The translations under genes were made by a program, and so were the position numbers. The notes beneath the pieces were generated by a model. That model saw only the letters and a program-made list of their open reading frames with translations, searched no databases and was not told the origin of the DNA. A stretch of DNA of 64,000 bases from Bryobacterales bacterium. GTDB taxonomy: Bacteria > Acidobacteriota > Terriglobia > Bryobacterales > UBA6623. The stretch covers positions 1 to 64,000 of the forward strand of contig JAPOOG010000157.1 in NCBI GenBank assembly GCA_026713545.1. Reading direction: 5' to 3'. Shown piece by piece: positions 1 through 64,000 of this stretch; within the stretch, counting starts at the first letter, position 1; each line of letters starts with the position of its first letter.

Positions 1-631
1 AACCTGCATTTCTCACCACCCGACGACCGAAGCACGCGATACGACCGCCATAACTTCGCTTTTCCTTCGCAACGCTTGCTTGCCGTGCTCGACGTACGGT
101 CAAGTACGCCTGCGCGCGCCAAGCGGCGCGCGCCTCGTCCTGACGGCCCTCTCACGCACTTCACCGCGCCGCGTGGTGAAAAATGCAGGCTAATGGGGAC
201 TGCCGGGAAGATTTCTCCTCGGGAAGCAGGTCACAGCCTCTCTCCCGCTGCGGGCGATGACTTTGGCCGACTCCGGACATACGTCCTTCACGGACTCACG
301 GACAACGGCAAAGCCGAACGAGTCACCCAGACCGAACTTCATGAGTGGACCTACCCCCACACCTGCAACAGCTTCAGCCAGCAGTCCCAAGTCTTCACAC
401 CCTGACCGACTCCATTGCTACCATTGGCACCGGACGCTCGCCAGTCTCGAGAACATGCGGCCATCAGTCGAATCGGTCTGACGAGGAACCACCTGTCGAG
501 GTTCCGCAGCCAGAGCACGCTCTCGGAGCCGGCCAGTCGGGATCTCCCATCGATTCTTCGCTATTCAAAGACATCCACGCCAAAGCAATTCCAAGAGAGG
601 TTCGCTACTAACTCCCGAGAGGAAAAAGCAT
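1..631. other. Gene-less left edge
   Basis: No convincing gene is seen in the first 631 bases. Short open frames here lack recognisable family features and overlap on both strands. The first 191 bases are a hairpin-containing dispersed repeat, described separately. The rest is unremarkable up to a GAGG ribosome site at 619-622 that serves the gene starting at 632. Confidence 0.6.
3..191. repeat. Dispersed hairpin repeat, copy 1
   Basis: The ends are an imperfect inverted repeat: CCTGCATTTCTCACCACCCG at 3-22 against the complement of GTGGTGAAAAATGCAGG near 173-190. A perfect 9-bp stem with loop AAGC lies at 112-133. Bases 48-119 are nearly identical to 48540-48611, and 123-191 reappear inverted at 53509-53577. 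No open frame is conserved, so this looks like a REP/MITE-type non-coding element rather than an insertion sequence. Confidence 0.7.
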
Positions 632-2122
632 ATGAAACGTCGCATCCTACTGAAGTCAATGGCGGGCCTGGCGTCGGCACCGCTGATATCCAGATCAACG
701 ATGCCGGCACAAGGGGACGATAATCCCATCGTGCGGGAGAACCGCAGACCCGGGACCGTCGAGTGGCAACTCCAATACCACCGATTCGATGACCCCAGGA
801 CGTTGGCCTCGTACCCGCTCAACCGGCGTCTTCGTTCTTCAGCGATCGAAGGTTACGCTTCGAAGACCAGTGTCCTGAAGGGCGAGACCATCGACTTCAT
901 GGTCAGTCTCGAACCGCCGGGACGCCTATTGATCGATATCTACCGAATGGGATATTACGGAGGCGCTGGTGGGCGCCACATGGTACGGATGGGGCCATTC
1001 AAGTGCGAACCTCAGGCCGTGCCCATGATGACCACGGAGCGGCTGCGTGAATGCCGCTGGGAACGCTGCACACAACTTGCCATTCCGAAAGACTGGCCGA
1101 GCGGAGTCTATCTGGCCAAACTGACGCGGGACGAGCCGGCCGGTTTTCAGAGCTATCTCATTTTCGTCGTCAAGGAACATCGCCGGTCCGACGTGCTCTG
1201 TCAGGTGAGCGATCTCACTTGGCAGGCCTACAACAAGTGGCCCGGCAACGACTCGATTTACGACGACGGCACACCCAACGTCTGGTATACCGGGCCGAAC
1301 GTACGGGTGAGCTTCGATCGACCCTACGCCAAATATTGCCAAGTGGTGGACGCACCACTCTCAGCGGGATCCGGAGAGTTCCTGCTCTGGGAACACCCCA
1401 TGGTCTACTGGCTCGAGCAGCAGGGTTACGACGTGACCTACTGTTCAAACCTGGACTTGCAATTGGATTCCAGGATTTTGGATTCAAGCAAGGTCTTTCT
1501 ATCCGTGGGCCATGACGAATATTGGTCCCGCGACATGTTCGATGCCGCTCGGAAAGCTCGCGACGACGGTCTCAGCTTTGCATTTTTTTCAGGAAATTCC
1601 GTCTATCATGAAATCATTTTCTATGACAGTTCCGTGACCAACGCTTCCTGCCGAGCCTTCGCCCGAAAGGAATTGTTTGCGGATGAAGAGAAGTTGATGG
1701 GTTCCACGTCGTACGGCTCGGGCTACGGCGATTGGATCGTCACCCAACCCAAGCACTGGATTTACGAGGGCACCGATCTGGAGGCCGGAGACAGGATTCG
1801 CGCCGTGATTGGCTGGGAATATCACGGCCCCCCATTGGCGGATATCGAAGGTCTGCAGGTGGTGGCGTCCGGCCCCATCTATCCACAACGAAGCTCACAG
1901 AACGAGATCCGCCAGCATCGGGCGATTGTCTACCCATGCTCCAAAGGCAACTGGGTCTTCAATGCAGGGACGATCTGGTGGCCGGAGGGACTGTCACAGC
2001 CGCCGGGGCACATACCCGCTCGGACTTCAGGACGGGCAGGGACGTTTGGCGTGAACCCCAAGCAGCAGCGCATCACGAAGAATGTCTTGGATCGCATGAT
2101 CCGAGAATCGCCTCGCTCTTGA
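632..2122 (+). CDS. Secreted N,N-dimethylformamidase beta-subunit-like protein
   Basis: A 496-residue protein with a signal-like N-terminus (MKRRILLKSMAG then SAPLISRS). The body resembles the C-terminal domain of the large subunit of N,N-dimethylformamidase: a beta-rich stretch around residues 60-180 with an IDIYRMGYYGG segment, followed by a glutamine-amidotransferase-like fold carrying VGHDEYWS near residues 293-300, the hallmark of this family. The true substrate is unknown; most family members outside DMF degraders are uncharacterised and exported. The start is set by a GAGG about 9 bases upstream. No small subunit gene lies beside it, and the gene appears to stand alone. Family assignment is fairly secure; amidase activity is inference. 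Confidence 0.75.
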   Translation: MKRRILLKSMAGLASAPLISRSTMPAQGDDNPIVRENRRPGTVEWQLQYHRFDDPRTLASYPLNRRLRSSAIEGYASKTSVLKGETIDFMVSLEPPGRLLIDIYRMGYYGGAGGRHMVRMGPFKCEPQAVPMMTTERLRECRWERCTQLAIPKDWPSGVYLAKLTRDEPAGFQSYLIFVVKEHRRSDVLCQVSDLTWQAYNKWPGNDSIYDDGTPNVWYTGPNVRVSFDRPYAKYCQVVDAPLSAGSGEFLLWEHPMVYWLEQQGYDVTYCSNLDLQLDSRILDSSKVFLSVGHDEYWSRDMFDAARKARDDGLSFAFFSGNSVYHEIIFYDSSVTNASCRAFARKELFADEEKLMGSTSYGSGYGDWIVTQPKHWIYEGTDLEAGDRIRAVIGWEYHGPPLADIEGLQVVASGPIYPQRSSQNEIRQHRAIVYPCSKGNWVFNAGTIWWPEGLSQPPGHIPARTSGRAGTFGVNPKQQRITKNVLDRMIRESPRS

Positions 2123-2688
2123 TCCCGAAGATGGGATGCTGTATACAGCATCGAACCGTAGCCTCATAAGTTCCGTTGTCTCTACTACCGGATTGCTTAT
2201 TTCTTTTTTCTCCCGACGCAGCTCGTCGGGACTCTTCAATGTCAGACACCCACCTGTTCCGGAGAGAACGCCGGGGCGACCTCGCGATTTGCCCATTTAT
2301 GAGAGAGTCGTGTTCCAGCAGAGCTGAGATACCTACGTTCTTAACAACAATTCGAAATTTTTGAAAGGAACTACAAAACACGAAAAATTGTTATTTGTTC
2401 ACTAAGAATTATGATCATGAGTCTTACATCCACGATTTTATTTGTTTCATGTCACGACCCGCGCGGAGGTTGGATGCCAGCGAGGGAACAGCGACCGTGC
2501 CAGAGCAGATTCAGGGCAAAAAGCCAGTTGGCTGGGGCAAGTTCAGGCGAAAAAAGATCACATGCGGCAAGGTTTAGTCCGTAAACAGCAACTCTCGCCC
2601 TTCATCTCCAAGACACAGTTTTCATATGTCCGGGCCTCAAACGACTCCGGCGGGAAATCGTAACGCGTTACGAATACGACGAGTCAGA
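2123..2688. other. Gene-less region before tRNA-Pro
   Basis: About 565 bases with no supported gene. It includes a perfect 8-bp stem, 5-base loop palindrome at 2211-2231 and an AT-rich patch around 2335-2415 that is clearly poorer in GC than the surrounding DNA. The palindrome is not followed by a T run on either strand, so I do not call it a terminator. Confidence 0.5.
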
Positions 2689-2765
2689 TGGTCGGGGCGC
2701 GGAGATTTGAACTCCGGACCTCCTGCTCCCGAAGCAGGCGCGCTACCAGGCTGCGCCACGCCCCG
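2689..2765 (-). tRNA. tRNA-Pro (anticodon CGG)
   Basis: The complement folds as a full cloverleaf. The acceptor arm is CGGGGCG/CGCCCCG, the anticodon stem is CCTGC/GCAGG around the loop TTCGGGA, and the T-arm is CGGAG-TTCAAAT-CTCCG. The anticodon CGG reads proline codon CCG. The 3' CCA is encoded at 2689-2691. It stands alone. Confidence 0.95.
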
Positions 2766-2852
2766 ATCTGGGGGAACAGATGAGAGAGCCCACAAGGGGC
2801 AAACTTCATTCTATGTCATGCGCCGTCTTGCGACAACGACAGCCGACTGAGC

Positions 2853-4403
2853 CTATTCCTTGAGCCGATTCAGTGTGTAGGCGGCGATCGTTGCCGCCAG
2901 GGGCTCGCCGTCGGCCGCCTTGATGCCGGACGGCCGCAGGTCGTAGACTCGGCCCGGGACGAGCTTATCCAGCGTCAGGGTTGCACGGGAGCCATCAGCG
3001 GAGAGTTCAACTTTCTCGACCTTCACCGGGATCAGATCGGTTTTCGGAGAGCCGTACTTTGCATGGTACCGGTAGTAGTAGCTGGTCATCGAATAGGCTG
3101 ACTTCTGTGCGGCCGTTGCTGGATCGACCGGCTTCGTGAACGTCAGCTCGAAGCCCTCCGGGGTCAGCTTCATCGACAGAATATCCATGGGAACCCGGCC
3201 GGTCCACGTAATCTTCTGAAGGCCCTCGATCGAGCCCCAGATCCGGGAAGTCTGCGCGATGTAGAGGCTCCTTCCATCAATCGAGAACGCCATACGGTTG
3301 TTCGCCATGCGCAGGCCGTTCTCATAGACGAACGGGAAGGCGGCTCCCTGGTATTCGCCGCCAACGACTTCCAGGTCGACGCGGTGGATTCGCGGATAGG
3401 TCCATTCGGCGACGAAGAGCTGTCCCGCATAGGGACCGAACCCGCCCCCGGACCCGTCGAACACGGGGTGGGCGACCGAGCCGCCCATATTGTTTTGTGG
3501 AAACAGGATCGCCGGCCGCTTGCGCTTCCGATCCAGCTCAGCGATCGGGATCTCAACGGGGTCTCGACCGGCGAAATCCGGATGCCAGTTCAATGATGCC
3601 GGGTGCCCGTGAAAGGACCTTTCCGTGACGTGATGCAGCGGCGACGTTCCCACCCAGTCGCCCTGGTTATCCGCTAAAAAAAGCTCACCCTCGGGACTCA
3701 TGCCCAATCCGTTCGGTTGCCGGAAGCCGCAGGCAAACAGAGAGAGTTTCCCCGCCGGAGTGATCTTCACCGCACAACCGCGGTACGGGACCGGCGAGTA
3801 GTGGCCGACCCGATTGACCTTGCCCTCTTCCGGATTCTCGGACTGCCTCCCGCGAACCGTCATTTCGCCTCGTACCGGGGGCCGTGGTTCCGCCCCGCGG
3901 GAAGCGAGACCGAGGCTCACGTAGAAATTGCCGTCAGCGTCGCGGACGGGTCCCGCGATGAATTCGTGATAGTTCCCGGAGAGCCCCCAACCGTCGGACA
4001 GCGTTTCAAACAAGTCGGCTTCGCCGTCGCGGTCGGTGTCGACGACTCGGGTCAACTCCGGAATCTGAGCGACAAAGAACTCGCCATGCCCGCCGGCCAG
4101 GATGCCGAGAGGGTTGTGCAGTCCCGTAGCGAAGCGCCGCCAGCGACCGGTCTCGGTGTCGAGCGAGTAAATGTAGCCGCGCCGGAAAGTCGCATACAAA
4201 AGGCCGTCGGGGCCAAAGCAGATTGAACTCACTTCCGGGGCGATGCCCTTTGGCGTCGGGACGGATTCGACCCGGTAAGCGTCCGACGGGACTTGCGACG
4301 CGAGCCTTGCCGCGAGGCACAACCACATCGCTACTGCCGGAATTGCGGCGATTACCCGCCTCGAGGCACGAACCCGGGCGCTAATTGTCGTTTCAGCGAT
4401 CAA
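2853..4403 (-). CDS. Secreted PQQ-dehydrogenase-like beta-propeller protein
   Basis: A 516-residue protein with a hydrophobic leader ending near ARLASQ, so it is exported. The body is a glucose/sorbosone-dehydrogenase-type six-bladed propeller, seen in ICFGPDGLLYATFRRG, HNPLGILAG, GFRQPNGLGMSPEGELFLAD and AEWTYPRIHRVDL. A beta-sandwich tail of about 110 residues follows. Its start codon overlaps the stop of the pentaheme cytochrome gene by four bases (ATGA), so the two are translationally coupled and probably act together, the propeller as dehydrogenase and the cytochrome as electron acceptor. The substrate, possibly a sugar or sugar alcohol, cannot be read from sequence. PQQ use is inferred from the family. 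Confidence 0.75.
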   Translation of the reverse strand: MIAETTISARVRASRRVIAAIPAVAMWLCLAARLASQVPSDAYRVESVPTPKGIAPEVSSICFGPDGLLYATFRRGYIYSLDTETGRWRRFATGLHNPLGILAGGHGEFFVAQIPELTRVVDTDRDGEADLFETLSDGWGLSGNYHEFIAGPVRDADGNFYVSLGLASRGAEPRPPVRGEMTVRGRQSENPEEGKVNRVGHYSPVPYRGCAVKITPAGKLSLFACGFRQPNGLGMSPEGELFLADNQGDWVGTSPLHHVTERSFHGHPASLNWHPDFAGRDPVEIPIAELDRKRKRPAILFPQNNMGGSVAHPVFDGSGGGFGPYAGQLFVAEWTYPRIHRVDLEVVGGEYQGAAFPFVYENGLRMANNRMAFSIDGRSLYIAQTSRIWGSIEGLQKITWTGRVPMDILSMKLTPEGFELTFTKPVDPATAAQKSAYSMTSYYYRYHAKYGSPKTDLIPVKVEKVELSADGSRATLTLDKLVPGRVYDLRPSGIKAADGEPLAATIAAYTLNRLKE

Positions 4404-6844
4404 TTCGTAACCGCCGTGATCGTCATGGTGAAGGTAACGTCCCGGCCTGGCGGAATGCGGAATCGACCGTCAGCCGCCGCGGGCAGAGAGGACTGAATCG
4501 AGTAGCCGGCTCCTGGAGCCGCCAGCAACCACATCGGCCGATCCACTTCCGAAACCCGGAAATTCCGCACGATGCCGGAGCCGGATTCGTTTGCGGTAAT
4601 CCGCTCATAAACATCCAGGGCTTCTACCTGGTAGTGGAACACCGGATGGCCGTCGACCAGCCGATATCCTCGGAAGCGCCGCTGCGGGAGATACTGCAAG
4701 TCGTTGATGCGGAAGGGGAACCCGCCGGAGCGAAAAAAAATCTCGCCGATGATCTCAGCCGTGCGAGTCAACCTGGATTCCCTGTCGCGCTTCTCATAAA
4801 GCGTGCCGGTCATATCGACGAAGCCGCCGAGCCAAGCGTAGCGCAGCCGCGATTCTCCGGCGTCGAAACAAAAAGAGACGCCATCGGGCAATCCGACCGC
4901 GATCGCGGCCGGTGTGGCTTCCGGCATATCGAAACGAATGACGATGGGCTTGTCAGTCGCCATCGGAAGAGCTTCGCTGCCTTGTTCGCCGAGGGCGTGC
5001 TCGAAGCCTTCGGGGAGCGGCATCTTTTCCCCCAGGGAAAGCGCGGCCCACAACGCATCGATCTTGGAACGCGCGACATCGGCCGGGAGCGAACCAAAGT
5101 AGTTGGGCATCGAGGTGCCGGACAGGATGCGCGCCGGGTCCCGCATCCAACGGCGGAACCATTCAGGCCGGACTCTCCGCGCGACTTCCGTGAGCGGCGG
5201 GCCTTCTTCACCGAGAGCATCGTGTTCCCCGAAACCATGACAGCCGATACATCCCAGGCCGCCCGCCGCCGTGTCGGTGCCGAGCATGTCCACGCCGACT
5301 GCGCTCATTGGCGAGATCTCTTTCGGGCCCGTCATATGCGTATCCGGTTTCAGCCCCGCCGAACGCGCAAAGCCGTCAACCAACGGCCGCAACAGCGCCT
5401 CTTGGTATTGCGGCATGCGAAGTTCGATTTCGCCGTGATTACGATGGGCTCCGCTAAGCACGCCTTGCAGCCACCACTGCGTCATCCGCCAACCGAGACC
5501 GGTGAGGGGCGGCCCCGTTTCTGGAATCGACATTGTAGGTTTGGATGAGTCCAGCGCATGACAGCTCGTGCAGCGCAGTTGAGCAAGCCGCCGATAGAAA
5601 CCGTAGACCGGGGCCGGACTGATATCCGGAGCGGTGCGATACCACTCCACGAAGGCCGTCAAAGCGCGGCGTTCCTCAGCAGACAACCGAAAACGGGGAA
5701 CGGACCCCGCCGGTTCATGGGATAGACACCCTCGACCGGAGCGCAGACTGCTCATCTCCGGCAAGCGGCGCAGCGGTTCTTTCTCCTTGTCGGAGGCCAA
5801 TTCGTGACAGGCCGAACACCGGGCAGAGCGAATCAACTCCTCGCCGCGATCCACATTCCCGCCAGTGAACGCAACCTCATAGGTTTCATTCCTCGAAGCA
5901 ACCAAAGCGCCTGCCAGTTGCTTTGCTTCCTGGGGAGTCAGGTTCAACGACGGCATCTCGGCGCTCCGATCGTGCGACGTTGGGGCTTCGAGGTATGCGG
6001 CGAGTGTCGCAGCATCCATCTTCGACCCGAGCCCGACCAGGTCCAGCGAGTTTCGCTGATGACAGGCACGGCACCCCAGTGAATTCAATAGAGATCGTCC
6101 CGTTTCCCGATCACGCCCCCCGATCCTTCCGATATCCTTTAGCGGCTCTTCGGAGACTTGAGCAGCCAGATAAGCAGCAACGTCGCGGTACATCCGATCG
6201 CTCCCGAGGCTGTCAGGCATAAGAGCGTCAGAACGGAATCCGGAAGGGTCTCGTAGCCAGTGATAGAGCCACGGGCTCTTCCGCCGCGAGCCAATCCCCA
6301 GAAGGCTGGGTCCCGGACGAGCGCGCAGGGAGGGAGACGCCGCATCGTGGCAGTTCGCACAGCCTAGTTTTTCCGCGAGACGGCGGCCCTTTTCGATCCA
6401 TAGATGATCTTCGTCCACCTGCCGAGGGTCGTGAAAGAAGCGGTCCGTGGGGATCGGCTCCCAGTCGAAGTGCTCCGCTTTCCACATGAGTTGCAGCACT
6501 GCCGGTCCGGCCTGACGCCGGTATTCGATGCGAATCGTATGCCGCCCCGGATTGAGCGGCACCCCGCCCGCGCCGACCGCATGTCCGTTAACGGCTATTT
6601 CCGAACCGCGGAAAGAATAAGTCCCGGCCCTCAGAATGGACAGCCAGCCGGTCCACTCGGCCTCGAACGAAGGACGCAACGCCGGATGGAGTGATTCGTC
6701 GGGATGCAGATAAAAGTTCGGTGAAGCGACCACCAGATTGACGGACCGCTGATGGTCGCGGTATTCGCCGATGAGGCCGGCCGCCATGTCCTGCGCCGCC
6801 AGAGGCGTCCCCAGCAACAAACAGACTGCCGCCCAACGAATCAT
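4400..6844 (-). CDS. PA14-domain pentaheme c-type cytochrome
   Basis: An 814-residue exported protein with a short Sec leader (WAAVCLLLGTPLAAQ). Residues of roughly 15-135 look like a PA14/GLEYA-type carbohydrate-binding domain (GEYRDHQR, AGTYSFRGSEIAVNG, GRHTIRIEYRR). Five heme c attachment motifs follow: CANCH, CRACH, CSACH, CTSCH and CIGCH. A C-terminal domain of about 200 residues contains FCFDAGESRLRYAWLGGFVD, a pattern familiar from planctomycete and verrucomicrobial membrane-bound dehydrogenase proteins. It is the first gene of a two-gene operon with the propeller protein and is divergent from the Gfo/Idh/MocA gene at 7004. The likely role is periplasmic electron transfer from a carbohydrate dehydrogenase; this is inference. 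Confidence 0.8.
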   Translation of the reverse strand: MIRWAAVCLLLGTPLAAQDMAAGLIGEYRDHQRSVNLVVASPNFYLHPDESLHPALRPSFEAEWTGWLSILRAGTYSFRGSEIAVNGHAVGAGGVPLNPGRHTIRIEYRRQAGPAVLQLMWKAEHFDWEPIPTDRFFHDPRQVDEDHLWIEKGRRLAEKLGCANCHDAASPSLRARPGPSLLGIGSRRKSPWLYHWLRDPSGFRSDALMPDSLGSDRMYRDVAAYLAAQVSEEPLKDIGRIGGRDRETGRSLLNSLGCRACHQRNSLDLVGLGSKMDAATLAAYLEAPTSHDRSAEMPSLNLTPQEAKQLAGALVASRNETYEVAFTGGNVDRGEELIRSARCSACHELASDKEKEPLRRLPEMSSLRSGRGCLSHEPAGSVPRFRLSAEERRALTAFVEWYRTAPDISPAPVYGFYRRLAQLRCTSCHALDSSKPTMSIPETGPPLTGLGWRMTQWWLQGVLSGAHRNHGEIELRMPQYQEALLRPLVDGFARSAGLKPDTHMTGPKEISPMSAVGVDMLGTDTAAGGLGCIGCHGFGEHDALGEEGPPLTEVARRVRPEWFRRWMRDPARILSGTSMPNYFGSLPADVARSKIDALWAALSLGEKMPLPEGFEHALGEQGSEALPMATDKPIVIRFDMPEATPAAIAVGLPDGVSFCFDAGESRLRYAWLGGFVDMTGTLYEKRDRESRLTRTAEIIGEIFFRSGGFPFRINDLQYLPQRRFRGYRLVDGHPVFHYQVEALDVYERITANESGSGIVRNFRVSEVDRPMWLLAAPGAGYSIQSSLPAAADGRFRIPPGRDVTFTMTITAVTN

Positions 6845-7003
6845 TCCTTGTATTTTTCCACGTCAAGGCTTTGCATGGCGGGGGTGGATACGATCGGGAA
6901 AGCGCATTGCTCGTCGACACGATTGCAAATTCCGCCGGGGACCTTGCATATTTCCTGCGTTTGGCGCACCATACAGCCAGAACCCGCAGAGGAGAACCCC
7001 ATC

Positions 7004-8257
7004 ATGTCCGACAACATGCTTGACCGCCGCAGATTCCTGAGCAGCTCGGCCGCCGCCCTGGCGGCTGCTTCATCCACTCCCGTTGCTCAAAGCGCCAACG
7101 ATACCATCCGCGTCGGTGTGATCGGCCCTGGCGGCCGAGGCACCGGCGTCATGAAAGAGTGCATCGAGTACGGCAGCCAATTCAATGCCCGCGTAACCGC
7201 AGTCTGCGATATCTGGAAGCAGCGCCTCGACGCCGCGGCGAAGGTCGTGGGTGAATCCTACGGGACCGAGGCAAAGACGTATCCGCGGCACGAAGACCTG
7301 CTGGCCGACAAAGACATCGACGCTGTCATCATCGCGACCCCCGATCATCAGCACGCCAAGATGCTCCAGGCCGCCGTCGAAGCCGGCAAGGACGTTTACT
7401 GCGAGAAACCGATGGGCAACGTCATCGACGAGTTGAATGCGGCCTATGAAGCGGTCCGGAGAACGGGCCGCATCGTCCAGAACGGCACGCAGCGCCGCAG
7501 CTATCCCCGCTACCGAACGGCCATGGATTGGGTTGCGGAGGGCCGCATCGGCGATGTCGTCAAGGTCGATGTGGTCTGGAACGCCTACAGTCCGTTTCGG
7601 TGGGCCAAAAAATCCGAGGAGCTTGCTTCGCTCAAGGAAAGCGACGTGGATTGGAACGCTTTCCTGATGGGCAAACCTTATCGTCCTTTCGATCCCAAGA
7701 TCTATCGCTCGTTCCGGCTGTTCCGCGAGTTCTCCAGCGCAATCATCGACCAGTGGATGACTCACGGCATCGACGTCGTTCATATGCTGACCGGCGAAAC
7801 GTATCCCGTGACAGTTGTCGCTGAGGGAGCGATCCTCAAGTGGCATGACTATCGTGAGAATCCCGACACGATTCAGGTCGTCCTCAAATACGGGCAGCGG
7901 GGCAAGGAATTTCTGGCGACGTATGCGACAACGCTGATCAACGCCTCAGGACGAATGACCCGCGTGCAAGGCACGAAGGGAACGATGGTGGTTGAAGACG
8001 AATGGAAAATCTCGGGCGATGGGAGCAGGAACCCGAATACCCTGCAGGAGACGACGGAGATTCCCGAGAAGGCCGGCACGAAGCACCACATGGCGAACTG
8101 GCTGGACTGCATCCGGCGACGGGCTCCACAAGATCTCTACGCTCCCCCCGAAGCCGGATACGGGCATTCGGTTGCCTGCATCATGTCGACCGACGCTCTA
8201 TGGAGCGGCCGCCGCATGCGCTTCGATCCTGACACGGGAGAGATCAGCGAAGGCTGA
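7004..8257 (+). CDS. Gfo/Idh/MocA family oxidoreductase, Tat-exported
   Basis: A 417-residue NAD(P)-dependent oxidoreductase. A twin-arginine leader (DRRRFLSSSAAALAAA) precedes the Rossmann fold, which has VGVIGPGGRGTGV as dinucleotide-binding loop and the family signature CEKPMGN near residue 130. The C-terminal domain carries QWMTHGIDVVHML, which fits the catalytic His region. I chose ATG 7004 over an upstream in-frame ATG because AGAGGAGA lies just upstream and the Tat leader starts here. Such exported members are common in Acidobacteriota and Planctomycetes and act on sugars or cyclitols; the substrate is unknown. A second family member follows after 47 bases, so the two probably form an operon. 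Confidence 0.85.
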   Translation: MSDNMLDRRRFLSSSAAALAAASSTPVAQSANDTIRVGVIGPGGRGTGVMKECIEYGSQFNARVTAVCDIWKQRLDAAAKVVGESYGTEAKTYPRHEDLLADKDIDAVIIATPDHQHAKMLQAAVEAGKDVYCEKPMGNVIDELNAAYEAVRRTGRIVQNGTQRRSYPRYRTAMDWVAEGRIGDVVKVDVVWNAYSPFRWAKKSEELASLKESDVDWNAFLMGKPYRPFDPKIYRSFRLFREFSSAIIDQWMTHGIDVVHMLTGETYPVTVVAEGAILKWHDYRENPDTIQVVLKYGQRGKEFLATYATTLINASGRMTRVQGTKGTMVVEDEWKISGDGSRNPNTLQETTEIPEKAGTKHHMANWLDCIRRRAPQDLYAPPEAGYGHSVACIMSTDALWSGRRMRFDPDTGEISEG

Positions 8258-8304
8258 CCTGCCTTTCTCACCATCCGACTCGGCTCTGTAGCGGCGTTCT
8301 GAAG

Positions 8305-9408
8305 ATGCAACGACGAACTTTCACGAAGATCCTGGGCGCGGGAGCCACACTAGCCGCGCAGCGATCGAAAGCCATGACCGAACCGATCGAAGTCGGCGTG
8401 ATCACCCACGCCGGCGGCGCCCACCTTGGCGCTTATTTCAGCGCTCTCGCCGACACTCCCGAAGTGAACCGCGTCGTGCTCTCCGATGAGGGTGGCGAAA
8501 ACACTGCGGCCGCCCGCAGCGCCCTGGGAGCCAAACTCGCGGCGGCCTACTCGACCCCGCAAGAAATGTTCTCCCGCGAGAAACCTGTCATGGCTCTGGT
8601 CTCCATGGAAGCGGGTCTTGCGCCGCCGGCAATCGAGGCCGCGCTGGAGGCCGGTTGCCATGTCATGTCCGAAAAGCCTTCGTGCGTCCGCGTAGAAGAT
8701 TTCGAGAAACTTGTCGAGAAAGCCAACGAGGCCGGCCGACACCTGATGCTCGCGCTTGCGAACCGACTCAACCCGGAAGTCCGCGAGGCCCGCCGGCTGA
8801 TCCAACAAGGCAAGATCGGCAAGATCTACGGAGTAGAACTCCACCTGATCGCCGACCAGACCCGGCTGACCCGTCCCGAGTACCACGAACGCTGGTACGC
8901 CCAGAAGGCGCGGGCCGGCGGCGGCCACCTCATCTGGCTCGGCATTCACTGGCTGGATCTGGCGATGTTCCTGACCGGCTTGCGCATCGCCGATGTGGCA
9001 GGTTTCGCGGGCAATGTAGGAGGACAACCGATCGACGTCGAGGATTCCGCCGCTGTCGCACTGCGGTTCGAGAACGGCGTCTTCGGCACGATCATTTCGG
9101 GCTACTATCTCGACAAGGGTTACCACTCACACATCAAGATCTGGGGATCTGAGGGGTGGCTGCAGATCGAGAGGCACGGCGGCCTTCCCCTTCAGTGGTA
9201 CAGCCAAGGCGAAGAACAACCCCGGGTTCACCGGGTGGAAATCTTCGACGGACCTTCCGGGTACACGCCTTTCGTGAAAGCATGCGTGCGCGCGTCCGCC
9301 GGTCTCGATCGAGCACCACTCAGCTCCGATGACAGCCTACGCGTGCTGAAGACCGTTTTCGCGAGCTACCGCGCCGCAGAAACGGGGCGGAGACAGACCA
9401 TCACATAG
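8305..9408 (+). CDS. Gfo/Idh/MocA family oxidoreductase
   Basis: A 367-residue member of the same family as its upstream neighbour. It has a short leader (MQRRTFTKILGAGATLAA) that looks like a degenerate Tat signal. The signature SEKPSCV sits at about residue 121, and GGGHLIWLGIHWLDLAMFL provides the active-site helix with its His. It is shorter than the usual 380-430 residues and the dinucleotide loop (GVITHAGGAHLGAY) lacks the classic GxGxxG pattern, so cofactor binding may differ. It lies 47 bases downstream of a paralogue in the same direction, suggesting consecutive steps on one sugar derivative. Confidence 0.8.
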   Translation: MQRRTFTKILGAGATLAAQRSKAMTEPIEVGVITHAGGAHLGAYFSALADTPEVNRVVLSDEGGENTAAARSALGAKLAAAYSTPQEMFSREKPVMALVSMEAGLAPPAIEAALEAGCHVMSEKPSCVRVEDFEKLVEKANEAGRHLMLALANRLNPEVREARRLIQQGKIGKIYGVELHLIADQTRLTRPEYHERWYAQKARAGGGHLIWLGIHWLDLAMFLTGLRIADVAGFAGNVGGQPIDVEDSAAVALRFENGVFGTIISGYYLDKGYHSHIKIWGSEGWLQIERHGGLPLQWYSQGEEQPRVHRVEIFDGPSGYTPFVKACVRASAGLDRAPLSSDDSLRVLKTVFASYRAAETGRRQTIT

Positions 9409-9726
9409 GGACGCCCTTTCAAGAACACACCGGAACTGGCACCCAACGCGTCGGGAACATCCGATGCGGACGGTGGCGCTCTTTGGCAACGGGAGGACGT
9501 AAAGCAGAAAGAGTGTTTTTGCTTTGGGTCGTGGGACTCTTCGATATCAAAAGCAAGACGGAAGCGGTGGAATTACCCTGCTTTGTCGGACAATCTGCTG
9601 CGACGGCTCGTTTTGGCCCAGAAAGCAGAAAGCACCTACGCACCGTCGGGGCGCAGGTGCCCTCGCTAACTGTAGAGAAGCCTCGGGCGCGGAAAGTCCA
9701 CGCGACTATTTTCGAGCCGGCTCCAG
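9409..9726. other. Gene-less spacer between convergent genes
   Basis: About 318 bases between two convergent genes. I see no supported gene, clear terminator or repeat here. Confidence 0.5.
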
Positions 9727-10023
9727 CTATTTCACACTGTCAACGTGAATGCTGTTGCCACTCAGTTTGCCGGAAACAGTCACTTTGTCGCCGACTCTGT
9801 CTTTTACCGCGTCCTGATTGTGAATCTCGTACACCTTGCCGCCCTCGCCCTCTTCGACGAGAACGATCGGTTCGCCTTTCCCGACGCAACCCTTGGCGCA
9901 TCCGGCATGACCGGCGGCAGCCTTGGCGCACTTCTTGTCACTGAGATAACCGGTGTATTCGCCGGCCATGCACACACTGCTGACCAGCATCATGATGGCC
10001 ATCAGCGCCAGAATCCGTTTCAT
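9727..10023 (-). CDS. Small secreted cysteine-containing protein
   Basis: A 98-residue protein with a clear Sec signal peptide (MKRILALMAIMMLVSSVCMA). The mature part starts GEYTGYLSDKKCAKAAAG and has three cysteines in a CX9CX3C arrangement, then a beta-rich tail (GDKVTVSGKLSGNSIHVDSV) compatible with a small OB-like barrel. Proteins of this shape are frequent in Acidobacteriota and unnamed. A GGAGG-like site lies just upstream of the start. It appears to be a single-gene unit. A metal- or redox-related role for the cysteines is a guess only. Confidence 0.7.
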   Translation of the reverse strand: MKRILALMAIMMLVSSVCMAGEYTGYLSDKKCAKAAAGHAGCAKGCVGKGEPIVLVEEGEGGKVYEIHNQDAVKDRVGDKVTVSGKLSGNSIHVDSVK

Positions 10024-10298
10024 CTATTTATATCCTCCTATCCGTTCCGAAGAAAGACCGTCTCTTCCTCAGAACGTCTCCATACTATACACCATTCCCG
10101 CGTATTTGGCACGACCAGAATTTTTTATCCAAGATAATCCTGAAATGAGAAATGAGCTTGGGCTGGTCAGGGACAGCGCCCAACGACTCTCCGTAAAAGC
10201 CGTTGCCCCATACGCCGACACCCTCTGTTTCAGGTGCGCGTCAAGGCCGCTCTGCCTCTTCCGAGGTGCCTCGGCAGCGTCGGTCTTGTTGCAGACGG

Positions 10299-12499
<2,201 letters not shown>

Positions 12500-13020
12500 G
12501 CATGCTCCCGTTCGTGGCTGGAGGCCCCTCCGTTTCCGGACACAGAGGCGTCTTCCCAGTTTTGTTTCGGGTTGCGCCCAAGAAACGGTGGAAGGATCGA
12601 ACCTGACCGGCGTGTTCGGATGTATAGAACCTCAGGCTCGGCTCATCAAAAATGGAATTGTATCAACTCCCTGCGAACCCGAGCAAACTTCGCCGGCAGG
12701 TCATCAGACTCCAGAGACGAAGGCTCCAGCCTGAAGATGTTCGCGTGGATCGAGGCGTCTCTGCTGTGGAAAGCCGCGGCCAGTTTTTTTCTTCGCTGCC
12801 AAGGTTCACATTCGAGCCAAGTTGACGCGGCGATCCGTTGTCCTGCTTGCCGGTCTGAGGGCTTCCTCGCCAGCACTCCCGCGACAGGACCGACCGTCCT
12901 GCAGCAGCGCGCTTGTCGTACACTCGCATCGGCTATGCGTGGGAGACTATCCGTAGCACCTTGCCGCTGAACCAACCGGTGGGTCGATCGAAAGTCAGCC
13001 TGACGTTATTTGCGGACCCG
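12500..13020. other. Gene-less region upstream of icd
   Basis: About 520 bases between the amidase 3' end and icd. Open frames of up to 109 codons exist on the minus strand but have no recognisable domain, and one runs across a dispersed repeat at 12781-12871. The icd promoter must lie near the low-coordinate end, but I see no clear -35/-10 pair. Confidence 0.5.
12781..12871 (-). repeat. 91-bp dispersed repeat, copy A
   Basis: The complement of this stretch matches 41306-41396 at about 82 of 91 positions by direct comparison. Both copies lie outside conserved coding sequence and point in opposite directions on the chromosome. It starts with a run of seven T on the plus strand. No function is known. 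Confidence 0.7.
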
Positions 13021-14439
13021 TCAGGCCGGTTCGGGTGGTGGCTTCCAGGCATCCACCACCTGTTCGAACCGTTCGGCCAAAGCGAGGATCAAGCGATCTT
13101 CAAACGGTCGTCCCACGATCTGCACGCCGATCGGCAGGCCCTCGTTGGAATGTCCCACCGGGACGACGACCGACGGGTTTCCGAGAAGATTGAACACTTG
13201 ACAGTATGAAAAAGCCATGGCATAGGTGACTTCGCGGCCGCTGATGGTCCAAGACCGTTCGCGGTGACGGAACGCCGGAATCGAAGCCACCGGACAGATC
13301 AGCGCCCGATACTCCTGCATGCGCGCAAGAAATTGCGCGCGCATGAGGTCCCGCGTGTCCCATACCTGGAGAAATTCACGCAGCGAAGCCCTGCGAGAGT
13401 CTTCCGGCGGCTCCAGCAGATCCTGAACCAAAGCGTGCAGTTGATCTTCTTTCCCTTCGATGAGCGGCTGGAGCCGTTCGGCTCCGGCGATACTGAAAAG
13501 CATCCACCAAAGCTCGTGCGCCGACTCCAGACCCTCGGGGCTGAACGGTTCGACGCTGAACCCCTGGTCCTCGAAGACGTTGCAGGCGTCGCGCACCGCT
13601 TGTTTCGTCTCGCTGGTGACGGGCGTCACGCCGTCATCCTCGTAGAAGCCGATCTTGACCCGGTGTGTCAAGTCCGCCCCGGCACCTTCGGGCGCGTATG
13701 GGCCGCTCGAGGGATCCGCCGCATCCTCGCCCATCGTGGCGTCGAGAACAAGCTCCAAATCAAACGCACTCCGAGCAAGAGGACCCACCGAAGCCAGCAG
13801 GGCGGACGGTCCGATGCAATCCGGCCAGTGGCCTGTTCGGGGGATCAGCCCTGCCGTCGGCTTGAACCCGTAGAGACCACAAAAATGCGCCGGCACGCGA
13901 ATCGAGCCGCCTCCGTCGGAGCCGATCCCCAGCGCTGAGCAGCCCGACGCCACGGCCGCCGACTCGCCTCCGCTCGACCCTCCGGCCGTGTAGTCCGGAT
14001 TCCAGGGACTGTTCGTACGGCCATAGAGCAAGTTGTCAGTCTCGTACGCGGCCAACAAGTCCGGGACGTTCGTCACACCAAGGATGAGTGCTCCCGCCGC
14101 TCGCAGACGTTCGACCAGCACGGCGTCACTCTCCGCGATGTGTTCTTCTCGCAGCCGCGTGCCGCATTCACATCTCAGCCCCTGTACCTCGATCGAGCTC
14201 TTGATCGACATGGGAACGCCGTGAAGCGGCCCTACCCCGTCGCTCCGTGACAAGATCTCTTCAGCCTTCCGGGCCTCACGCCGCACCCGTTCAGCATCGA
14301 GGTCCACAAACGCATTCAGACTCGGATTGACCTGCTCAATCCGCTTCAGGTGCGTATCCACAACCTCGATCGGCGACACTTCCCGCTTTCGGATCAAGTC
14401 AGCGATCTTATACGCCGGCTGAGCGTTCAAATCGTCCAT
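13021..14439 (-). CDS. Amidase signature family hydrolase
   Basis: A 472-residue cytoplasmic amidase. The Ser-Ser-Lys machinery is visible: catalytic Lys in PMSIKSSIEV near residue 78, the cis-Ser in the Gly/Ser-rich loop TAGGSSGGESAAVASG, and the nucleophilic Ser in DGGGSIRVPAHFCGLYGFKPT. Length and architecture resemble GatA and fatty-acid amide hydrolases. No gatB or gatC lies nearby and the N-terminus differs from GatA, so I call a general amidase and not the glutamyl-tRNA amidotransferase. There is no signal peptide. It appears to be a single-gene unit. Confidence 0.85.
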   Translation of the reverse strand: MDDLNAQPAYKIADLIRKREVSPIEVVDTHLKRIEQVNPSLNAFVDLDAERVRREARKAEEILSRSDGVGPLHGVPMSIKSSIEVQGLRCECGTRLREEHIAESDAVLVERLRAAGALILGVTNVPDLLAAYETDNLLYGRTNSPWNPDYTAGGSSGGESAAVASGCSALGIGSDGGGSIRVPAHFCGLYGFKPTAGLIPRTGHWPDCIGPSALLASVGPLARSAFDLELVLDATMGEDAADPSSGPYAPEGAGADLTHRVKIGFYEDDGVTPVTSETKQAVRDACNVFEDQGFSVEPFSPEGLESAHELWWMLFSIAGAERLQPLIEGKEDQLHALVQDLLEPPEDSRRASLREFLQVWDTRDLMRAQFLARMQEYRALICPVASIPAFRHRERSWTISGREVTYAMAFSYCQVFNLLGNPSVVVPVGHSNEGLPIGVQIVGRPFEDRLILALAERFEQVVDAWKPPPEPA

Positions 14440-14877
14440 GTTGACAAGTCATTACAGCACATGCTTGACGAAAATCTTTCAGTATTTCAGACACCCAAAC
14501 TCAAGTAAAAACAAGCCCACAAGGAACGAAACTCGAGACCCTGCCATCAGCAGCCCTTTCGGCGATCCTCGCTGCTTGCGCCGGCTCGACAGTCGGGAGA
14601 ACGTCGGTAACGGGCGAATCCACCGTCGGGGACGATGCTCTCAAAACGGTACGCAGTATGAGTCCGCCGAGTCCACGCCCCGGCAAGTGCGACAGATGCG
14701 GAGCCGCAAGACGGACCGCAACGACAGCCTCTGGCCCTTCCTCGCGCGCCAGGATCGGTCTGGCGCGCGACAGATCCGTGCTGGCAACTTGTTCGTAATA
14801 CCTGGTTCGTCGAAAAGCAAATGAGAATTGTTAAGCTTGAAGCTCAAGACGTCTGCCATGTCCGATAAGGAGGGTGT
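14440..14877. other. Divergent intergenic region
   Basis: About 438 bases between the divergent amidase and phosphoesterase genes. It should hold both promoters. It is AT-rich near 14450-14530. I see no supported gene; the AAGGAGG site at about 14867 belongs to the downstream gene. Confidence 0.5.
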
Positions 14878-15837
14878 ATGCGTAAGGTTGATCCGCTTGT
14901 CGTCTTGGCGCTGATCGGTGGCCTGTTTGTATGGGGAGCCGTTGCCAAGACCGAGCCGGGGGCATTTACAGTCGTGATGCTGCCGGATACCCAGTTCTAC
15001 AGTGAAAAGTTTCCCAAGTTTTTCGACGACCAAACCAAGTGGATCGCCGCCAACGCAAAGAAGGAGAACATCGTCTTCGTGACCCACATCGGCGACATCG
15101 TTCAAAGCGGCGACGAATCCGAGAGGGAGTGGCGAGTGGCCGATGGCGCCATGTCTCGACTGGACGGCATTGTGCCTTGGGGCGTCGCCATCGGCAACCA
15201 CGACTACGACCGCGGAGAGCCTCGGGGACGGGCGGTCAGCTTTCGCCGCTGGTTTGGCCCCCAGCGATTCCGCACCGAAGAGTGGTATCGGGGCGCATCG
15301 GAGAACGGTATCAATTCCTACCAGGTCTTCAACGGCGGGGGCCGAGAGTTCCTAATACTGCATCTTGAGGCGGACGTACCGGACACCGCCATTGCATGGG
15401 CGAAGTCGGTGCTAGAGATGCACGAGGGTGTACCCGCAATCGTTTCTACCCATATCTACTTGCACGACAAGACCCGTTCGCGCGACCGGGCGCCATTCTA
15501 TCGAAAGGAAATCGGCAATTCCGGAGAAGCGATCTGGCAAAAGCTGATCAGGCCGAACCCACAGATTTTCATGGTGGTGTGCGGCCACTGGGGCAAGTTT
15601 GGCGGCGAGTGGTTTCAGGTGTCCACAAACGACGCCTCTCGAGATGTCTTCGAGATCCTGGCCGACTACCAATTCCGTGAAAATGGCGGAGACGGCTGGA
15701 TGCGAACGTTCCGATTCGAACCGGAGAAGCGCCGCATCCTCGTCAAGACCTACTCGCCCTCACTCAAGAAGCATGAGACCGACATCTCAAGCCAGTTCTT
15801 GATCTTCCTCGATTTCGAGGAGAGATTCAGCTCCTAG
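14878..15837 (+). CDS. Exported calcineurin-like metallophosphoesterase
   Basis: A 319-residue protein with an N-terminal hydrophobic segment (PLVVLALIGGLFVWGAVA) that serves as signal or anchor. Metallophosphoesterase motifs appear in order: PDTQFYS (metal-site Asp), HIGDIVQSGDE, and GNHDYDRGEP near residue 110. Downstream metal-site histidines are in STHIYLHDK and VVCGHWGKFGG. This is the family of secreted phosphoesterases with a PDTQ start common in Planctomycetes and Acidobacteriota. The substrate is unknown. The start follows a strong AAGGAGG site. Confidence 0.85.
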   Translation: MRKVDPLVVLALIGGLFVWGAVAKTEPGAFTVVMLPDTQFYSEKFPKFFDDQTKWIAANAKKENIVFVTHIGDIVQSGDESEREWRVADGAMSRLDGIVPWGVAIGNHDYDRGEPRGRAVSFRRWFGPQRFRTEEWYRGASENGINSYQVFNGGGREFLILHLEADVPDTAIAWAKSVLEMHEGVPAIVSTHIYLHDKTRSRDRAPFYRKEIGNSGEAIWQKLIRPNPQIFMVVCGHWGKFGGEWFQVSTNDASRDVFEILADYQFRENGGDGWMRTFRFEPEKRRILVKTYSPSLKKHETDISSQFLIFLDFEERFSS

Positions 15838-15989
15838 CTCGATACCGCGGCTTTGATGCCGACTGGGCGCACTCTTCTCCTGCAACAGCACGTTGTACGT
15901 GACATTCGAATTGAAGGTCGGGTCCGGTTAGATCAGATTCACGGACTTCGCCCGGAATCGGAACGAATGCCACTGGCATCCGCAAGAGG

Positions 15990-17126
15990 TCATTGAGCAG
16001 CGGGAGAATCACCCGGCACCGAGTCCATCAGAGTCAACGCCAGCACAGGGTAGAGCGTGCCGGTGTAGGTGATGAAACTCCATTTGTCGGTATTGAGAGA
16101 TTTCGTCCACCACCGCCCGGACTGCCTCTGGTTCCGCTCCAGCCACGAGATCCCTCGTTTGAGGGCAGTGTGCGATGACGGAAGGCCGGCCTGAGACAGT
16201 ACGATGATCGAGAGGCCGGTCTGGTGGCCGTCACTTACGGGCTCGCCGAAGTCCGCTTCCCCACGCAGCCGCTCACTGCGATTGCCGACGCCCCACTGCT
16301 CAGGCTCCGCGAAGGAACGAATTGACCAACCGCCATCCGGTCGCTGGCGGTCGAGGATCATCTTGACGATGGCTTCCTTGCCGGCGGCGTCGAGAAGGTC
16401 CGGCTGATGCTGAGAAGCCCAAAGCAGCGCAACGCGCGCATATTCGTGGGGGGGATCCACGGTTTTCAGGTAACGCGTCAAGCGAAGAAAGCCCGATCCG
16501 AGATCATCGGTTTGATGCTGGTTCAACCACTTGGGCGCTAGTCCCACCGCCATGGCGGCGACCGTCGCAAGCTGATAGGCATCAGACTCGAACGGAGGCC
16601 AAGTCTCGACGGAATACCAGGCGCCGTTGCCGCGCTGCAAACTGAACATCAGTTCCAACGCCTTGGCGGTCTCGGAGGAAAGCTGTTTGGTGATATGCGC
16701 ATCCCATGCCGCCAGCGCCGCCGCCAAATAGACGACTTCCGCAGGGCCAGTACCTCGCTCTGTCTTATTGCGTTCCTCGGCAAGCGTCTCTTGGAGGATG
16801 CGCTCGAGGAAAGACCGAAACGACGGGTCAGGAGGGCCGAGCAAGCTGGAAAGTTGCGGACGGAGAATGCCGTACCATCCTGTTGTATGGCAGGAAACGC
16901 AGCCGCGATCGTTCACCCAGGCTTTCGCGCCATCTTCGAGATAGGCTCCCGCTTTCGTGAGAGATAGCCGTTCTGCGATCGTCTCATCGGCTGACGCCGG
17001 AGGGATCGAGACGTCTCCAAAGTGGTATTGGTGTAAGCGGTGGTCGCGTTTGGGTTCGGCGGTAAGGATCGATCCGGAAAACAGCACCGACAGCAAACAG
17101 ATCGTAGTGATCATCGGGTGTTTCAT
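15990..17126 (-). CDS. Heme c protein with terpene-cyclase-like alpha/alpha toroid
   Basis: A 378-residue protein with a Sec leader (ICLLSVLFSGSILTA). A single heme c motif CVSCH lies at about residues 76-80 in WVNDRGCVSCHTTGWYG. The remainder is an alpha/alpha toroid of the prenyltransferase/squalene-cyclase type, with repeated inner helices ending in QRGNGAWYSVETWPPFES and DRQRPDGGWSIRSFAEPE. There is no DXDD cyclisation motif, so terpene cyclase activity is unlikely. It follows a CBM9-like protein by 42 bases on the same strand, so the two are probably one operon. Such fusions occur in Planctomycetes and Acidobacteriota, but I know of no assigned function. Confidence 0.75.
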   Translation of the reverse strand: MKHPMITTICLLSVLFSGSILTAEPKRDHRLHQYHFGDVSIPPASADETIAERLSLTKAGAYLEDGAKAWVNDRGCVSCHTTGWYGILRPQLSSLLGPPDPSFRSFLERILQETLAEERNKTERGTGPAEVVYLAAALAAWDAHITKQLSSETAKALELMFSLQRGNGAWYSVETWPPFESDAYQLATVAAMAVGLAPKWLNQHQTDDLGSGFLRLTRYLKTVDPPHEYARVALLWASQHQPDLLDAAGKEAIVKMILDRQRPDGGWSIRSFAEPEQWGVGNRSERLRGEADFGEPVSDGHQTGLSIIVLSQAGLPSSHTALKRGISWLERNQRQSGRWWTKSLNTDKWSFITYTGTLYPVLALTLMDSVPGDSPAAQ

Positions 17127-17168
17127 TGCTTGGGAATCTCCTTGCTTCAGAACGGTGTCGAACCCTCT

Positions 17169-17912
17169 TCAGCGCTTCTCCACTACAGTCTCCACAAATC
17201 GCACCCAGCCGAAATCCTCGGGCATGTGAAAGTTCGGCCGCTCCGTGTTCACCGGCGACCAGGTGCTGTACTGCGGGTTCGTGGTCCCGCCGGAACGATT
17301 GAGATTCAGCCGCCAGCGATCACCGTCGCGGGGCGGTGTGTGCGCCGCGTCTTTCTCGAAGTTCCTGAAGGGAATCGCCACTTCGAGAATCCAATGATCC
17401 TCGCCGGGCGTGTCGACTTTGAGCGATTGGCCGTAGTGCGACGTCCACAGCCGCACTCCGACAGGATCGGAGCGAAGCCCGCCCCGCCACCAGTCGGTGC
17501 GCGTGAAGTTGAGCATCGTACCGATGACATTCATCTCGAAGCCGTAGTAGTTATGCACCTTGTCAGGGTTCGGGCTGATAAAGGCCTCGACACAATCGTC
17601 ACGAGAGACGGGGCCGTGCCGCCGTGTGACATTGGCGGCGATATTCTTGTCGCGGCAGTAGTAGCCGATGTAGAGATTCACGTCGTCCCAGAGGATCTTG
17701 GCTACGGTCTGCTCCTTCTCGCCCCCGCTCCACCAGTTGAAGTGGAAGTCCCCCACCGGGACTGCCGCCTGCCAGGCTGCCTCATCGAGGAGGGCGTCGA
17801 TCACGATGGGCTCGGGTGTTCGGTAGATGTCGTAGGACGGCTTCCCCTGGGCGAGACAGAGCAAAGGGACGGCCATAAGGAGAGGTAAGCGGCAACGCGC
17901 AAGAGGGATCAT
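17169..17912 (-). CDS. Secreted CBM9-like carbohydrate-binding protein
   Basis: A 247-residue exported protein with leader LPLLMAVPLLCLAQG. The body is a CBM9-like beta-sandwich: PIVIDALLDEAAWQAA opens the domain, AKILWDDVNLYIGYYCRDK forms the central strands, and DDCVEAFISPNPD and YYGFEMNVIGT are the usual later motifs. The length fits a single domain without a catalytic module. It is the first gene of a two-gene unit with the cytochrome-toroid protein, suggesting that it presents a carbohydrate or glycoconjugate to that partner. Confidence 0.8.
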   Translation of the reverse strand: MIPLARCRLPLLMAVPLLCLAQGKPSYDIYRTPEPIVIDALLDEAAWQAAVPVGDFHFNWWSGGEKEQTVAKILWDDVNLYIGYYCRDKNIAANVTRRHGPVSRDDCVEAFISPNPDKVHNYYGFEMNVIGTMLNFTRTDWWRGGLRSDPVGVRLWTSHYGQSLKVDTPGEDHWILEVAIPFRNFEKDAAHTPPRDGDRWRLNLNRSGGTTNPQYSTWSPVNTERPNFHMPEDFGWVRFVETVVEKR

Positions 17913-18029
17913 GTCTCGAGTTCTCTGAAGATCGCCTCTATCCTCTCACGTTCTGCAACGGAGGCCAACGTCGCATGCGCCAACACATCTCGTCCCCCGG
18001 CGTTATACTCGGCTGACGGAGCCTTTGCC

Positions 18030-18992
18030 ATGCAACGATTCAAAACCGCGGTCTCACTAACCCTCTTGCTCTTGCTGGCCCTCTCCGCAGCCGCGGACAC
18101 AGTTACGGCCGGGTCCATGGCGATTGTGAGGCAGGACGAAGGCTATCTCTTCCGAGAAGGCCCAGACAAGGTTTTCTTCTATCAGCTAACGGCAAAATCG
18201 CTTAACGGGAAATACAAGCGGTCGAACTACATACATCCCTTGTATGACCTCGACGGCAACGTGTTGACGGAGGATTTCCCCGAGGACCATCGACACCACC
18301 GAGGAATCTTCTGGGCCTGGCATCAGGTCGTCGTAAACGGCAAACGAGTGGGTGATCAGTGGATCAACGAGGACTCGACCTGGGAAGTTCAGGACAGTGA
18401 GATCTTTCCTCGCAAAAAGGGATCAGCCGCCGTATCGGTCAAGCTGCACTGGAAATCACCCCGTTGGATCGATGACAGCGGTAAGCAAAAGCCCTTTGTG
18501 GAGGAGATCACAACGGTCCGTGCTCATGCTCAAGAGGGCAACATCCGCAAGATCGACTTCACGATCGAGCTGACGGCTTTGGAAGACGATGTTCGCATCG
18601 GCGGTTCCGAGGACGTCAAAGGCTATGGAGGATTCTCCACACGTATCCGCCTTCCAAAGGACATTCGCTTCCTGGGACACAACGGCCCAGTCATCCCCCG
18701 CGTGACATCCGTCAGGGCCGGCCCCTGGTTGGACTTCTCAGGCTCCTATGGCGCCAAACCCGGCAGTGGACTTACTGTCCTGACACACCCCTCCTCGCCC
18801 GGCTTTCCACAGTCTTGGATCCTGCGATCCAGCGGCAGCATGCAGAATGCAGCTTATCCAGGAAGGCATTTGACCCGTGTTCCTACGGATGAGTCGTTGA
18901 AGTTTCGCTATCGGTTGATTGTGCATCGAGGCGAGCTGACTCGCGACCGATTGGATCAGTTTCAGGACCGCTATGTGAAGGAAGACCCGTAA
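18030..18992 (+). CDS. Exported DUF6807 family protein
   Basis: A 320-residue protein with a Sec leader (TLLLLLALSAAADT). It shows the DUF6807 (formerly called PmoA-like) pattern: PLYDLDGNVLTEDFPEDHRHHRGIFWAWH near residues 70-98, then beta-rich segments and a C-terminal SLKFRYRLIVHRGE. Despite the older family name, there is no evidence for methane oxidation. The His-rich DHRHHRG motif suggests a metal or catalytic site. It is divergent from the CBM9-like gene, with a GGAG ribosome site. Function is unknown, though family members often sit near sugar catabolism genes. Confidence 0.8.
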   Translation: MQRFKTAVSLTLLLLLALSAAADTVTAGSMAIVRQDEGYLFREGPDKVFFYQLTAKSLNGKYKRSNYIHPLYDLDGNVLTEDFPEDHRHHRGIFWAWHQVVVNGKRVGDQWINEDSTWEVQDSEIFPRKKGSAAVSVKLHWKSPRWIDDSGKQKPFVEEITTVRAHAQEGNIRKIDFTIELTALEDDVRIGGSEDVKGYGGFSTRIRLPKDIRFLGHNGPVIPRVTSVRAGPWLDFSGSYGAKPGSGLTVLTHPSSPGFPQSWILRSSGSMQNAAYPGRHLTRVPTDESLKFRYRLIVHRGELTRDRLDQFQDRYVKEDP

Positions 18993-19077
18993 ATCAGCGG
19001 ACTTCTAACTCGAAGCCCGCGCTAAGGTTTTCTTCTCCCTGGGTCTTGTAACCCCGTGACGTTAGACTGTAGAGCTT

Positions 19078-19827
19078 ATGGCTCACGAGATGCATCACCC
19101 GGACGGCTATCGTGGTCCGGCCGAAAAAACCCATAACTTTCGGTACTACGACTTGGCGGTACACGCTTTCGTAGTCGTGCTGCTGGTGTCAAATCTTGTG
19201 GCGCAGAAGATTTGCGCGATCGGGCCGTTTACGATCGGCGGGGTGACTGTTGGTCCGTTTCTGTTGAGCGGCGCACAGATTCTGTTCCCCATCACCTACA
19301 TCTTCGGCGACATCTTTGTCGAGGTATACGGCTACGGCGCTTCTCGGCGCGCGATCTGGATCGGGTTCTTTTCGGCGGCGTTGCTGGCGGTGATGGCCCT
19401 GATCACGACCAGCTTGCCGGCGGCCCCTGAATGGAAGAACCAGGACGCGTTCGAGAAGGTGTTCGGATTCGTGCCGCGCGTTCTGATCGCGAGCCTTGTG
19501 GCCTATTGGTGCGGCGAGTTCGCCAATGCCTTCGTGATGTCGAAGATGAAACTCCTGACGAAAGGCAAACACCTATGGACACGGACGATCGGATCAACCG
19601 TGGTTGGCCAGTTCGTGGATACGGTTGTGGTGATTTTCGTGATCTTCGTCGGAGTGTATGACTTAGGAACAATGCTCAATTTGATCTTCACCGGCTACTT
19701 CGCGAAGGTCATCTATGAAGCGACGGCGACACCCTTGACGTATCTCGTAGTGAACACGCTCAAACGAGCGGAAGGCGTCGACGCATTCGACGAAGGCGTG
19801 AACTTCAATCCCTTTCAGGCGAGGTAG
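19078..19827 (+). CDS. yhhQ: Queuosine precursor transporter
   Basis: A 249-residue inner-membrane protein of the VUT/YhhQ family, which imports queuine precursors such as preQ0 or preQ1 for tRNA modification. Hydrophobic segments include LAVHAFVVVLLVSNLVAQK, PFLLSGAQILFPITYIFGD and IGFFSAALLAVMALI, with family landmarks GDIFVEVYGYGASRRAIW and the late FVDTVVVIFVIFVGVY. The length is typical. It appears to be a single gene facing the MATE gene. No preQ1 riboswitch is apparent in the short leader, and the ribosome site is weak. Confidence 0.85.
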   Translation: MAHEMHHPDGYRGPAEKTHNFRYYDLAVHAFVVVLLVSNLVAQKICAIGPFTIGGVTVGPFLLSGAQILFPITYIFGDIFVEVYGYGASRRAIWIGFFSAALLAVMALITTSLPAAPEWKNQDAFEKVFGFVPRVLIASLVAYWCGEFANAFVMSKMKLLTKGKHLWTRTIGSTVVGQFVDTVVVIFVIFVGVYDLGTMLNLIFTGYFAKVIYEATATPLTYLVVNTLKRAEGVDAFDEGVNFNPFQAR

Positions 19828-19851
19828 TGTCGACGGGGAAGGTGAGTGAAG

Positions 19852-21198
19852 TCACGTTTTATCGTCTAAAGGAGCAGCGAGCCGGGCTGCTCCAACACCC
19901 GGCCAAATACGGATGACGCCAAACGTGGCCCGGACGGAGATCCAAGCGGCCGTGACGATCCAGGTGTGAGTCAGGGCCGCGCGGTTGGTCTCATCGACCC
20001 AGAGAAGTCCGATGACGCCCAAGAGGGTGGCGACGAGGACTGCGTTTCTCAGATAGCGGAAGTCGCCCGTGCCCCAGTGGACACCGTCAGTGCCGAACGA
20101 GAGCGCACTGATAGGCTGCGACAACGCACTGATAATCCACGGAGCAAAAAACACGCCGTACGAGCTCGCCGGTATGAGTGCTCGGGCAACAGGACCGGCC
20201 GTGGCGAGCATGACCATCGCCAGCACCACTCCACAGCCGAGACTCCATTGGCAGACGACGGTGGCTACGCGGCGGCTTTGTTGAAGTTCACAGGCACCCA
20301 GAAAATATGCAACCAAGCTCTGCCCAGAAATAGCAAAGGCATCTAGAAACAATGCGGTGAAGGCCCATACTTGACGGATGGCTTGATGGGCGGCCCCGGC
20401 ATCGGCGCCGATTTCGGTAGCCGATCGGGTGGTGAGCAAAAGGAAGAAGTTCAGGGCCGCAGTGCGGACGAAAAGCTCCTCGCCAATTTTTATGAGCTTG
20501 CCGAGTTGCGAGAGATGGGTGCGGGCCGGGATGCCGATCCGAATGATAGCGACCGTGACTGCCGCAGCCGCACCGAGCCACTGGCTGATGATACTGGCGG
20601 CTGCGGCGCCGGCAACACCCATCGCAGGAACGGGCCCCCAGCCGAAGATGAAGATCGGGTCGAGGGCGATGTTCAATACGTTGAGGCCGGAAGCAATCCA
20701 CATCGGGGATCGCATGTCTTGCAGTCCACGGAGGGTGCCGAAGGAGGCAACAGTCAGCAGAATGGCTGGCGCGCCGAGCAGCCGGACCGTGATGTAGTCG
20801 CGAGCCTCCGTCGCGATTTCTCCATCAGCTCCCATGAGTAGCACGAGTGGATCGACCACCAGCCAAACAAGCCCACCAATACCGACACCCATGAGGACGC
20901 TCAAGCCGAGCGCTTGGACATTCGCAACACGGGCGTATTCGATGTCCCCGCTACCTTCGCTACGGGCAACTTCGGTTTGGGTTCCGATCCCCAGAAAGTT
21001 GAACATCCAGAAAATGCTCGATAGCAGGGCTGCTCCTACGCCGAGTCCTGCCAAGGCGATAGCGTCCAAGCGGGCGACGAAGGCGGTGTCAGCCAGACCG
21101 GTGAGAGGCTCGGCAACAAGGGAAACGAGGAGAGGCGCGGAGAGGCCGGCGAACGTCCGATGCGGCTTCAACGTGAAGGGATGGGGAGTGTCGGGCAA
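19852..21198 (-). CDS. MATE family efflux transporter, DinF type
   Basis: A 448-residue integral membrane protein with about twelve hydrophobic segments in two related halves, as in multidrug and toxic compound exporters. The N-terminal half shows AEPLTGLADTAFVARLD and LGIGTQTEVARSEG, motifs of the DinF subgroup. It exports organic compounds using a Na+ or H+ gradient. The start used is TTG at 21198, because no ATG lies upstream in frame and the family N-terminus begins close by. It stands alone, converging on the YhhQ gene. Confidence 0.85.
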   Translation of the reverse strand: MPDTPHPFTLKPHRTFAGLSAPLLVSLVAEPLTGLADTAFVARLDAIALAGLGVGAALLSSIFWMFNFLGIGTQTEVARSEGSGDIEYARVANVQALGLSVLMGVGIGGLVWLVVDPLVLLMGADGEIATEARDYITVRLLGAPAILLTVASFGTLRGLQDMRSPMWIASGLNVLNIALDPIFIFGWGPVPAMGVAGAAAASIISQWLGAAAAVTVAIIRIGIPARTHLSQLGKLIKIGEELFVRTAALNFFLLLTTRSATEIGADAGAAHQAIRQVWAFTALFLDAFAISGQSLVAYFLGACELQQSRRVATVVCQWSLGCGVVLAMVMLATAGPVARALIPASSYGVFFAPWIISALSQPISALSFGTDGVHWGTGDFRYLRNAVLVATLLGVIGLLWVDETNRAALTHTWIVTAAWISVRATFGVIRIWPGVGAARLAAPLDDKT

Positions 21199-21712
21199 AG
21201 GGAATGCTCAGTTCATCTGTTTGGGGTGATAGGGCTTTGCAGAACTCCCTTTTGCTCCTTCTTGGTCAGGAGCAGAACGAGAAAGCGTGCAAGGACTGCA
21301 ATATGTAGTATGACCAAGACGGCCGAGTGGAACTCTTCCGTGAGGACGAATCCGTCGCGAAAGTCCGATGTAGGGGATCAGTTGAGACCACGCTGCTCTC
21401 GGAAAGCATGCCAAGCCCGCTGGCCGCTCCAGCCAGAGACCAGGAACTGGGGCCGTGTCGAGAGATGCGTCGCCGACATCCTCGATCTTCTGGTCCAAAA
21501 GAGCATCGGCTCAGTGAACTTCGCGGTGGCCAGCCTTGTTCTCGAAGTGAATAATGGCGCTGTTTGCCCAGAAGGACCGAAAGAATACGAAGGGAGACGC
21601 AGATCAAGGGTCGTCGACAGGCATCTCCGAGCAGTCGCGGCATCACCTGTGAAAATAGCGAACCGCGGTCCTCTTGACATTGGTCCTTGCTGCACGAAAC
21701 CATGAGGCCGGA
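21199..21712. other. Gene-less region upstream of the oxygenase gene
   Basis: About 514 bases between divergent genes. Several open frames on both strands overlap each other, have no family features and disagree in codon composition with the neighbours, so I reject them. I see no clear repeat or RNA gene. Confidence 0.5.
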
Positions 21713-22810
21713 ATGACCTCGATTCTTGCCCGCGATCTTCACCAGCGTGTTCCTCTGCTCGCCGAGCAGTTTCGGAAGGCCGATCCGTTTCCCCATGCGC
21801 TTATCAATAACTTCGTCGAGCCGTCTTTCCTCGATCGGCTGATTCGCGAGTTCCCCGCATTCGACCGTGACAAGGCGCTCAACGAGTACGGTGAAGTGGG
21901 TAGCAAAGCTGTTCATGCGCATCTTCCCTCACTTGGCGACGCATACCGGCAGCTTGATGAACTTCTTTCATCACCGTATCTACTAGGTTTGATCAGCGGG
22001 ATCACGGGCATTCCAAATCTGCTCTATGACCCGGAATATGTAGGTGGCGGAACCCACGATAATCGGCACGGGCAGGAGCTCGATCCGCATGTGGACTTCA
22101 ACTTTCACCCGACGAATCGTTGGCATCGGCGGCTGAACCTTATTCTTTTTTTGAATGAGGAATGGAGGCCGGAATGGGGCGGTTCCTTGCAGGTTCACTC
22201 AGATCCGTGGGAACGGGACAAGCCGGATCGCGTGAAGTCGTACTTGCCGTTGGCGAACCATTGCGTGCTTTTCGAAACATCAGAGGTCTCCTGGCACGGG
22301 TTCCCGCAGATCGACCTGCCGGAGAACAGGAGGAACCTCTCGCGACGCTCGATCGCGGTGTATTTCTATACGAAAACGCGTCCGAAAGACCAGACGGCGC
22401 CGGACCACAGTACGGTCTATGTGCCGCGATCTCTGCCGGACAAGTTTCGCGCCGGACACAAATTGAGCAATGAGGATGCGGGCGAATTAAAGATAGCGGT
22501 CCAGCGACGTGACCGGCAGATGAAGTTTCTCTACGAAAGGGAGAAGGAATTCTCGCTGGTGATCGAAGGTTGCCACTGGCGTATCGGCGAGCACGAAAAG
22601 CAGATCGAGAAGCTGGAGGCGCTCAATCGCGAGCAGCACGAAGAGATCGGGAAGATGGTGACGCTCAATCGCGAGATGCACGAGGAGGTCGAGAAGCTAA
22701 AGCGGAAACATGCCGACGCGCTATCCCGGATCTTCCGTTCCCCAACGTTTCGACTGGGTTATGTGCTGAGTTGGCCGGCACGTGTCTTGAAGGGGTTGTT
22801 CGGAACGTAA
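21713..22810 (+). CDS. 2OG-Fe(II) oxygenase with C-terminal coiled coil
   Basis: A 365-residue protein. Residues of about 20-240 are a prolyl-hydroxylase-like dioxygenase. The iron ligands are visible as HVDFNFHP (His-X-Asp) and the later His in VSWHGFPQ, with RRSIAVYFY supplying the 2-oxoglutarate-binding Arg. The tail (about residues 265-335) is a Glu/Lys-rich coiled coil with a duplicated LNRE-HEE unit, followed by a hydrophobic end. I chose ATG 21713 rather than an upstream start at 21674 because GAGG sits five bases before it. Family members near polysaccharide genes hydroxylate proteins or sugars. The target is unknown. Confidence 0.8.
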   Translation: MTSILARDLHQRVPLLAEQFRKADPFPHALINNFVEPSFLDRLIREFPAFDRDKALNEYGEVGSKAVHAHLPSLGDAYRQLDELLSSPYLLGLISGITGIPNLLYDPEYVGGGTHDNRHGQELDPHVDFNFHPTNRWHRRLNLILFLNEEWRPEWGGSLQVHSDPWERDKPDRVKSYLPLANHCVLFETSEVSWHGFPQIDLPENRRNLSRRSIAVYFYTKTRPKDQTAPDHSTVYVPRSLPDKFRAGHKLSNEDAGELKIAVQRRDRQMKFLYEREKEFSLVIEGCHWRIGEHEKQIEKLEALNREQHEEIGKMVTLNREMHEEVEKLKRKHADALSRIFRSPTFRLGYVLSWPARVLKGLFGT

Positions 22811-23029
22811 CCGGAGCTCACTTCACGCATATGCCATAGGCAGCCATTGACACTGCCAACGACCTGCACATCTCGTCCGGCCTCTCAGACGGATGAGTCC
22901 TTCCAATGGGAAGCGGGTTCGCGCTTGTAGAGAGGGCCGCGAGAGCTTTGGCGATGGTTAGCAAGCTGGTCCGGGTTTCAGTCGATACCGAGCCGTCTTG
23001 TGCGTGCCGTAGCGTGCCCGCGCCTATAG

Positions 23030-24688
23030 TCAGACGGGGCCTTCCGTAGGAGGAAGCGAAGAGCGCCAGCCTTCGTGGAGCATTCCTTGGAGACCGTTGA
23101 CGAGGCTGATATTCTCGGGTCGGTTGGCGATGTTTCGGGTTTCGAGGGGGTCGACTTCGTAATCGTAGAGTTCGGCCGAGGTGTAGGGAAAGTCCTGGGC
23201 GCGCCACTCGGTGTAGCGATAGCGGCGGGTGCGGATCGAATAACCCATTCCCGCGCCGACGCCGGGGATTTCTCGAGGGTATTGGCTGAAGACCGCACGT
23301 TTCCAAAGGCGGTCCGGGTCGTCGAATAACGGGACGAAGCTTGAACCCTCAAGTGCTTCGGGCCTGTCGAGACCGCAAAGTTCGCAGAGTGTAGGAAAGA
23401 TGTCGACCAGCTCGGTAAGCCCCGAGGTCTTCCTGTTTTTCCCGAGCCGGCCCGGGGCACTGACGATCAATGGGGCGCGAGTGGCGGCTTCCAGGTTCGT
23501 GTGCTTGTTCCAGAGGCCGTGGTCGCCGAGGTGATAACCATGGTCTCCCCATAGAACGACCATCGTATTGTCTCGCAGGCGGAGGTCATCCAGTGCCTTC
23601 AGAAGCCGCCCGATCTGGGCATCCACGTAACTGACCGAAGCGCGGTATGCACGGATCAGGTCGCGGGCTTGGTCGGCGGGGATCGGTCCAGCCTGAGGGA
23701 TGTTGATATAGCCGCGAAGTTCGTTCGAGTTGTGAAGCGCGTACGGCGGAGCGCCGGCAGGAGGTTCACGGAAAGCAGCGATGTCGATCTGCGACTTCGG
23801 GTAGAGGTCAAAATACTTCTCGGGAGCGACGAACGGCAGGTGAGGCTTCAAGAAACCCGCTGCAAGGAAAAACCGCTTGCGGCGCAACTCGCCGAGTGCG
23901 TGGACGACCGCATCGGCGGTCATACCGTCGGCAAGTTGGTTGTCGGCCACTCGGCGGCTTTCCCAACTACGCATTCCCCAGCCGCGTTGTCCTTCGACGG
24001 CGGGCTTGCGTTTCGCGGGTTCGTAATAGAAACGCTCGTTGGAAATCCAGCTATTCGAGCGAAGGCCATCCCACTTGGCTTGCGCGAAGCGGCGGCTTTC
24101 CACCGTATTCCATCCGTGGTGGCCGGGAATCCAGGAGGGGACGCTCCAGGATTGCAAGTCGTCAAGTTCAGGCTTGTGAAAGATCTTGCTGAAGCCCGCC
24201 GTGACATAGCCGTGACCCTTGAAATGCTCGGGGATGGTCACGGTGTCCCGGAGAAATCGGCGGAAATGGGTTTGAAGGTCGTGGACACGGGTTGTGTCGG
24301 GTCGGAGTCCGGTGAGCAACGAGGTTCGTGAAGGGCTGCAAACGGCCTGCTGGCAGTAGGCGCTCGTGAACGTGAGTCCGTTGGCTGCGAGGGCGTCGAT
24401 GTTTGGAGTGCGGATGTCGGGGTCCCCGTAGCAGCCTAGAGAAGGGCGCAGGTCGTCGACGGCGATGAAGAGAACATTGAGCTCTGGTGTTGGAGACTTC
24501 TTTTTTGCAAGACCGCGAGTGGGAAGGAGTATCGCGGCCGATCCGGCGGTAGCGCGGAGAAGCTGGCGGCGCGAGAGGCCCGGCTGCGGGCGGGCGGTTT
24601 CGTTGACCGGAGCGAGAGAGGTCCCGCTTGCCACAACGGGCGCGACATCGTTCTCAGGCACGCTTTCGGCATCGCATCCGGCAGGCAT
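23030..24688 (-). CDS. Exported sulfatase, iduronate-2-sulfatase-like
   Basis: A 552-residue type I sulfatase. The leader contains a twin-arginine (LSRRQLLRATAGSAAIL). The formylglycine motif is CSPSRTSLLTG near residue 125, where Cys is converted by a sulfatase-maturating enzyme. Calcium-site residues are in FIAVDDLRPSLG near residue 75 and LWGDHGYHLGDHG further on. The pattern is closest to iduronate-2-sulfatase/choline-sulfatase-like members. It likely removes sulfate from polysaccharide in the periplasm. It is 21 bases downstream of a trans-sulfuration enzyme gene on the same strand, linking sulfate release with sulfur amino acid metabolism. The window has no maturase gene. Confidence 0.88.
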   Translation of the reverse strand: MPAGCDAESVPENDVAPVVASGTSLAPVNETARPQPGLSRRQLLRATAGSAAILLPTRGLAKKKSPTPELNVLFIAVDDLRPSLGCYGDPDIRTPNIDALAANGLTFTSAYCQQAVCSPSRTSLLTGLRPDTTRVHDLQTHFRRFLRDTVTIPEHFKGHGYVTAGFSKIFHKPELDDLQSWSVPSWIPGHHGWNTVESRRFAQAKWDGLRSNSWISNERFYYEPAKRKPAVEGQRGWGMRSWESRRVADNQLADGMTADAVVHALGELRRKRFFLAAGFLKPHLPFVAPEKYFDLYPKSQIDIAAFREPPAGAPPYALHNSNELRGYINIPQAGPIPADQARDLIRAYRASVSYVDAQIGRLLKALDDLRLRDNTMVVLWGDHGYHLGDHGLWNKHTNLEAATRAPLIVSAPGRLGKNRKTSGLTELVDIFPTLCELCGLDRPEALEGSSFVPLFDDPDRLWKRAVFSQYPREIPGVGAGMGYSIRTRRYRYTEWRAQDFPYTSAELYDYEVDPLETRNIANRPENISLVNGLQGMLHEGWRSSLPPTEGPV

Positions 24689-24709
24689 GGTGTCCTTCTG
24701 TCTGGAGTT

Positions 24710-25891
24710 CTATCGTTTGAGTGCCTGATCGAGGTCGGCTTCGATATCTTCGACGGCTTCGATGCCAGCGGAGAGACGAACTAGATTGTCGCGTATGCCA
24801 AGACGCTCACGATGCTTCGGCGCGAGATCGCGATGGGAGCTGATCGCCGGATAAAGCATGAGCGAATGGACATCGCCGAGCGTCGTGGCGGGAACGATCA
24901 TCCGCAGGGCGTCCATGAAAGCGAATACTTCCTGCCGTCCAGCGTCTTTGATCTCAAAACTGACCATCCCGCCGAAGAGATCCCGCGGAAAAAGACGCCG
25001 GGACGTCTCGATGTCAGGGTGTTCTGGATCGCCTGGGAAGTAGACTCTCTTCACACGAGGGTGTCCTTTGAGCCAAGCGGCGATGTGGCGAGCGTTTTGA
25101 CATTGACGCTCGATGCGCAACGGGAGCGTCTTGATGCCGCGCATGGCAAGATAGGCTTCGAAGGGTCCGATGTTCGGTCCGAGAGTGCGCGTCAAGACGG
25201 TGATGAGCTGACGCCAGTCTTCGCTTGCGACGAGAGCGCCGCCCATGAGGTCGCCGTGGCCCGCCAGATACTTCGTCATGCTGTGCACAACCAAGTCGAC
25301 GCCGAGTTCCAGTGGACGGAGCAACACCGGCGTGGCGAAGGTGTTGTCAACGATGACCGACGCCCCGTGCGCGTGAGCAAGAGTTGTGATTCTGTCGATC
25401 GGCGCAACGCGCAGCAGAGGATTCGAAACCGGCTCAAGCAGCACACAGGACGGTTTCTCTTTCGCAAGCACTTGCTCGAAATCGTCGAGATCGCAAGGTT
25501 CGGCGAAGCTGATGTCAACACCGGTCGGCCCGAGGATGTTCGTCAGCAGAGTAATGCTCTGGCCGTACATGACCTTGGCGCAGAGCACCGAGCGGCGACG
25601 ATCGGTCATCGCGGCGATCAGAGCAAGGTGAATGGCCGACATGCCCGACGTCGTGGCGACCGCCAAGTCGCCGCCTTCGAGCCGGGCCAGAAGTTCCTCG
25701 AGAGCGGCCGTGGTGGGGTTGCCATAACGGGTGTAACCGTGGCCCTCAATCTCTTCGTTGAAGACCCGGTCGAGATCTTCCGTGCGCTCATAAAAGAAGC
25801 TGGAGGTCCCGAATACGGGTGTAGTGGACGGGACGTAGTTGCCGAGCTTCTTGCGGTCGCCCGCATGGACGGCTAGCGTATCGATCTTCAT
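24710..25891 (-). CDS. Cys/Met metabolism PLP enzyme (gamma-synthase/gamma-lyase)
   Basis: A 393-residue cytoplasmic PLP enzyme of the Cys/Met metabolism family, which includes cystathionine gamma-synthase and methionine gamma-lyase. It has the family start [16 protein letters not shown] binding the cofactor phosphate across the dimer, and the PLP lysine in [12 protein letters not shown]. Substrate specificity cannot be separated from sequence alone. It is the first gene of a pair with the sulfatase. No S-box-type SAM riboswitch pattern is apparent in the 210 bases before it. Confidence 0.85.
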
Positions 25892-26104
25892 CTGCTTGTG
25901 GAGGGGGCAGCAGAGAACGTCTTTTCGTGATTATATGCGGTTGGCTGTGGCCGCGTTCGTGATCGTAGACGGTGAATGGATATCTCGTAGGTGCTGTCGC
26001 TCGTTGCAGAGACGCTCTCGAAGACAGCAGGCGCGTTATCAGGTCGAAAGCCCGAAGGTGAACGGTACAATGAAAGCGTGGTAACTGCCCTTTCTCTATA
26101 GACC

Positions 26105-28903
26105 ATGCTCGACAATTTGCTTGCCAAGGTCTTCGGCACCAAGCACGAGCGCGAACTCAAGCGGCTGCGTCCGTTAGTCGTTGCGATCAATGATCGCGAG
26201 CAAGAGGTTAAAAACCTCAACGACGACCAGCTACGAGCCAAAACCGCTGAATTCAAGGAAAGAATCTCGAACGGGGAGTCTCTCGACGACTTGCTGTTCG
26301 AAGCGTTTGCGGTATGCCGCGAGGTCGGTCGTCGCGTGCTCGCGATGCGGCACTTCGACGTTCAGTTGATCGGCGGTATCGTCCTGCACGAAGGCAAAAT
26401 CGCCGAGATGAAAACCGGTGAAGGCAAAACCCTCGTCGCGACATTACCGGCCTACCTGAACGCGCTGGAAGGAATGGGCGTTCATGTCATTACCGTGAAC
26501 GACTACCTGGCGCGGCGCGACGCCGAGTGGATGGGGAAGCTGTACGGTTTCCTGGGTTTGCAGGTGGGCGTGATCGTCCATGATCTGACTGAGCAGGAGC
26601 GTCGCAAGAGCTACGGCGCCGACATCACCTACGGCACAAACAACGAGTTTGGATTCGATTACTTGCGCGACAACATGAAGTTTGATCTCGCGGACTGCGT
26701 CCAGCGGGAGAATAACTTCGCGATTGTCGACGAGGTGGACTCGATCCTGATCGACGAGGCGCGAACTCCACTGATCATTTCAGGTCCGAGCGAGGAATCG
26801 ACGGACAAGTACTACAAAGTGAATCGCTCCATCCCGAAAATGGAGCGAGGCGAGGTGATCCAGGGAGAGGAACCACGCGATCGCACGTACACGGGCGACT
26901 ACATCATCGAGGAAAAGCACCGTACCGCCTTCCTGACCGAGCAGGGTGAGGCAAAGGTTGAAAAGGCTCTGGGCATTGGCAACATCAACGATCTGGCGAA
27001 TTATGAGCTGAAGCACTGTGTCGAGCAGGCGCTCAAGGCGCATACCATCTTCCAACGCGACAAGGACTACGTCGTCAAGGACGGCCAAGTGGTGATCGTT
27101 GACGAGTTCACCGGGCGGCTGATGCCGGGCCGGCGTTGGAGTGACGGCCTGCATCAAGCCGTGGAAGCAAAAGAGCGCGTCAAGATCGAACGTGAGAACC
27201 AGACGCTGGCGACGATTACCTTCCAAAATTACTTCCGAATGTATAAAAAGCTGGCCGGAATGACCGGTACAGCTGACACAGAAGCCCCCGAGTTCTCAAA
27301 GATTTACAAGCTCGATGTTAACGTGATCCCTACGAATCAGAATCTGATTCGCGTTGAGCATCCGGATATTGTTTACCGAACCGAGGAAGAGAAATTCCGG
27401 AACGCCGCGATGGAGATCAAGGAACTGGCCGCATCGGGACAGCCGGTCTTGGTGGGAACGATCTCGATCGAGAAGTCCGAGCATCTGTCGCGCATCCTCA
27501 AGAAGACGGGCATCAAGCACGAAGTGCTCAATGCCAAGCAGCACGAGCGCGAGGCGTTGATCGTCGCCCAGGCAGGCCGAAAAGGTGCGGTCACGGTCTC
27601 GACGAACATGGCCGGCCGAGGCACGGACATTCTGCTCGGCGGCAACCCGGAGCACTTGGCGATCGAGGCGCTGAGAAAACAGGGGCGCAATCGCGATCAG
27701 TTGTCCGCGGAAGAATGGAAAGCGGCTGTTGCCAAGCAGAAGGAGATCACCGACAAGGAGCATGACGAGGTGGTCCAACTGGGCGGCCTGTTCATCCTCG
27801 GCACGGAGCGTCACGAGTCGCGGCGGATTGACAACCAGCTTCGAGGCCGCGCCGGACGGCAAGGCGATCCCGGGGCTTCGCGGTTCTACCTCTCATTGCA
27901 GGATGATCTCTTGAGGATCTTCGGGGGCGAGAAGGTCCAGAACCTGATGCTGAAGCTCGGCATGGAAGAAGACGTACCGATCGAGTCGAAGCTGATCACC
28001 AAGCGCATCGAAGCTGCGCAGAAGGCCGTCGAGGCCCAGCACTTCGGGGCCCGCAAACATCTCCTCGAATACGATGACGTTATGAACAAGCAGCGCGAGG
28101 CCGTCTACGGCATGCGCCGCAAGCTGCTGGCGGGCAAAGATCAGCGGGACCACATCATGAGGTTGATCGGCGACTTGGCGGGTGACGCCGTAGAGTCACG
28201 TTGTCCCGAAAGAACGCATCCCGATACATGGGACTTGACAGGGCTGCGGACGGACATCGCCAACGGTTTCGATGTCAATATCGACAACCTCGATCTGAAT
28301 GGACTCGATCGTCAGGCCACCGCCGACGAAATCACCGAGATGCTGAGCAAGCAGTATGAAGAGACAGAGCAGTTGATGGGAGCCGAGAGGCTCCGTTACT
28401 CCGAGCGCATGATCATGCTGCAACTGCTTGACGCGCAGTGGAAGGACCATCTGCTATCGATGGACCACCTCAAGGAAGGCATCACCCTGCGCAGCTATGG
28501 CCAGAGAGATCCATTGGTCGAGTACAAGAAAGAGTCGTTCCAACTCTTTCAGGCCATGATGACGCGGTTCGAGGAAGAGACTCTTCGATTCATGTTCCAC
28601 CTGCAGCCCGCAGCGAGTGCTCCTGAAAGGGCTGGGCGTGAGGCGGCGCCCGTCGCAGTATTGGAAATCAAGGAAGAGGCTCGTGCTTCAGCTCCGAGTC
28701 GGGACGTCGGTACGATCGAGGACTTCACACGCGACGTGCGGCGCAAGAAGGAGAAAGAGCTGGCGCACGCTCGTATGGCTGGAGCCGGGGACCGGCAGGC
28801 GGCGGTGAAGCAGGTTATTCGGGGCAAGAAAGTGGGCCGCAACGCTCCTTGTCCTTGCGGAAGCGGCAAGAAACACAAGAAGTGCTGCGGCAGGGCCGCC
28901 TGA
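26105..28903 (+). CDS. secA: Protein translocase ATPase SecA
   Basis: A 932-residue SecA, the motor that drives preproteins through SecYEG. The N-terminus [19 protein letters not shown] is typical. Walker A is [16 protein letters not shown] near residue 105 and the Walker B region is [14 protein letters not shown]. The helicase-like NBD2 carries [20 protein letters not shown] and [17 protein letters not shown]. The end has the zinc-binding SEC-C motif [13 protein letters not shown], which binds SecB and lipids. It is the full bacterial length. It is monocistronic and divergent from the trans-sulfuration gene. Confidence 0.98.
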
Positions 28904-29059
28904 CTGCCCGTAGTAATCGCGTGCTCTGGCGACGTGTCAGCCTTTTCTAGCTGCAGCGCGTTCGTAAGTTGTTGGCGCCACAGTGACGCTATGAATGATG
29001 ACACTCACCGCGGAGAGATGTTGTATTTTGGTTCGGGCTGCTGAGGAAACACAACACCT

Positions 29060-30106
29060 GTGTACGGTATCTGTACTTCTGTGAGTCGTCTGCTCGCGCG
29101 CTCCGTCGTTGCTCTGATTCTCGTTGCCTCCCCGTCGTTTGCCGTGGACTTGGTGCCCGGCGCCTTGGGCGATTTCCTGCGTGAATCGGCGCAACCGATT
29201 TCTCCCGAGCAGCCGGACTTGTTTGACGAGTTCGGTTTCGAAGAGGGGCAGAGCGGGACCTATCGAACGCCGGATGGCCGGCGGCTCGAAGTCGAAGCCT
29301 ATCGCTTCCAGGACGCCACAGGAAGCCTCGCGGCCTACCAATGGATCCGCCCCGCCGGCGGGGACTTCGTGCCGTATGGCGAACGCGCGGTTCAGAAAGG
29401 CCGCACAACGGTCATTCACTTCGGCAATTTCGCGGTGCGGATGATCGGCGACGAGGCTTTCGGCGAACACATTGAGGCCATGCTGAGCTTTCTCCCGCGC
29501 GTGGCTCTGCAAGCAGAGCCGCCGGTCTTGAAGTATGTTCCTGAGCAAGACCTGATTCCGTTCTCGGGCCGTTATGTCTTGGGACCTGAGTCGCTGACGT
29601 CGGTCGCATCGGAAGTGCCGCCTTCGGTTGCGGCGTTTCGCTACGGGACCGAAGCGCAATTTGTCCGCTACGAATCGGGGGCAGGCGAATTGCGGATGAT
29701 TCTTTTCTATTACCCATCTCCTCAAATCGCACGGGGGCAGTTGGAAGAGTTTGAGGCGCTGCCGGATGTATTGGTGAAGCGCAGCGGGCCGCTGTTGGCG
29801 GCTGTTTTGTCGCCACCGACCGCCGATGCAGCCGAGCGACTGTTGTCACGCGTGCGGTATGTGGCCGAGATCACGGTCACCCATCGTACGGTAGGGCGTC
29901 ATGAAGACCTTGCGACGCTGATCATCGACATCGTGATCTTCTGTGCCCTGCTGGCGCTGTTGATGATCGTGGGAGGTGGGATAGTGGCCGGCTCGCGGAT
30001 ATTGGCTCGCCGATTCTGGCCGGACTCGGTATTGGCGCCTTCGGAATCGGACACCATGGTGCGGCTCGATTTGGAGGTACGGCCGGGAGGGAGAGGGCCG
30101 CGGTAG
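29060..30106 (+). CDS. Exported DUF6599-like protein
   Basis: A 348-residue protein with a signal peptide (SVVALILVASPSFA) and a transmembrane helix near residues 290-312 (LIIDIVIFCALLALLMIVGGG). The body resembles DUF6599: PGALGDFLRESAQPIS, the DATGSLAAYQW segment and two related beta-alpha repeats. The protein is probably anchored to the inner membrane with a large periplasmic domain. The start is GTG at 29060; GTG 29081 would give a tidier signal peptide but has no ribosome site, while GAGG at 29043 serves the former weakly. DUF6599 is largely confined to Acidobacteriota and has no known function. Confidence 0.7.
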   Translation: MYGICTSVSRLLARSVVALILVASPSFAVDLVPGALGDFLRESAQPISPEQPDLFDEFGFEEGQSGTYRTPDGRRLEVEAYRFQDATGSLAAYQWIRPAGGDFVPYGERAVQKGRTTVIHFGNFAVRMIGDEAFGEHIEAMLSFLPRVALQAEPPVLKYVPEQDLIPFSGRYVLGPESLTSVASEVPPSVAAFRYGTEAQFVRYESGAGELRMILFYYPSPQIARGQLEEFEALPDVLVKRSGPLLAAVLSPPTADAAERLLSRVRYVAEITVTHRTVGRHEDLATLIIDIVIFCALLALLMIVGGGIVAGSRILARRFWPDSVLAPSESDTMVRLDLEVRPGGRGPR

Positions 30107-30241
30107 TCGCATACGAAGCGGCGGCAGTTGGGTTACAGTCGGCACTTGAGGCCCTTTCAGCTTCTATAGGGCCGTGGGGATTTTCTGACATGGCCTCGCC
30201 TGCTGACCGACCGCGTACTCAGGGATGCGCCGGTCTCGTCT

Positions 30242-30766
30242 GTGAGTCCCGGACCGGGATGTTTCTTTAGGGATGGAACCTTAACTGTGCCAATAGCAAA
30301 CTGGAAATCACAACTCTACGGTGTTGTGCAAAGCTTGCTCTATAACAACCCTCATCGAGTGGTCGACTATCTTGTACGGGGCAAGAAGGGGGAGTGGCGG
30401 CATCGTTCGGACACTCCGCCGCCGGTGCGGCGCCTCTTTGAGACGGAGGCGTCGGAGGAACGTACCTGCCTGCAGACGATTCAGTTCGTGCATCACATGT
30501 TGATTCCTCCCGGCGGTCGGCACGTCCACGAACTGCATGTGCATCCGGATGCGGAGGAGTTGGTCGTAGTCACGACGGGTACGGGCACGGCTACCGTGGG
30601 AGAGGAGGAGCATGGCGTGGCCCCCGGTGATGTGCTGTATATTCCACCACACGCGGAGCACGAAGTTCGCAATACGGGTGAGGAGATGTTGGGCCTGATC
30701 TTCATTAATGTGCCCACGGGGGACGGTTTGACGAAGTTGCAGGCCGCGCAGGAAGAGAGTCGCTAG
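30242..30766 (+). CDS. Cupin-fold protein
   Basis: A 174-residue protein with a single cupin-2 barrel. Metal-binding positions are visible in HVHELHVHPDAEELVVV (His, His and Glu), with the second cupin motif PPHAEHEVRNTG supplying a further His. Such proteins bind a divalent metal and act as isomerases, dioxygenases or small-molecule sensors; no specific role is readable. The start is uncertain: GTG 30242 has no ribosome site, while GTG 30287 has GGGATGG about 15 bases upstream and would give 159 residues. No signal peptide is seen. Confidence 0.75.
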   Translation: MSPGPGCFFRDGTLTVPIANWKSQLYGVVQSLLYNNPHRVVDYLVRGKKGEWRHRSDTPPPVRRLFETEASEERTCLQTIQFVHHMLIPPGGRHVHELHVHPDAEELVVVTTGTGTATVGEEEHGVAPGDVLYIPPHAEHEVRNTGEEMLGLIFINVPTGDGLTKLQAAQEESR

Positions 30767-30834
30767 GTCTTATGCGGGAACCGATGGCGGTTTCCGATCT
30801 GTTTTTTCAGTCAATCAACATCCGGAGGGGTCGG

Positions 30835-31356
30835 ATGCGACGGTCAATTCCCAAGCTGATTTTGATCGCGACGTTCTTCACGGCGGCGGTGTCGGCACAG
30901 AAGGTTTCTGCGCCGGACGTGACCGAGCCGAACCCAAAGCTGACACCCGGCCAAGTGATCGCCATCCAGATGCAGGCATTGCGGAATAACAGCAAAATGC
31001 CCGATGACGGGGGAATCGCAATCACGTTCAACTTCGCGTCGCCTGCCAATCGAAGGATGACCGGGCCGCTGCCGCGATTCATCCAGATGTTGAAAAACCC
31101 GCTCTACAAAATCATGCTCGACTTCGAACGCTATGAGGCCGGTCCGATCGAGAGGTCGGGCGACGAAGCGCAACAGCGGGTGACCTTGATCGATACCGAG
31201 GGAAATCGAGCGATCTTTCTGTGGGTACTTTCGAAGCAGAAGCAGGCGCCCTACGAGAACTGCTGGATGACCGACTCGGTGCACCGCATCAATCCGGAGC
31301 ACGAAAAGCCGCTCGTCGCGCAGTTGGCGACGCCTGGCGTCTTTGAGGTGGAGTGA
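30835..31356 (+). CDS. Exported DUF4864-like protein
   Basis: A 173-residue protein with a signal peptide (LILIATFFTAAVSA). It resembles DUF4864: an early GQVIAIQMQALRNN helix, then AFNFASPxxR-like text (ITFNFASPANRR), a short LKNPLYKIML segment and a final WMTDSVHRI strand. The fold is probably NTF2-like. I chose ATG 30835 over 30772 because GGAGG lies 8 bases upstream. It follows the cupin gene by 68 bases. Function is unknown. Confidence 0.65.
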   Translation: MRRSIPKLILIATFFTAAVSAQKVSAPDVTEPNPKLTPGQVIAIQMQALRNNSKMPDDGGIAITFNFASPANRRMTGPLPRFIQMLKNPLYKIMLDFERYEAGPIERSGDEAQQRVTLIDTEGNRAIFLWVLSKQKQAPYENCWMTDSVHRINPEHEKPLVAQLATPGVFEVE

Positions 31357-31386
31357 GGAGGCTCAGTGCGCCCGGTGTGTTGATGG

Positions 31387-32040
31387 TCACTTGTCGTCGG
31401 TCAGCGCCAGGAAGCGGTCAAGCACACGGCGGACGAACAGGCGCGTCTCGTTGAAGGGGGGGAGACCGTTGTAGTTATCGACCCGGCCCGGCCCTGCGTT
31501 GTACGCGGCGAGCGCGAGCAGAAGGGATTCGGGGGACTCGCGGTAGCGGTCGAGAAGTTGCCGCAGATACATCGTGCCGCCTCGAACGTTTTCGCCGGGG
31601 TTACGCCGGTCGGAGACCTGAAGGTCCCGAGCGGTCCCGGGCATCAGTTGCATCAGTCCTACGGCTCCCCTGGATGAGACCGCATCGGCATCGTAGGCGG
31701 ATTCTGCTGCGATCACGCTGTGCACCAAGGCTTCGGGCAGGCCCGATTCCGCGGAGAAGCGAGCCACGATTTCATCAAGCGTCTCTTCCTTCCCGGATTC
31801 CTGGTCAGGTCTCGTGGCTTCGGGAATCCGGCCGTCCGGCTCGAAGCGGGCGACTGCCTCACGGGGAATCCGCATCGTTCCGCCTCCCTTGGTGAAAAGC
31901 GTAACCTGATCCCCTTCGACCTCATGACGTTCCGCTTCGATGCGGAAACCCGTCGTCAGGACGGCGAATTCGCCGGCGATACCCGGCGCGGCAAGCAGCA
32001 GAGCCGAAAAAACGGGACGTACCAACATTGCCGGCAACAT
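31387..32040 (-). CDS. Lytic transglycosylase, SLT type
   Basis: A 217-residue exported protein with leader VFSALLLAAPGIAGEF. The C-terminal half is a lysozyme-like SLT domain with catalytic Glu in HSVIAAESAYD, then SSRGAVGLMQLMPGTA and LALAAYNAGPGRV. It cleaves peptidoglycan glycan strands to 1,6-anhydro ends. The N-terminal 90 residues contain a small beta-rich region (RHEVEGDQVTLFTKGGGTMR). I chose ATG 32040 rather than 32103 because the longer form would run into the divergent thrC start at 32088. Only 47 bases separate the two starts, so their promoters overlap. Confidence 0.85.
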   Translation of the reverse strand: MLPAMLVRPVFSALLLAAPGIAGEFAVLTTGFRIEAERHEVEGDQVTLFTKGGGTMRIPREAVARFEPDGRIPEATRPDQESGKEETLDEIVARFSAESGLPEALVHSVIAAESAYDADAVSSRGAVGLMQLMPGTARDLQVSDRRNPGENVRGGTMYLRQLLDRYRESPESLLLALAAYNAGPGRVDNYNGLPPFNETRLFVRRVLDRFLALTDDK

Positions 32041-32087
32041 TCGGCTTGACTTTCTTCGGGCGGCTGCAACCACGATATACCAATAGT

Positions 32088-33311
32088 ATGACGTTCGTTT
32101 CACATCTCTCGTGCAGCAAGACCGGCGAGCGATTCACCGCCGGAAAGATCCATAACCTGTCGCCGAGCGGGGCGCCGATGTTGGTGCATTACGACCTGGA
32201 GAAGGCTCGGTCGGCGCTGACGATCGAATCCATCGCCGCGGGAGTGAGCTCGATGTGGCGTTATGGTCCGCTGCTGCCGGTCGAGGACCCCGCGAACATT
32301 GTGTCGCTCGCTGAAGGGTGGACTCCGCTGATTCCGACTCCGCGGCTCGGTGTTCGACTTGGGGTCGACAAGCTCTGGGTCAAGGACGAGGGACAGAACC
32401 CGACAGGGACGTTCAAGGCTCGGGGGATGTCGTGCGCTGTGTCGATGGCGAAAGAGCTGGGCTTGACGAAACTCGCCGCACCCTCGGCGGGAAACGCCGG
32501 CGGAGCCATGGCCGCCTACGGCGCCGCTGCCTGCATGGAAGTGAATGTGTTCATGCCTCGCGACGTGCCCGAGGCGAACTATGTCGAGTGCAAGATGGCG
32601 GGCGCGAATACCACGCTCGTGGACGGGCTGATCAGCGACTGCGGAAGGATCGTTGCCGAGCGCAAGGATGCCGAGGGGTGGTACGACGTATCGACCTTGA
32701 AGGAGCCTTATCGCATTGAAGGCAAGAAGACGATGGGGCTTGAACTCGCCGAGCAGATGGGTTGGAGAATGCCCGATGCCGTTTTCTATCCCACCGGCGG
32801 TGGCGTCGGGATGATCGGGATGTGGAAAGCTTTCGACGAGTTGGAGCAACTGGGCTGGATCGACTCGAAGAGGCCCAAGATGATCTGCGTGCAGGCGGCC
32901 GGTTGTGCTCCGATCGTGAAGGCCTTTGAAGAGGGCCGTGAAGACTCGCAGTTCTGGGAAAACGCGGCCACACTGGCGAGCGGCTTGCGGGTTCCGAAGG
33001 CACTCGGGGACTTCCTGGTATTGAAAGCGGTCCGCGAAAGCGGCGGCGCCTGCATTGCGGTCTCCGACCAGGACCTTCTCGAAGCCGGCGTGTGGCTGGC
33101 CGAAGCCGAGGGCCTTTTCGTTGCTCCGGAAGGCGCGGCCTGTGTCGCGGCTCTGGATCAGCTCCTCAAAAGTGGCTTTTTGAAGAAGAGCGACGAAGTC
33201 GTGATCTACAACACCGGGACGGGATACAAATACCTCCAGAATTGGTCGACGCTATATCCGCCGGAGGCGACGGGTGAGGAGCGGCAAGGCGGGATGATCC
33301 TGCCTCGCTAG
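32088..33311 (+). CDS. thrC: Threonine synthase
   Basis: A 407-residue PLP enzyme of the tryptophan-synthase-beta fold, making threonine from O-phosphohomoserine. The PLP lysine is in NPTGTFKARGMS near residue 90, with SAGNAGGAMAAYGA the following cofactor loop and PTGGGVGMIGMWKAF the phosphate cup. The length matches the shorter threonine synthases. I chose ATG 32088 over 32028, as the family N-terminus SHLSCSKTGE starts there. It has no threonine-pathway neighbours and is divergent from the lytic transglycosylase. Confidence 0.92.
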   Translation: MTFVSHLSCSKTGERFTAGKIHNLSPSGAPMLVHYDLEKARSALTIESIAAGVSSMWRYGPLLPVEDPANIVSLAEGWTPLIPTPRLGVRLGVDKLWVKDEGQNPTGTFKARGMSCAVSMAKELGLTKLAAPSAGNAGGAMAAYGAAACMEVNVFMPRDVPEANYVECKMAGANTTLVDGLISDCGRIVAERKDAEGWYDVSTLKEPYRIEGKKTMGLELAEQMGWRMPDAVFYPTGGGVGMIGMWKAFDELEQLGWIDSKRPKMICVQAAGCAPIVKAFEEGREDSQFWENAATLASGLRVPKALGDFLVLKAVRESGGACIAVSDQDLLEAGVWLAEAEGLFVAPEGAACVAALDQLLKSGFLKKSDEVVIYNTGTGYKYLQNWSTLYPPEATGEERQGGMILPR

Positions 33312-33339
33312 AGAGCAGGCAGCCGATCTCAACGGCAGG

Positions 33340-34440
33340 CTATTCTTGAGGCCCCAGTTGCAGTGGTTTGTCGTATCCGGTCATCTCCAGATAGCCGGCG
33401 CCGGTGATGGGCTTCCCCGCCTTTTTCCCTGAGAAGTTCATCGCTCCTTCCCAGTAGCTGGGGCCGACGCGCCGCTCGCTGACAACTTCCTGATCGTCTA
33501 GGTCGGTAATGCCGGTGAGATGGAGAGCAAGGCGGGGGATCTCGACTTCCCAGATGAGGGGATAGACCCCGCCGGTTGTGGGGCTCTTCCAATCCGAGTC
33601 CGCGTCGGGCGTCATCTGGATTTCGCTCCAGGCAAGGTGCCGGGCGCGGCCGTCGGCGTCGATGTAGGTTCCCGAGGAATGTGGGTCGGCTGTTCCGTCG
33701 GATCTCCTCATGCGGTAGAGCATGAGCTCTGAATCGTCGTCGAGTTGAATGCTCATCCAATCCCAACCGATTTGGTCGGAGCCGAGACTGTCGGTGGAGA
33801 ACTCGTGGTCCATCCAGGCGAGACCCTTGACGTCGAAGGTTTCGCTCTGCAGCACGAGCGAGCCGCTGGCGGCGAGCCGCGTGAACGAGATGTAGTGCGA
33901 GGACTTCCCTTCCCCGGCCGCCTTTTGACTGATGCCATCGGCGCCGTGAATGACGGGCGGCTTGAGCGGGCTCAGTTCGAGTTCAAGCGAGAACTCATCG
34001 GCATAGGCCGTCAGGCGCTGGGTGCCTTTGGGCATGGCGGCGTCGAGCCATTGAACCCGCCAGTTGCCGTTCCAGATGAGGGCTTTTACGGCATCGGCGC
34101 CTGCCAGGCCAGGCCCGGCGCGATTCAGACGATCCGTGTCGTGGAAGCGTTGGCCTTCGATATCGCTCAGCGTGAGATGCGCGAGGTAGAGGTCTCGGAC
34201 GTTCCAGGGTGAGTCTCCGCCGGACTCTTCGCGAACGGCGTATCGGAAGAAAGTCAGCTCAAAGCCGAATCGGCGGCCTTGTCGGGTGTGCAGATTGCCG
34301 GTGTAGTACCACCACTCAGTCTCGAAGTTGGGATGGCTGAAGTGGTCGCGCGGGAATTGGTAGTCGTAGCCGGGGCGTGCGATGTCGAAGCCTAGTGCGG
34401 CCGTCGTTGCCATCATCACGATGCAGAAAGCCCGTTTCAT
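33340..34440 (-). CDS. AttH/CrtC-like lipocalin-family protein
   Basis: A 366-residue exported protein with leader IVMMATTAALG. It carries the AttH/CrtC family pattern: HPNFETEWWYYTGNLHT near residues 40-56, FGFELTFFRYA, and WMDHEFSTDSLG mid-protein. AttH is a two-lipocalin-domain protein; CrtC members hydrate carotenoids. The start overlaps the permease stop by four bases (ATGA). The partnership suggests a periplasmic lipid-handling protein that works with the exporter. Carotenoid hydration is unlikely without other crt genes nearby. Confidence 0.8.
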   Translation of the reverse strand: MKRAFCIVMMATTAALGFDIARPGYDYQFPRDHFSHPNFETEWWYYTGNLHTRQGRRFGFELTFFRYAVREESGGDSPWNVRDLYLAHLTLSDIEGQRFHDTDRLNRAGPGLAGADAVKALIWNGNWRVQWLDAAMPKGTQRLTAYADEFSLELELSPLKPPVIHGADGISQKAAGEGKSSHYISFTRLAASGSLVLQSETFDVKGLAWMDHEFSTDSLGSDQIGWDWMSIQLDDDSELMLYRMRRSDGTADPHSSGTYIDADGRARHLAWSEIQMTPDADSDWKSPTTGGVYPLIWEVEIPRLALHLTGITDLDDQEVVSERRVGPSYWEGAMNFSGKKAGKPITGAGYLEMTGYDKPLQLGPQE

Positions 34441-36971
34441 TCTTCGTGGACGACCTCGATCGGATTCAATCGCGCCGCCACGCGGGCCGGATAGATGCCG
34501 GCAATCAAGGCAGCGGCGTAGATGAATGAGAGTGCGCCGAGCAGCATCGCCGCCGGCCAATGGAATTGGATCGTCCAACCAAAGGATTGCTTGTTCACGA
34601 CGAAGATCAGGACCAGCGAGAGCAGCGAGCCAAGCAAAAGTCCGATGGCGTTGGCAAACAACCCGATCAATCCCGACTCGAAAAGGACCAATCCCCGGAT
34701 CTGTCCTTGGGAGGCCCCGAGGAAGCGCAGGACGCCGATCTCGCCTCGGCGATCAATCACGAGTGCTACGAGCGCGCCGGCCATGCCAAGTATGGCTACG
34801 ACGATGGCGATCACTTCCAGGGCGTAGGTGATCGCAAAGGTGCGGTCGAAGACCTCCAAGGCGCGTGTGCGGAGGGTTCGATGGTCGGCGACCGTGACGC
34901 TACGGCTGCCCGCCGCTTTCTCGATGGCCGGGCGGGCGCTCCCGGGGTCGACGCCATCGGCGAGATAGATGGCGAGGTTGCTGGGGGCGGGGTCGGGGAG
35001 GTACTTGAGGATCGTGTTGCGGTCGACAATGACAGCGCCGCCTTCGTTCGAGTAGTCGTAGTAGACCCCCACAATCTCGAGAGCCACCATCCTGCCGCCG
35101 AGCGGAAGGCGCAGAGTGTCACCGGGCCCGAGTCCGTGGCGGTTGGAAAAGGTTTCGGTGATGATGACGCGGTCGCCGCTGCCGAGCGCCGTCAGCACGT
35201 CCTTGCTCGAAGAGCCGCCCAGAAAGCCCAGCCTGCCGTGACGAATGAGGACTTCGCTTTGTCCCGAGCCGATGATCGAGGGCCGCCCTTCATAGCGGAT
35301 CTCGTAGGCCCGGAAGCGGTCTACGGCCTCGACCTGCGGCAGGGCCTCGATGCGGTCGGCGACGGCCGGGTCCATCGTCGGATATTGGCGGGCTTCCCGT
35401 TGGCCGGCGGTTCGGGCGTAGAAGTCGGCGCGAAGGCGTTCGTCGAGCCATACGATGACCGTGTCGCGGTAGCTGCCGACCATGATGCCCACACTGACGA
35501 GCATGGCGACGGCGGTTGAGAGCGCGGCGACAAGCACCGAAGTCCGAGCCGGCGATGCGGACAGGCTGCGTGGGGCCAGGATGCCTTGTGCGCCGAAGAT
35601 GGCCCGCAGCAAGGGCGAAAGCAACCGCGTCAGGGCGTTCACCATGGCCGGCGTTGCCAGGGCGGTTGCGGCGATGATCAGCACGGCGGAGAGGTATCCG
35701 AAAAGGGGCATTCCCCCGACGGGATCGAGCAGGGCGGCCCCCCACGAACCCGCTGCAAGCAGGCTTGCATAGGCGAGGTAGCGGCCGATTCGGAGGCGGG
35801 CTGTGGTCTCATGCCGTCCTCGCGCCATCGCTTCGGAAGGAGCGACGCTGGCCGCTTCCCGCGCGGGAGCGAGCGCGGCCAACAACGACACGCCGACGCC
35901 CGAAGCGGCGGCTACGAGCAGAGATCCGGGCGTGAAGAGGATTTCGCCAGGGGTGCTGCTCACGTAAAGCGACCGCACGGTCGCCGCCATCATGTCAATG
36001 GCGCCGTCGGCCATCAGCCAACCAAGCACAATGCCGATCGCTGTTCCCACGGCGCCGAGGCAGCCAGCCTCCCCCAGAAAGGCCAGTGTCACGGCGTTGC
36101 GGCCCGCGCCGAGGGCACGCATGACGCCGATTTCGTTGCGCCTCCGGACGACGGAGATCGCGATCGTGTTGTAGATCAGAAACGCGCCGACGATGAGCGA
36201 GATGTAGCTGAGCACGCGCACGTTCCAGCGAAAGGCGCTGAGCATCTTGCGGTTCTCATTGCTGCGAGACCCTTGGCGGCTGAGCGTGACGCCCTCGGGC
36301 AGCGCGGCTGTGATGATCGATTCCCAGTCACGATCATCATGCGCAGGAACGAAGACTTCGATCCGGTCCAGTCGCCCCTCCTTCCCGAACGCTCTCTGGG
36401 CGGCGCCGATGTCCATCACGACGATGTTCGAGCGTGAGGCGCCGTTTTCCGCGGACACGTCGAGGATGCCGTGCACCGAGAACTCGCGGGTCTGGTCGTT
36501 CATGGTCAACCGCAGTTGCCGTCCGGTTTCGGGAACCAGGGCGCTGCCGGCCCAGACGCTGTCATCGGCCGTGAGTTGGTCTAGGTCGAAACCCTCCGTC
36601 CGAGCGATGCCATCCAGCGAGCGGTCGCCGATCAGGTCGAACCCGAATACCGGCACGCTGACGCGGTCGGGTGCGCGCCATGCGTAGCCCTCGATGCGCG
36701 GAAAGAACTGAAGAGGATGCGGCAGCGCCTGCAATCCAGCGAGAAGTTTCTCGTCAAGGCCGCCGACCGCGCTGATTTCGTAATCGGCGTCGCCGGTGAG
36801 GGTTTCGAGCGACGACTGGAACGAGCCGGTTGCGGCGCTGCCCGCCAGATGGATGGCGACGACGACCGCCACGCCCAGCGCGACGGCAAAGATCGTGAGC
36901 GCGGTGCGAGCCGGCTCGCGGCCCAGCGGTCGCACGATCAGCCGGACGAAGAGTACCGAAGCGGCGGTCAA
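34437..36971 (-). CDS. FtsX-family ABC transporter permease, large two-repeat type
   Basis: An 844-residue inner-membrane permease. A membrane helix (TALTIFAVALGVAVVVAIHLAG) is followed by a periplasmic MacB-like domain. A first FtsX domain (about residues 270-400, with GVMRALGAGRNAV) leads to a second half with its own periplasmic domain and final FtsX domain (IGVLRFLGASQGQIRGLVLFE). I chose TTG 36971, which overlaps the stop of the ATPase gene, over upstream ATG codons that would overlap it heavily. It belongs to the lipid/lipoprotein exporter class (LolCE, YbbP) rather than importers. All three genes of this operon overlap. Confidence 0.88.
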   Translation of the reverse strand: MTAASVLFVRLIVRPLGREPARTALTIFAVALGVAVVVAIHLAGSAATGSFQSSLETLTGDADYEISAVGGLDEKLLAGLQALPHPLQFFPRIEGYAWRAPDRVSVPVFGFDLIGDRSLDGIARTEGFDLDQLTADDSVWAGSALVPETGRQLRLTMNDQTREFSVHGILDVSAENGASRSNIVVMDIGAAQRAFGKEGRLDRIEVFVPAHDDRDWESIITAALPEGVTLSRQGSRSNENRKMLSAFRWNVRVLSYISLIVGAFLIYNTIAISVVRRRNEIGVMRALGAGRNAVTLAFLGEAGCLGAVGTAIGIVLGWLMADGAIDMMAATVRSLYVSSTPGEILFTPGSLLVAAASGVGVSLLAALAPAREAASVAPSEAMARGRHETTARLRIGRYLAYASLLAAGSWGAALLDPVGGMPLFGYLSAVLIIAATALATPAMVNALTRLLSPLLRAIFGAQGILAPRSLSASPARTSVLVAALSTAVAMLVSVGIMVGSYRDTVIVWLDERLRADFYARTAGQREARQYPTMDPAVADRIEALPQVEAVDRFRAYEIRYEGRPSIIGSGQSEVLIRHGRLGFLGGSSSKDVLTALGSGDRVIITETFSNRHGLGPGDTLRLPLGGRMVALEIVGVYYDYSNEGGAVIVDRNTILKYLPDPAPSNLAIYLADGVDPGSARPAIEKAAGSRSVTVADHRTLRTRALEVFDRTFAITYALEVIAIVVAILGMAGALVALVIDRRGEIGVLRFLGASQGQIRGLVLFESGLIGLFANAIGLLLGSLLSLVLIFVVNKQSFGWTIQFHWPAAMLLGALSFIYAAALIAGIYPARVAARLNPIEVVHEE

Positions 36972-37645
36972 GCGGGACCGATCTCCTCGACGCGTCCGTC
37001 GCGAAGCTGGACGATGCGGTCGGTGATACCGGCGGCTTCCAGGCTGTGCGTCGCCATTACCACCGCCGTCCCCCATTCGTCGGCGGTACGCCGCAGCAGC
37101 TTGATCACGATGTCCGCGCTGGTCGAATCGAGATTGCCGATCGGCTCATCGGCCAACAGCAGTTTCGGCGAGTGAACGAGCGCGCGGGCGATGGCGACGC
37201 GCTGCATCTGGCCTCCGGAGAGTTGATGCGGTAGGCGATCGGCAAGTTCGCCCATTTCGACCCAGCGCAGCTTTTCCAGAGCATGTCGGCGGTTGGATGT
37301 TTGCCCGCAGAGCAGCAGCGGCAACTCGACGTTCTCGATGGCCGAGAGCGTCGGCAAGAGCTGGAAGAACTGGAAGACGAATCCGACCTGGCGGCGGCGG
37401 ATCTCGGTGAGCTGCGTATCGGCGAGGCCGGTCGTGCTGACGCCGTTGATATGAACGGCGCCGCTGGTCGGGAAATCCATCGCTCCCGAAAGATTCAGAA
37501 GAGTGGATTTGCCGCAGCCGCTGCGCCCGACCACGGCGATGAACTCACCGGCCTCGACCGCAAGCGAGACGTTGTCGAGGGCCACGATATCCTGGTTGTC
37601 CGATCGGTAGTGTTTCGTGACGCTCTCGAGCCGAAGGAGGGACAT
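36968..37645 (-). CDS. ABC transporter ATP-binding protein, LolD/MacB type
   Basis: A 225-residue ATPase for the adjacent permease. Walker A is VGRSGCGKSTLLNL near residue 42, the signature motif LSGGQMQRVAIARAL lies near residues 142-156, Walker B is LLLADEPIGNLDS, and the switch His is in ATHSLEAA. It starts the operon ATPase-permease-AttH, the usual order for export systems of this class. It likely powers release of a lipid or lipoprotein from the inner membrane; the cargo is unknown. Confidence 0.93.
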   Translation of the reverse strand: MSLLRLESVTKHYRSDNQDIVALDNVSLAVEAGEFIAVVGRSGCGKSTLLNLSGAMDFPTSGAVHINGVSTTGLADTQLTEIRRRQVGFVFQFFQLLPTLSAIENVELPLLLCGQTSNRRHALEKLRWVEMGELADRLPHQLSGGQMQRVAIARALVHSPKLLLADEPIGNLDSTSADIVIKLLRRTADEWGTAVVMATHSLEAAGITDRIVQLRDGRVEEIGPA

Positions 37646-37726
37646 CAGGGGGCAGGCTGGATCTCTGTCTCAAGTGTAGCGGGCGGTCGGCATGGGCACC
37701 TCGAGGGCCGGCCTGACCCGCCGCGC

Positions 37727-38920
37727 TCAGATGAGGTTGTACAGCCGGCCGGGGTTGAGCAGGTGGTGGGGGTCGAATTGGTCTTTGATGCGTTGCATCA
37801 CGGCGAGTTGCGATCCGGGATGCGGCCACAGTTCGAGAGCTTCTTTCTGGTCGGCCGGGCAGGACTCGACGATGGCTTGAAAACCCCGCGAGCGGCAGTC
37901 GCTGAGACAGCCCCGGGCCGAATCCAGGTCCGGGCAAGCTACGTAGGCGACGGCCGCGGCGGCGCGGGCGAGAACGGCGTAGGTTCCCGCCGATCTGACG
38001 GTGCTGAGCATCCCGCCAAGGTTCTTCGGTTCGGAAGAGATGCGCAGAACCGATGCCGTCGACCTGCCTGCGCTCGCCAAGGCGGGAAACTCGCGGACCT
38101 TGCTCCAGAATGATGCGGCACCCGGCCGATCGAGAGTTCTGAAGTCCGCAGCTCCGTTCTCTTGTGCCAGCGCGCCCCAGTCGCGCTCATGACGCTCGAC
38201 AAGAGCCTCGTTGCCCCCGGCTTCGAGGCCCAGGCAGTAGTGTGCGTCGGGCAGGCCTGCGAGAGTCGCCGCACCGGGATTGAGAAGGTCGATCGCGACT
38301 GGCTGCAGCTTGCTCCTGAGAATCGCGGTGCGCAGCGAGAGCAGCGGGGCCAGGGACTCGCTCGTCGCAAGGAACGTGCGATCTTCGGCCGGGAGCGGAA
38401 AGACCTTGAAGTTGACGCTCACGATAGCCGACAACGTGCCGAAGGAGCCGACCATCAGCTTGGCCATGTCGAGGCCGGTGACGTTTTTTACCACCATGCC
38501 GCCGGACCGCACGAGCTTGCCCGCCAGTGTCGCGAAGGTCATGCCGATGACCATGTCGCGCGCCGTCCCGTAGCGCCGCCGTCGCGGCCCGCTGTTGTTG
38601 GCGGCAATGACCCCGCCGATGGTGGCGTTTCCCTCGAACGGGGGGTCGAGCGGAAGGAACTGCCCGCGGCTCTCGAGCGTGCTTCGGAGTTCGCGATAGC
38701 CAAGACCGGCTTCAACGCTGATCGTCAGGTCGTTCGGCTCATAGGCGAGCACTCGCTTGAGCCCACGGGTAGACGCGACGACATCCGGAGGCGCGACTTT
38801 GCCGCCCATGCCGCGTTTGGTGAAATGGCCGCCCAGTTCGATGATCTGCTTCCGCTCCGCCGCGTCGCGCAGGACGCCGGCCAGTTCTTCGCCGGAACCA
38901 GGAACTGCGTCAACGGCCAT
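37727..38920 (-). CDS. GlcE-like FAD-binding oxidoreductase
   Basis: A 397-residue flavoprotein of the FAD_binding_4 family, resembling the GlcE subunit of glycolate oxidase. The FAD-binding region is visible in AYEPNDLTISVEAGLGYRE and GNATIGGVIAANNSGPRRRR, and KNVTGLDMAKLMVGSFGT is a typical GlcE segment. The C-terminus ends with FDPHHLLNPGRLYN, the usual last motif. It likely oxidises a 2-hydroxy acid. No GlcD or GlcF gene lies beside it, so its partners must be elsewhere or it works alone. There is no signal peptide. Confidence 0.88.
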   Translation of the reverse strand: MAVDAVPGSGEELAGVLRDAAERKQIIELGGHFTKRGMGGKVAPPDVVASTRGLKRVLAYEPNDLTISVEAGLGYRELRSTLESRGQFLPLDPPFEGNATIGGVIAANNSGPRRRRYGTARDMVIGMTFATLAGKLVRSGGMVVKNVTGLDMAKLMVGSFGTLSAIVSVNFKVFPLPAEDRTFLATSESLAPLLSLRTAILRSKLQPVAIDLLNPGAATLAGLPDAHYCLGLEAGGNEALVERHERDWGALAQENGAADFRTLDRPGAASFWSKVREFPALASAGRSTASVLRISSEPKNLGGMLSTVRSAGTYAVLARAAAAVAYVACPDLDSARGCLSDCRSRGFQAIVESCPADQKEALELWPHPGSQLAVMQRIKDQFDPHHLLNPGRLYNLI

Positions 38921-39002
38921 CTCCCTATGGTACGTGGATCACTCGGCGCCCGGTGAAGGGATGTCCCCGCTGTCCAGAGCGCACGTTCTATAGTGGAAGT
39001 CG

Positions 39003-40091
39003 GTGCGCTGTTTCGTCCATCTTGCTCTCGCCCTGGCTGCGGTCGCAGTAGCCGCTTTTGCGCAGTCGCTGACGATCGAGGAGTGGCAGCCGCGCTCGAC
39101 GCTGGTGGTCGAGGAGCATCCCGTCCCGCGGGCCAGGTTTCCGGTCATCGATGTCCACAGCCACCATCGCTCCAGCACCACGGCCGAGAGGCTCGATCGG
39201 ATCGTCCGTGAAATGGACGAGTTGAATCTCCGCATTCTCGTGAACTTGAGCGGCCGCTACGGCGAGCGGTTGAAATCCACGGTCGAGCGCTTCGTAGGGC
39301 GTCATCCGTCGCGGTTCGCCGTCTTCGCCAACCTCGACTTCCGAGGCATCGGGAGCCCCGGTTGGGGCGCGCGGGCGGCAAAGCAACTGGAAGCGGACGT
39401 AAACAACGGCGCCAGCGGATTGAAGTTCTTCAAGAACTTCGGGATGACCGTGAAAGACCACGCCGGCAAGCGGGTGCCGGTGGACGATCCTTCACTCGAA
39501 CCCGTTTGGAAGACCTGCGCCCGATTGAAGATCCCGGTGTTGATTCACGTTGCCGAGCCGGCGGAATTCTTCAAGCCGCGCGATCGATTCAATGAACGTT
39601 GGCTGGAGTTGAAAATCCATCCCAACCGGCATCGTCCCCCCAACCGCTTCCCTCCGTTCGAGACGTTGATGGCCGAGCGCGACCGGATGATCGCGCGCCA
39701 TCCCGATGTGAATTTCATCGTGGCCCACTTCGGCTGGCATGGGAACGACCTGGGCCGGCTGGGCCGGCTGCTGGACAAGTACCCGAACTTCTACACCGAG
39801 ACCGGAGCGATTCTGGCCGAGTTGGGCCGGCAGCCCTTCACCGCCAGAAAGTTCTTCATCGAATACCAGGATCGGATCCTGTTCGGGAAAGATTCCTACC
39901 GCCCAAACGAGTTCCCCGTCTTCTGGCGCGTGTTTGAAACCCGTGACGAGTACTTCGACTACTACCGCCACTACCACGCCCACTGGAAGCTCTACGGACT
40001 GGACCTCCCCGACCTGGTGTTGAAGAAGCTGTACTACAAGAACGCGCTGCGCTTGATCCCAAGGCTCCCCTCGGATGGTTTCCCGCCTTAG
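39003..40091 (+). CDS. Exported amidohydrolase (TIM-barrel) protein
   Basis: A 362-residue protein with a signal peptide (LALALAAVAVAAFAQ) and an amidohydrolase-2 fold. Metal-binding positions include IDVHSHHR near residue 55, IHVAEPAEF in the middle, VAHFGWHG and the late FGKDSY with its catalytic Asp. The start is GTG with a GGAAG site upstream. Family members act on aromatic acids, lactones or carbamates; the substrate is unknown. It is divergent from the GlcE-like gene with 82 bases between. Confidence 0.82.
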   Translation: MRCFVHLALALAAVAVAAFAQSLTIEEWQPRSTLVVEEHPVPRARFPVIDVHSHHRSSTTAERLDRIVREMDELNLRILVNLSGRYGERLKSTVERFVGRHPSRFAVFANLDFRGIGSPGWGARAAKQLEADVNNGASGLKFFKNFGMTVKDHAGKRVPVDDPSLEPVWKTCARLKIPVLIHVAEPAEFFKPRDRFNERWLELKIHPNRHRPPNRFPPFETLMAERDRMIARHPDVNFIVAHFGWHGNDLGRLGRLLDKYPNFYTETGAILAELGRQPFTARKFFIEYQDRILFGKDSYRPNEFPVFWRVFETRDEYFDYYRHYHAHWKLYGLDLPDLVLKKLYYKNALRLIPRLPSDGFPP

Positions 40092-40326
40092 ACCTCTGCG
40101 CCGGCACTGACTTGGAGTCGGCGGTTCCCCTTTTTCTCAAAAAAACTCGATCTTGCCGGGCTCGTCTCTGACCGAAGCCCTGCACAAGAGAAGCGCCGGG
40201 CAACGGCCGTGTTGGTCAAACCCTCAATGCCGGCTTGTCCAGCACCCACGCTGTGACTTTCGTTCGCAGATGCCCTTTCTGCTGCAGAAAGGACTGCGAC
40301 TACGCAAGAATAGTTCAAGGCGTCGC

Positions 40327-41307
40327 ATGTCACGAAACCGCTTTCTCACCGCGCTGTGCGCACTGGCGGCACTCCTGCTGTCGACCTCATGGGTAGGCTG
40401 TCAGCAACGCGCGTCCAAACGCAGAATTGGTGTCGTTCCAAAAGCTGTAGCGCACGTCTTCTGGCAAAGCGTTCACGCAGGAGCCGTCGCCGCGGGGCGC
40501 GAAGCCGATGTTGACATCGAGTGGATCGGCCCGGCCCGGGAAACCGATTTCTCCCGCCAGATCGAGATCGTCGACTCGATGGTGAACGGCCGCATGGACG
40601 GCATCGTTCTCGCTCCCACCGAAACCACCGCCCTCGTGCGTTCGGTGGAAAGAGCCGCCGAACGGGGCATTCCTCTCTCGATCTTCGATTCGGGCATCAA
40701 CACCGAGAGCTACGTTTCATTCGTCTCGACCAACAATTACGAAGCCGGCGTTCTCGCCGCCCGCAAACTGGCCGAGCTTTTGGAACACAAGGGAAAGATC
40801 GCCATCGTGAAGATGGTCCCCGGCAGTTCGTCAACCATGCAGCGCGAGCAGGGCTTCGAGGACACGCTTGCCGAAGAGTTCCCCGGGATCGAGATCGCCG
40901 ATGCCCGCTACTGCATGTCGAGCCGCGCCAAGGCCCTCGAAGTCACTGAGAACATGCTCACCGCGCACCCTGACCTTGACGCCGTCTTTGCCTCGGCCGA
41001 ACCCGGTACGGTAGGTGGCGCAAAGGCGATTCGCAGCCGTGAATTGGCTGACGAGTTGCTGTTTATCGGGTTCGACTTCAGCGATACGATCGAGCAGGAC
41101 CTCAAGGACGGCGTCACCGACGCTCTGGTCGTACAAGATCCTTTCCAGATCGGCTTCGTCGCCGTCAAGACCGTCGTCGACGCGCTCAACGGCCTGACAC
41201 CGGAAAAGCGGATCGAAACCCCCATCCACGTCCTCACCGCCGACGACCTGGCGCGCCCCGAGATCGACAAGCTCCTCCACCCCGACCTCGAGAAATACCT
41301 GAACTAG
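40327..41307 (+). CDS. Periplasmic sugar-binding protein, RbsB-like (orphan)
   Basis: A 326-residue substrate-binding protein of the ribose/galactose type. A membrane-targeting leader ends in STSWVGCQQ, which resembles a lipobox but has Trp at -3, so lipidation is uncertain. The two-lobed fold is shown by RIGVVPKAVAHVFW, GIVLAPTETTALV, FDSGINTESYVSFV, IAIVKMVPGSSSTMQRE, and AVFASAEPGTVGGAKAI. I chose ATG 40327 as the leader begins there; upstream in-frame sequence lacks coding features. No permease or ATPase follows, so it is an orphan, perhaps a sensor or a partner of a distant transporter. Its stop codon TAG falls at the start of a dispersed repeat. Confidence 0.85.
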   Translation: MSRNRFLTALCALAALLLSTSWVGCQQRASKRRIGVVPKAVAHVFWQSVHAGAVAAGREADVDIEWIGPARETDFSRQIEIVDSMVNGRMDGIVLAPTETTALVRSVERAAERGIPLSIFDSGINTESYVSFVSTNNYEAGVLAARKLAELLEHKGKIAIVKMVPGSSSTMQREQGFEDTLAEEFPGIEIADARYCMSSRAKALEVTENMLTAHPDLDAVFASAEPGTVGGAKAIRSRELADELLFIGFDFSDTIEQDLKDGVTDALVVQDPFQIGFVAVKTVVDALNGLTPEKRIETPIHVLTADDLARPEIDKLLHPDLEKYLN

Positions 41308-41396
41308 CGAGAAAGTCCTCAGACCGACAAGCAGGACACCCGATCGCCGCGTCAACTTGACTCGAATGTGAACCTTTGCAGCGAAGAAAAAAACTA
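41306..41396 (+). repeat. 91-bp dispersed repeat, copy B
   Basis: Matches the complement of 12781-12871 at about 82 of 91 positions. It begins within the stop codon of the binding-protein gene and ends in a run of A. The palindrome GTCAACTTGAC lies inside this copy; copy A has one change in it. Confidence 0.7.
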
Positions 41397-41592
41397 GGTC
41401 GTCGAGCCTCCTGTCGTGCCTGACCTTCCGGGTATCGGATCGCTATTTCGACCCACTTGTCAGCCGTACCGACAACCTCGGCTTACGCAGGCTGCGGATG
41501 AAGTAGCACTCGGCTCCATGCCACTTGTACACTAAGCCATCGTCGGCTTCCGCCGGGGTTTGCTCATGTTCCAAAAGTAAGGGTGATCTGTG

Positions 41593-41970
41593 ATGGCAAT
41601 CTGGATTTCGAAACTTCTCGGCCCTGTCATTCTGGCAGCCAGCATTCCCATGGTGGTTACGCCCTCCAGCCTTCAAGAGACCGCCAGACGCTTTTTGGCG
41701 GATACCCCGCTGGTCCTCATTTCCGGCGTTCTTGCAATGACGGCAGGGCTTTCGATTGTGAACACGCACAACGTCTGGGTGCTGGACTGGACTCTGATCG
41801 TCACTCTCTTGGGCTGGGCGCTTGTCCTGGGTGGGGCTACAAGGATCATCGCGCCGCGCATCGTGAAGCAAATAGGCGACGCGACGATGGGACATCCGAA
41901 GACGATGCGAATGGTCGGCGTCTTCTGGGCTCTTCTTGGGGCGTTTCTGACGTTCAAGGGCTACGCCTAG
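41593..41970 (+). CDS. Small integral membrane protein
   Basis: A 125-residue protein that is almost wholly hydrophobic with about four membrane helices (ISKLLGPVILAASIPMVV, LVLISGVLAMTAGL, WTLIVTLLGWALVLGG and MVGVFWALLGAFLTF). It has no known catalytic motif. The start is ATG 41593 preceded by an AAGGG site; a GTG one codon upstream is possible. It stands alone, facing the ThuA gene. Function is unknown. Confidence 0.65.
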   Translation: MAIWISKLLGPVILAASIPMVVTPSSLQETARRFLADTPLVLISGVLAMTAGLSIVNTHNVWVLDWTLIVTLLGWALVLGGATRIIAPRIVKQIGDATMGHPKTMRMVGVFWALLGAFLTFKGYA

Positions 41971-42011
41971 AACATGCCGTTCTTCATGATCTGAACGACG
42001 GCCTGGGTGTC

Positions 42012-43436
42012 TCACTGCGCTTTCGGCGGTAAAGACGTCCCCAAATAGCGCGCGGCCGGCGGAACGAAGAAGACATGAAGTCGAGCTGGGGGCATCGCTC
42101 TCCTGCCTGGCGGGTCTGCAGGACGAAATGACATGCCGGCAAGAAAATGTGTAGCGCCGCGGGGGACCGCATAGTGAACAAGAGACGGCGCCGGGATCTC
42201 CATTTCCGTGTCGGGCCGGGTCCAGTGAACAGGCGGCTCTCGCGGGCCGTCCGGGCCGATGAAGTGAGCGGGGGGTTCCTGATGAAGGGGCGCCTCGTTG
42301 CCGTTCTCGCCGCGAAATCGAGCATTGTGAAAACGGATGACACCACTTGCGGTGCCGTTGGAGCCGACAGCCGAGCCGGCCCTGAAGACGAAGTAGATGT
42401 GCCGGTAACGGTTGGGCGGGATCGCGACTTCTACCGGAAAGAGCTGTTTCGCATTTGCGGCAACTGGCGGCGTGCTGTAGACGGGGTCTGCTTCCCCAGA
42501 CATTTCCAGGCCGGCTTCCCGCTCCCAACCGGGAGGCTTTTCGTAATCTTGATGGGTGGCGATCTCTTCCCAACTCGGCGTCGTCGATTTCACGCCGCCC
42601 GACGGCACTTCGAGACCCGCAACCCAGGCGACGCCGTTCAACACGGCTCTGCGGAAGTTATCGTCACGATAGTTGTGATGGTGATGTGCTCCCGTAAAGC
42701 CGAATCCGCGGCCGCCGCCCGGGCGGTCGTAGGCCCAAGAGAGCACCTGGCGGTCGCCTCGGAGGACGCTTTTCCGCACATCGAGGTTGTTTGAGCTCGG
42801 GCCGTCATTGCGCAGCAAGGTGCTCAGAGGCGGACGCGCTTCGAGGATGGGCGTTACACCTTCACGGCCGGGAACGAAGCGCATGTTGAAATACCACTCG
42901 TCGTAGACCGTGAAAGGCTGGAGGCCGTTGGCCACGGGATGATCGGGAAAGCCGGTGAATGCGGCGGCCCAGTCGGGATTGATCGACCAGCCCCTTTCGT
43001 AAACGCCTCCAATCCATCTCTTGACGGCATCGGACGCGGGGCCCGCGGGTGGGTCGACGGCATAGTGGATGAGGGCGATGCCCAGTCCACGCTCGGCCAA
43101 GGCGTCGACTTGCTCCAGGTGCGGGAGAACGACATGCCTGCTACCCTCGCAAGCCATCACGAGAGCGTTGGCATCGGCGAGGATGTCGGGAGCCGGCCAC
43201 GAATCGGCTTCGGTCACCACGGTTTCGAGTCGGGGCCATTGCAGTTGTAATGAGCGGGCTACAAGCAGAAGTCCGGCGCGATGCTCGTGCATCCCGTAGC
43301 CATGGCTTGCACCCCCGGGGACAAAGACGATCTTTACAGAATGGTCCGCACAGTGGGTGAAGGCCGCCAACCAGAGGATGACGCAGACAAGGACCTGCCG
43401 TGGCCGGAGTCTGTTGGAGATGACTTGAGAGAGCAT
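42012..43436 (-). CDS. Exported ThuA-domain protein
   Basis: A 474-residue protein with a leader (VLVCVILWLAAFTHCA). Residues of about 30-280 form a ThuA-like (class I glutamine-amidotransferase-like) fold: KIVFVPGGASHGYGMHEH, GLGIALIHYAVD, EWYFNMRF, and GFGFTGAHHHHNYRDD, with the His-rich loop diagnostic. The last 190 residues are beta-rich. I chose ATG 43436 because the leader starts there; a longer open frame upstream has no family features. ThuA proteins act in sugar utilisation, mostly uncharacterised. It appears monocistronic. Confidence 0.82.
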   Translation of the reverse strand: MLSQVISNRLRPRQVLVCVILWLAAFTHCADHSVKIVFVPGGASHGYGMHEHRAGLLLVARSLQLQWPRLETVVTEADSWPAPDILADANALVMACEGSRHVVLPHLEQVDALAERGLGIALIHYAVDPPAGPASDAVKRWIGGVYERGWSINPDWAAAFTGFPDHPVANGLQPFTVYDEWYFNMRFVPGREGVTPILEARPPLSTLLRNDGPSSNNLDVRKSVLRGDRQVLSWAYDRPGGGRGFGFTGAHHHHNYRDDNFRRAVLNGVAWVAGLEVPSGGVKSTTPSWEEIATHQDYEKPPGWEREAGLEMSGEADPVYSTPPVAANAKQLFPVEVAIPPNRYRHIYFVFRAGSAVGSNGTASGVIRFHNARFRGENGNEAPLHQEPPAHFIGPDGPREPPVHWTRPDTEMEIPAPSLVHYAVPRGATHFLAGMSFRPADPPGRRAMPPARLHVFFVPPAARYLGTSLPPKAQ

Positions 43437-43616
43437 GGGCTGGGCCTGACCTGAAGGAATCGGGCCGCCGCAAGACCGTGAGCCGTCCACAGGAAGTGTT
43501 CTCATTCTCCTCCGGCCCTGTCTCATGCGCCAGCGCGAGCAACGTATCAATGCGGCACCATCCGCCGGTAACCGCGCCCCCCTGCAAGTCGACGTCGTCA
43601 GCGGCAGGCACACGGG

Positions 43617-43732
43617 CTAGGAGTCTGTCCCACAGAAAATTTTGGCCCCGATCAGTTGTAGTCAGACTTGATCACAGACACAAGATGTTGACAAAAAATT
43701 GGCGATTTTCGTTCTGTGAGACAGACTCCTAG
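43617..43732. mobile_element. 116-bp MITE-like element with 21-bp inverted ends
   Basis: The ends CTAGGAGTCTGTCCCACAGAA (43617-43637) and the complement of 43712-43732 match at 20 of 21 bases. Both ends carry CTAG, which may be a 4-base target duplication. The interior is AT-rich with no open frame, so it is non-autonomous. The right-hand CTAG gives the TAG stop of the cytochrome gene on the minus strand. No full-length parent element is in the window. Confidence 0.75.
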
Positions 43733-44292
43733 TCGCGGGCGCCTCCGCCAACGTCGGGCCGGCCGTCTTTGACGAATCCTCCGGCGTTGGGCATCTTGAC
43801 TCCGGGGAGGGTCTCGCGGTTCATCTCGTCGGTTTCCTTGATGATGCCGTTCTTGAAAAGGATGAAGGCGACAACAGCGTACAGTTGATCGTTGGTGAGC
43901 ACCCCTGGGGTGTCAAAAGGCATGGCGCGGTTGGTGTAGTCCCAGATCGTGGTCGCGTGGGGCCAATAACTGCCGACGGTCTTGAGCGGCTTCGGGGTGG
44001 CGAGCGTGCCTTGTCCGCCAATGAGCGCGGAGGAATCGCCGCCCTGCAGCTCGTTGCCGTGGCACTCGGCGCAGCGTCGGTCATAGACATCTTTGCCTTC
44101 CACGGCAGTTCCCTTGCCTGCAGGAAGCCCGGCTCCGTCGGGGAGCACCGTGATGCTCCAGGCTTTTTCCTCTTCGGCCGTCGGGGCGCGTCCGACCTTG
44201 TATTTCGGTGACTGAGCCAGGGTCGTGGCGCAGAGGCAGGCGGCGGAGAGCACGAGGCGTCCGATGCACTGGAGACTGCGTGGACTATACAT
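43729..44292 (-). CDS. Cytochrome c, likely sulfite dehydrogenase subunit
   Basis: A 187-residue exported c-type cytochrome with leader RLVLSAACLCATTLA. One heme c motif, CAECH, sits at about residue 76 in DRRCAECHGNELQGG, and a candidate Met ligand lies in NRAMPFDTPG. Downstream of and overlapping soxC by 8 bases, it is most likely the electron acceptor of the sulfite dehydrogenase (SorB-like or SoxD-like). Its stop codon lies within the inverted end of the element at 43617-43732. The C-terminus GGGARD may thus be a result of the insertion, though the CTAG duplication could have preserved the original stop. Confidence 0.85.
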   Translation of the reverse strand: MYSPRSLQCIGRLVLSAACLCATTLAQSPKYKVGRAPTAEEEKAWSITVLPDGAGLPAGKGTAVEGKDVYDRRCAECHGNELQGGDSSALIGGQGTLATPKPLKTVGSYWPHATTIWDYTNRAMPFDTPGVLTNDQLYAVVAFILFKNGIIKETDEMNRETLPGVKMPNAGGFVKDGRPDVGGGARD

Positions 44293-45514
44293 GGGTCACG
44301 TTCCCGTCCGCGCCGATCTTCCAGGCTTTGATGCAGTTGTTGTGATAGTCGGAGTTGTGGCCGCGCGCCGCGATCAGTGCTTGCTCGGTGGGTTGGATGT
44401 AGCCGGTGTCGTCGGTAGCTCGTGAGAGGATGACGGTCTCAGCGCCGTCCCAGGTCCATGGCAAACGGAAGCGGGTGAAGGCGATCCGATGACGCGGTTC
44501 CTGGAGATCGGCGTCCTGCCAGGTGTTTCCGTCGTCGGTGGAAACTTCGACACGCTCGATGACGCCGCGTCCGGACCAGGCGAGGCCGGCGATTTCGTGG
44601 AAGCCTTCGCGGGCTAGCTCTTGCCCGCCGGAGGGCCGTGTGATGACCGACTTGGCCTCCATGGTGAAGCTGAACTGGCGCGCCTTGCCGTCGGCAAGCA
44701 GGTCGCTGTACTTCGAGGTTTCTTCTCGGCCCATGGCGGGTTGGCCGCTGAGCATGAGACGGCGCAGCCACTTGACGTTGATGTTGCCTTCGAAGCCGGG
44801 AACGACGAGGCGAAGCGGGTATCCCTGCTCGGGGCGGATGGCTTCTCCGTTCTGGCCATAGGCGACGATGACATCGTCCCGGCACTTGTCAAGCGGCAGG
44901 CTGCGATGCATCTTGCAGGCGTCGGCGCCCTCGGCGATCAGCCAATTGGCTTCGGGATTGACGCCGGCCTCGTCCAGCAGGACGGAGAGCAGGACGCCTG
45001 TCCATTCACTGCAGCTCGCTAGACCGTGGCTGTGCTGTGCGGTACGGCCTTTCTTGTCGGTCCATTCGCTGCGGCTGTTGCCGGAGCATTCGATGAAGTG
45101 GACGCGAGAGACGGACGGGAGGGATTTGATCTCGTCGACAGTCAGGACCAGCGGCCGCTCGACCATGCCGTGAATCATCAGCCGGTGTTTAGCGGGGTCG
45201 ATCTCGGGCACGCCGGCATGGTGGCGTTCGAAGTGCAACGATGACGGCGTGATAATCCCGTGAGAATCCTGCAGCGGCGACCGAGTCGACCCCGTCTCGG
45301 GGTTTTTCGAGGCGCTCCCGAGACGGCTCGACCGTTCGAACGGCGAGCGCTCGCCGTATTTGTCGGGCGCGCGGCCAAGGCGTTTCGGGGCCTCTTCGAC
45401 GACCTCCTGGGGCTCTGCGCAGGCCGTGAGCGCGCCGCCGACTGCGGCGCCGAGGCTGAGGAACTTCCGGCGGCTGGCCGTCTCTGACGGAGTTTCGGTT
45501 GGTTTCTGTCTCAC
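44285..45514 (-). CDS. soxC: Sulfite dehydrogenase molybdenum subunit SoxC-like
   Basis: A 409-residue Tat-exported protein (SRRKFLSLGAAVGGALTA) of the sulfite-oxidase molybdopterin family. The Mo-coordinating Cys is in HFIECSGNSRSEW near residue 165. LVVPGFEGNINVKWL and SGRGVIERVEVSTDDGNTW are further family hallmarks, the latter in the C-terminal dimerisation domain. It likely oxidises sulfite to sulfate in the periplasm, passing electrons to the following cytochrome. No other sox genes are in the window, so full thiosulfate oxidation is not implied. It lies 55 bases downstream of the MaoC gene. Confidence 0.88.
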   Translation of the reverse strand: MRQKPTETPSETASRRKFLSLGAAVGGALTACAEPQEVVEEAPKRLGRAPDKYGERSPFERSSRLGSASKNPETGSTRSPLQDSHGIITPSSLHFERHHAGVPEIDPAKHRLMIHGMVERPLVLTVDEIKSLPSVSRVHFIECSGNSRSEWTDKKGRTAQHSHGLASCSEWTGVLLSVLLDEAGVNPEANWLIAEGADACKMHRSLPLDKCRDDVIVAYGQNGEAIRPEQGYPLRLVVPGFEGNINVKWLRRLMLSGQPAMGREETSKYSDLLADGKARQFSFTMEAKSVITRPSGGQELAREGFHEIAGLAWSGRGVIERVEVSTDDGNTWQDADLQEPRHRIAFTRFRLPWTWDGAETVILSRATDDTGYIQPTEQALIAARGHNSDYHNNCIKAWKIGADGNVTHV

Positions 45515-45569
45515 ACGGCCTCCCGCAAAGGTCTGATTATAGGTTGTGCCGGCGAAGTGACAGGAAACC

Positions 45570-46034
45570 TCAGCGATAGGCTCGGGTAACCCATTCGGCG
45601 GCGACGCAGGGTTTTTCGCTGCCTTCCCGTTCGATTTGGACCAGCCAGATCATCTGAACCCCGTCCTCGACCTCTCGCACCGACTGGAGTGTGAAACGCC
45701 CGCGGATTCGGGCGCCCGCGGGAACGGGCGACGGGAATCGCACCTTGTTGAGCCCATAGTTGATGAGTCGTTGAAAGTCGCCCCGAAGTCTCAACAGATG
45801 CTTCAAGAGCGAGGAGATGAGCGAAAGGCTGAAGAAGCCATGCGCCACCGTGGTTCCGTATGGGGATTCCTTGGCGGCGCGTTCGGGATCGATGTGGATC
45901 CACTGGTGATCGCTCGTCAGATCGGCGAATTGGTCGATTTGCTGTTGGGTAATCTCAATCCAGCCGCTGACGCCAAGCTCGCGGCCTTCGAGGGCCATGA
46001 GTTCTTCCAGAGTTTCGATCGTTCGCGGCTGCAT
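45570..46034 (-). CDS. MaoC-family (R)-specific enoyl-CoA hydratase-like protein
   Basis: A 154-residue hotdog-fold protein. The hydratase motif is FADLTSDHQWIHIDPERA, with Asp and His as the catalytic pair, and TVAHGFFSLSLI follows as usual in this family. It hydrates trans-2-enoyl-CoA to the (R)-3-hydroxy form, or acts on a related thioester. It is 55 bases upstream of soxC on the same strand, but the functions are unrelated, so co-transcription would be incidental. No signal peptide. Confidence 0.88.
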   Translation of the reverse strand: MQPRTIETLEELMALEGRELGVSGWIEITQQQIDQFADLTSDHQWIHIDPERAAKESPYGTTVAHGFFSLSLISSLLKHLLRLRGDFQRLINYGLNKVRFPSPVPAGARIRGRFTLQSVREVEDGVQMIWLVQIEREGSEKPCVAAEWVTRAYR

Positions 46035-46207
46035 GCGGATCGAGGCAATCGTTGGTGATGCGCTCGCTGAGGCCTAGTTTAGCCCGGGTGCGAGGGGGCG
46101 GTGTTGCTGCAAAGCATCCATGGCCGCCGGCAACTTCTGGGAAGCGCTCCCTGACGCTGAGACGGGCGGCGCGTGATATCATCTCTGCTTCTCTGTTCGG
46201 GCCTCAA

Positions 46208-46474
46208 GTGGCATCCGATTACCGCAGCAGCCGTCGCGAAGCCATCGTGGCCGGCATCATCTTTGTGGTCGCCTGTGCCTGGGTGATCGGAACCTGCGCC
46301 GTGCTGGGCTATGGTCAGCCGGTCCATTCGATTGGCGGTATCCCCAATTGGGCGCTGTGGGGTATTTTTCTCCCCTGGATGGCCTGCTTTGCTGCGAATA
46401 TCTGGTACTCGCTCATCTTCATACGCGACGAAGACGAGCCGAACCAGCCTCCGCCGGCGGGAAAAGTCGAATAG
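46208..46474 (+). CDS. YhdT/DUF997-like small subunit of sodium symporter
   Basis: An 88-residue membrane protein with two hydrophobic segments (AIVAGIIFVVACAWVIGTCAVLGYG and WALWGIFLPWMACFAANIWYS). It fits the YhdT-type small protein found next to pantothenate/solute sodium symporters. The start is GTG 46208; the longer frame from 46052 adds a non-hydrophobic, atypical N-terminus. It ends six bases before the symporter gene, so it is translationally linked to it. Confidence 0.75.
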   Translation: MASDYRSSRREAIVAGIIFVVACAWVIGTCAVLGYGQPVHSIGGIPNWALWGIFLPWMACFAANIWYSLIFIRDEDEPNQPPPAGKVE

Positions 46475-46480
46475 CCGCCC

Positions 46481-48022
46481 ATGTACGCCGCCGGCACGCA
46501 GGTCTGGCTCGCGTTTGGGCTCTACCTTGCCGCAACCTTCTATTTCGCCTATCTCGCTCATCGCAAGACGCCGAAGACCGGCTTCATGGAGGACTTCTTC
46601 GTCGCGGGCCGATCCATCGGCCCCTGGGTCCTGGGACTGACATGGATTGCGACCGCTGCCAGTGGCGGCACGTTCATCGGTTCGCCGGCTCTGGGCCATT
46701 CCTACGGCTGGTCCGTGATGCTATGGATCTGCTCTTACATGGTTGTCGCCACCACGGGCTTCGGCCTGTTCGGCAAGCGCGTGGCGGAACTGGGCGCACG
46801 CACGGGTGCGCTTACGTTTCCTGACCTTCTGCGTGATCGCTTCGACAGCCGGGCCATCGGAACGGTATCGGGCGTTGCCATCATCATTCTCTACATCGCT
46901 TATCTCGTGGCGCAGTACGTGGCGGGAGCGCGGGTCATCGAAGCGGTTCTAGGCGTGCCTTATCACTGGGGCGTGCTGGGGTTCGCTCTCACGGTGAGCC
47001 TCTACACGGCCTACGGCGGATTTCGAGCCGTGGCTTGGACCGACGCGTTCCAAGCCATCGTGATGCTGACGGGCGTATTGATCACGGTATTCTTCGCGAT
47101 TCGCAAGCTCGGGGGCCTGCAGGCGGTCTACGAAGGGCTCGAGGTGCAGACTCCGGATCTATTGACGACTCCCGGCCCGGGGGACTTTCTGCCCATTCCG
47201 ACGGCGATTTCGTTCTTCTGCATTTGGGCGCTGGCGAGCGCGGCGCAACCTTCGACGATCACGCGTTTTCTTGCTTGCCGCGACACGAAGGCTATCAAGC
47301 GCGCCTGCTTCCTGATCGGGATCTACATCTCCTTGCTGTACCCCTGCATCATCGGGATCGGAATCATGGGCCGGGTGCTCGTCCCGGATCTGGCGGCCGC
47401 CGACCATGCAACGCCGGCGACGATTCTGGCGGTGGTTCCACCGGTATTGGCCGGGTTTGTCCTGGCGGCGCCGCTGGCCGCGATCATGTCGACGATCAGC
47501 TCGTTTCTCCTGGTTACGAGCAGCGCGATTGTCCGTGACCTCTACGAGCGCAATCTACCCGAACGCCTCACCGAGAAGCGGGCGCGCAACCTCAGCTACC
47601 TGGCGACATTTTCGGTGGCGGGCATTGCACTGGCGTTCGCGCTGCAACCGCCGGACTTCCTGCAATTCATCGTTGTGTTTGCCAGTACCGGGCTGGCGGC
47701 GACATTCTTCTTCCCGACACTCCTGGGCGTCTATTGGCCCCGCATGAACAAGGCGGGCTGCATGGCCGGCATCGCCGGAGGTTTCCTTTCATTCCTCCTG
47801 CAATATGTGTCGTTCGGCACGAGGAGCTTCGGAGGGTTCGATCCGTTCGTATGGTCGATGATCGTCTCGCTTGCCTGCGTTGTCGCGGCCAGCCTCGCAA
47901 CGCCGCCAGGCGCTGAGGGTCTGCGCGAGCGCTACTTTCCGAAGGCTCAGGGCCAAGCCGCGCGGCCTGTGTTGCGGCTTCGCGCGATTCGGCACACAAT
48001 GGGAAGCGCCCCCTCGACGTAG
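46481..48022 (+). CDS. Sodium:solute symporter, PanF-like
   Basis: A 513-residue SSS-family transporter with about thirteen hydrophobic segments. Family landmarks are GPWVLGLTWIATAASGGTFIGSPAL near residues 47-70, YGGFRAVAWTDAFQAIVM, and APLAAIMSTISSFLLVTSSAIVRDLY, which contains the sodium-site serines. It takes up a small solute using the Na+ gradient; pantothenate is suggested only by the PanF-like context of its small partner. The C-terminal tail is long and soluble. Confidence 0.88.
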   Translation: MYAAGTQVWLAFGLYLAATFYFAYLAHRKTPKTGFMEDFFVAGRSIGPWVLGLTWIATAASGGTFIGSPALGHSYGWSVMLWICSYMVVATTGFGLFGKRVAELGARTGALTFPDLLRDRFDSRAIGTVSGVAIIILYIAYLVAQYVAGARVIEAVLGVPYHWGVLGFALTVSLYTAYGGFRAVAWTDAFQAIVMLTGVLITVFFAIRKLGGLQAVYEGLEVQTPDLLTTPGPGDFLPIPTAISFFCIWALASAAQPSTITRFLACRDTKAIKRACFLIGIYISLLYPCIIGIGIMGRVLVPDLAAADHATPATILAVVPPVLAGFVLAAPLAAIMSTISSFLLVTSSAIVRDLYERNLPERLTEKRARNLSYLATFSVAGIALAFALQPPDFLQFIVVFASTGLAATFFFPTLLGVYWPRMNKAGCMAGIAGGFLSFLLQYVSFGTRSFGGFDPFVWSMIVSLACVVAASLATPPGAEGLRERYFPKAQGQAARPVLRLRAIRHTMGSAPST

Positions 48023-48066
48023 GCGGCGCCCCGGATCTTGGCGGCATCCCGCGAAAGGGTTTGAGC

Positions 48067-48459
48067 ATGGCGAACCAGGAGCAGCTCGGTTATCTCAAGC
48101 AGGATGTGGACGAGTGGAATACCTGGAGGGAGAAGAACCGAAACATCACGACCGATCTGGCAAACGCAGACCTCGCCTACCTGGATCTGCGGATGGCAAA
48201 CCTCAACAGTTCGATTCTGACCAAGGCCAACCTGGTCATGGCGAATCTATCCGGCGCCGATCTTCGGGATGCTGACTTGTCCGGCGCGAACCTTGTCGGC
48301 GCGCGGCTGATCGGAGTGGACTTCGAGGGCGCCAATCTCAAGGGCGCCGATCTGCGTACGGCCGAGGATCTCACCGTCGAGCAACTGAGCGAGACCATGG
48401 GCGACGCCGACACCACCCTTCCCGAAGGCGTACTCCGACCCGAGAATTGGTCCGATTGA
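48067..48459 (+). CDS. Pentapeptide repeat protein
   Basis: A 130-residue cytoplasmic protein. Residues of about 35-97 are tandem A(D/N)LXX pentapeptides such as ANADLAYLDL, ANLVMANLSG and ADLRDADLSG, forming a right-handed beta-helix. The N-terminal 30 residues are a different helical segment (YLKQDVDEWNTWREKN), and the tail has the LPEGVLRPENW motif frequent in these proteins. ATG 48067 has a GAAAGG site upstream; TTG 48061 is possible. Function is unknown; some family members protect DNA gyrase. Confidence 0.88.
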   Translation: MANQEQLGYLKQDVDEWNTWREKNRNITTDLANADLAYLDLRMANLNSSILTKANLVMANLSGADLRDADLSGANLVGARLIGVDFEGANLKGADLRTAEDLTVEQLSETMGDADTTLPEGVLRPENWSD

Positions 48460-48959
48460 TCGATACGGGGAAAGGGCCGTGATTCGTGTCTCTTAGGTCG
48501 TGATTCGGGACCCCGAAAACGAAGTAGGCGTCAAGGCCGCCATGACTTCGCTTTTCCTTCGCAACGCTTGCTTGCCGTGCTCGATGCACTCTCAGGTACG
48601 CCTGCGCGCGCCGCTTGGCGCGCACAGGCGTACTTGCCAAATCGCCTCCTTCACACCCCTCGGGTCACGAAACACGGCCTTTTTTCGCGTGCTTCCCCCA
48701 TCGGATGGTGAGATATGCAGGCTGGTCCCCTGCCCTCATGAACCTCCTGACCTCATCTCCGGTTCGTCGCGTCAAGCAGCGAAAATAGTCTCCGATGATC
48801 CGGCACGTAACGGAAAACCTTGTTCCGGCACTGCGTCATCTCGTGTCTCTTCATCCCCAGCCGTGGCCACTTGGCGCGGCGCTCGGGCGGGCGCTCGGGC
48901 GCGCCTGCGAACGGATCACGGTTTGACAGCCCTCGGCTAAGCCGATACAGTCCGATACG
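48460..48959. other. Gene-less region holding dispersed repeat copy 2
   Basis: About 500 bases with no supported gene. It contains the hairpin repeat at 48540-48724. The remaining 230 bases before the exporter genes show no clear promoter, though one must be there. Confidence 0.5.
48540..48724. repeat. Dispersed hairpin repeat, copy 2
   Basis: Nearly identical to copy 1 from its base 48 to 119. It contains a long hairpin at 48596-48633, with 17-base arms (one mismatch) around loop GCTT. The right end reads ATGGTGAGATATGCAGG, the inverse of the left end of copy 1. No protein is encoded. Confidence 0.72.
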
Positions 48960-49784
48960 ATGGCTGGACATCTGCCGGGCGCCCACTTCCTGCGTATCCT
49001 GGTCCGCAATCGCAGCCTGATCTACCAACTGGCGCGGCGCGATTTCGAGATGCGCTATGTCGGCTCTGTCGCCGGCTGGCTTTGGGGATTGATTCACCCG
49101 CTCGTCCTGCTCGGAATCTACACGTTCGTGTTCATGTATGCCTTTGGAGTGAAGCTGCCGGCCGGCGAGGTGACCGACAACTACCCGCTTTTCCTGTTCG
49201 CGGGCATGCTGCCGTGGCTGCTTTTCTCGGAATCGCTTCAGAGGTCGGCCGGAGCGCTGCCGGAGTACGCCAACCTGATCAAGAAGAGCGTCTTCCCTTC
49301 TGAAGTCGTGCCTCTGACGATCTTCCTGTCGAACTTGATCAGTCACTTCCTGGGATTGGCGCTGCTCCTCGTCGGGACGGGGTTGTGGGTGGGGCAGTGG
49401 AGTTGGACCATCATCGTCATTCCGGCGCTGCTGGTCCTGATGGGCATGCTCACGGTGGGGCTATCCTGGTTCGCCGCCGGGCTGCACGTGTACCTGCGCG
49501 ACACCGCGCAAGTGCTGACGGTCCTGCTCACCGTCTGGTTCTGGCTGACCCCGATCTTTCTCTACGAAGACATTCTGCGCAACCAGTTCGACGGCCGCCT
49601 TCGCTTCCTTCTGCATTACAATCCCATGACGTACGTGGTGAGGTCCTACCGGGAAACTTTCTTGGGTAATGCGCTCCCTGCCTGGAGTGACTGGGCCGCG
49701 TTCGCCGCCTTTGCCGTGGCTGCCTTCGTTCTCGGAGGACTGTTCTTCCGATACAGCAAACGCGGCTTTGCCGACGTCCTCTGA
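48960..49784 (+). CDS. wzm: Polysaccharide ABC exporter permease (Wzm-like)
   Basis: A 274-residue ABC-2 permease with about six membrane helices. It begins MAGHLPGAHFLRILVRN and continues RRDFEMRYVGSVAGWLWG, a pattern typical of Wzm, TagG and KpsM. PYVRSYRETFLG-like text (TYVVRSYRETFLG) and the following GLFFRYSKRGFADVL are further hallmarks. It forms the channel that moves undecaprenyl-linked polysaccharide or O-antigen across the inner membrane. Wzt and a glycosyltransferase follow directly, so the three make one operon. Confidence 0.93.
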   Translation: MAGHLPGAHFLRILVRNRSLIYQLARRDFEMRYVGSVAGWLWGLIHPLVLLGIYTFVFMYAFGVKLPAGEVTDNYPLFLFAGMLPWLLFSESLQRSAGALPEYANLIKKSVFPSEVVPLTIFLSNLISHFLGLALLLVGTGLWVGQWSWTIIVIPALLVLMGMLTVGLSWFAAGLHVYLRDTAQVLTVLLTVWFWLTPIFLYEDILRNQFDGRLRFLLHYNPMTYVVRSYRETFLGNALPAWSDWAAFAAFAVAAFVLGGLFFRYSKRGFADVL

Positions 49785-49798
49785 AACGAGATCCCTCC

Positions 49799-51106
49799 GT
49801 GACCGCGCTGGCATTCGATTCTGTCTCGAAGAGCTACGCCATCTACCGCTCACCGCTCGATCGCTTCAAGGAGCTGGCTTCGTTTCACCATCGCAACTAC
49901 CACCACGACTTCTGGGCGCTGCGCGATGTATCGTTCGAAGTGCCGCGGGGATCGATCTTCTGCTTGATCGGCGAGAACGGCTCCGGCAAGAGCACTACTC
50001 TGCAACTGGCTGCCGGCATCCTCGAACCGACCCGCGGCAAGGTCCGTGCCTCGGGACGGGTCGGCGCCCTGCTCGAGCTGGGCGCCGGATTCAACCCCGA
50101 GTTCAGCGGCCGGGACAATGTGCGCTTGAGCGCTACCCTGATGGGTCTTTCTTCGGCCGAAGTCGACAGGCGCTACCCCGGCATCGTCCGCTTCGCCGAG
50201 ATCGGAGAGTTCATCGATCGGCCGGTCAACACCTACTCCTCGGGGATGCTGGTAAGGCTGGCTTTCGCGGTGGCGATTCACACCGATCCGGAGATCCTGT
50301 TGGTCGACGAGGCCCTGGCCGTGGGCGACTACTATTTTCGACAGCGCTGTTTGAGGAAGATCCACGAGATGCGCTCCCGGCAGGTCACGATCGTGCTGGT
50401 GTCCCACAGCATGGCGGACATCAAGGCAATCGGGGAACAGGCCGTTTGGCTTGAGGAAGGCCGCGTCAAGGCGGTCGGCCGTGCGGATGAAGTTACCGCC
50501 CGCTATCTCGCACGCATGGCGGAGAAAGAGGCTGCCCGCTCGCGTCCCATGACGGCGCCCGGCAATGGCCGCGCCGCGGCCGCCCCGGTCCCTCGAACGG
50601 TGGAAGGGCTTTCGAACATCGATGCCCGCCGCGGGAACGGTTCCGCGGAGATCATCGGCATGGCGGCGCTGGATGCCAAGGGCCGGACGGCTTCGCTGAT
50701 CGAGGCGCGGCAACCCTTGACCTTGCGGGTCAGCTTTCGCGCGAACGAACCGCTCGCGAAGCCCGGTGTTGCGCTGACCATGCGGAATCACATCGGCCTC
50801 GAGTTCGCCGTCTTTGGCGCGGCTCTTGACGGATTGGAGCTGCCCCCGATGCGGCCCGGTGAAACGCTCACCGTCGACTTTCTGCTCGACGTGCCGGAAC
50901 TCTATCCCGGTAACTTCTCGTTTTCACCGGCCGTGACCGACGGGCCGCCCGGTCGCGCGGAAGTATGCGACCAGGTCGACAACGCGCTCACGCTGCAGAT
51001 GACCCACAATGGAAAGCCGGTCTACGGCTACGTTCGTATCCCCTGCCACGTGACTTTGAACAGCCGTTTCGGGCCTGAGGCCGCAGCATCCCTCGCCGTA
51101 TCATGA
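49799..51106 (+). CDS. wzt: Polysaccharide ABC exporter ATPase with carbohydrate-binding tail (Wzt-like)
   Basis: A 435-residue protein. The N-terminal ATPase has Walker A GENGSGKSTTLQLAAG, the SGRDNVRLSATLMGLS segment typical of O-antigen exporters, signature YSSGMLVRLAFAVAI and Walker B ILLVDEALAVGD. The C-terminal 150 residues are a beta-sandwich (from about residue 290) resembling the Wzt domain that recognises a terminal sugar modification. The start is GTG 49799. Its stop overlaps the next ATG by four bases. It thus exports a polymer made by wzm-wzt neighbours. Confidence 0.93.
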   Translation: MTALAFDSVSKSYAIYRSPLDRFKELASFHHRNYHHDFWALRDVSFEVPRGSIFCLIGENGSGKSTTLQLAAGILEPTRGKVRASGRVGALLELGAGFNPEFSGRDNVRLSATLMGLSSAEVDRRYPGIVRFAEIGEFIDRPVNTYSSGMLVRLAFAVAIHTDPEILLVDEALAVGDYYFRQRCLRKIHEMRSRQVTIVLVSHSMADIKAIGEQAVWLEEGRVKAVGRADEVTARYLARMAEKEAARSRPMTAPGNGRAAAAPVPRTVEGLSNIDARRGNGSAEIIGMAALDAKGRTASLIEARQPLTLRVSFRANEPLAKPGVALTMRNHIGLEFAVFGAALDGLELPPMRPGETLTVDFLLDVPELYPGNFSFSPAVTDGPPGRAEVCDQVDNALTLQMTHNGKPVYGYVRIPCHVTLNSRFGPEAAASLAVS

Positions 51107-53481
51107 ATGCTCTGATCGCCGCGCTGGCGGGGGTCGGCCGCTTGGTCTTTCTCATTGCGGCGGCCCCTTTCCTGCTCGCAGGCGCCTTCGCGGCATTGTG
51201 TGCAAGCGACCTTTTCGGTGGCCGGCGGCGCGGCGCTGAACTTGCGGATCAACCCTCTCGGGCGGACGCGGTCAGCGTCGTGATCCCGAACTGGAATGGC
51301 CGCGGCCTGCTCGCAAGGAACCTGCCGTCCGTCGTAGAGGCGCTCGGCTCCAACCCCGCTCACGAGTTGATCGTCGTCGACAATGCCTCGACCGACGGCA
51401 GCGCCGAGTTTCTCCGGGAAACCTTCCCGGATGTCACCGTCATCTCCCTGGAAACCAATCTGGGGTTTGGCGGAGGCTCGAACGCCGGCATCCGCGCCGC
51501 GCGGAACGATGTCGTGTTGTTGCTCAACAACGATATGCGCCTCGACCCCGATGCTATCCGCCATCTGCTTCAGGGATTCTCCGACCCCCGTGTCTTCGCC
51601 GTCACCTCGCAGATCTTTTTTTCTGATCCCAACAAACGGCGCGAGGAGACCGGCCTTACCCGGGGACGCTGGATCGAGGGCCACCTGCGCGTCGAGCACC
51701 GCATCGACCCGCATGTGAAAGAACTCTTCCCGACCTTCTATGCCGGTGGAGGATCGACCGCCTTCGACCGGCGGAAGTTCCTCGAACTCGGCGGGTTCGA
51801 CCCGCTCATGGAGCCCTTCTACTACGAAGACACCGACATCAGCTACGGCGCATGGAAACGGGGCTGGGTGATTCTTTACGAACCGCGCAGCATCGTCTAT
51901 CACGACCATCGCGGCACGATCGGCAAGCATTTCAACGATGCCTACATCCAGTCCGTGCTCCGCAAGAACCGGCTTCTGTTCGTCTGGAAGAACATTCACC
52001 AATGGCGGCGCCTGGCCGAACACTTCGGTTGGCTCTATGTAGGGCTGTGGACCCGCACGCTGTTCGGCCCGGAGCTGACCCGCCCGACTCCCCGCGGCTT
52101 CCTGCGAGCCCTGAAGCAACTGCCGCCGGCCTTGCGAGCGCGCCGCCGGGCTCGACGCCAATCTACGATCGATGACAACGAGGCTTTCCTCCGGCCGCTC
52201 GGCGGCTATTTCTGGGACCGCTTCCGGCCTCCGCGCAACGCGGACTCCAAGCTCAACGTGCTCTTCGTCTCTCCCTACCCGATCGAACCGCCCGTTCACG
52301 GCGGAGCGGTCTTCATGAAGCAGATTCTGCAACACCTCAGCCGGTTGTCCAGGGTGCATCTTCTCTGCCTGCTCGATGAGCCGCACGAGCGGGCCGGGAA
52401 CGAACGCTTCGGTCAAATCTGCGAGAGCGCCGAGTTCTCTGTTCGCCGGGAGAATCTCGAGAGCGGCATCGGTTCGCTCGCGCCCCATGGACCCCGCAGC
52501 TTCTACCACGATGATTTCTTTTGGGTCCTGCACCGGGCAATCCTTCAACATCGAGCCGACGTGGTGCAGTTGGAGTACACCCACATGGCGTCCTATCACG
52601 CCGGCTTCCGTCGGATAGGCATGTTCCTGTTCGAGCACGACGTCGCTTTCCAGGCGGTCTGGCGGTCGCTCGCCGGAATACGCGATCCGGCGCTCTGGAT
52701 GAGGAGCTTCCACGAATACCTGCGGCTGCTGCGCTTCGAGAAGAAAGCGGTCAGCCGTTTCGATGCGGTGCAGGTCTGCACGGAGGTCAACCGTCGTTAT
52801 CTCGCTTCGTTCGTCGGCAACGGCACGCCGATCGTTGCAGGTCTCAGAGCGGGAATCGACGTCGGCTTCTACCCGTTTGTCGAGCAGGGCCGGGAAGCCG
52901 GCTCGATTCTGTTTCTCGGCAATTTCCGGCATCCCCCGAACCGGCGGGCGCTCGACTTCTTCGTCTCGCGGGTATTCCCTGCTGTCCGCGGCGAGCGGCC
53001 AGGCGCCAGGCTGATCGTCGTCGGCGCGCAGGCCCCTCCCGGTTTCGAGCAGCGGCTGGCCCAACCGGGCATCGAGTTCATGGGGCGGGTCGATGATGTC
53101 CGCGACCCCCTGGGCGCCTATGCCGTCTTTGTGTGCCCCATCCTCAGCGGATCGGGCGTGCGGGTGAAGCTGCTGGAGGCCTTCGCCGCGGGCATCCCGG
53201 TGGTCTCGACGACGATTGGCGCGGAGGGCTTGGCCGAACGCGGCTCGGACTACCTCGAGCTCGCGGACGATGCGAAATCGTTCGCCGATCGAGTCGGCGA
53301 GCTGCTCGCCGACCCCGTCCGGAGCCGTGCGATGGCCCGGCGCGCGCGCCGCGAAGTGGAACGGAAGTGGGATATGGCCGTGGTGGCGGCAAAACTGGAA
53401 CGGCACTACCGGGATGTGCTCGTCGCCAAGGCGAATAACCGCTCCAGCCTGGACCTGGAACCCTTTCCCGGCTTAGACTGA
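51103..53481 (+). CDS. Bimodular glycosyltransferase, GT2 fused to GT4
   Basis: A 792-residue protein. It starts with a hydrophobic helix (residues of about 5-35), then a GT2 domain with VSVVIPNWNGRG near residue 60, IVVDNASTDGSAEF, and LLLNNDMRLDPD (the metal-site motif). A second half from about residue 385 begins NVLFVSPYPIEPPVHGGAVF and ends in a GT4-like segment ILFLGNFRHPPNRRAL then LSGSGVRVKLLEAFAAG. Two transferases in one chain suggest that it adds two sugars in succession to the exported polymer. Its start overlaps the Wzt stop. Its 3' end is duplicated downstream at 53650. Confidence 0.9.
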   Translation: MNALIAALAGVGRLVFLIAAAPFLLAGAFAALCASDLFGGRRRGAELADQPSRADAVSVVIPNWNGRGLLARNLPSVVEALGSNPAHELIVVDNASTDGSAEFLRETFPDVTVISLETNLGFGGGSNAGIRAARNDVVLLLNNDMRLDPDAIRHLLQGFSDPRVFAVTSQIFFSDPNKRREETGLTRGRWIEGHLRVEHRIDPHVKELFPTFYAGGGSTAFDRRKFLELGGFDPLMEPFYYEDTDISYGAWKRGWVILYEPRSIVYHDHRGTIGKHFNDAYIQSVLRKNRLLFVWKNIHQWRRLAEHFGWLYVGLWTRTLFGPELTRPTPRGFLRALKQLPPALRARRRARRQSTIDDNEAFLRPLGGYFWDRFRPPRNADSKLNVLFVSPYPIEPPVHGGAVFMKQILQHLSRLSRVHLLCLLDEPHERAGNERFGQICESAEFSVRRENLESGIGSLAPHGPRSFYHDDFFWVLHRAILQHRADVVQLEYTHMASYHAGFRRIGMFLFEHDVAFQAVWRSLAGIRDPALWMRSFHEYLRLLRFEKKAVSRFDAVQVCTEVNRRYLASFVGNGTPIVAGLRAGIDVGFYPFVEQGREAGSILFLGNFRHPPNRRALDFFVSRVFPAVRGERPGARLIVVGAQAPPGFEQRLAQPGIEFMGRVDDVRDPLGAYAVFVCPILSGSGVRVKLLEAFAAGIPVVSTTIGAEGLAERGSDYLELADDAKSFADRVGELLADPVRSRAMARRARREVERKWDMAVVAAKLERHYRDVLVAKANNRSSLDLEPFPGLD

Positions 53482-53510
53482 GTTCTCCTTCGAAGGACGG
53501 CAATGCCTAG
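53463..53510 (+). repeat. 3'-end direct repeat, copy 1
   Basis: Covers the last six codons of the glycosyltransferase, its stop and 29 bases beyond. It matches 53650-53697 at 37 of 48 positions. Confidence 0.65.
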
Positions 53511-53577
53511 CCTGCTTTTCTCACCACGCGGCGATGTGAAGTGCGTGAGAGGGGCGTCAGGACGAGGCGCGAGCCGC
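53509..53577 (-). repeat. Dispersed hairpin repeat, truncated copy 3
   Basis: Matches the complement of bases 123-191 of the window closely: the end AGCCTGC-TTTCTCACCACGCGG and the segment GTGAAGTGCGTGAGAGG are shared. Only the terminal 69 bases remain. It lies between the two copies of the glycosyltransferase 3'-end repeat. Confidence 0.65.
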
Positions 53578-53649
53578 CCCCGTCGGCAACACGGCCTCTA
53601 AGGTTTTTCACTAAAAACTAACCACTAACAACTATCCACTTTCCACAGC

Positions 53650-53697
53650 CTTTCCCGGCCTCGACTGAGTCCCCCATCCAAGGGTGGAGATGCTTAG
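53650..53697 (+). repeat. 3'-end direct repeat, copy 2 (gene-end remnant)
   Basis: Matches 53463-53510. Read in frame it still encodes FPGLD then a stop, as the glycosyltransferase does, with the leucine codon changed from TTA to CTC. It overlaps the last four bases of the convergent gene at 53694. Confidence 0.6.
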
Positions 53698-54239
53698 AAC
53701 GAACTTACCTCAAGCTGCTTCTTCAAGCGCATCACGACCATCCGCGCCTGCCGGTGCATGGCCTTCGGTGTCGTGTCGTAGCCTTTCAGGAACGTCGACC
53801 AAAGGACCTCGCGCGTCCTGACATCCACGAGAAAGACGGCCCCCTCGGCCCGCGACGCCGAATAGATCGGAGACCGTTCGACGCGATAGGCCCCCGCGAG
53901 AGCTGACCCTGGATCGTCAGCTCCTTCCTCGTCTTCCTCTTCTTTTGTTGCCTCGGCGATTTCTTCGGGCGTGGGAAACAGCTCCTCCATGCCCTCCAGG
54001 AACTTGCTGCTGATGCGGTCGGTCAGGATCGCCTGGGCGCGCTTCGGGTCGACGACGACGTCGAAAACACCCTCGGTCGCAACCTGCTCGGCAAGAAATT
54101 GATCGAGAGAGTCCGACATCGGCCACAGATAGACCTTCTGCACCCTCCCCAACCGTTCCCAGTCAGCACCCGCAAGCGGATGCGCAAACAGCGAAACGAG
54201 CCCGCAGAACCCCATCAGCAGCAACGAAAGCCGATCCAT
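53694..54239 (-). CDS. Secreted hypothetical protein
   Basis: A 181-residue protein with a signal peptide (LLLMGFCGLVSLFAHPLAGA). A first half (VYLWPMSDSLDQFLAEQVA, DVVVDPKRAQAILTDRIS) resembles the start of periplasmic proteins that build a nucleotide-like alpha/beta fold. A Glu/Asp-rich linker follows near residue 100, and the tail SRAEGAVFLVDVRTREVLWST is beta-rich. I do not recognise a named family. Similar small secreted proteins occur in Acidobacteriota. Function is unknown. Confidence 0.65.
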   Translation of the reverse strand: MDRLSLLLMGFCGLVSLFAHPLAGADWERLGRVQKVYLWPMSDSLDQFLAEQVATEGVFDVVVDPKRAQAILTDRISSKFLEGMEELFPTPEEIAEATKEEEDEEGADDPGSALAGAYRVERSPIYSASRAEGAVFLVDVRTREVLWSTFLKGYDTTPKAMHRQARMVVMRLKKQLEVSSF

Positions 54240-54282
54240 GCCCGGATTATACCAGCGGTTGATATGGGTTCCCCTGTCGCAG

Positions 54283-56424
54283 CTACCCTTTCAGCATGAT
54301 GCCAACGTAATGGTCCCTGTCTTCCTGAAAAAGGATATTCCGCTTCTGCATCTCGCTCTTCTCCATCCCCCAGTGCACCCGCATCTTCGTGAACGGAGTG
54401 TTCGAGACGATATACGACTGCAAGCGCACGGTGGGGTCGCCCAGGCGTTGCTCGATCTCCTTGACGGTCTCGTAGAACCGGATCTTCGGATCGTTCGGAC
54501 TGAGGTTGCGGATACCCTTGGGGTCCACGAAGATGACATCCTGCCGGCCGCCCGCGAGCAACCAGAGGATGAAGTCGGGATGGAAGTTGCCGGCCTCGAA
54601 AAACCCCACGCCGCGGCCCCGGCTTTGATTCCGCAGCAGATAGAGTTCGCGGGTCTTGAAGAAGTCGCCATGCCCGTCGTGGAACGCCTTCAGATCCTCG
54701 ACAAACATTTTCTCGCCCTTGTTCAGCGGCGCCGGGATGATCTCGACGATTTTCGAGTTGAGATAGAGTAGCGGCTCGTAGAGGTGCTGGCCGAACCAGA
54801 TGGCCTTCAAGCCCTGGAACTCCCAGGGGTTGAGGTCGCCCCTCTCGATCGCGGCCTTGAGTTCTTCGAGCTTGGCGGCGATCTCCTGCTGCGACCGGTC
54901 GATCAGGATGCGGTAGTGGCCCTGGTCAGGTGATTCGTCTGCACCCGGGAAGTTCCGGTCGTCCCCTTCCAGGTAGCGGTACTCCAGGTGCGGCAGTTCC
55001 CAGTCCCGCTTCCGGAAGGTGTAGTAGCGCTCTGTGTATTTCTTGAGCAGTGCAAGGGCGATCTCTTCCCAGAGGCGCACCTTTTCGAACGAATTTCCGA
55101 CAAGTTCTTCCTCCGGGATCTGCAAGCGGTACCAGCTATTGTCAGCGAGCAGCGCCTCGATCGCCTGCGGTGTCAGGTTCAGGTTATGCCAGCCGCGCTC
55201 GGCCTTGAATCGCTCCAGCTCGAACCAGAGGCGGTCTGGATCGAGAAAGGCCGTGTGGCGGGGTATCAGGTGCGTCTCGTTCGGCGCGGCGTCGGCATCG
55301 CCGCCCGCCAGTCCGCCCGACTTCATCGCCTGGATCTTCGGATACCAGTTGAGCAGTAAGCGGTTCTCCTGCAAGTGGCGGTGCTCGTTGCCGCGATCCG
55401 GATTCGGCGGCCTGAGGGTCGGGATGGGCGCGAGCTTGCGGAACGCGTCCCCGTACTCGGTGCTGACGCCGTTGATCGTCTTCTTGAGCCGGATCGTCTT
55501 GAGTTTCTGACTCCCGAGGTTCTTGATCACCGGCAGCAGGAACTCGATCCGGTCGTCGTTGGTGGGCAGCCCCTCTTCCTTGAGGAAGTCGCGGAACTGC
55601 GCCATGTAGTTGGCATGGATGCCGAAGATGCCGAGCGTTTCGAGGATGCCGATGTGTTTCGGCCGCTCGACGCCTTCGGGGAGCTTGGTCCTGCCGCTGC
55701 GCTTGAGGCTCAGATCGTAACCCTTGAGCCGCACGCCGCGCCCGAAGAGTTGTATGATCTGCGCGCCTTCCCCCTTGCCCACGTTCATCAGGCCCATCGT
55801 CGAGACCCGCCAACTGCTCCAGCCCTCGGTGAACTTCTTCGAGCCGATCAGTAGATGCACCGTCGAATGCGGCTGATTGATCTCGTGGAAGAGCGACCCC
55901 GAAAACTCACGCTCGCCAATGTCAAGGCCCTTCCCTTCGCACAGCTTCACCAGCTTGGCGTCGTCGCCCACGTTGATGACGCCGAAGGGTTCGTTCTCTG
56001 CGCCCAGCCGCAGGGCCACTTCGCCGCTCGCGCCCTTCAGGTTCTCGACATGCAGCCGGCCTCCGCCGGGGGCGTTGAAGAGCACCTTGAGCGTCTCGTC
56101 GAAGATCTGCTTCGCCATGAGTCCGAGGGTGTTGAGATACCCGAAGCGTCCGGCGAACAGGTTCTTGCCCGTCGCGGTGACAAGCCCCTGGTTCAGCACC
56201 CGGTGGATGCGCTGGATGCTGCCGTCGCGGTCGGCCGTATAGCGGTCCAGGAACCGCAGGATCTCGACGATGTCCGACGCGTCCTTTGAGTCAAGGCCCT
56301 TGACGACCCGCCCGCCGACGAAGACCCACAGAGGTTTCTCGATGTTGAACGCCCGGAAGGCTCCGCCATGCTCGCGGTAGAGCCGTTGCTGCTGGAAGAA
56401 CGAGAGCAGGCAGGCCGTCAGGTA
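54283..56424 (-). CDS. Type III-like restriction subunit Res, C-terminal part after frameshift
   Basis: This frame continues the N-terminal Res part at 56291-57499 after a single extra base near 56425. It begins [15 protein letters not shown], which joins the upstream LELY-frame smoothly. It holds the second helicase domain (SRWRV segment, [13 protein letters not shown] as motif VI) and a C-terminal nuclease: [13 protein letters not shown] followed by DVIFVDPKG, a PD-DxK active site. An internal ATG at 56199 would give 638 residues. Rejoined, the protein would have about 1070 residues, typical of type III Res. Either this is a true disabling mutation, leaving a pseudogene, or a sequencing error. 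Confidence 0.85.
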
Positions 56425-57498
56425 TTAGCTCGAGCTGGTTCTGTTGCGTTCCCTCGTCGAGATTGAGGATCTGGTAGTCCTTCCCGAAACCGTCTCCGTA
56501 GAAATAGCGGTACGAGTAGTCGCACAGCGTGCTCTTGGCGTACAGCTCGGTCAGCTTGGGGTCGCCCTTGACCGCTTGCCCGAAGGTGGCCGAGTACTCG
56601 AAGGAGAACCCCTTCTCGCACAGCGCGTTGCGGTAGCTCATCCACGCGCCTGTTTCTCCTCCGCTGGCGCCGCGGTGCCCTTCGTCCACCAGCACCAGGT
56701 TGTTCCCCTCGAAAGCGTCGATGGCGATGGTCCTCTCGCCCATCTCATCTTTCAGCCGGGTCACTTCGAGGATCTCGACGGCGTGCCCGCTGAACAGCCC
56801 GCGGCCGTCCTTGTCGAACAGCTCAGCGTCGATGCCCGCCGCTTCGAACTCGCGCAGGTGCTGCTGCGACAGCCCTTCGTTGGGTGTGAGCAGGATGATG
56901 CGGTTCAACTCGCGCTGCCGTCTGTGCCGCGTCAAGTAGTGCCGGTACTGCAGGATGTTGGCGTGCATCAGCAGCGTCTTGCCGCTGCCGGTGGCCATCC
57001 AGAAGGCGAGCTTGTTGAGCTGCGGCCAAGCCTCAGAGGCTTCGTCGAACGCGGCGATCCGGTCGGCCTCGGGTTTGTCCTCGTTGCAGGCCGCCGCCTG
57101 CTTGTTCAGTTCCTTGAGCAGCGCCTCGGGATCGCGGAAGTAGCGGTCGAGGTAGATCTCGCTGAAGAGCAGGGTCAGGTACTGGAAATACTTCCAGACG
57201 ATCGGCTCCTCGCCGCGGGTGATCCGGCGTTCGTTCAGCCGCTGCGTGTGCTTGACGATGTTCTGGTCGTACTCCAGCAGCAGCTCGGTGGGAAGCTGCG
57301 TCAGGTTGAAAAACCGTGCCGTGAGCTCGTGGTGGAAGTGGTGGATGTTGTTCTCGTCCAGCCCTTCCAGCGCCTCGTTGCGAAGCTGCTCCGCCAGTTC
57401 CTCGAAGCGCTTCACGTTGAACTGCGACAGCAGCCACTGGTTGAGTACCAGCTTGAAGACGAACGGGACCTGCGGACGGTTGCGGGCGCGGCGCGCCA

Positions 57499-57499
<1 letters not shown>
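56291..57499 (-). CDS. Type III-like restriction subunit Res, N-terminal part (frameshifted)
   Basis: The N-terminal 358 codons are the ATPase/helicase half of a type III-like restriction enzyme. Walker A is [12 protein letters not shown] at about residue 168, Walker B is LVDEGHRG, and SATFG is motif III. A one-base insertion near 56425 (CTAATAC where CTATAC would stay in frame) diverts the frame, which then ends at 56291 after a nonsense tail. I chose ATG 57499, which overlaps the stop of the methyltransferase gene by four bases (ATGA); a longer frame reaches 57562. Res cuts unmethylated DNA at a distance from its site and needs Mod. Confidence 0.88.
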
Positions 57500-60729
<3,230 letters not shown>

Positions 60730-61013
60730 GTGGCCTCTTCTTTATTGATGACGTTCATACGCTGGCGAGCGTCAGTTCCAACGACAGCATGGCTGACCTG
60801 CCCTCATTTCGCATGACCTTGTCGCATGAAATCCTGTCCCGCCGACAGTCGTAGAGCTGCCTGGTCCAAGGTCCTGAGGCATTGGTCGATCAAGTGCATT
60901 ACTGCGAAACGTCGCTTCTCCAACACCTCAAAATGCCGTTTCACACCTTTGGGGTTTCCATATCTATATAGACGCTACAAACTACTAAAGAGTGTCATAA
61001 CATTTTGTGGGAA

Positions 61014-61769
61014 TTAATAAGCCCTTTCAAACAACCTGATGGCTGACATGGTAAGGTCCAATAGAATAAACTTCGGGAGTGTAGGCAGTTGGGAGCTTTC
61101 AATAACAAAGGCGTATCTGTATTCCGCTTCGTTATGATAAATATGTCTCTTGTTGAACCACGCCTCCATCGATACAAGATATTCGGTAACGCGGTCGCCC
61201 CAGTTGTCATCTGTCATGTCCGCAATGACCCTTGGCTTGTCTCCCTCGTAGTACTTCACCCAACCGTAACGCTTGGTTAATTTGCTTTCCGTTACTTGCC
61301 GATCAAACAGCCAACCGTTGATTGACTTCTCCAACTCTCTTCCAAGAGCGTCTGCGTCCTTGATTATATACCACGCGTTGTACTCTTTATGTAACGCCTC
61401 TTTCAACACTCTTTCTTCGTCTGTAGATTCTGGTCTTCGCGATGTGCAAAATATGTACGGAATAGGGTGAACTTCAGTCCGTAACTCATGCTTAAAGGTT
61501 GCTCTTTTACTCCCCTCTTTCAAATGGGCGGTGCCGACAACTTCACTATCGCTCATCGCAATTGTCACTGCCGTTTCCGGTAGCAATAGGTCGTCCTTTG
61601 CCTCCCTTGTTATCGTCCCTTCCGCGAGTAGTCTGGTTTCTCCCTCCTTCTCATCACGGATACCGAGATTGGCCACATCGATATCACGGTAGAAGGTTGC
61701 TTTGCAAAGACGAATCTGCCCTGTTTTCTCCGGGGCAAATTGTGAGTCACATCCTCGAATTAGTTCCAT
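61014..61769 (-). CDS. Unknown protein upstream of the restriction-modification genes
   Basis: A 251-residue protein with no signal peptide and no named family that I can assign. The motif IRLCKATFYRDIDVANLGIRDEKEG near residues 18-42 recalls DUF2971-like proteins, in which an RLxxxxYYR segment is followed by Asp/Glu-Glu-Gly; this is a weak resemblance. It has a Lys/Glu-rich centre and a WYIIKDADALGRELE helix. I chose ATG 61769 because GGAGG lies six bases upstream. It is about 47% GC, well below the genomic neighbours, and is on the same strand as mod and res with 284 bases between. Probably an acquired accessory gene, perhaps defence-related. Confidence 0.65.
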   Translation of the reverse strand: MELIRGCDSQFAPEKTGQIRLCKATFYRDIDVANLGIRDEKEGETRLLAEGTITREAKDDLLLPETAVTIAMSDSEVVGTAHLKEGSKRATFKHELRTEVHPIPYIFCTSRRPESTDEERVLKEALHKEYNAWYIIKDADALGRELEKSINGWLFDRQVTESKLTKRYGWVKYYEGDKPRVIADMTDDNWGDRVTEYLVSMEAWFNKRHIYHNEAEYRYAFVIESSQLPTLPKFILLDLTMSAIRLFERAY

Positions 61770-62413
61770 AAATGGCCTCCGAATGCCACTCTGTTGGAGA
61801 CTGCCCTTCCCACCGACCATCGAGACGCGGCGAGCAACTGCACCCGACCCGGGCTGAAGGTCGGCTTGCGGCCTCAACCGCGCCCGCGTGAGCGTGGCTG
61901 TCCGAGAATCGCCTTATCGTGTCGAGCGTAGCATGCACGGGCAGAATCGCGGAGCACCGGTGGCATAGCGTTTATGCCGTCAGCGAAATTCGCAGCCAAG
62001 ACCATGACCCGATCCGCTGAAATGGTCGTCTGCGAACCAGAATGCACGTCAGTTCAGACTCTCTCCGAACGATTGATCGAACGGGTGAAGGAAATTGGCA
62101 TAGAAGCCGCCAACGGCGGTAACACGGGCAGAGGGAATCGCTACTGACGTGCTATGTCTTCTTCTCCGACAGCATTGAACCGAGCCGTTCACGTCCCGTT
62201 ACGACAGAGAATCGCCGTGTATCCCGGCCCTTCAGCCTTGCCAAATCATCACCGACGACTCGACGCCCAACGGGTTCGGCTTCTACCTACCACAGAACAG
62301 AACCGCGATGAAGCGCGCGGGTATCGCGCCCAGTCCGCTTGCGGATTGCTTAAGGATGGAACGCGTTGATTAAGGATAAGCTCGATTGTGTTCGCAAAAA
62401 TAATACGTTGTAT
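61770..62413. other. Gene-poor stretch with possible coding remnants
   Basis: About 640 bases without a recognised gene. Two open frames have coding-like composition: the small one at 61974-62147, and a frame ending TAA at about 62371 that reads ITDDSTPNGFGFYLPQ but has no start. These could be decayed mobile-gene fragments. I see no repeat or RNA. Confidence 0.45.
61974..62147 (+). CDS. Possible small protein (57 aa)
   Basis: An open frame of 57 codons ending in TGA. It reads as amphipathic in the middle (LSERLIERVKEIGIEAANGG). No ribosome site and no family match that I recognise. It lies within a gene-poor region and may be a remnant of a larger gene. Confidence 0.25.
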   Translation: MPSAKFAAKTMTRSAEMVVCEPECTSVQTLSERLIERVKEIGIEAANGGNTGRGNRY

Positions 62414-62455
62414 CTTATCGAAAAACTTCTGCTGCGCTTGTATCGAGCAGATACA
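62414..62455 (-). pseudogene. VapC/PIN toxin remnant (13 codons)
   Basis: Five bases after the antitoxin stop, GTG 62455 opens VYLLDTSAAEVFR and then a stop codon. The start of VapC (PIN-domain) toxins is typically M-Y-L-L-D-T-N/S, with the Asp a catalytic residue, and the position is exactly where the toxin belongs. The rest of the gene is gone; no frame beyond continues the PIN fold. Both identity and loss are inference from this short match. Confidence 0.7.
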
Positions 62456-62460
62456 CGGGA

Positions 62461-62724
62461 TTACTCGAAGCTCGGCGACACTCGGCGGCGATGATGCGGC
62501 GGCCGTGGCGGCGTCAGCGCCTCAGTGCGCGCCTGCGGAGCGAGCAGAAGTTCCTTGAGATCCGGTCTGGCGCGCTTCTCCAGACGACGCCACTCGTCAA
62601 TGGACACCAGCACGGCCGTCTCCTCGCCTCGCTTGGTCACGATCTGCGGCCCTTCGCTGAGGCTCGTCTCGAGCAACTCGCTGAAGCGCGCCTTGGCATC
62701 CTGCACCTGCCATGTCTTGCTCAT
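62461..62724 (-). CDS. Phd/YefM-family antitoxin
   Basis: An 87-residue antitoxin. The N-terminal Phd/YefM fold is clear: WQVQDAKARFSELLETSL, GPQIVTKRGEETAVLVSIDEWRRLE. The C-terminal Arg/Pro-rich tail would neutralise a toxin. A toxin would normally follow directly, and only a stub of a PIN toxin is left. The gene is likely autoregulated via the inverted repeat at 62750-62769. Confidence 0.88.
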   Translation of the reverse strand: MSKTWQVQDAKARFSELLETSLSEGPQIVTKRGEETAVLVSIDEWRRLEKRARPDLKELLLAPQARTEALTPPRPPHHRRRVSPSFE

Positions 62725-62749
62725 GCAGCGTTACCTCGGTCAAAAGAAT

Positions 62750-62769
62750 GACTAGGTATAAAACTAGTC
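62750..62769 (-). promoter_or_regulatory. Candidate antitoxin operator
   Basis: GACTAG and CTAGTC form a perfect 6-bp inverted repeat flanking an AT-rich 8-base spacer, 26-45 bases upstream of the antitoxin start. This is the position of autoregulatory operators in Phd/YefM loci and overlaps a TATAC that could be a -10 box. Confidence 0.55.
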
Positions 62770-63460
62770 TAACTCCTTGGGAAAGGCAACAAGAACCGGC
62801 CGGGAGAAGAGATATGAAGCCGTTGCCCCGCGCCGCGTTGGCGGCTCGCAGTTCTTCGAGGGTTGCGAATAGGCCGGTCATCAATGTGTCTTTCCGGGCA
62901 TCGGTAAGTTGACGCGGCCCGAGCGGCCATGTCGGCGCGATGGGCGACGTTCCCCTGGTGAGCTAGGCCCCCGCCAATGGTTCTCACAAATAACTGATAA
63001 CTAACCACTAACCCCGGCCTTTACCTTCCCCGCCCCTCCGGCGTTCCTTCCTGGAGCCACCCCAAGACGCGGCCAACGGTTTTCACGAAACACGAATCAC
63101 GAATCACGAGACACGGCTTTTATGCTTTTTACGAATCGATACCTCTTGGTACTGAAGCCCTTCAGTCTTTTTTTTGCGCCCCGGCCGGCATAGCATGAGG
63201 ATTGCGAGGTGGAAATCATTGTTCTCGCGAAGAGAAAAGCGGAAAACATCGAGGAGGTGATATCACGCCCATTCGTCCCCAGCGAAGTGTGTTCTTCGTA
63301 GCGCCGGCAACCTTGGCCGGCACGCCCTCTCTCCGCAATCCCGGCGAGACCGTCAAGGCCATCTCCGGCCGAGCCGGCTGCGGTCTGCCCGGCGCTCCCA
63401 AGCCGCCCAGGGTTTCCGCGCCCGCCGCTCAGTTGCTGCTTGCCGGCACGTGTTCGCGCG

Positions 63461-63490
63461 GCATTGCGCGGCATTGCGCGGCACTGCGCG
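63461..63490 (+). repeat. 10-bp tandem repeat, three units
   Basis: Unit GCATTGCGCG occurs twice exactly, then once with one change (GCACTGCGCG). A fourth, partial unit follows. Confidence 0.8.
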
Positions 63491-63520
63491 GCAATTTTGT
63501 TGCCGCTCACTGCTTCCCTA

Positions 63521-63575
63521 CCCACCATTTCCCGGCATTTCCCACCATTTCCCGGCATTATTTGTGGGGGGGGGG
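63521..63575 (+). repeat. 20-bp tandem repeat followed by a G10 tract
   Basis: Unit CCCACCATTTCCCGGCATTT at 63521-63540 is repeated at 63541-63560 with one change at its last base. A run of ten G then lies at 63566-63575. Confidence 0.8.
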
Positions 63576-63790
63576 CGCCACGGAGCAAGTGTTCAAGCGC
63601 CGTTGTCTGCAGATCCCGTCGCCCTCCGGGCTGCTTCCGCTGCGGCTCACGCCGACTCAACCCATGCTGAGAAAGGGGAACTTCTATCGTGCGTAATCAG
63701 GTGAACTTTCTCGATTGCGTTGACACGGCGCAAGGGGCCTTTGCGGCTCCGCGGTGGCTCTGCTATGCTGCGATTGCCGCAGGGGACTCA

Positions 63791-64000
63791 ATGGTAACCG
63801 TAGATCGGACGCTGCGGGTCCATCCTTGGCTCGTGGGCTTGGTTGTTGCCGGCGTGTCCCTGTGCGCATTGCAGGCGCAGCAGCCCGCGCCGTCCCCTGC
63901 CCCGCACCAGCGCCTCGTCGAGCAATACTGCGCCTCCTGCCATAACGAGACTCTGAAAACCGCCGGTCTCGCGCTCGACCGGGCAAGCGCCCGCCCGGTG
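63791..64000 (+). CDS. Planctomycete-type cytochrome c protein, N-terminal fragment
   Basis: The first 70 residues of a gene cut by the window edge. A signal segment (WLVGLVVAGVSLCALQAQ) is followed by RLVEQYCASCHNETLKTAGL, a heme c motif CASCH in the PSCyt1/DUF1592-type context, where the family continues with DUF1587/1592/1588 domains for several hundred residues. These large exported heme proteins are frequent in Acidobacteriota and Planctomycetes; their substrates are unknown. The function beyond heme binding cannot be read from this fragment. Confidence 0.75.
   Translation, partial: MVTVDRTLRVHPWLVGLVVAGVSLCALQAQQPAPSPAPHQRLVEQYCASCHNETLKTAGLALDRASARPV

Follow-up and report, generated by a model that had tools for sequence, protein, structure and literature searches.

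The gene at positions 15990–17126 of the window (the whole 64,000-nucleotide stretch of DNA from a Bryobacterales bacterium that was analysed) encodes an exported protein in which a single heme c attachment motif is placed inside a helical toroid of the terpene-cyclase type. Judged from its sequences, it belongs to a family in Acidobacteriota and Planctomycetota that appears to be new and undescribed, and no description of a heme c protein with a squalene-cyclase fold was found in the open-access literature searched. The function put forward here is a proposal: the reading that we tentatively prefer is that of a stand-alone enzyme with a single heme c, exported and probably resembling a peroxidase or an oxygenase, which would hold its substrate in the barrel. 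The chemistry for which the terpene-cyclase toroid is known is of the acid-base carbocation type. If the proposal is true, this fold has been turned to redox work in at least two phyla, having dropped its acid and gained a covalent heme, and a name and a testable chemistry would be given to proteins whose present annotation is hypothetical or, where a profile matches in part, squalene cyclase. The features of the gene and its product are as follows.

15990..17126, minus strand: toroid gene, coding sequence of 378 aa; exported single-heme c protein with an (alpha/alpha)6 toroid, by profile, model and fold search
17058..17126, minus strand: signal peptide, residues 1-23, judged by eye from a basic start, a hydrophobic core and a site between ILTA and EP
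16011..16973, minus strand: toroid, residues 52-372, six helical hairpins, from the AlphaFold2 model and the range aligned to squalene-hopene cyclase
16887..16901, minus strand: CXXCH heme c attachment motif (CVSCH), residues 76-80, present in 43/43 homologues and placed by DSSP of the model in the loop that connects helix 1 to helix 2
16617..16637, minus strand: QW-like motif QRGNGAW, residues 164-170, hairpin 3
16326..16346, minus strand: QW-like motif QRPDGGW, residues 261-267, hairpin 5, with Q, D, G, G and W invariant
16224..16235, minus strand: S-D-G-H, residues 298-301, where inner helix 10 starts; Asp299 is invariant, and position 301 holds His or Tyr, with a single Phe
16110..16130, minus strand: QW motif, residues 333-339, hairpin 6; the strict consensus RGISWLERNQRQSGRW covers residues 324-339

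The N-terminus reads by eye as a Sec-type signal peptide (MKHPMITTICLLSVLFSGSILTA), beyond which C76 and C79 are the only cysteines. Kinship with the class II terpene cyclases is seen in the C-terminal part, which matches SQHop_cyclase_C (PF13243) in Pfam at E=2.1e-7 (30.7 bits against a cut-off of 26.1), and in the QW motifs, one strict (324-339) and two further of the form QX2-5GXW (164, 261). In a profile comparison the match to 2sqc had an E of 1.1e-25. The curated cyclase models, on the other hand, were far from being passed (TIGR01787, 30.9 versus 322.7; TIGR01507, 22.3 versus 431.1), the protein has no DXDD, and DXDDT occurs in none of the 43 aligned family members. The family shares the (alpha/alpha)6 toroid and QW motifs with class II cyclases of the squalene-hopene type, such as 2sqc, 3sqc and the single-toroid 8pak, 8paj and MstE (6sbb), but differs in being exported, in lacking the DXDD acid and in carrying a covalent heme motif in its first hairpin; it also consists of one toroid of about 320 residues, as opposed to the two-domain form. 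Pfam searches at E up to 1 returned no cytochrome c family, and the best cytochrome match in the PDB was at E=0.87.

An AlphaFold2 model built from ten sequences, heme-free, reached a mean pLDDT of 80.1 and a pTM of 0.82. Its helices pair as 56-73/80-96, 101-116/127-146 and 151-162/183-195 in the first three hairpins and as 208-222/228-238, 247-259/300-312 and 320-331/355-366 in the last three. The best solved folds were squalene-hopene cyclases (1sqc and 3sqc, Z 19.8), with alignments spanning residues 52-372, heme motif included; cyclases of single-toroid size also matched (8pak and 8paj, Z 19.7-19.8; MstE, Z 16.7), and the identity in these fold matches was 16-19%. In the model, helices 1 and 2 are joined by the CXXCH itself as a loop, which lies on the side of the outer-to-inner loops; the first inner helix begins with His80. 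Since the motif sits in the first loop and the toroid alignment includes it, the predicted structure is one domain with a built-in heme site rather than a fusion of a cytochrome domain and a toroid. The first-pass annotation had described a single CXXCH and an alpha/alpha toroid without DXDD in one exported protein, which the sequence, Pfam, the AlphaFold2 model and the fold search all bear out. Its description of heme c as joined to the toroid holds in so far as both are in one protein; the image of a separate heme domain gives way to a motif inside the toroid.

The CXXCH is not a chance occurrence, as it arises in only 5e-05 of shuffles of the protein and is present in all homologues: C76, C79 and H80 are retained in 43/43 aligned family proteins, the identity at the far end of the family being otherwise about 30%. 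The home genome has three matches to cytochrome c assembly proteins (PF01578). Conservation of the motif at such distance, the export of the proteins and the presence of assembly proteins in the genome together make covalent heme on the toroid protein very likely. Besides His80, no His or Met is conserved family-wide among 42 sequences, the best Met column being position 160 at 69%. At position 301, 18 of the same sequences have His, these being the subfamily to which the protein belongs, one has Phe and the other 23 have Tyr, as do most far members. With no Met or second His throughout the family, the distal side of the heme would be either open or, in most members, contacted by His or Tyr301.

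The active site of an (alpha/alpha)6 barrel is, as a rule, found at the end that bears the outer-to-inner loops. Residues conserved at 95% or more were more frequent in these loops (16/104) than in the opposite loops (1/35; Fisher p 0.039), a weak bias that was not significant at 85% conservation (p 0.11) and to which structural QW motifs contribute. Besides C76, C79 and H80, the conserved columns at this level, counted in 42 sequences, are A59, W70, T81, L138, D142, Q164, G168, P178, P198, Q261, DGGW 264-267, S298, D299, T303, W328, L329, Q333, G337, W339, S343 and T357. Three outer-to-inner loops (174-181, 273-280 and 345-349), conserved residues among them, have pLDDT below 50 in the model; this would be in keeping with a missing heme or ligand, though plain flexibility may also account for it. 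A profile alignment, plausible over its whole length, pairs the CXXCH hairpin with the S-P-V-W-D-T hairpin that immediately precedes DXDD in squalene-hopene cyclases, an assignment in which the repeats may slip register. A claim that position 301 corresponds to a particular cyclase residue was dropped, as helical repeats permit other registers.

In the proposed mechanism, heme would be attached after Sec export by the cytochrome c maturation system of the cell, with His80 as the proximal ligand. It would then lie at the mouth of the barrel, in the region that carries the catalytic residues in class II cyclases. The substrate would enter the central cavity and be oxidised there. As the search for a conserved gene of a redox partner gave none, the oxidant would most likely be small and diffusible (peroxide or O2). 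For the substrate itself, a hydrophobic or N-acyl compound can be offered as a weak guess. It is conceivable, and we put it forward with more reserve than the enzymatic reading as such, that heme c at the catalytic end of the toroid has replaced the lost DXDD acid and thereby made of a carbocation-cyclase fold an oxidative enzyme that is exported and holds its substrate in the barrel.

Single-heme c proteins are usually electron carriers, and the protein could accordingly be an electron-transfer cytochrome whose toroid serves as a scaffold or docking surface while electron relay by the heme links periplasmic dehydrogenases with the respiratory chain. PQQ_2 beta-propeller genes near some family members are in keeping with this: one (L002:4494-5933) overlaps the 3' end of the toroid gene in genome G298, which also has a penicillin amidase upstream, and another is located two genes upstream of the second toroid copy in G156. 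The toroid protein shares Sec export and one CXXCH with a proximal His with the class I single-heme cytochromes c, but its motif is inside the toroid, it matches no cytochrome c domain in Pfam and it has no conserved sixth ligand. Taken over the whole family, the alignments make an ordinary His/Met carrier unlikely. No conserved redox partner accompanies the gene, and a cyclase-type barrel of 320 residues with many invariant Trp, Asp and Ser exceeds what a carrier needs, so that we regard electron transfer as a somewhat unlikely role. The planctomycete-type proteins with cytochrome domains (PSCyt1/PSCyt2, DUF1549/DUF1553), which these phyla also have, are likewise large, exported and provided with a heme motif, and one gene of this type is near the toroid gene at locus L005. 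Their domains are different, however, and in Pfam the toroid protein matches none of these families.

The distribution of the family was assessed in genome samples, from which all member counts are drawn. Among 297 acidobacterial genomes searched, 26 had matches, ten of which were ranked by short or weak matches alone, mostly inside frames of 650-830 aa. As DXDD was present in 8 of the 9 such frames examined, these are taken as squalene-hopene cyclases, and about 16 genomes carry the heme family. Matches at E up to 1e-15 were found in 27 of 294 planctomycete genomes. A 29%-identical member, annotated as 'hypothetical protein', is recorded on a plasmid of the alphaproteobacterial Sphingobium sp. 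RAC03. The copy number is low, a genome having one toroid gene or two. The two in G156 (L041 and L042) are some 1.25 Mb apart, both near genes of the amide- or nitrile-hydrolase type. The home genome of the window, that of a sponge-type acidobacterium, is 5.6 Mb and 99% complete, and its nearest relative in the genome collection is the MAG Bryobacterales bacterium RHO3_bin_12.

No conserved operon or neighbour gene of the toroid gene was found in the loci examined; nearly every lineage has its own neighbours, gene order is common to close relatives only, and that of the window recurs only in the sister locus L001, which is 94% identical. A scan for promoters and terminators gave nothing above chance level. 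In the window the toroid gene is convergent with a gene for an exported calcineurin-like phosphoesterase (PF00149, 14878-15837), which is retained in L001, and an amidase gene (PF01425, 13021-14439) lies on the same strand 1.55 kb downstream. Elsewhere an amidase is found 67 nt downstream (G024), or an amidase together with a Gfo/Idh-type oxidoreductase (G300). Four related planctomycetes have fatty-acid synthesis genes near the toroid gene, named from their sequences, not by profile, and another planctomycete group has a GDSL lipase upstream.

Amidase (PF01425) or penicillin amidase (PF01804) genes were located within 5 kb of the toroid gene at 5 of 11 loci against 0.16 expected (P about 3e-7), a post hoc figure for which the families were picked after seeing the data, two unrelated families were pooled and two contigs were short. 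The expectation was derived from gene numbers in the same genomes, distances and gene counts having been entered by hand. None of the three planctomycete loci counted had an amide hydrolase within this distance. Outside the 11-locus count, two further loci agree with this trend: an AAT-family acyltransferase gene adjoins the planctomycete member L088, and a CN_hydrolase gene is near the second G156 copy (L042). This link is a lead that suggests N-acyl substrates at most.

A stand-alone gene in one or two copies and a possibly open distal site would also suit a heme-based sensor or binding protein, in which the toroid would bind a ligand, be it a lipid, a protein or a small molecule, and gas or peroxide would be sensed or trapped at the heme with no turnover. 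No receptor or signalling gene recurs beside the toroid gene in the loci examined, though, and we hold such a role to be quite unlikely.

For an enzyme modifying terpenoids or hopanoids, in which the toroid would retain a polyprenoid pocket and the heme would oxidise the polyprenoid, the argument comes from kinship, the closest relatives in both fold and sequence being the class II terpene cyclases. These work at the cytoplasmic side, whereas the toroid protein is exported. The 99%-complete home genome has no recognisable squalene-hopene cyclase, PF13243 matching only the toroid protein and a frame of 1611 aa, and no terpenoid genes were recognised among the annotated neighbours of family members. 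The terpenoid substrate suggested in the first-pass annotation is weakened by these two results, and we give it a slim prospect. The other SQHop_cyclase_C match in the genome (L121, G000:C52:5627-5920) is inside that 1611-aa frame, which we take to be probably an alpha-2-macroglobulin-like protein.

The gene next to the toroid gene had been proposed as its operon partner. This gene and the one divergent from it are as follows.

17169..17912, minus strand: coding sequence of 247 aa, CBM9-like exported protein by Pfam CBM9 profiles; local neighbour of the toroid gene
18030..18992, plus strand: coding sequence of 320 aa, DUF6807 exported protein (PF14100, E=5.3e-48); divergent from the CBM9 gene

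The secreted CBM9-like protein beside the toroid gene was correctly recognised: it matches CBM9_2 (PF16011) at E=2.1e-20 (73.7 bits versus 25) and CBM9_1 (PF06452) at E=1.3e-10 (41.9 bits versus 23.4) in Pfam, and its gene is upstream on the same strand, ending 42 nt before the toroid start codon. By profile it belongs to the CBM9-like domain proteins, with one solved relative (4jpq); an AlphaFold2 model from two sequences reached a pLDDT of only 36.

Adjacency does not extend beyond the closest relatives, and the CBM9-like protein was rejected as a conserved toroid partner. Among the loci examined, the two genes adjoin only in the window and in L001, and a lack of conservation of the pair is one of the outcomes that the first-pass annotation itself had named as refuting its idea. 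In G298, whose toroid protein is 65% identical, the CBM9 gene (82% identical) is not on the contig of the toroid gene; it is divergent from a DUF6807 gene (75% identical), which reproduces the arrangement of the window. Joint action of the two proteins on a glycoconjugate, for which their close spacing, common strand and export in these two sister genomes would speak, is hence highly improbable, the more so as CBM9-like domains occur in 61/199 Acidobacteriota genomes. The earlier idea of an exported redox enzyme survives as the best reading of the toroid protein but not as a functional unit with CBM9, and the glycoconjugate substrate, which depended on that pairing, has lost its basis.

Judged by gene order, it is with DUF6807 that CBM9 forms a stable pair, and not with the toroid. 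The conserved divergent arrangement of the two is found at 17169-18992 of the window and at L118:7602-9377, and it is possible that they constitute an exported carbohydrate-related unit of their own. In L118 the DUF6807 gene is followed by a sulfatase-like gene, named by eye.
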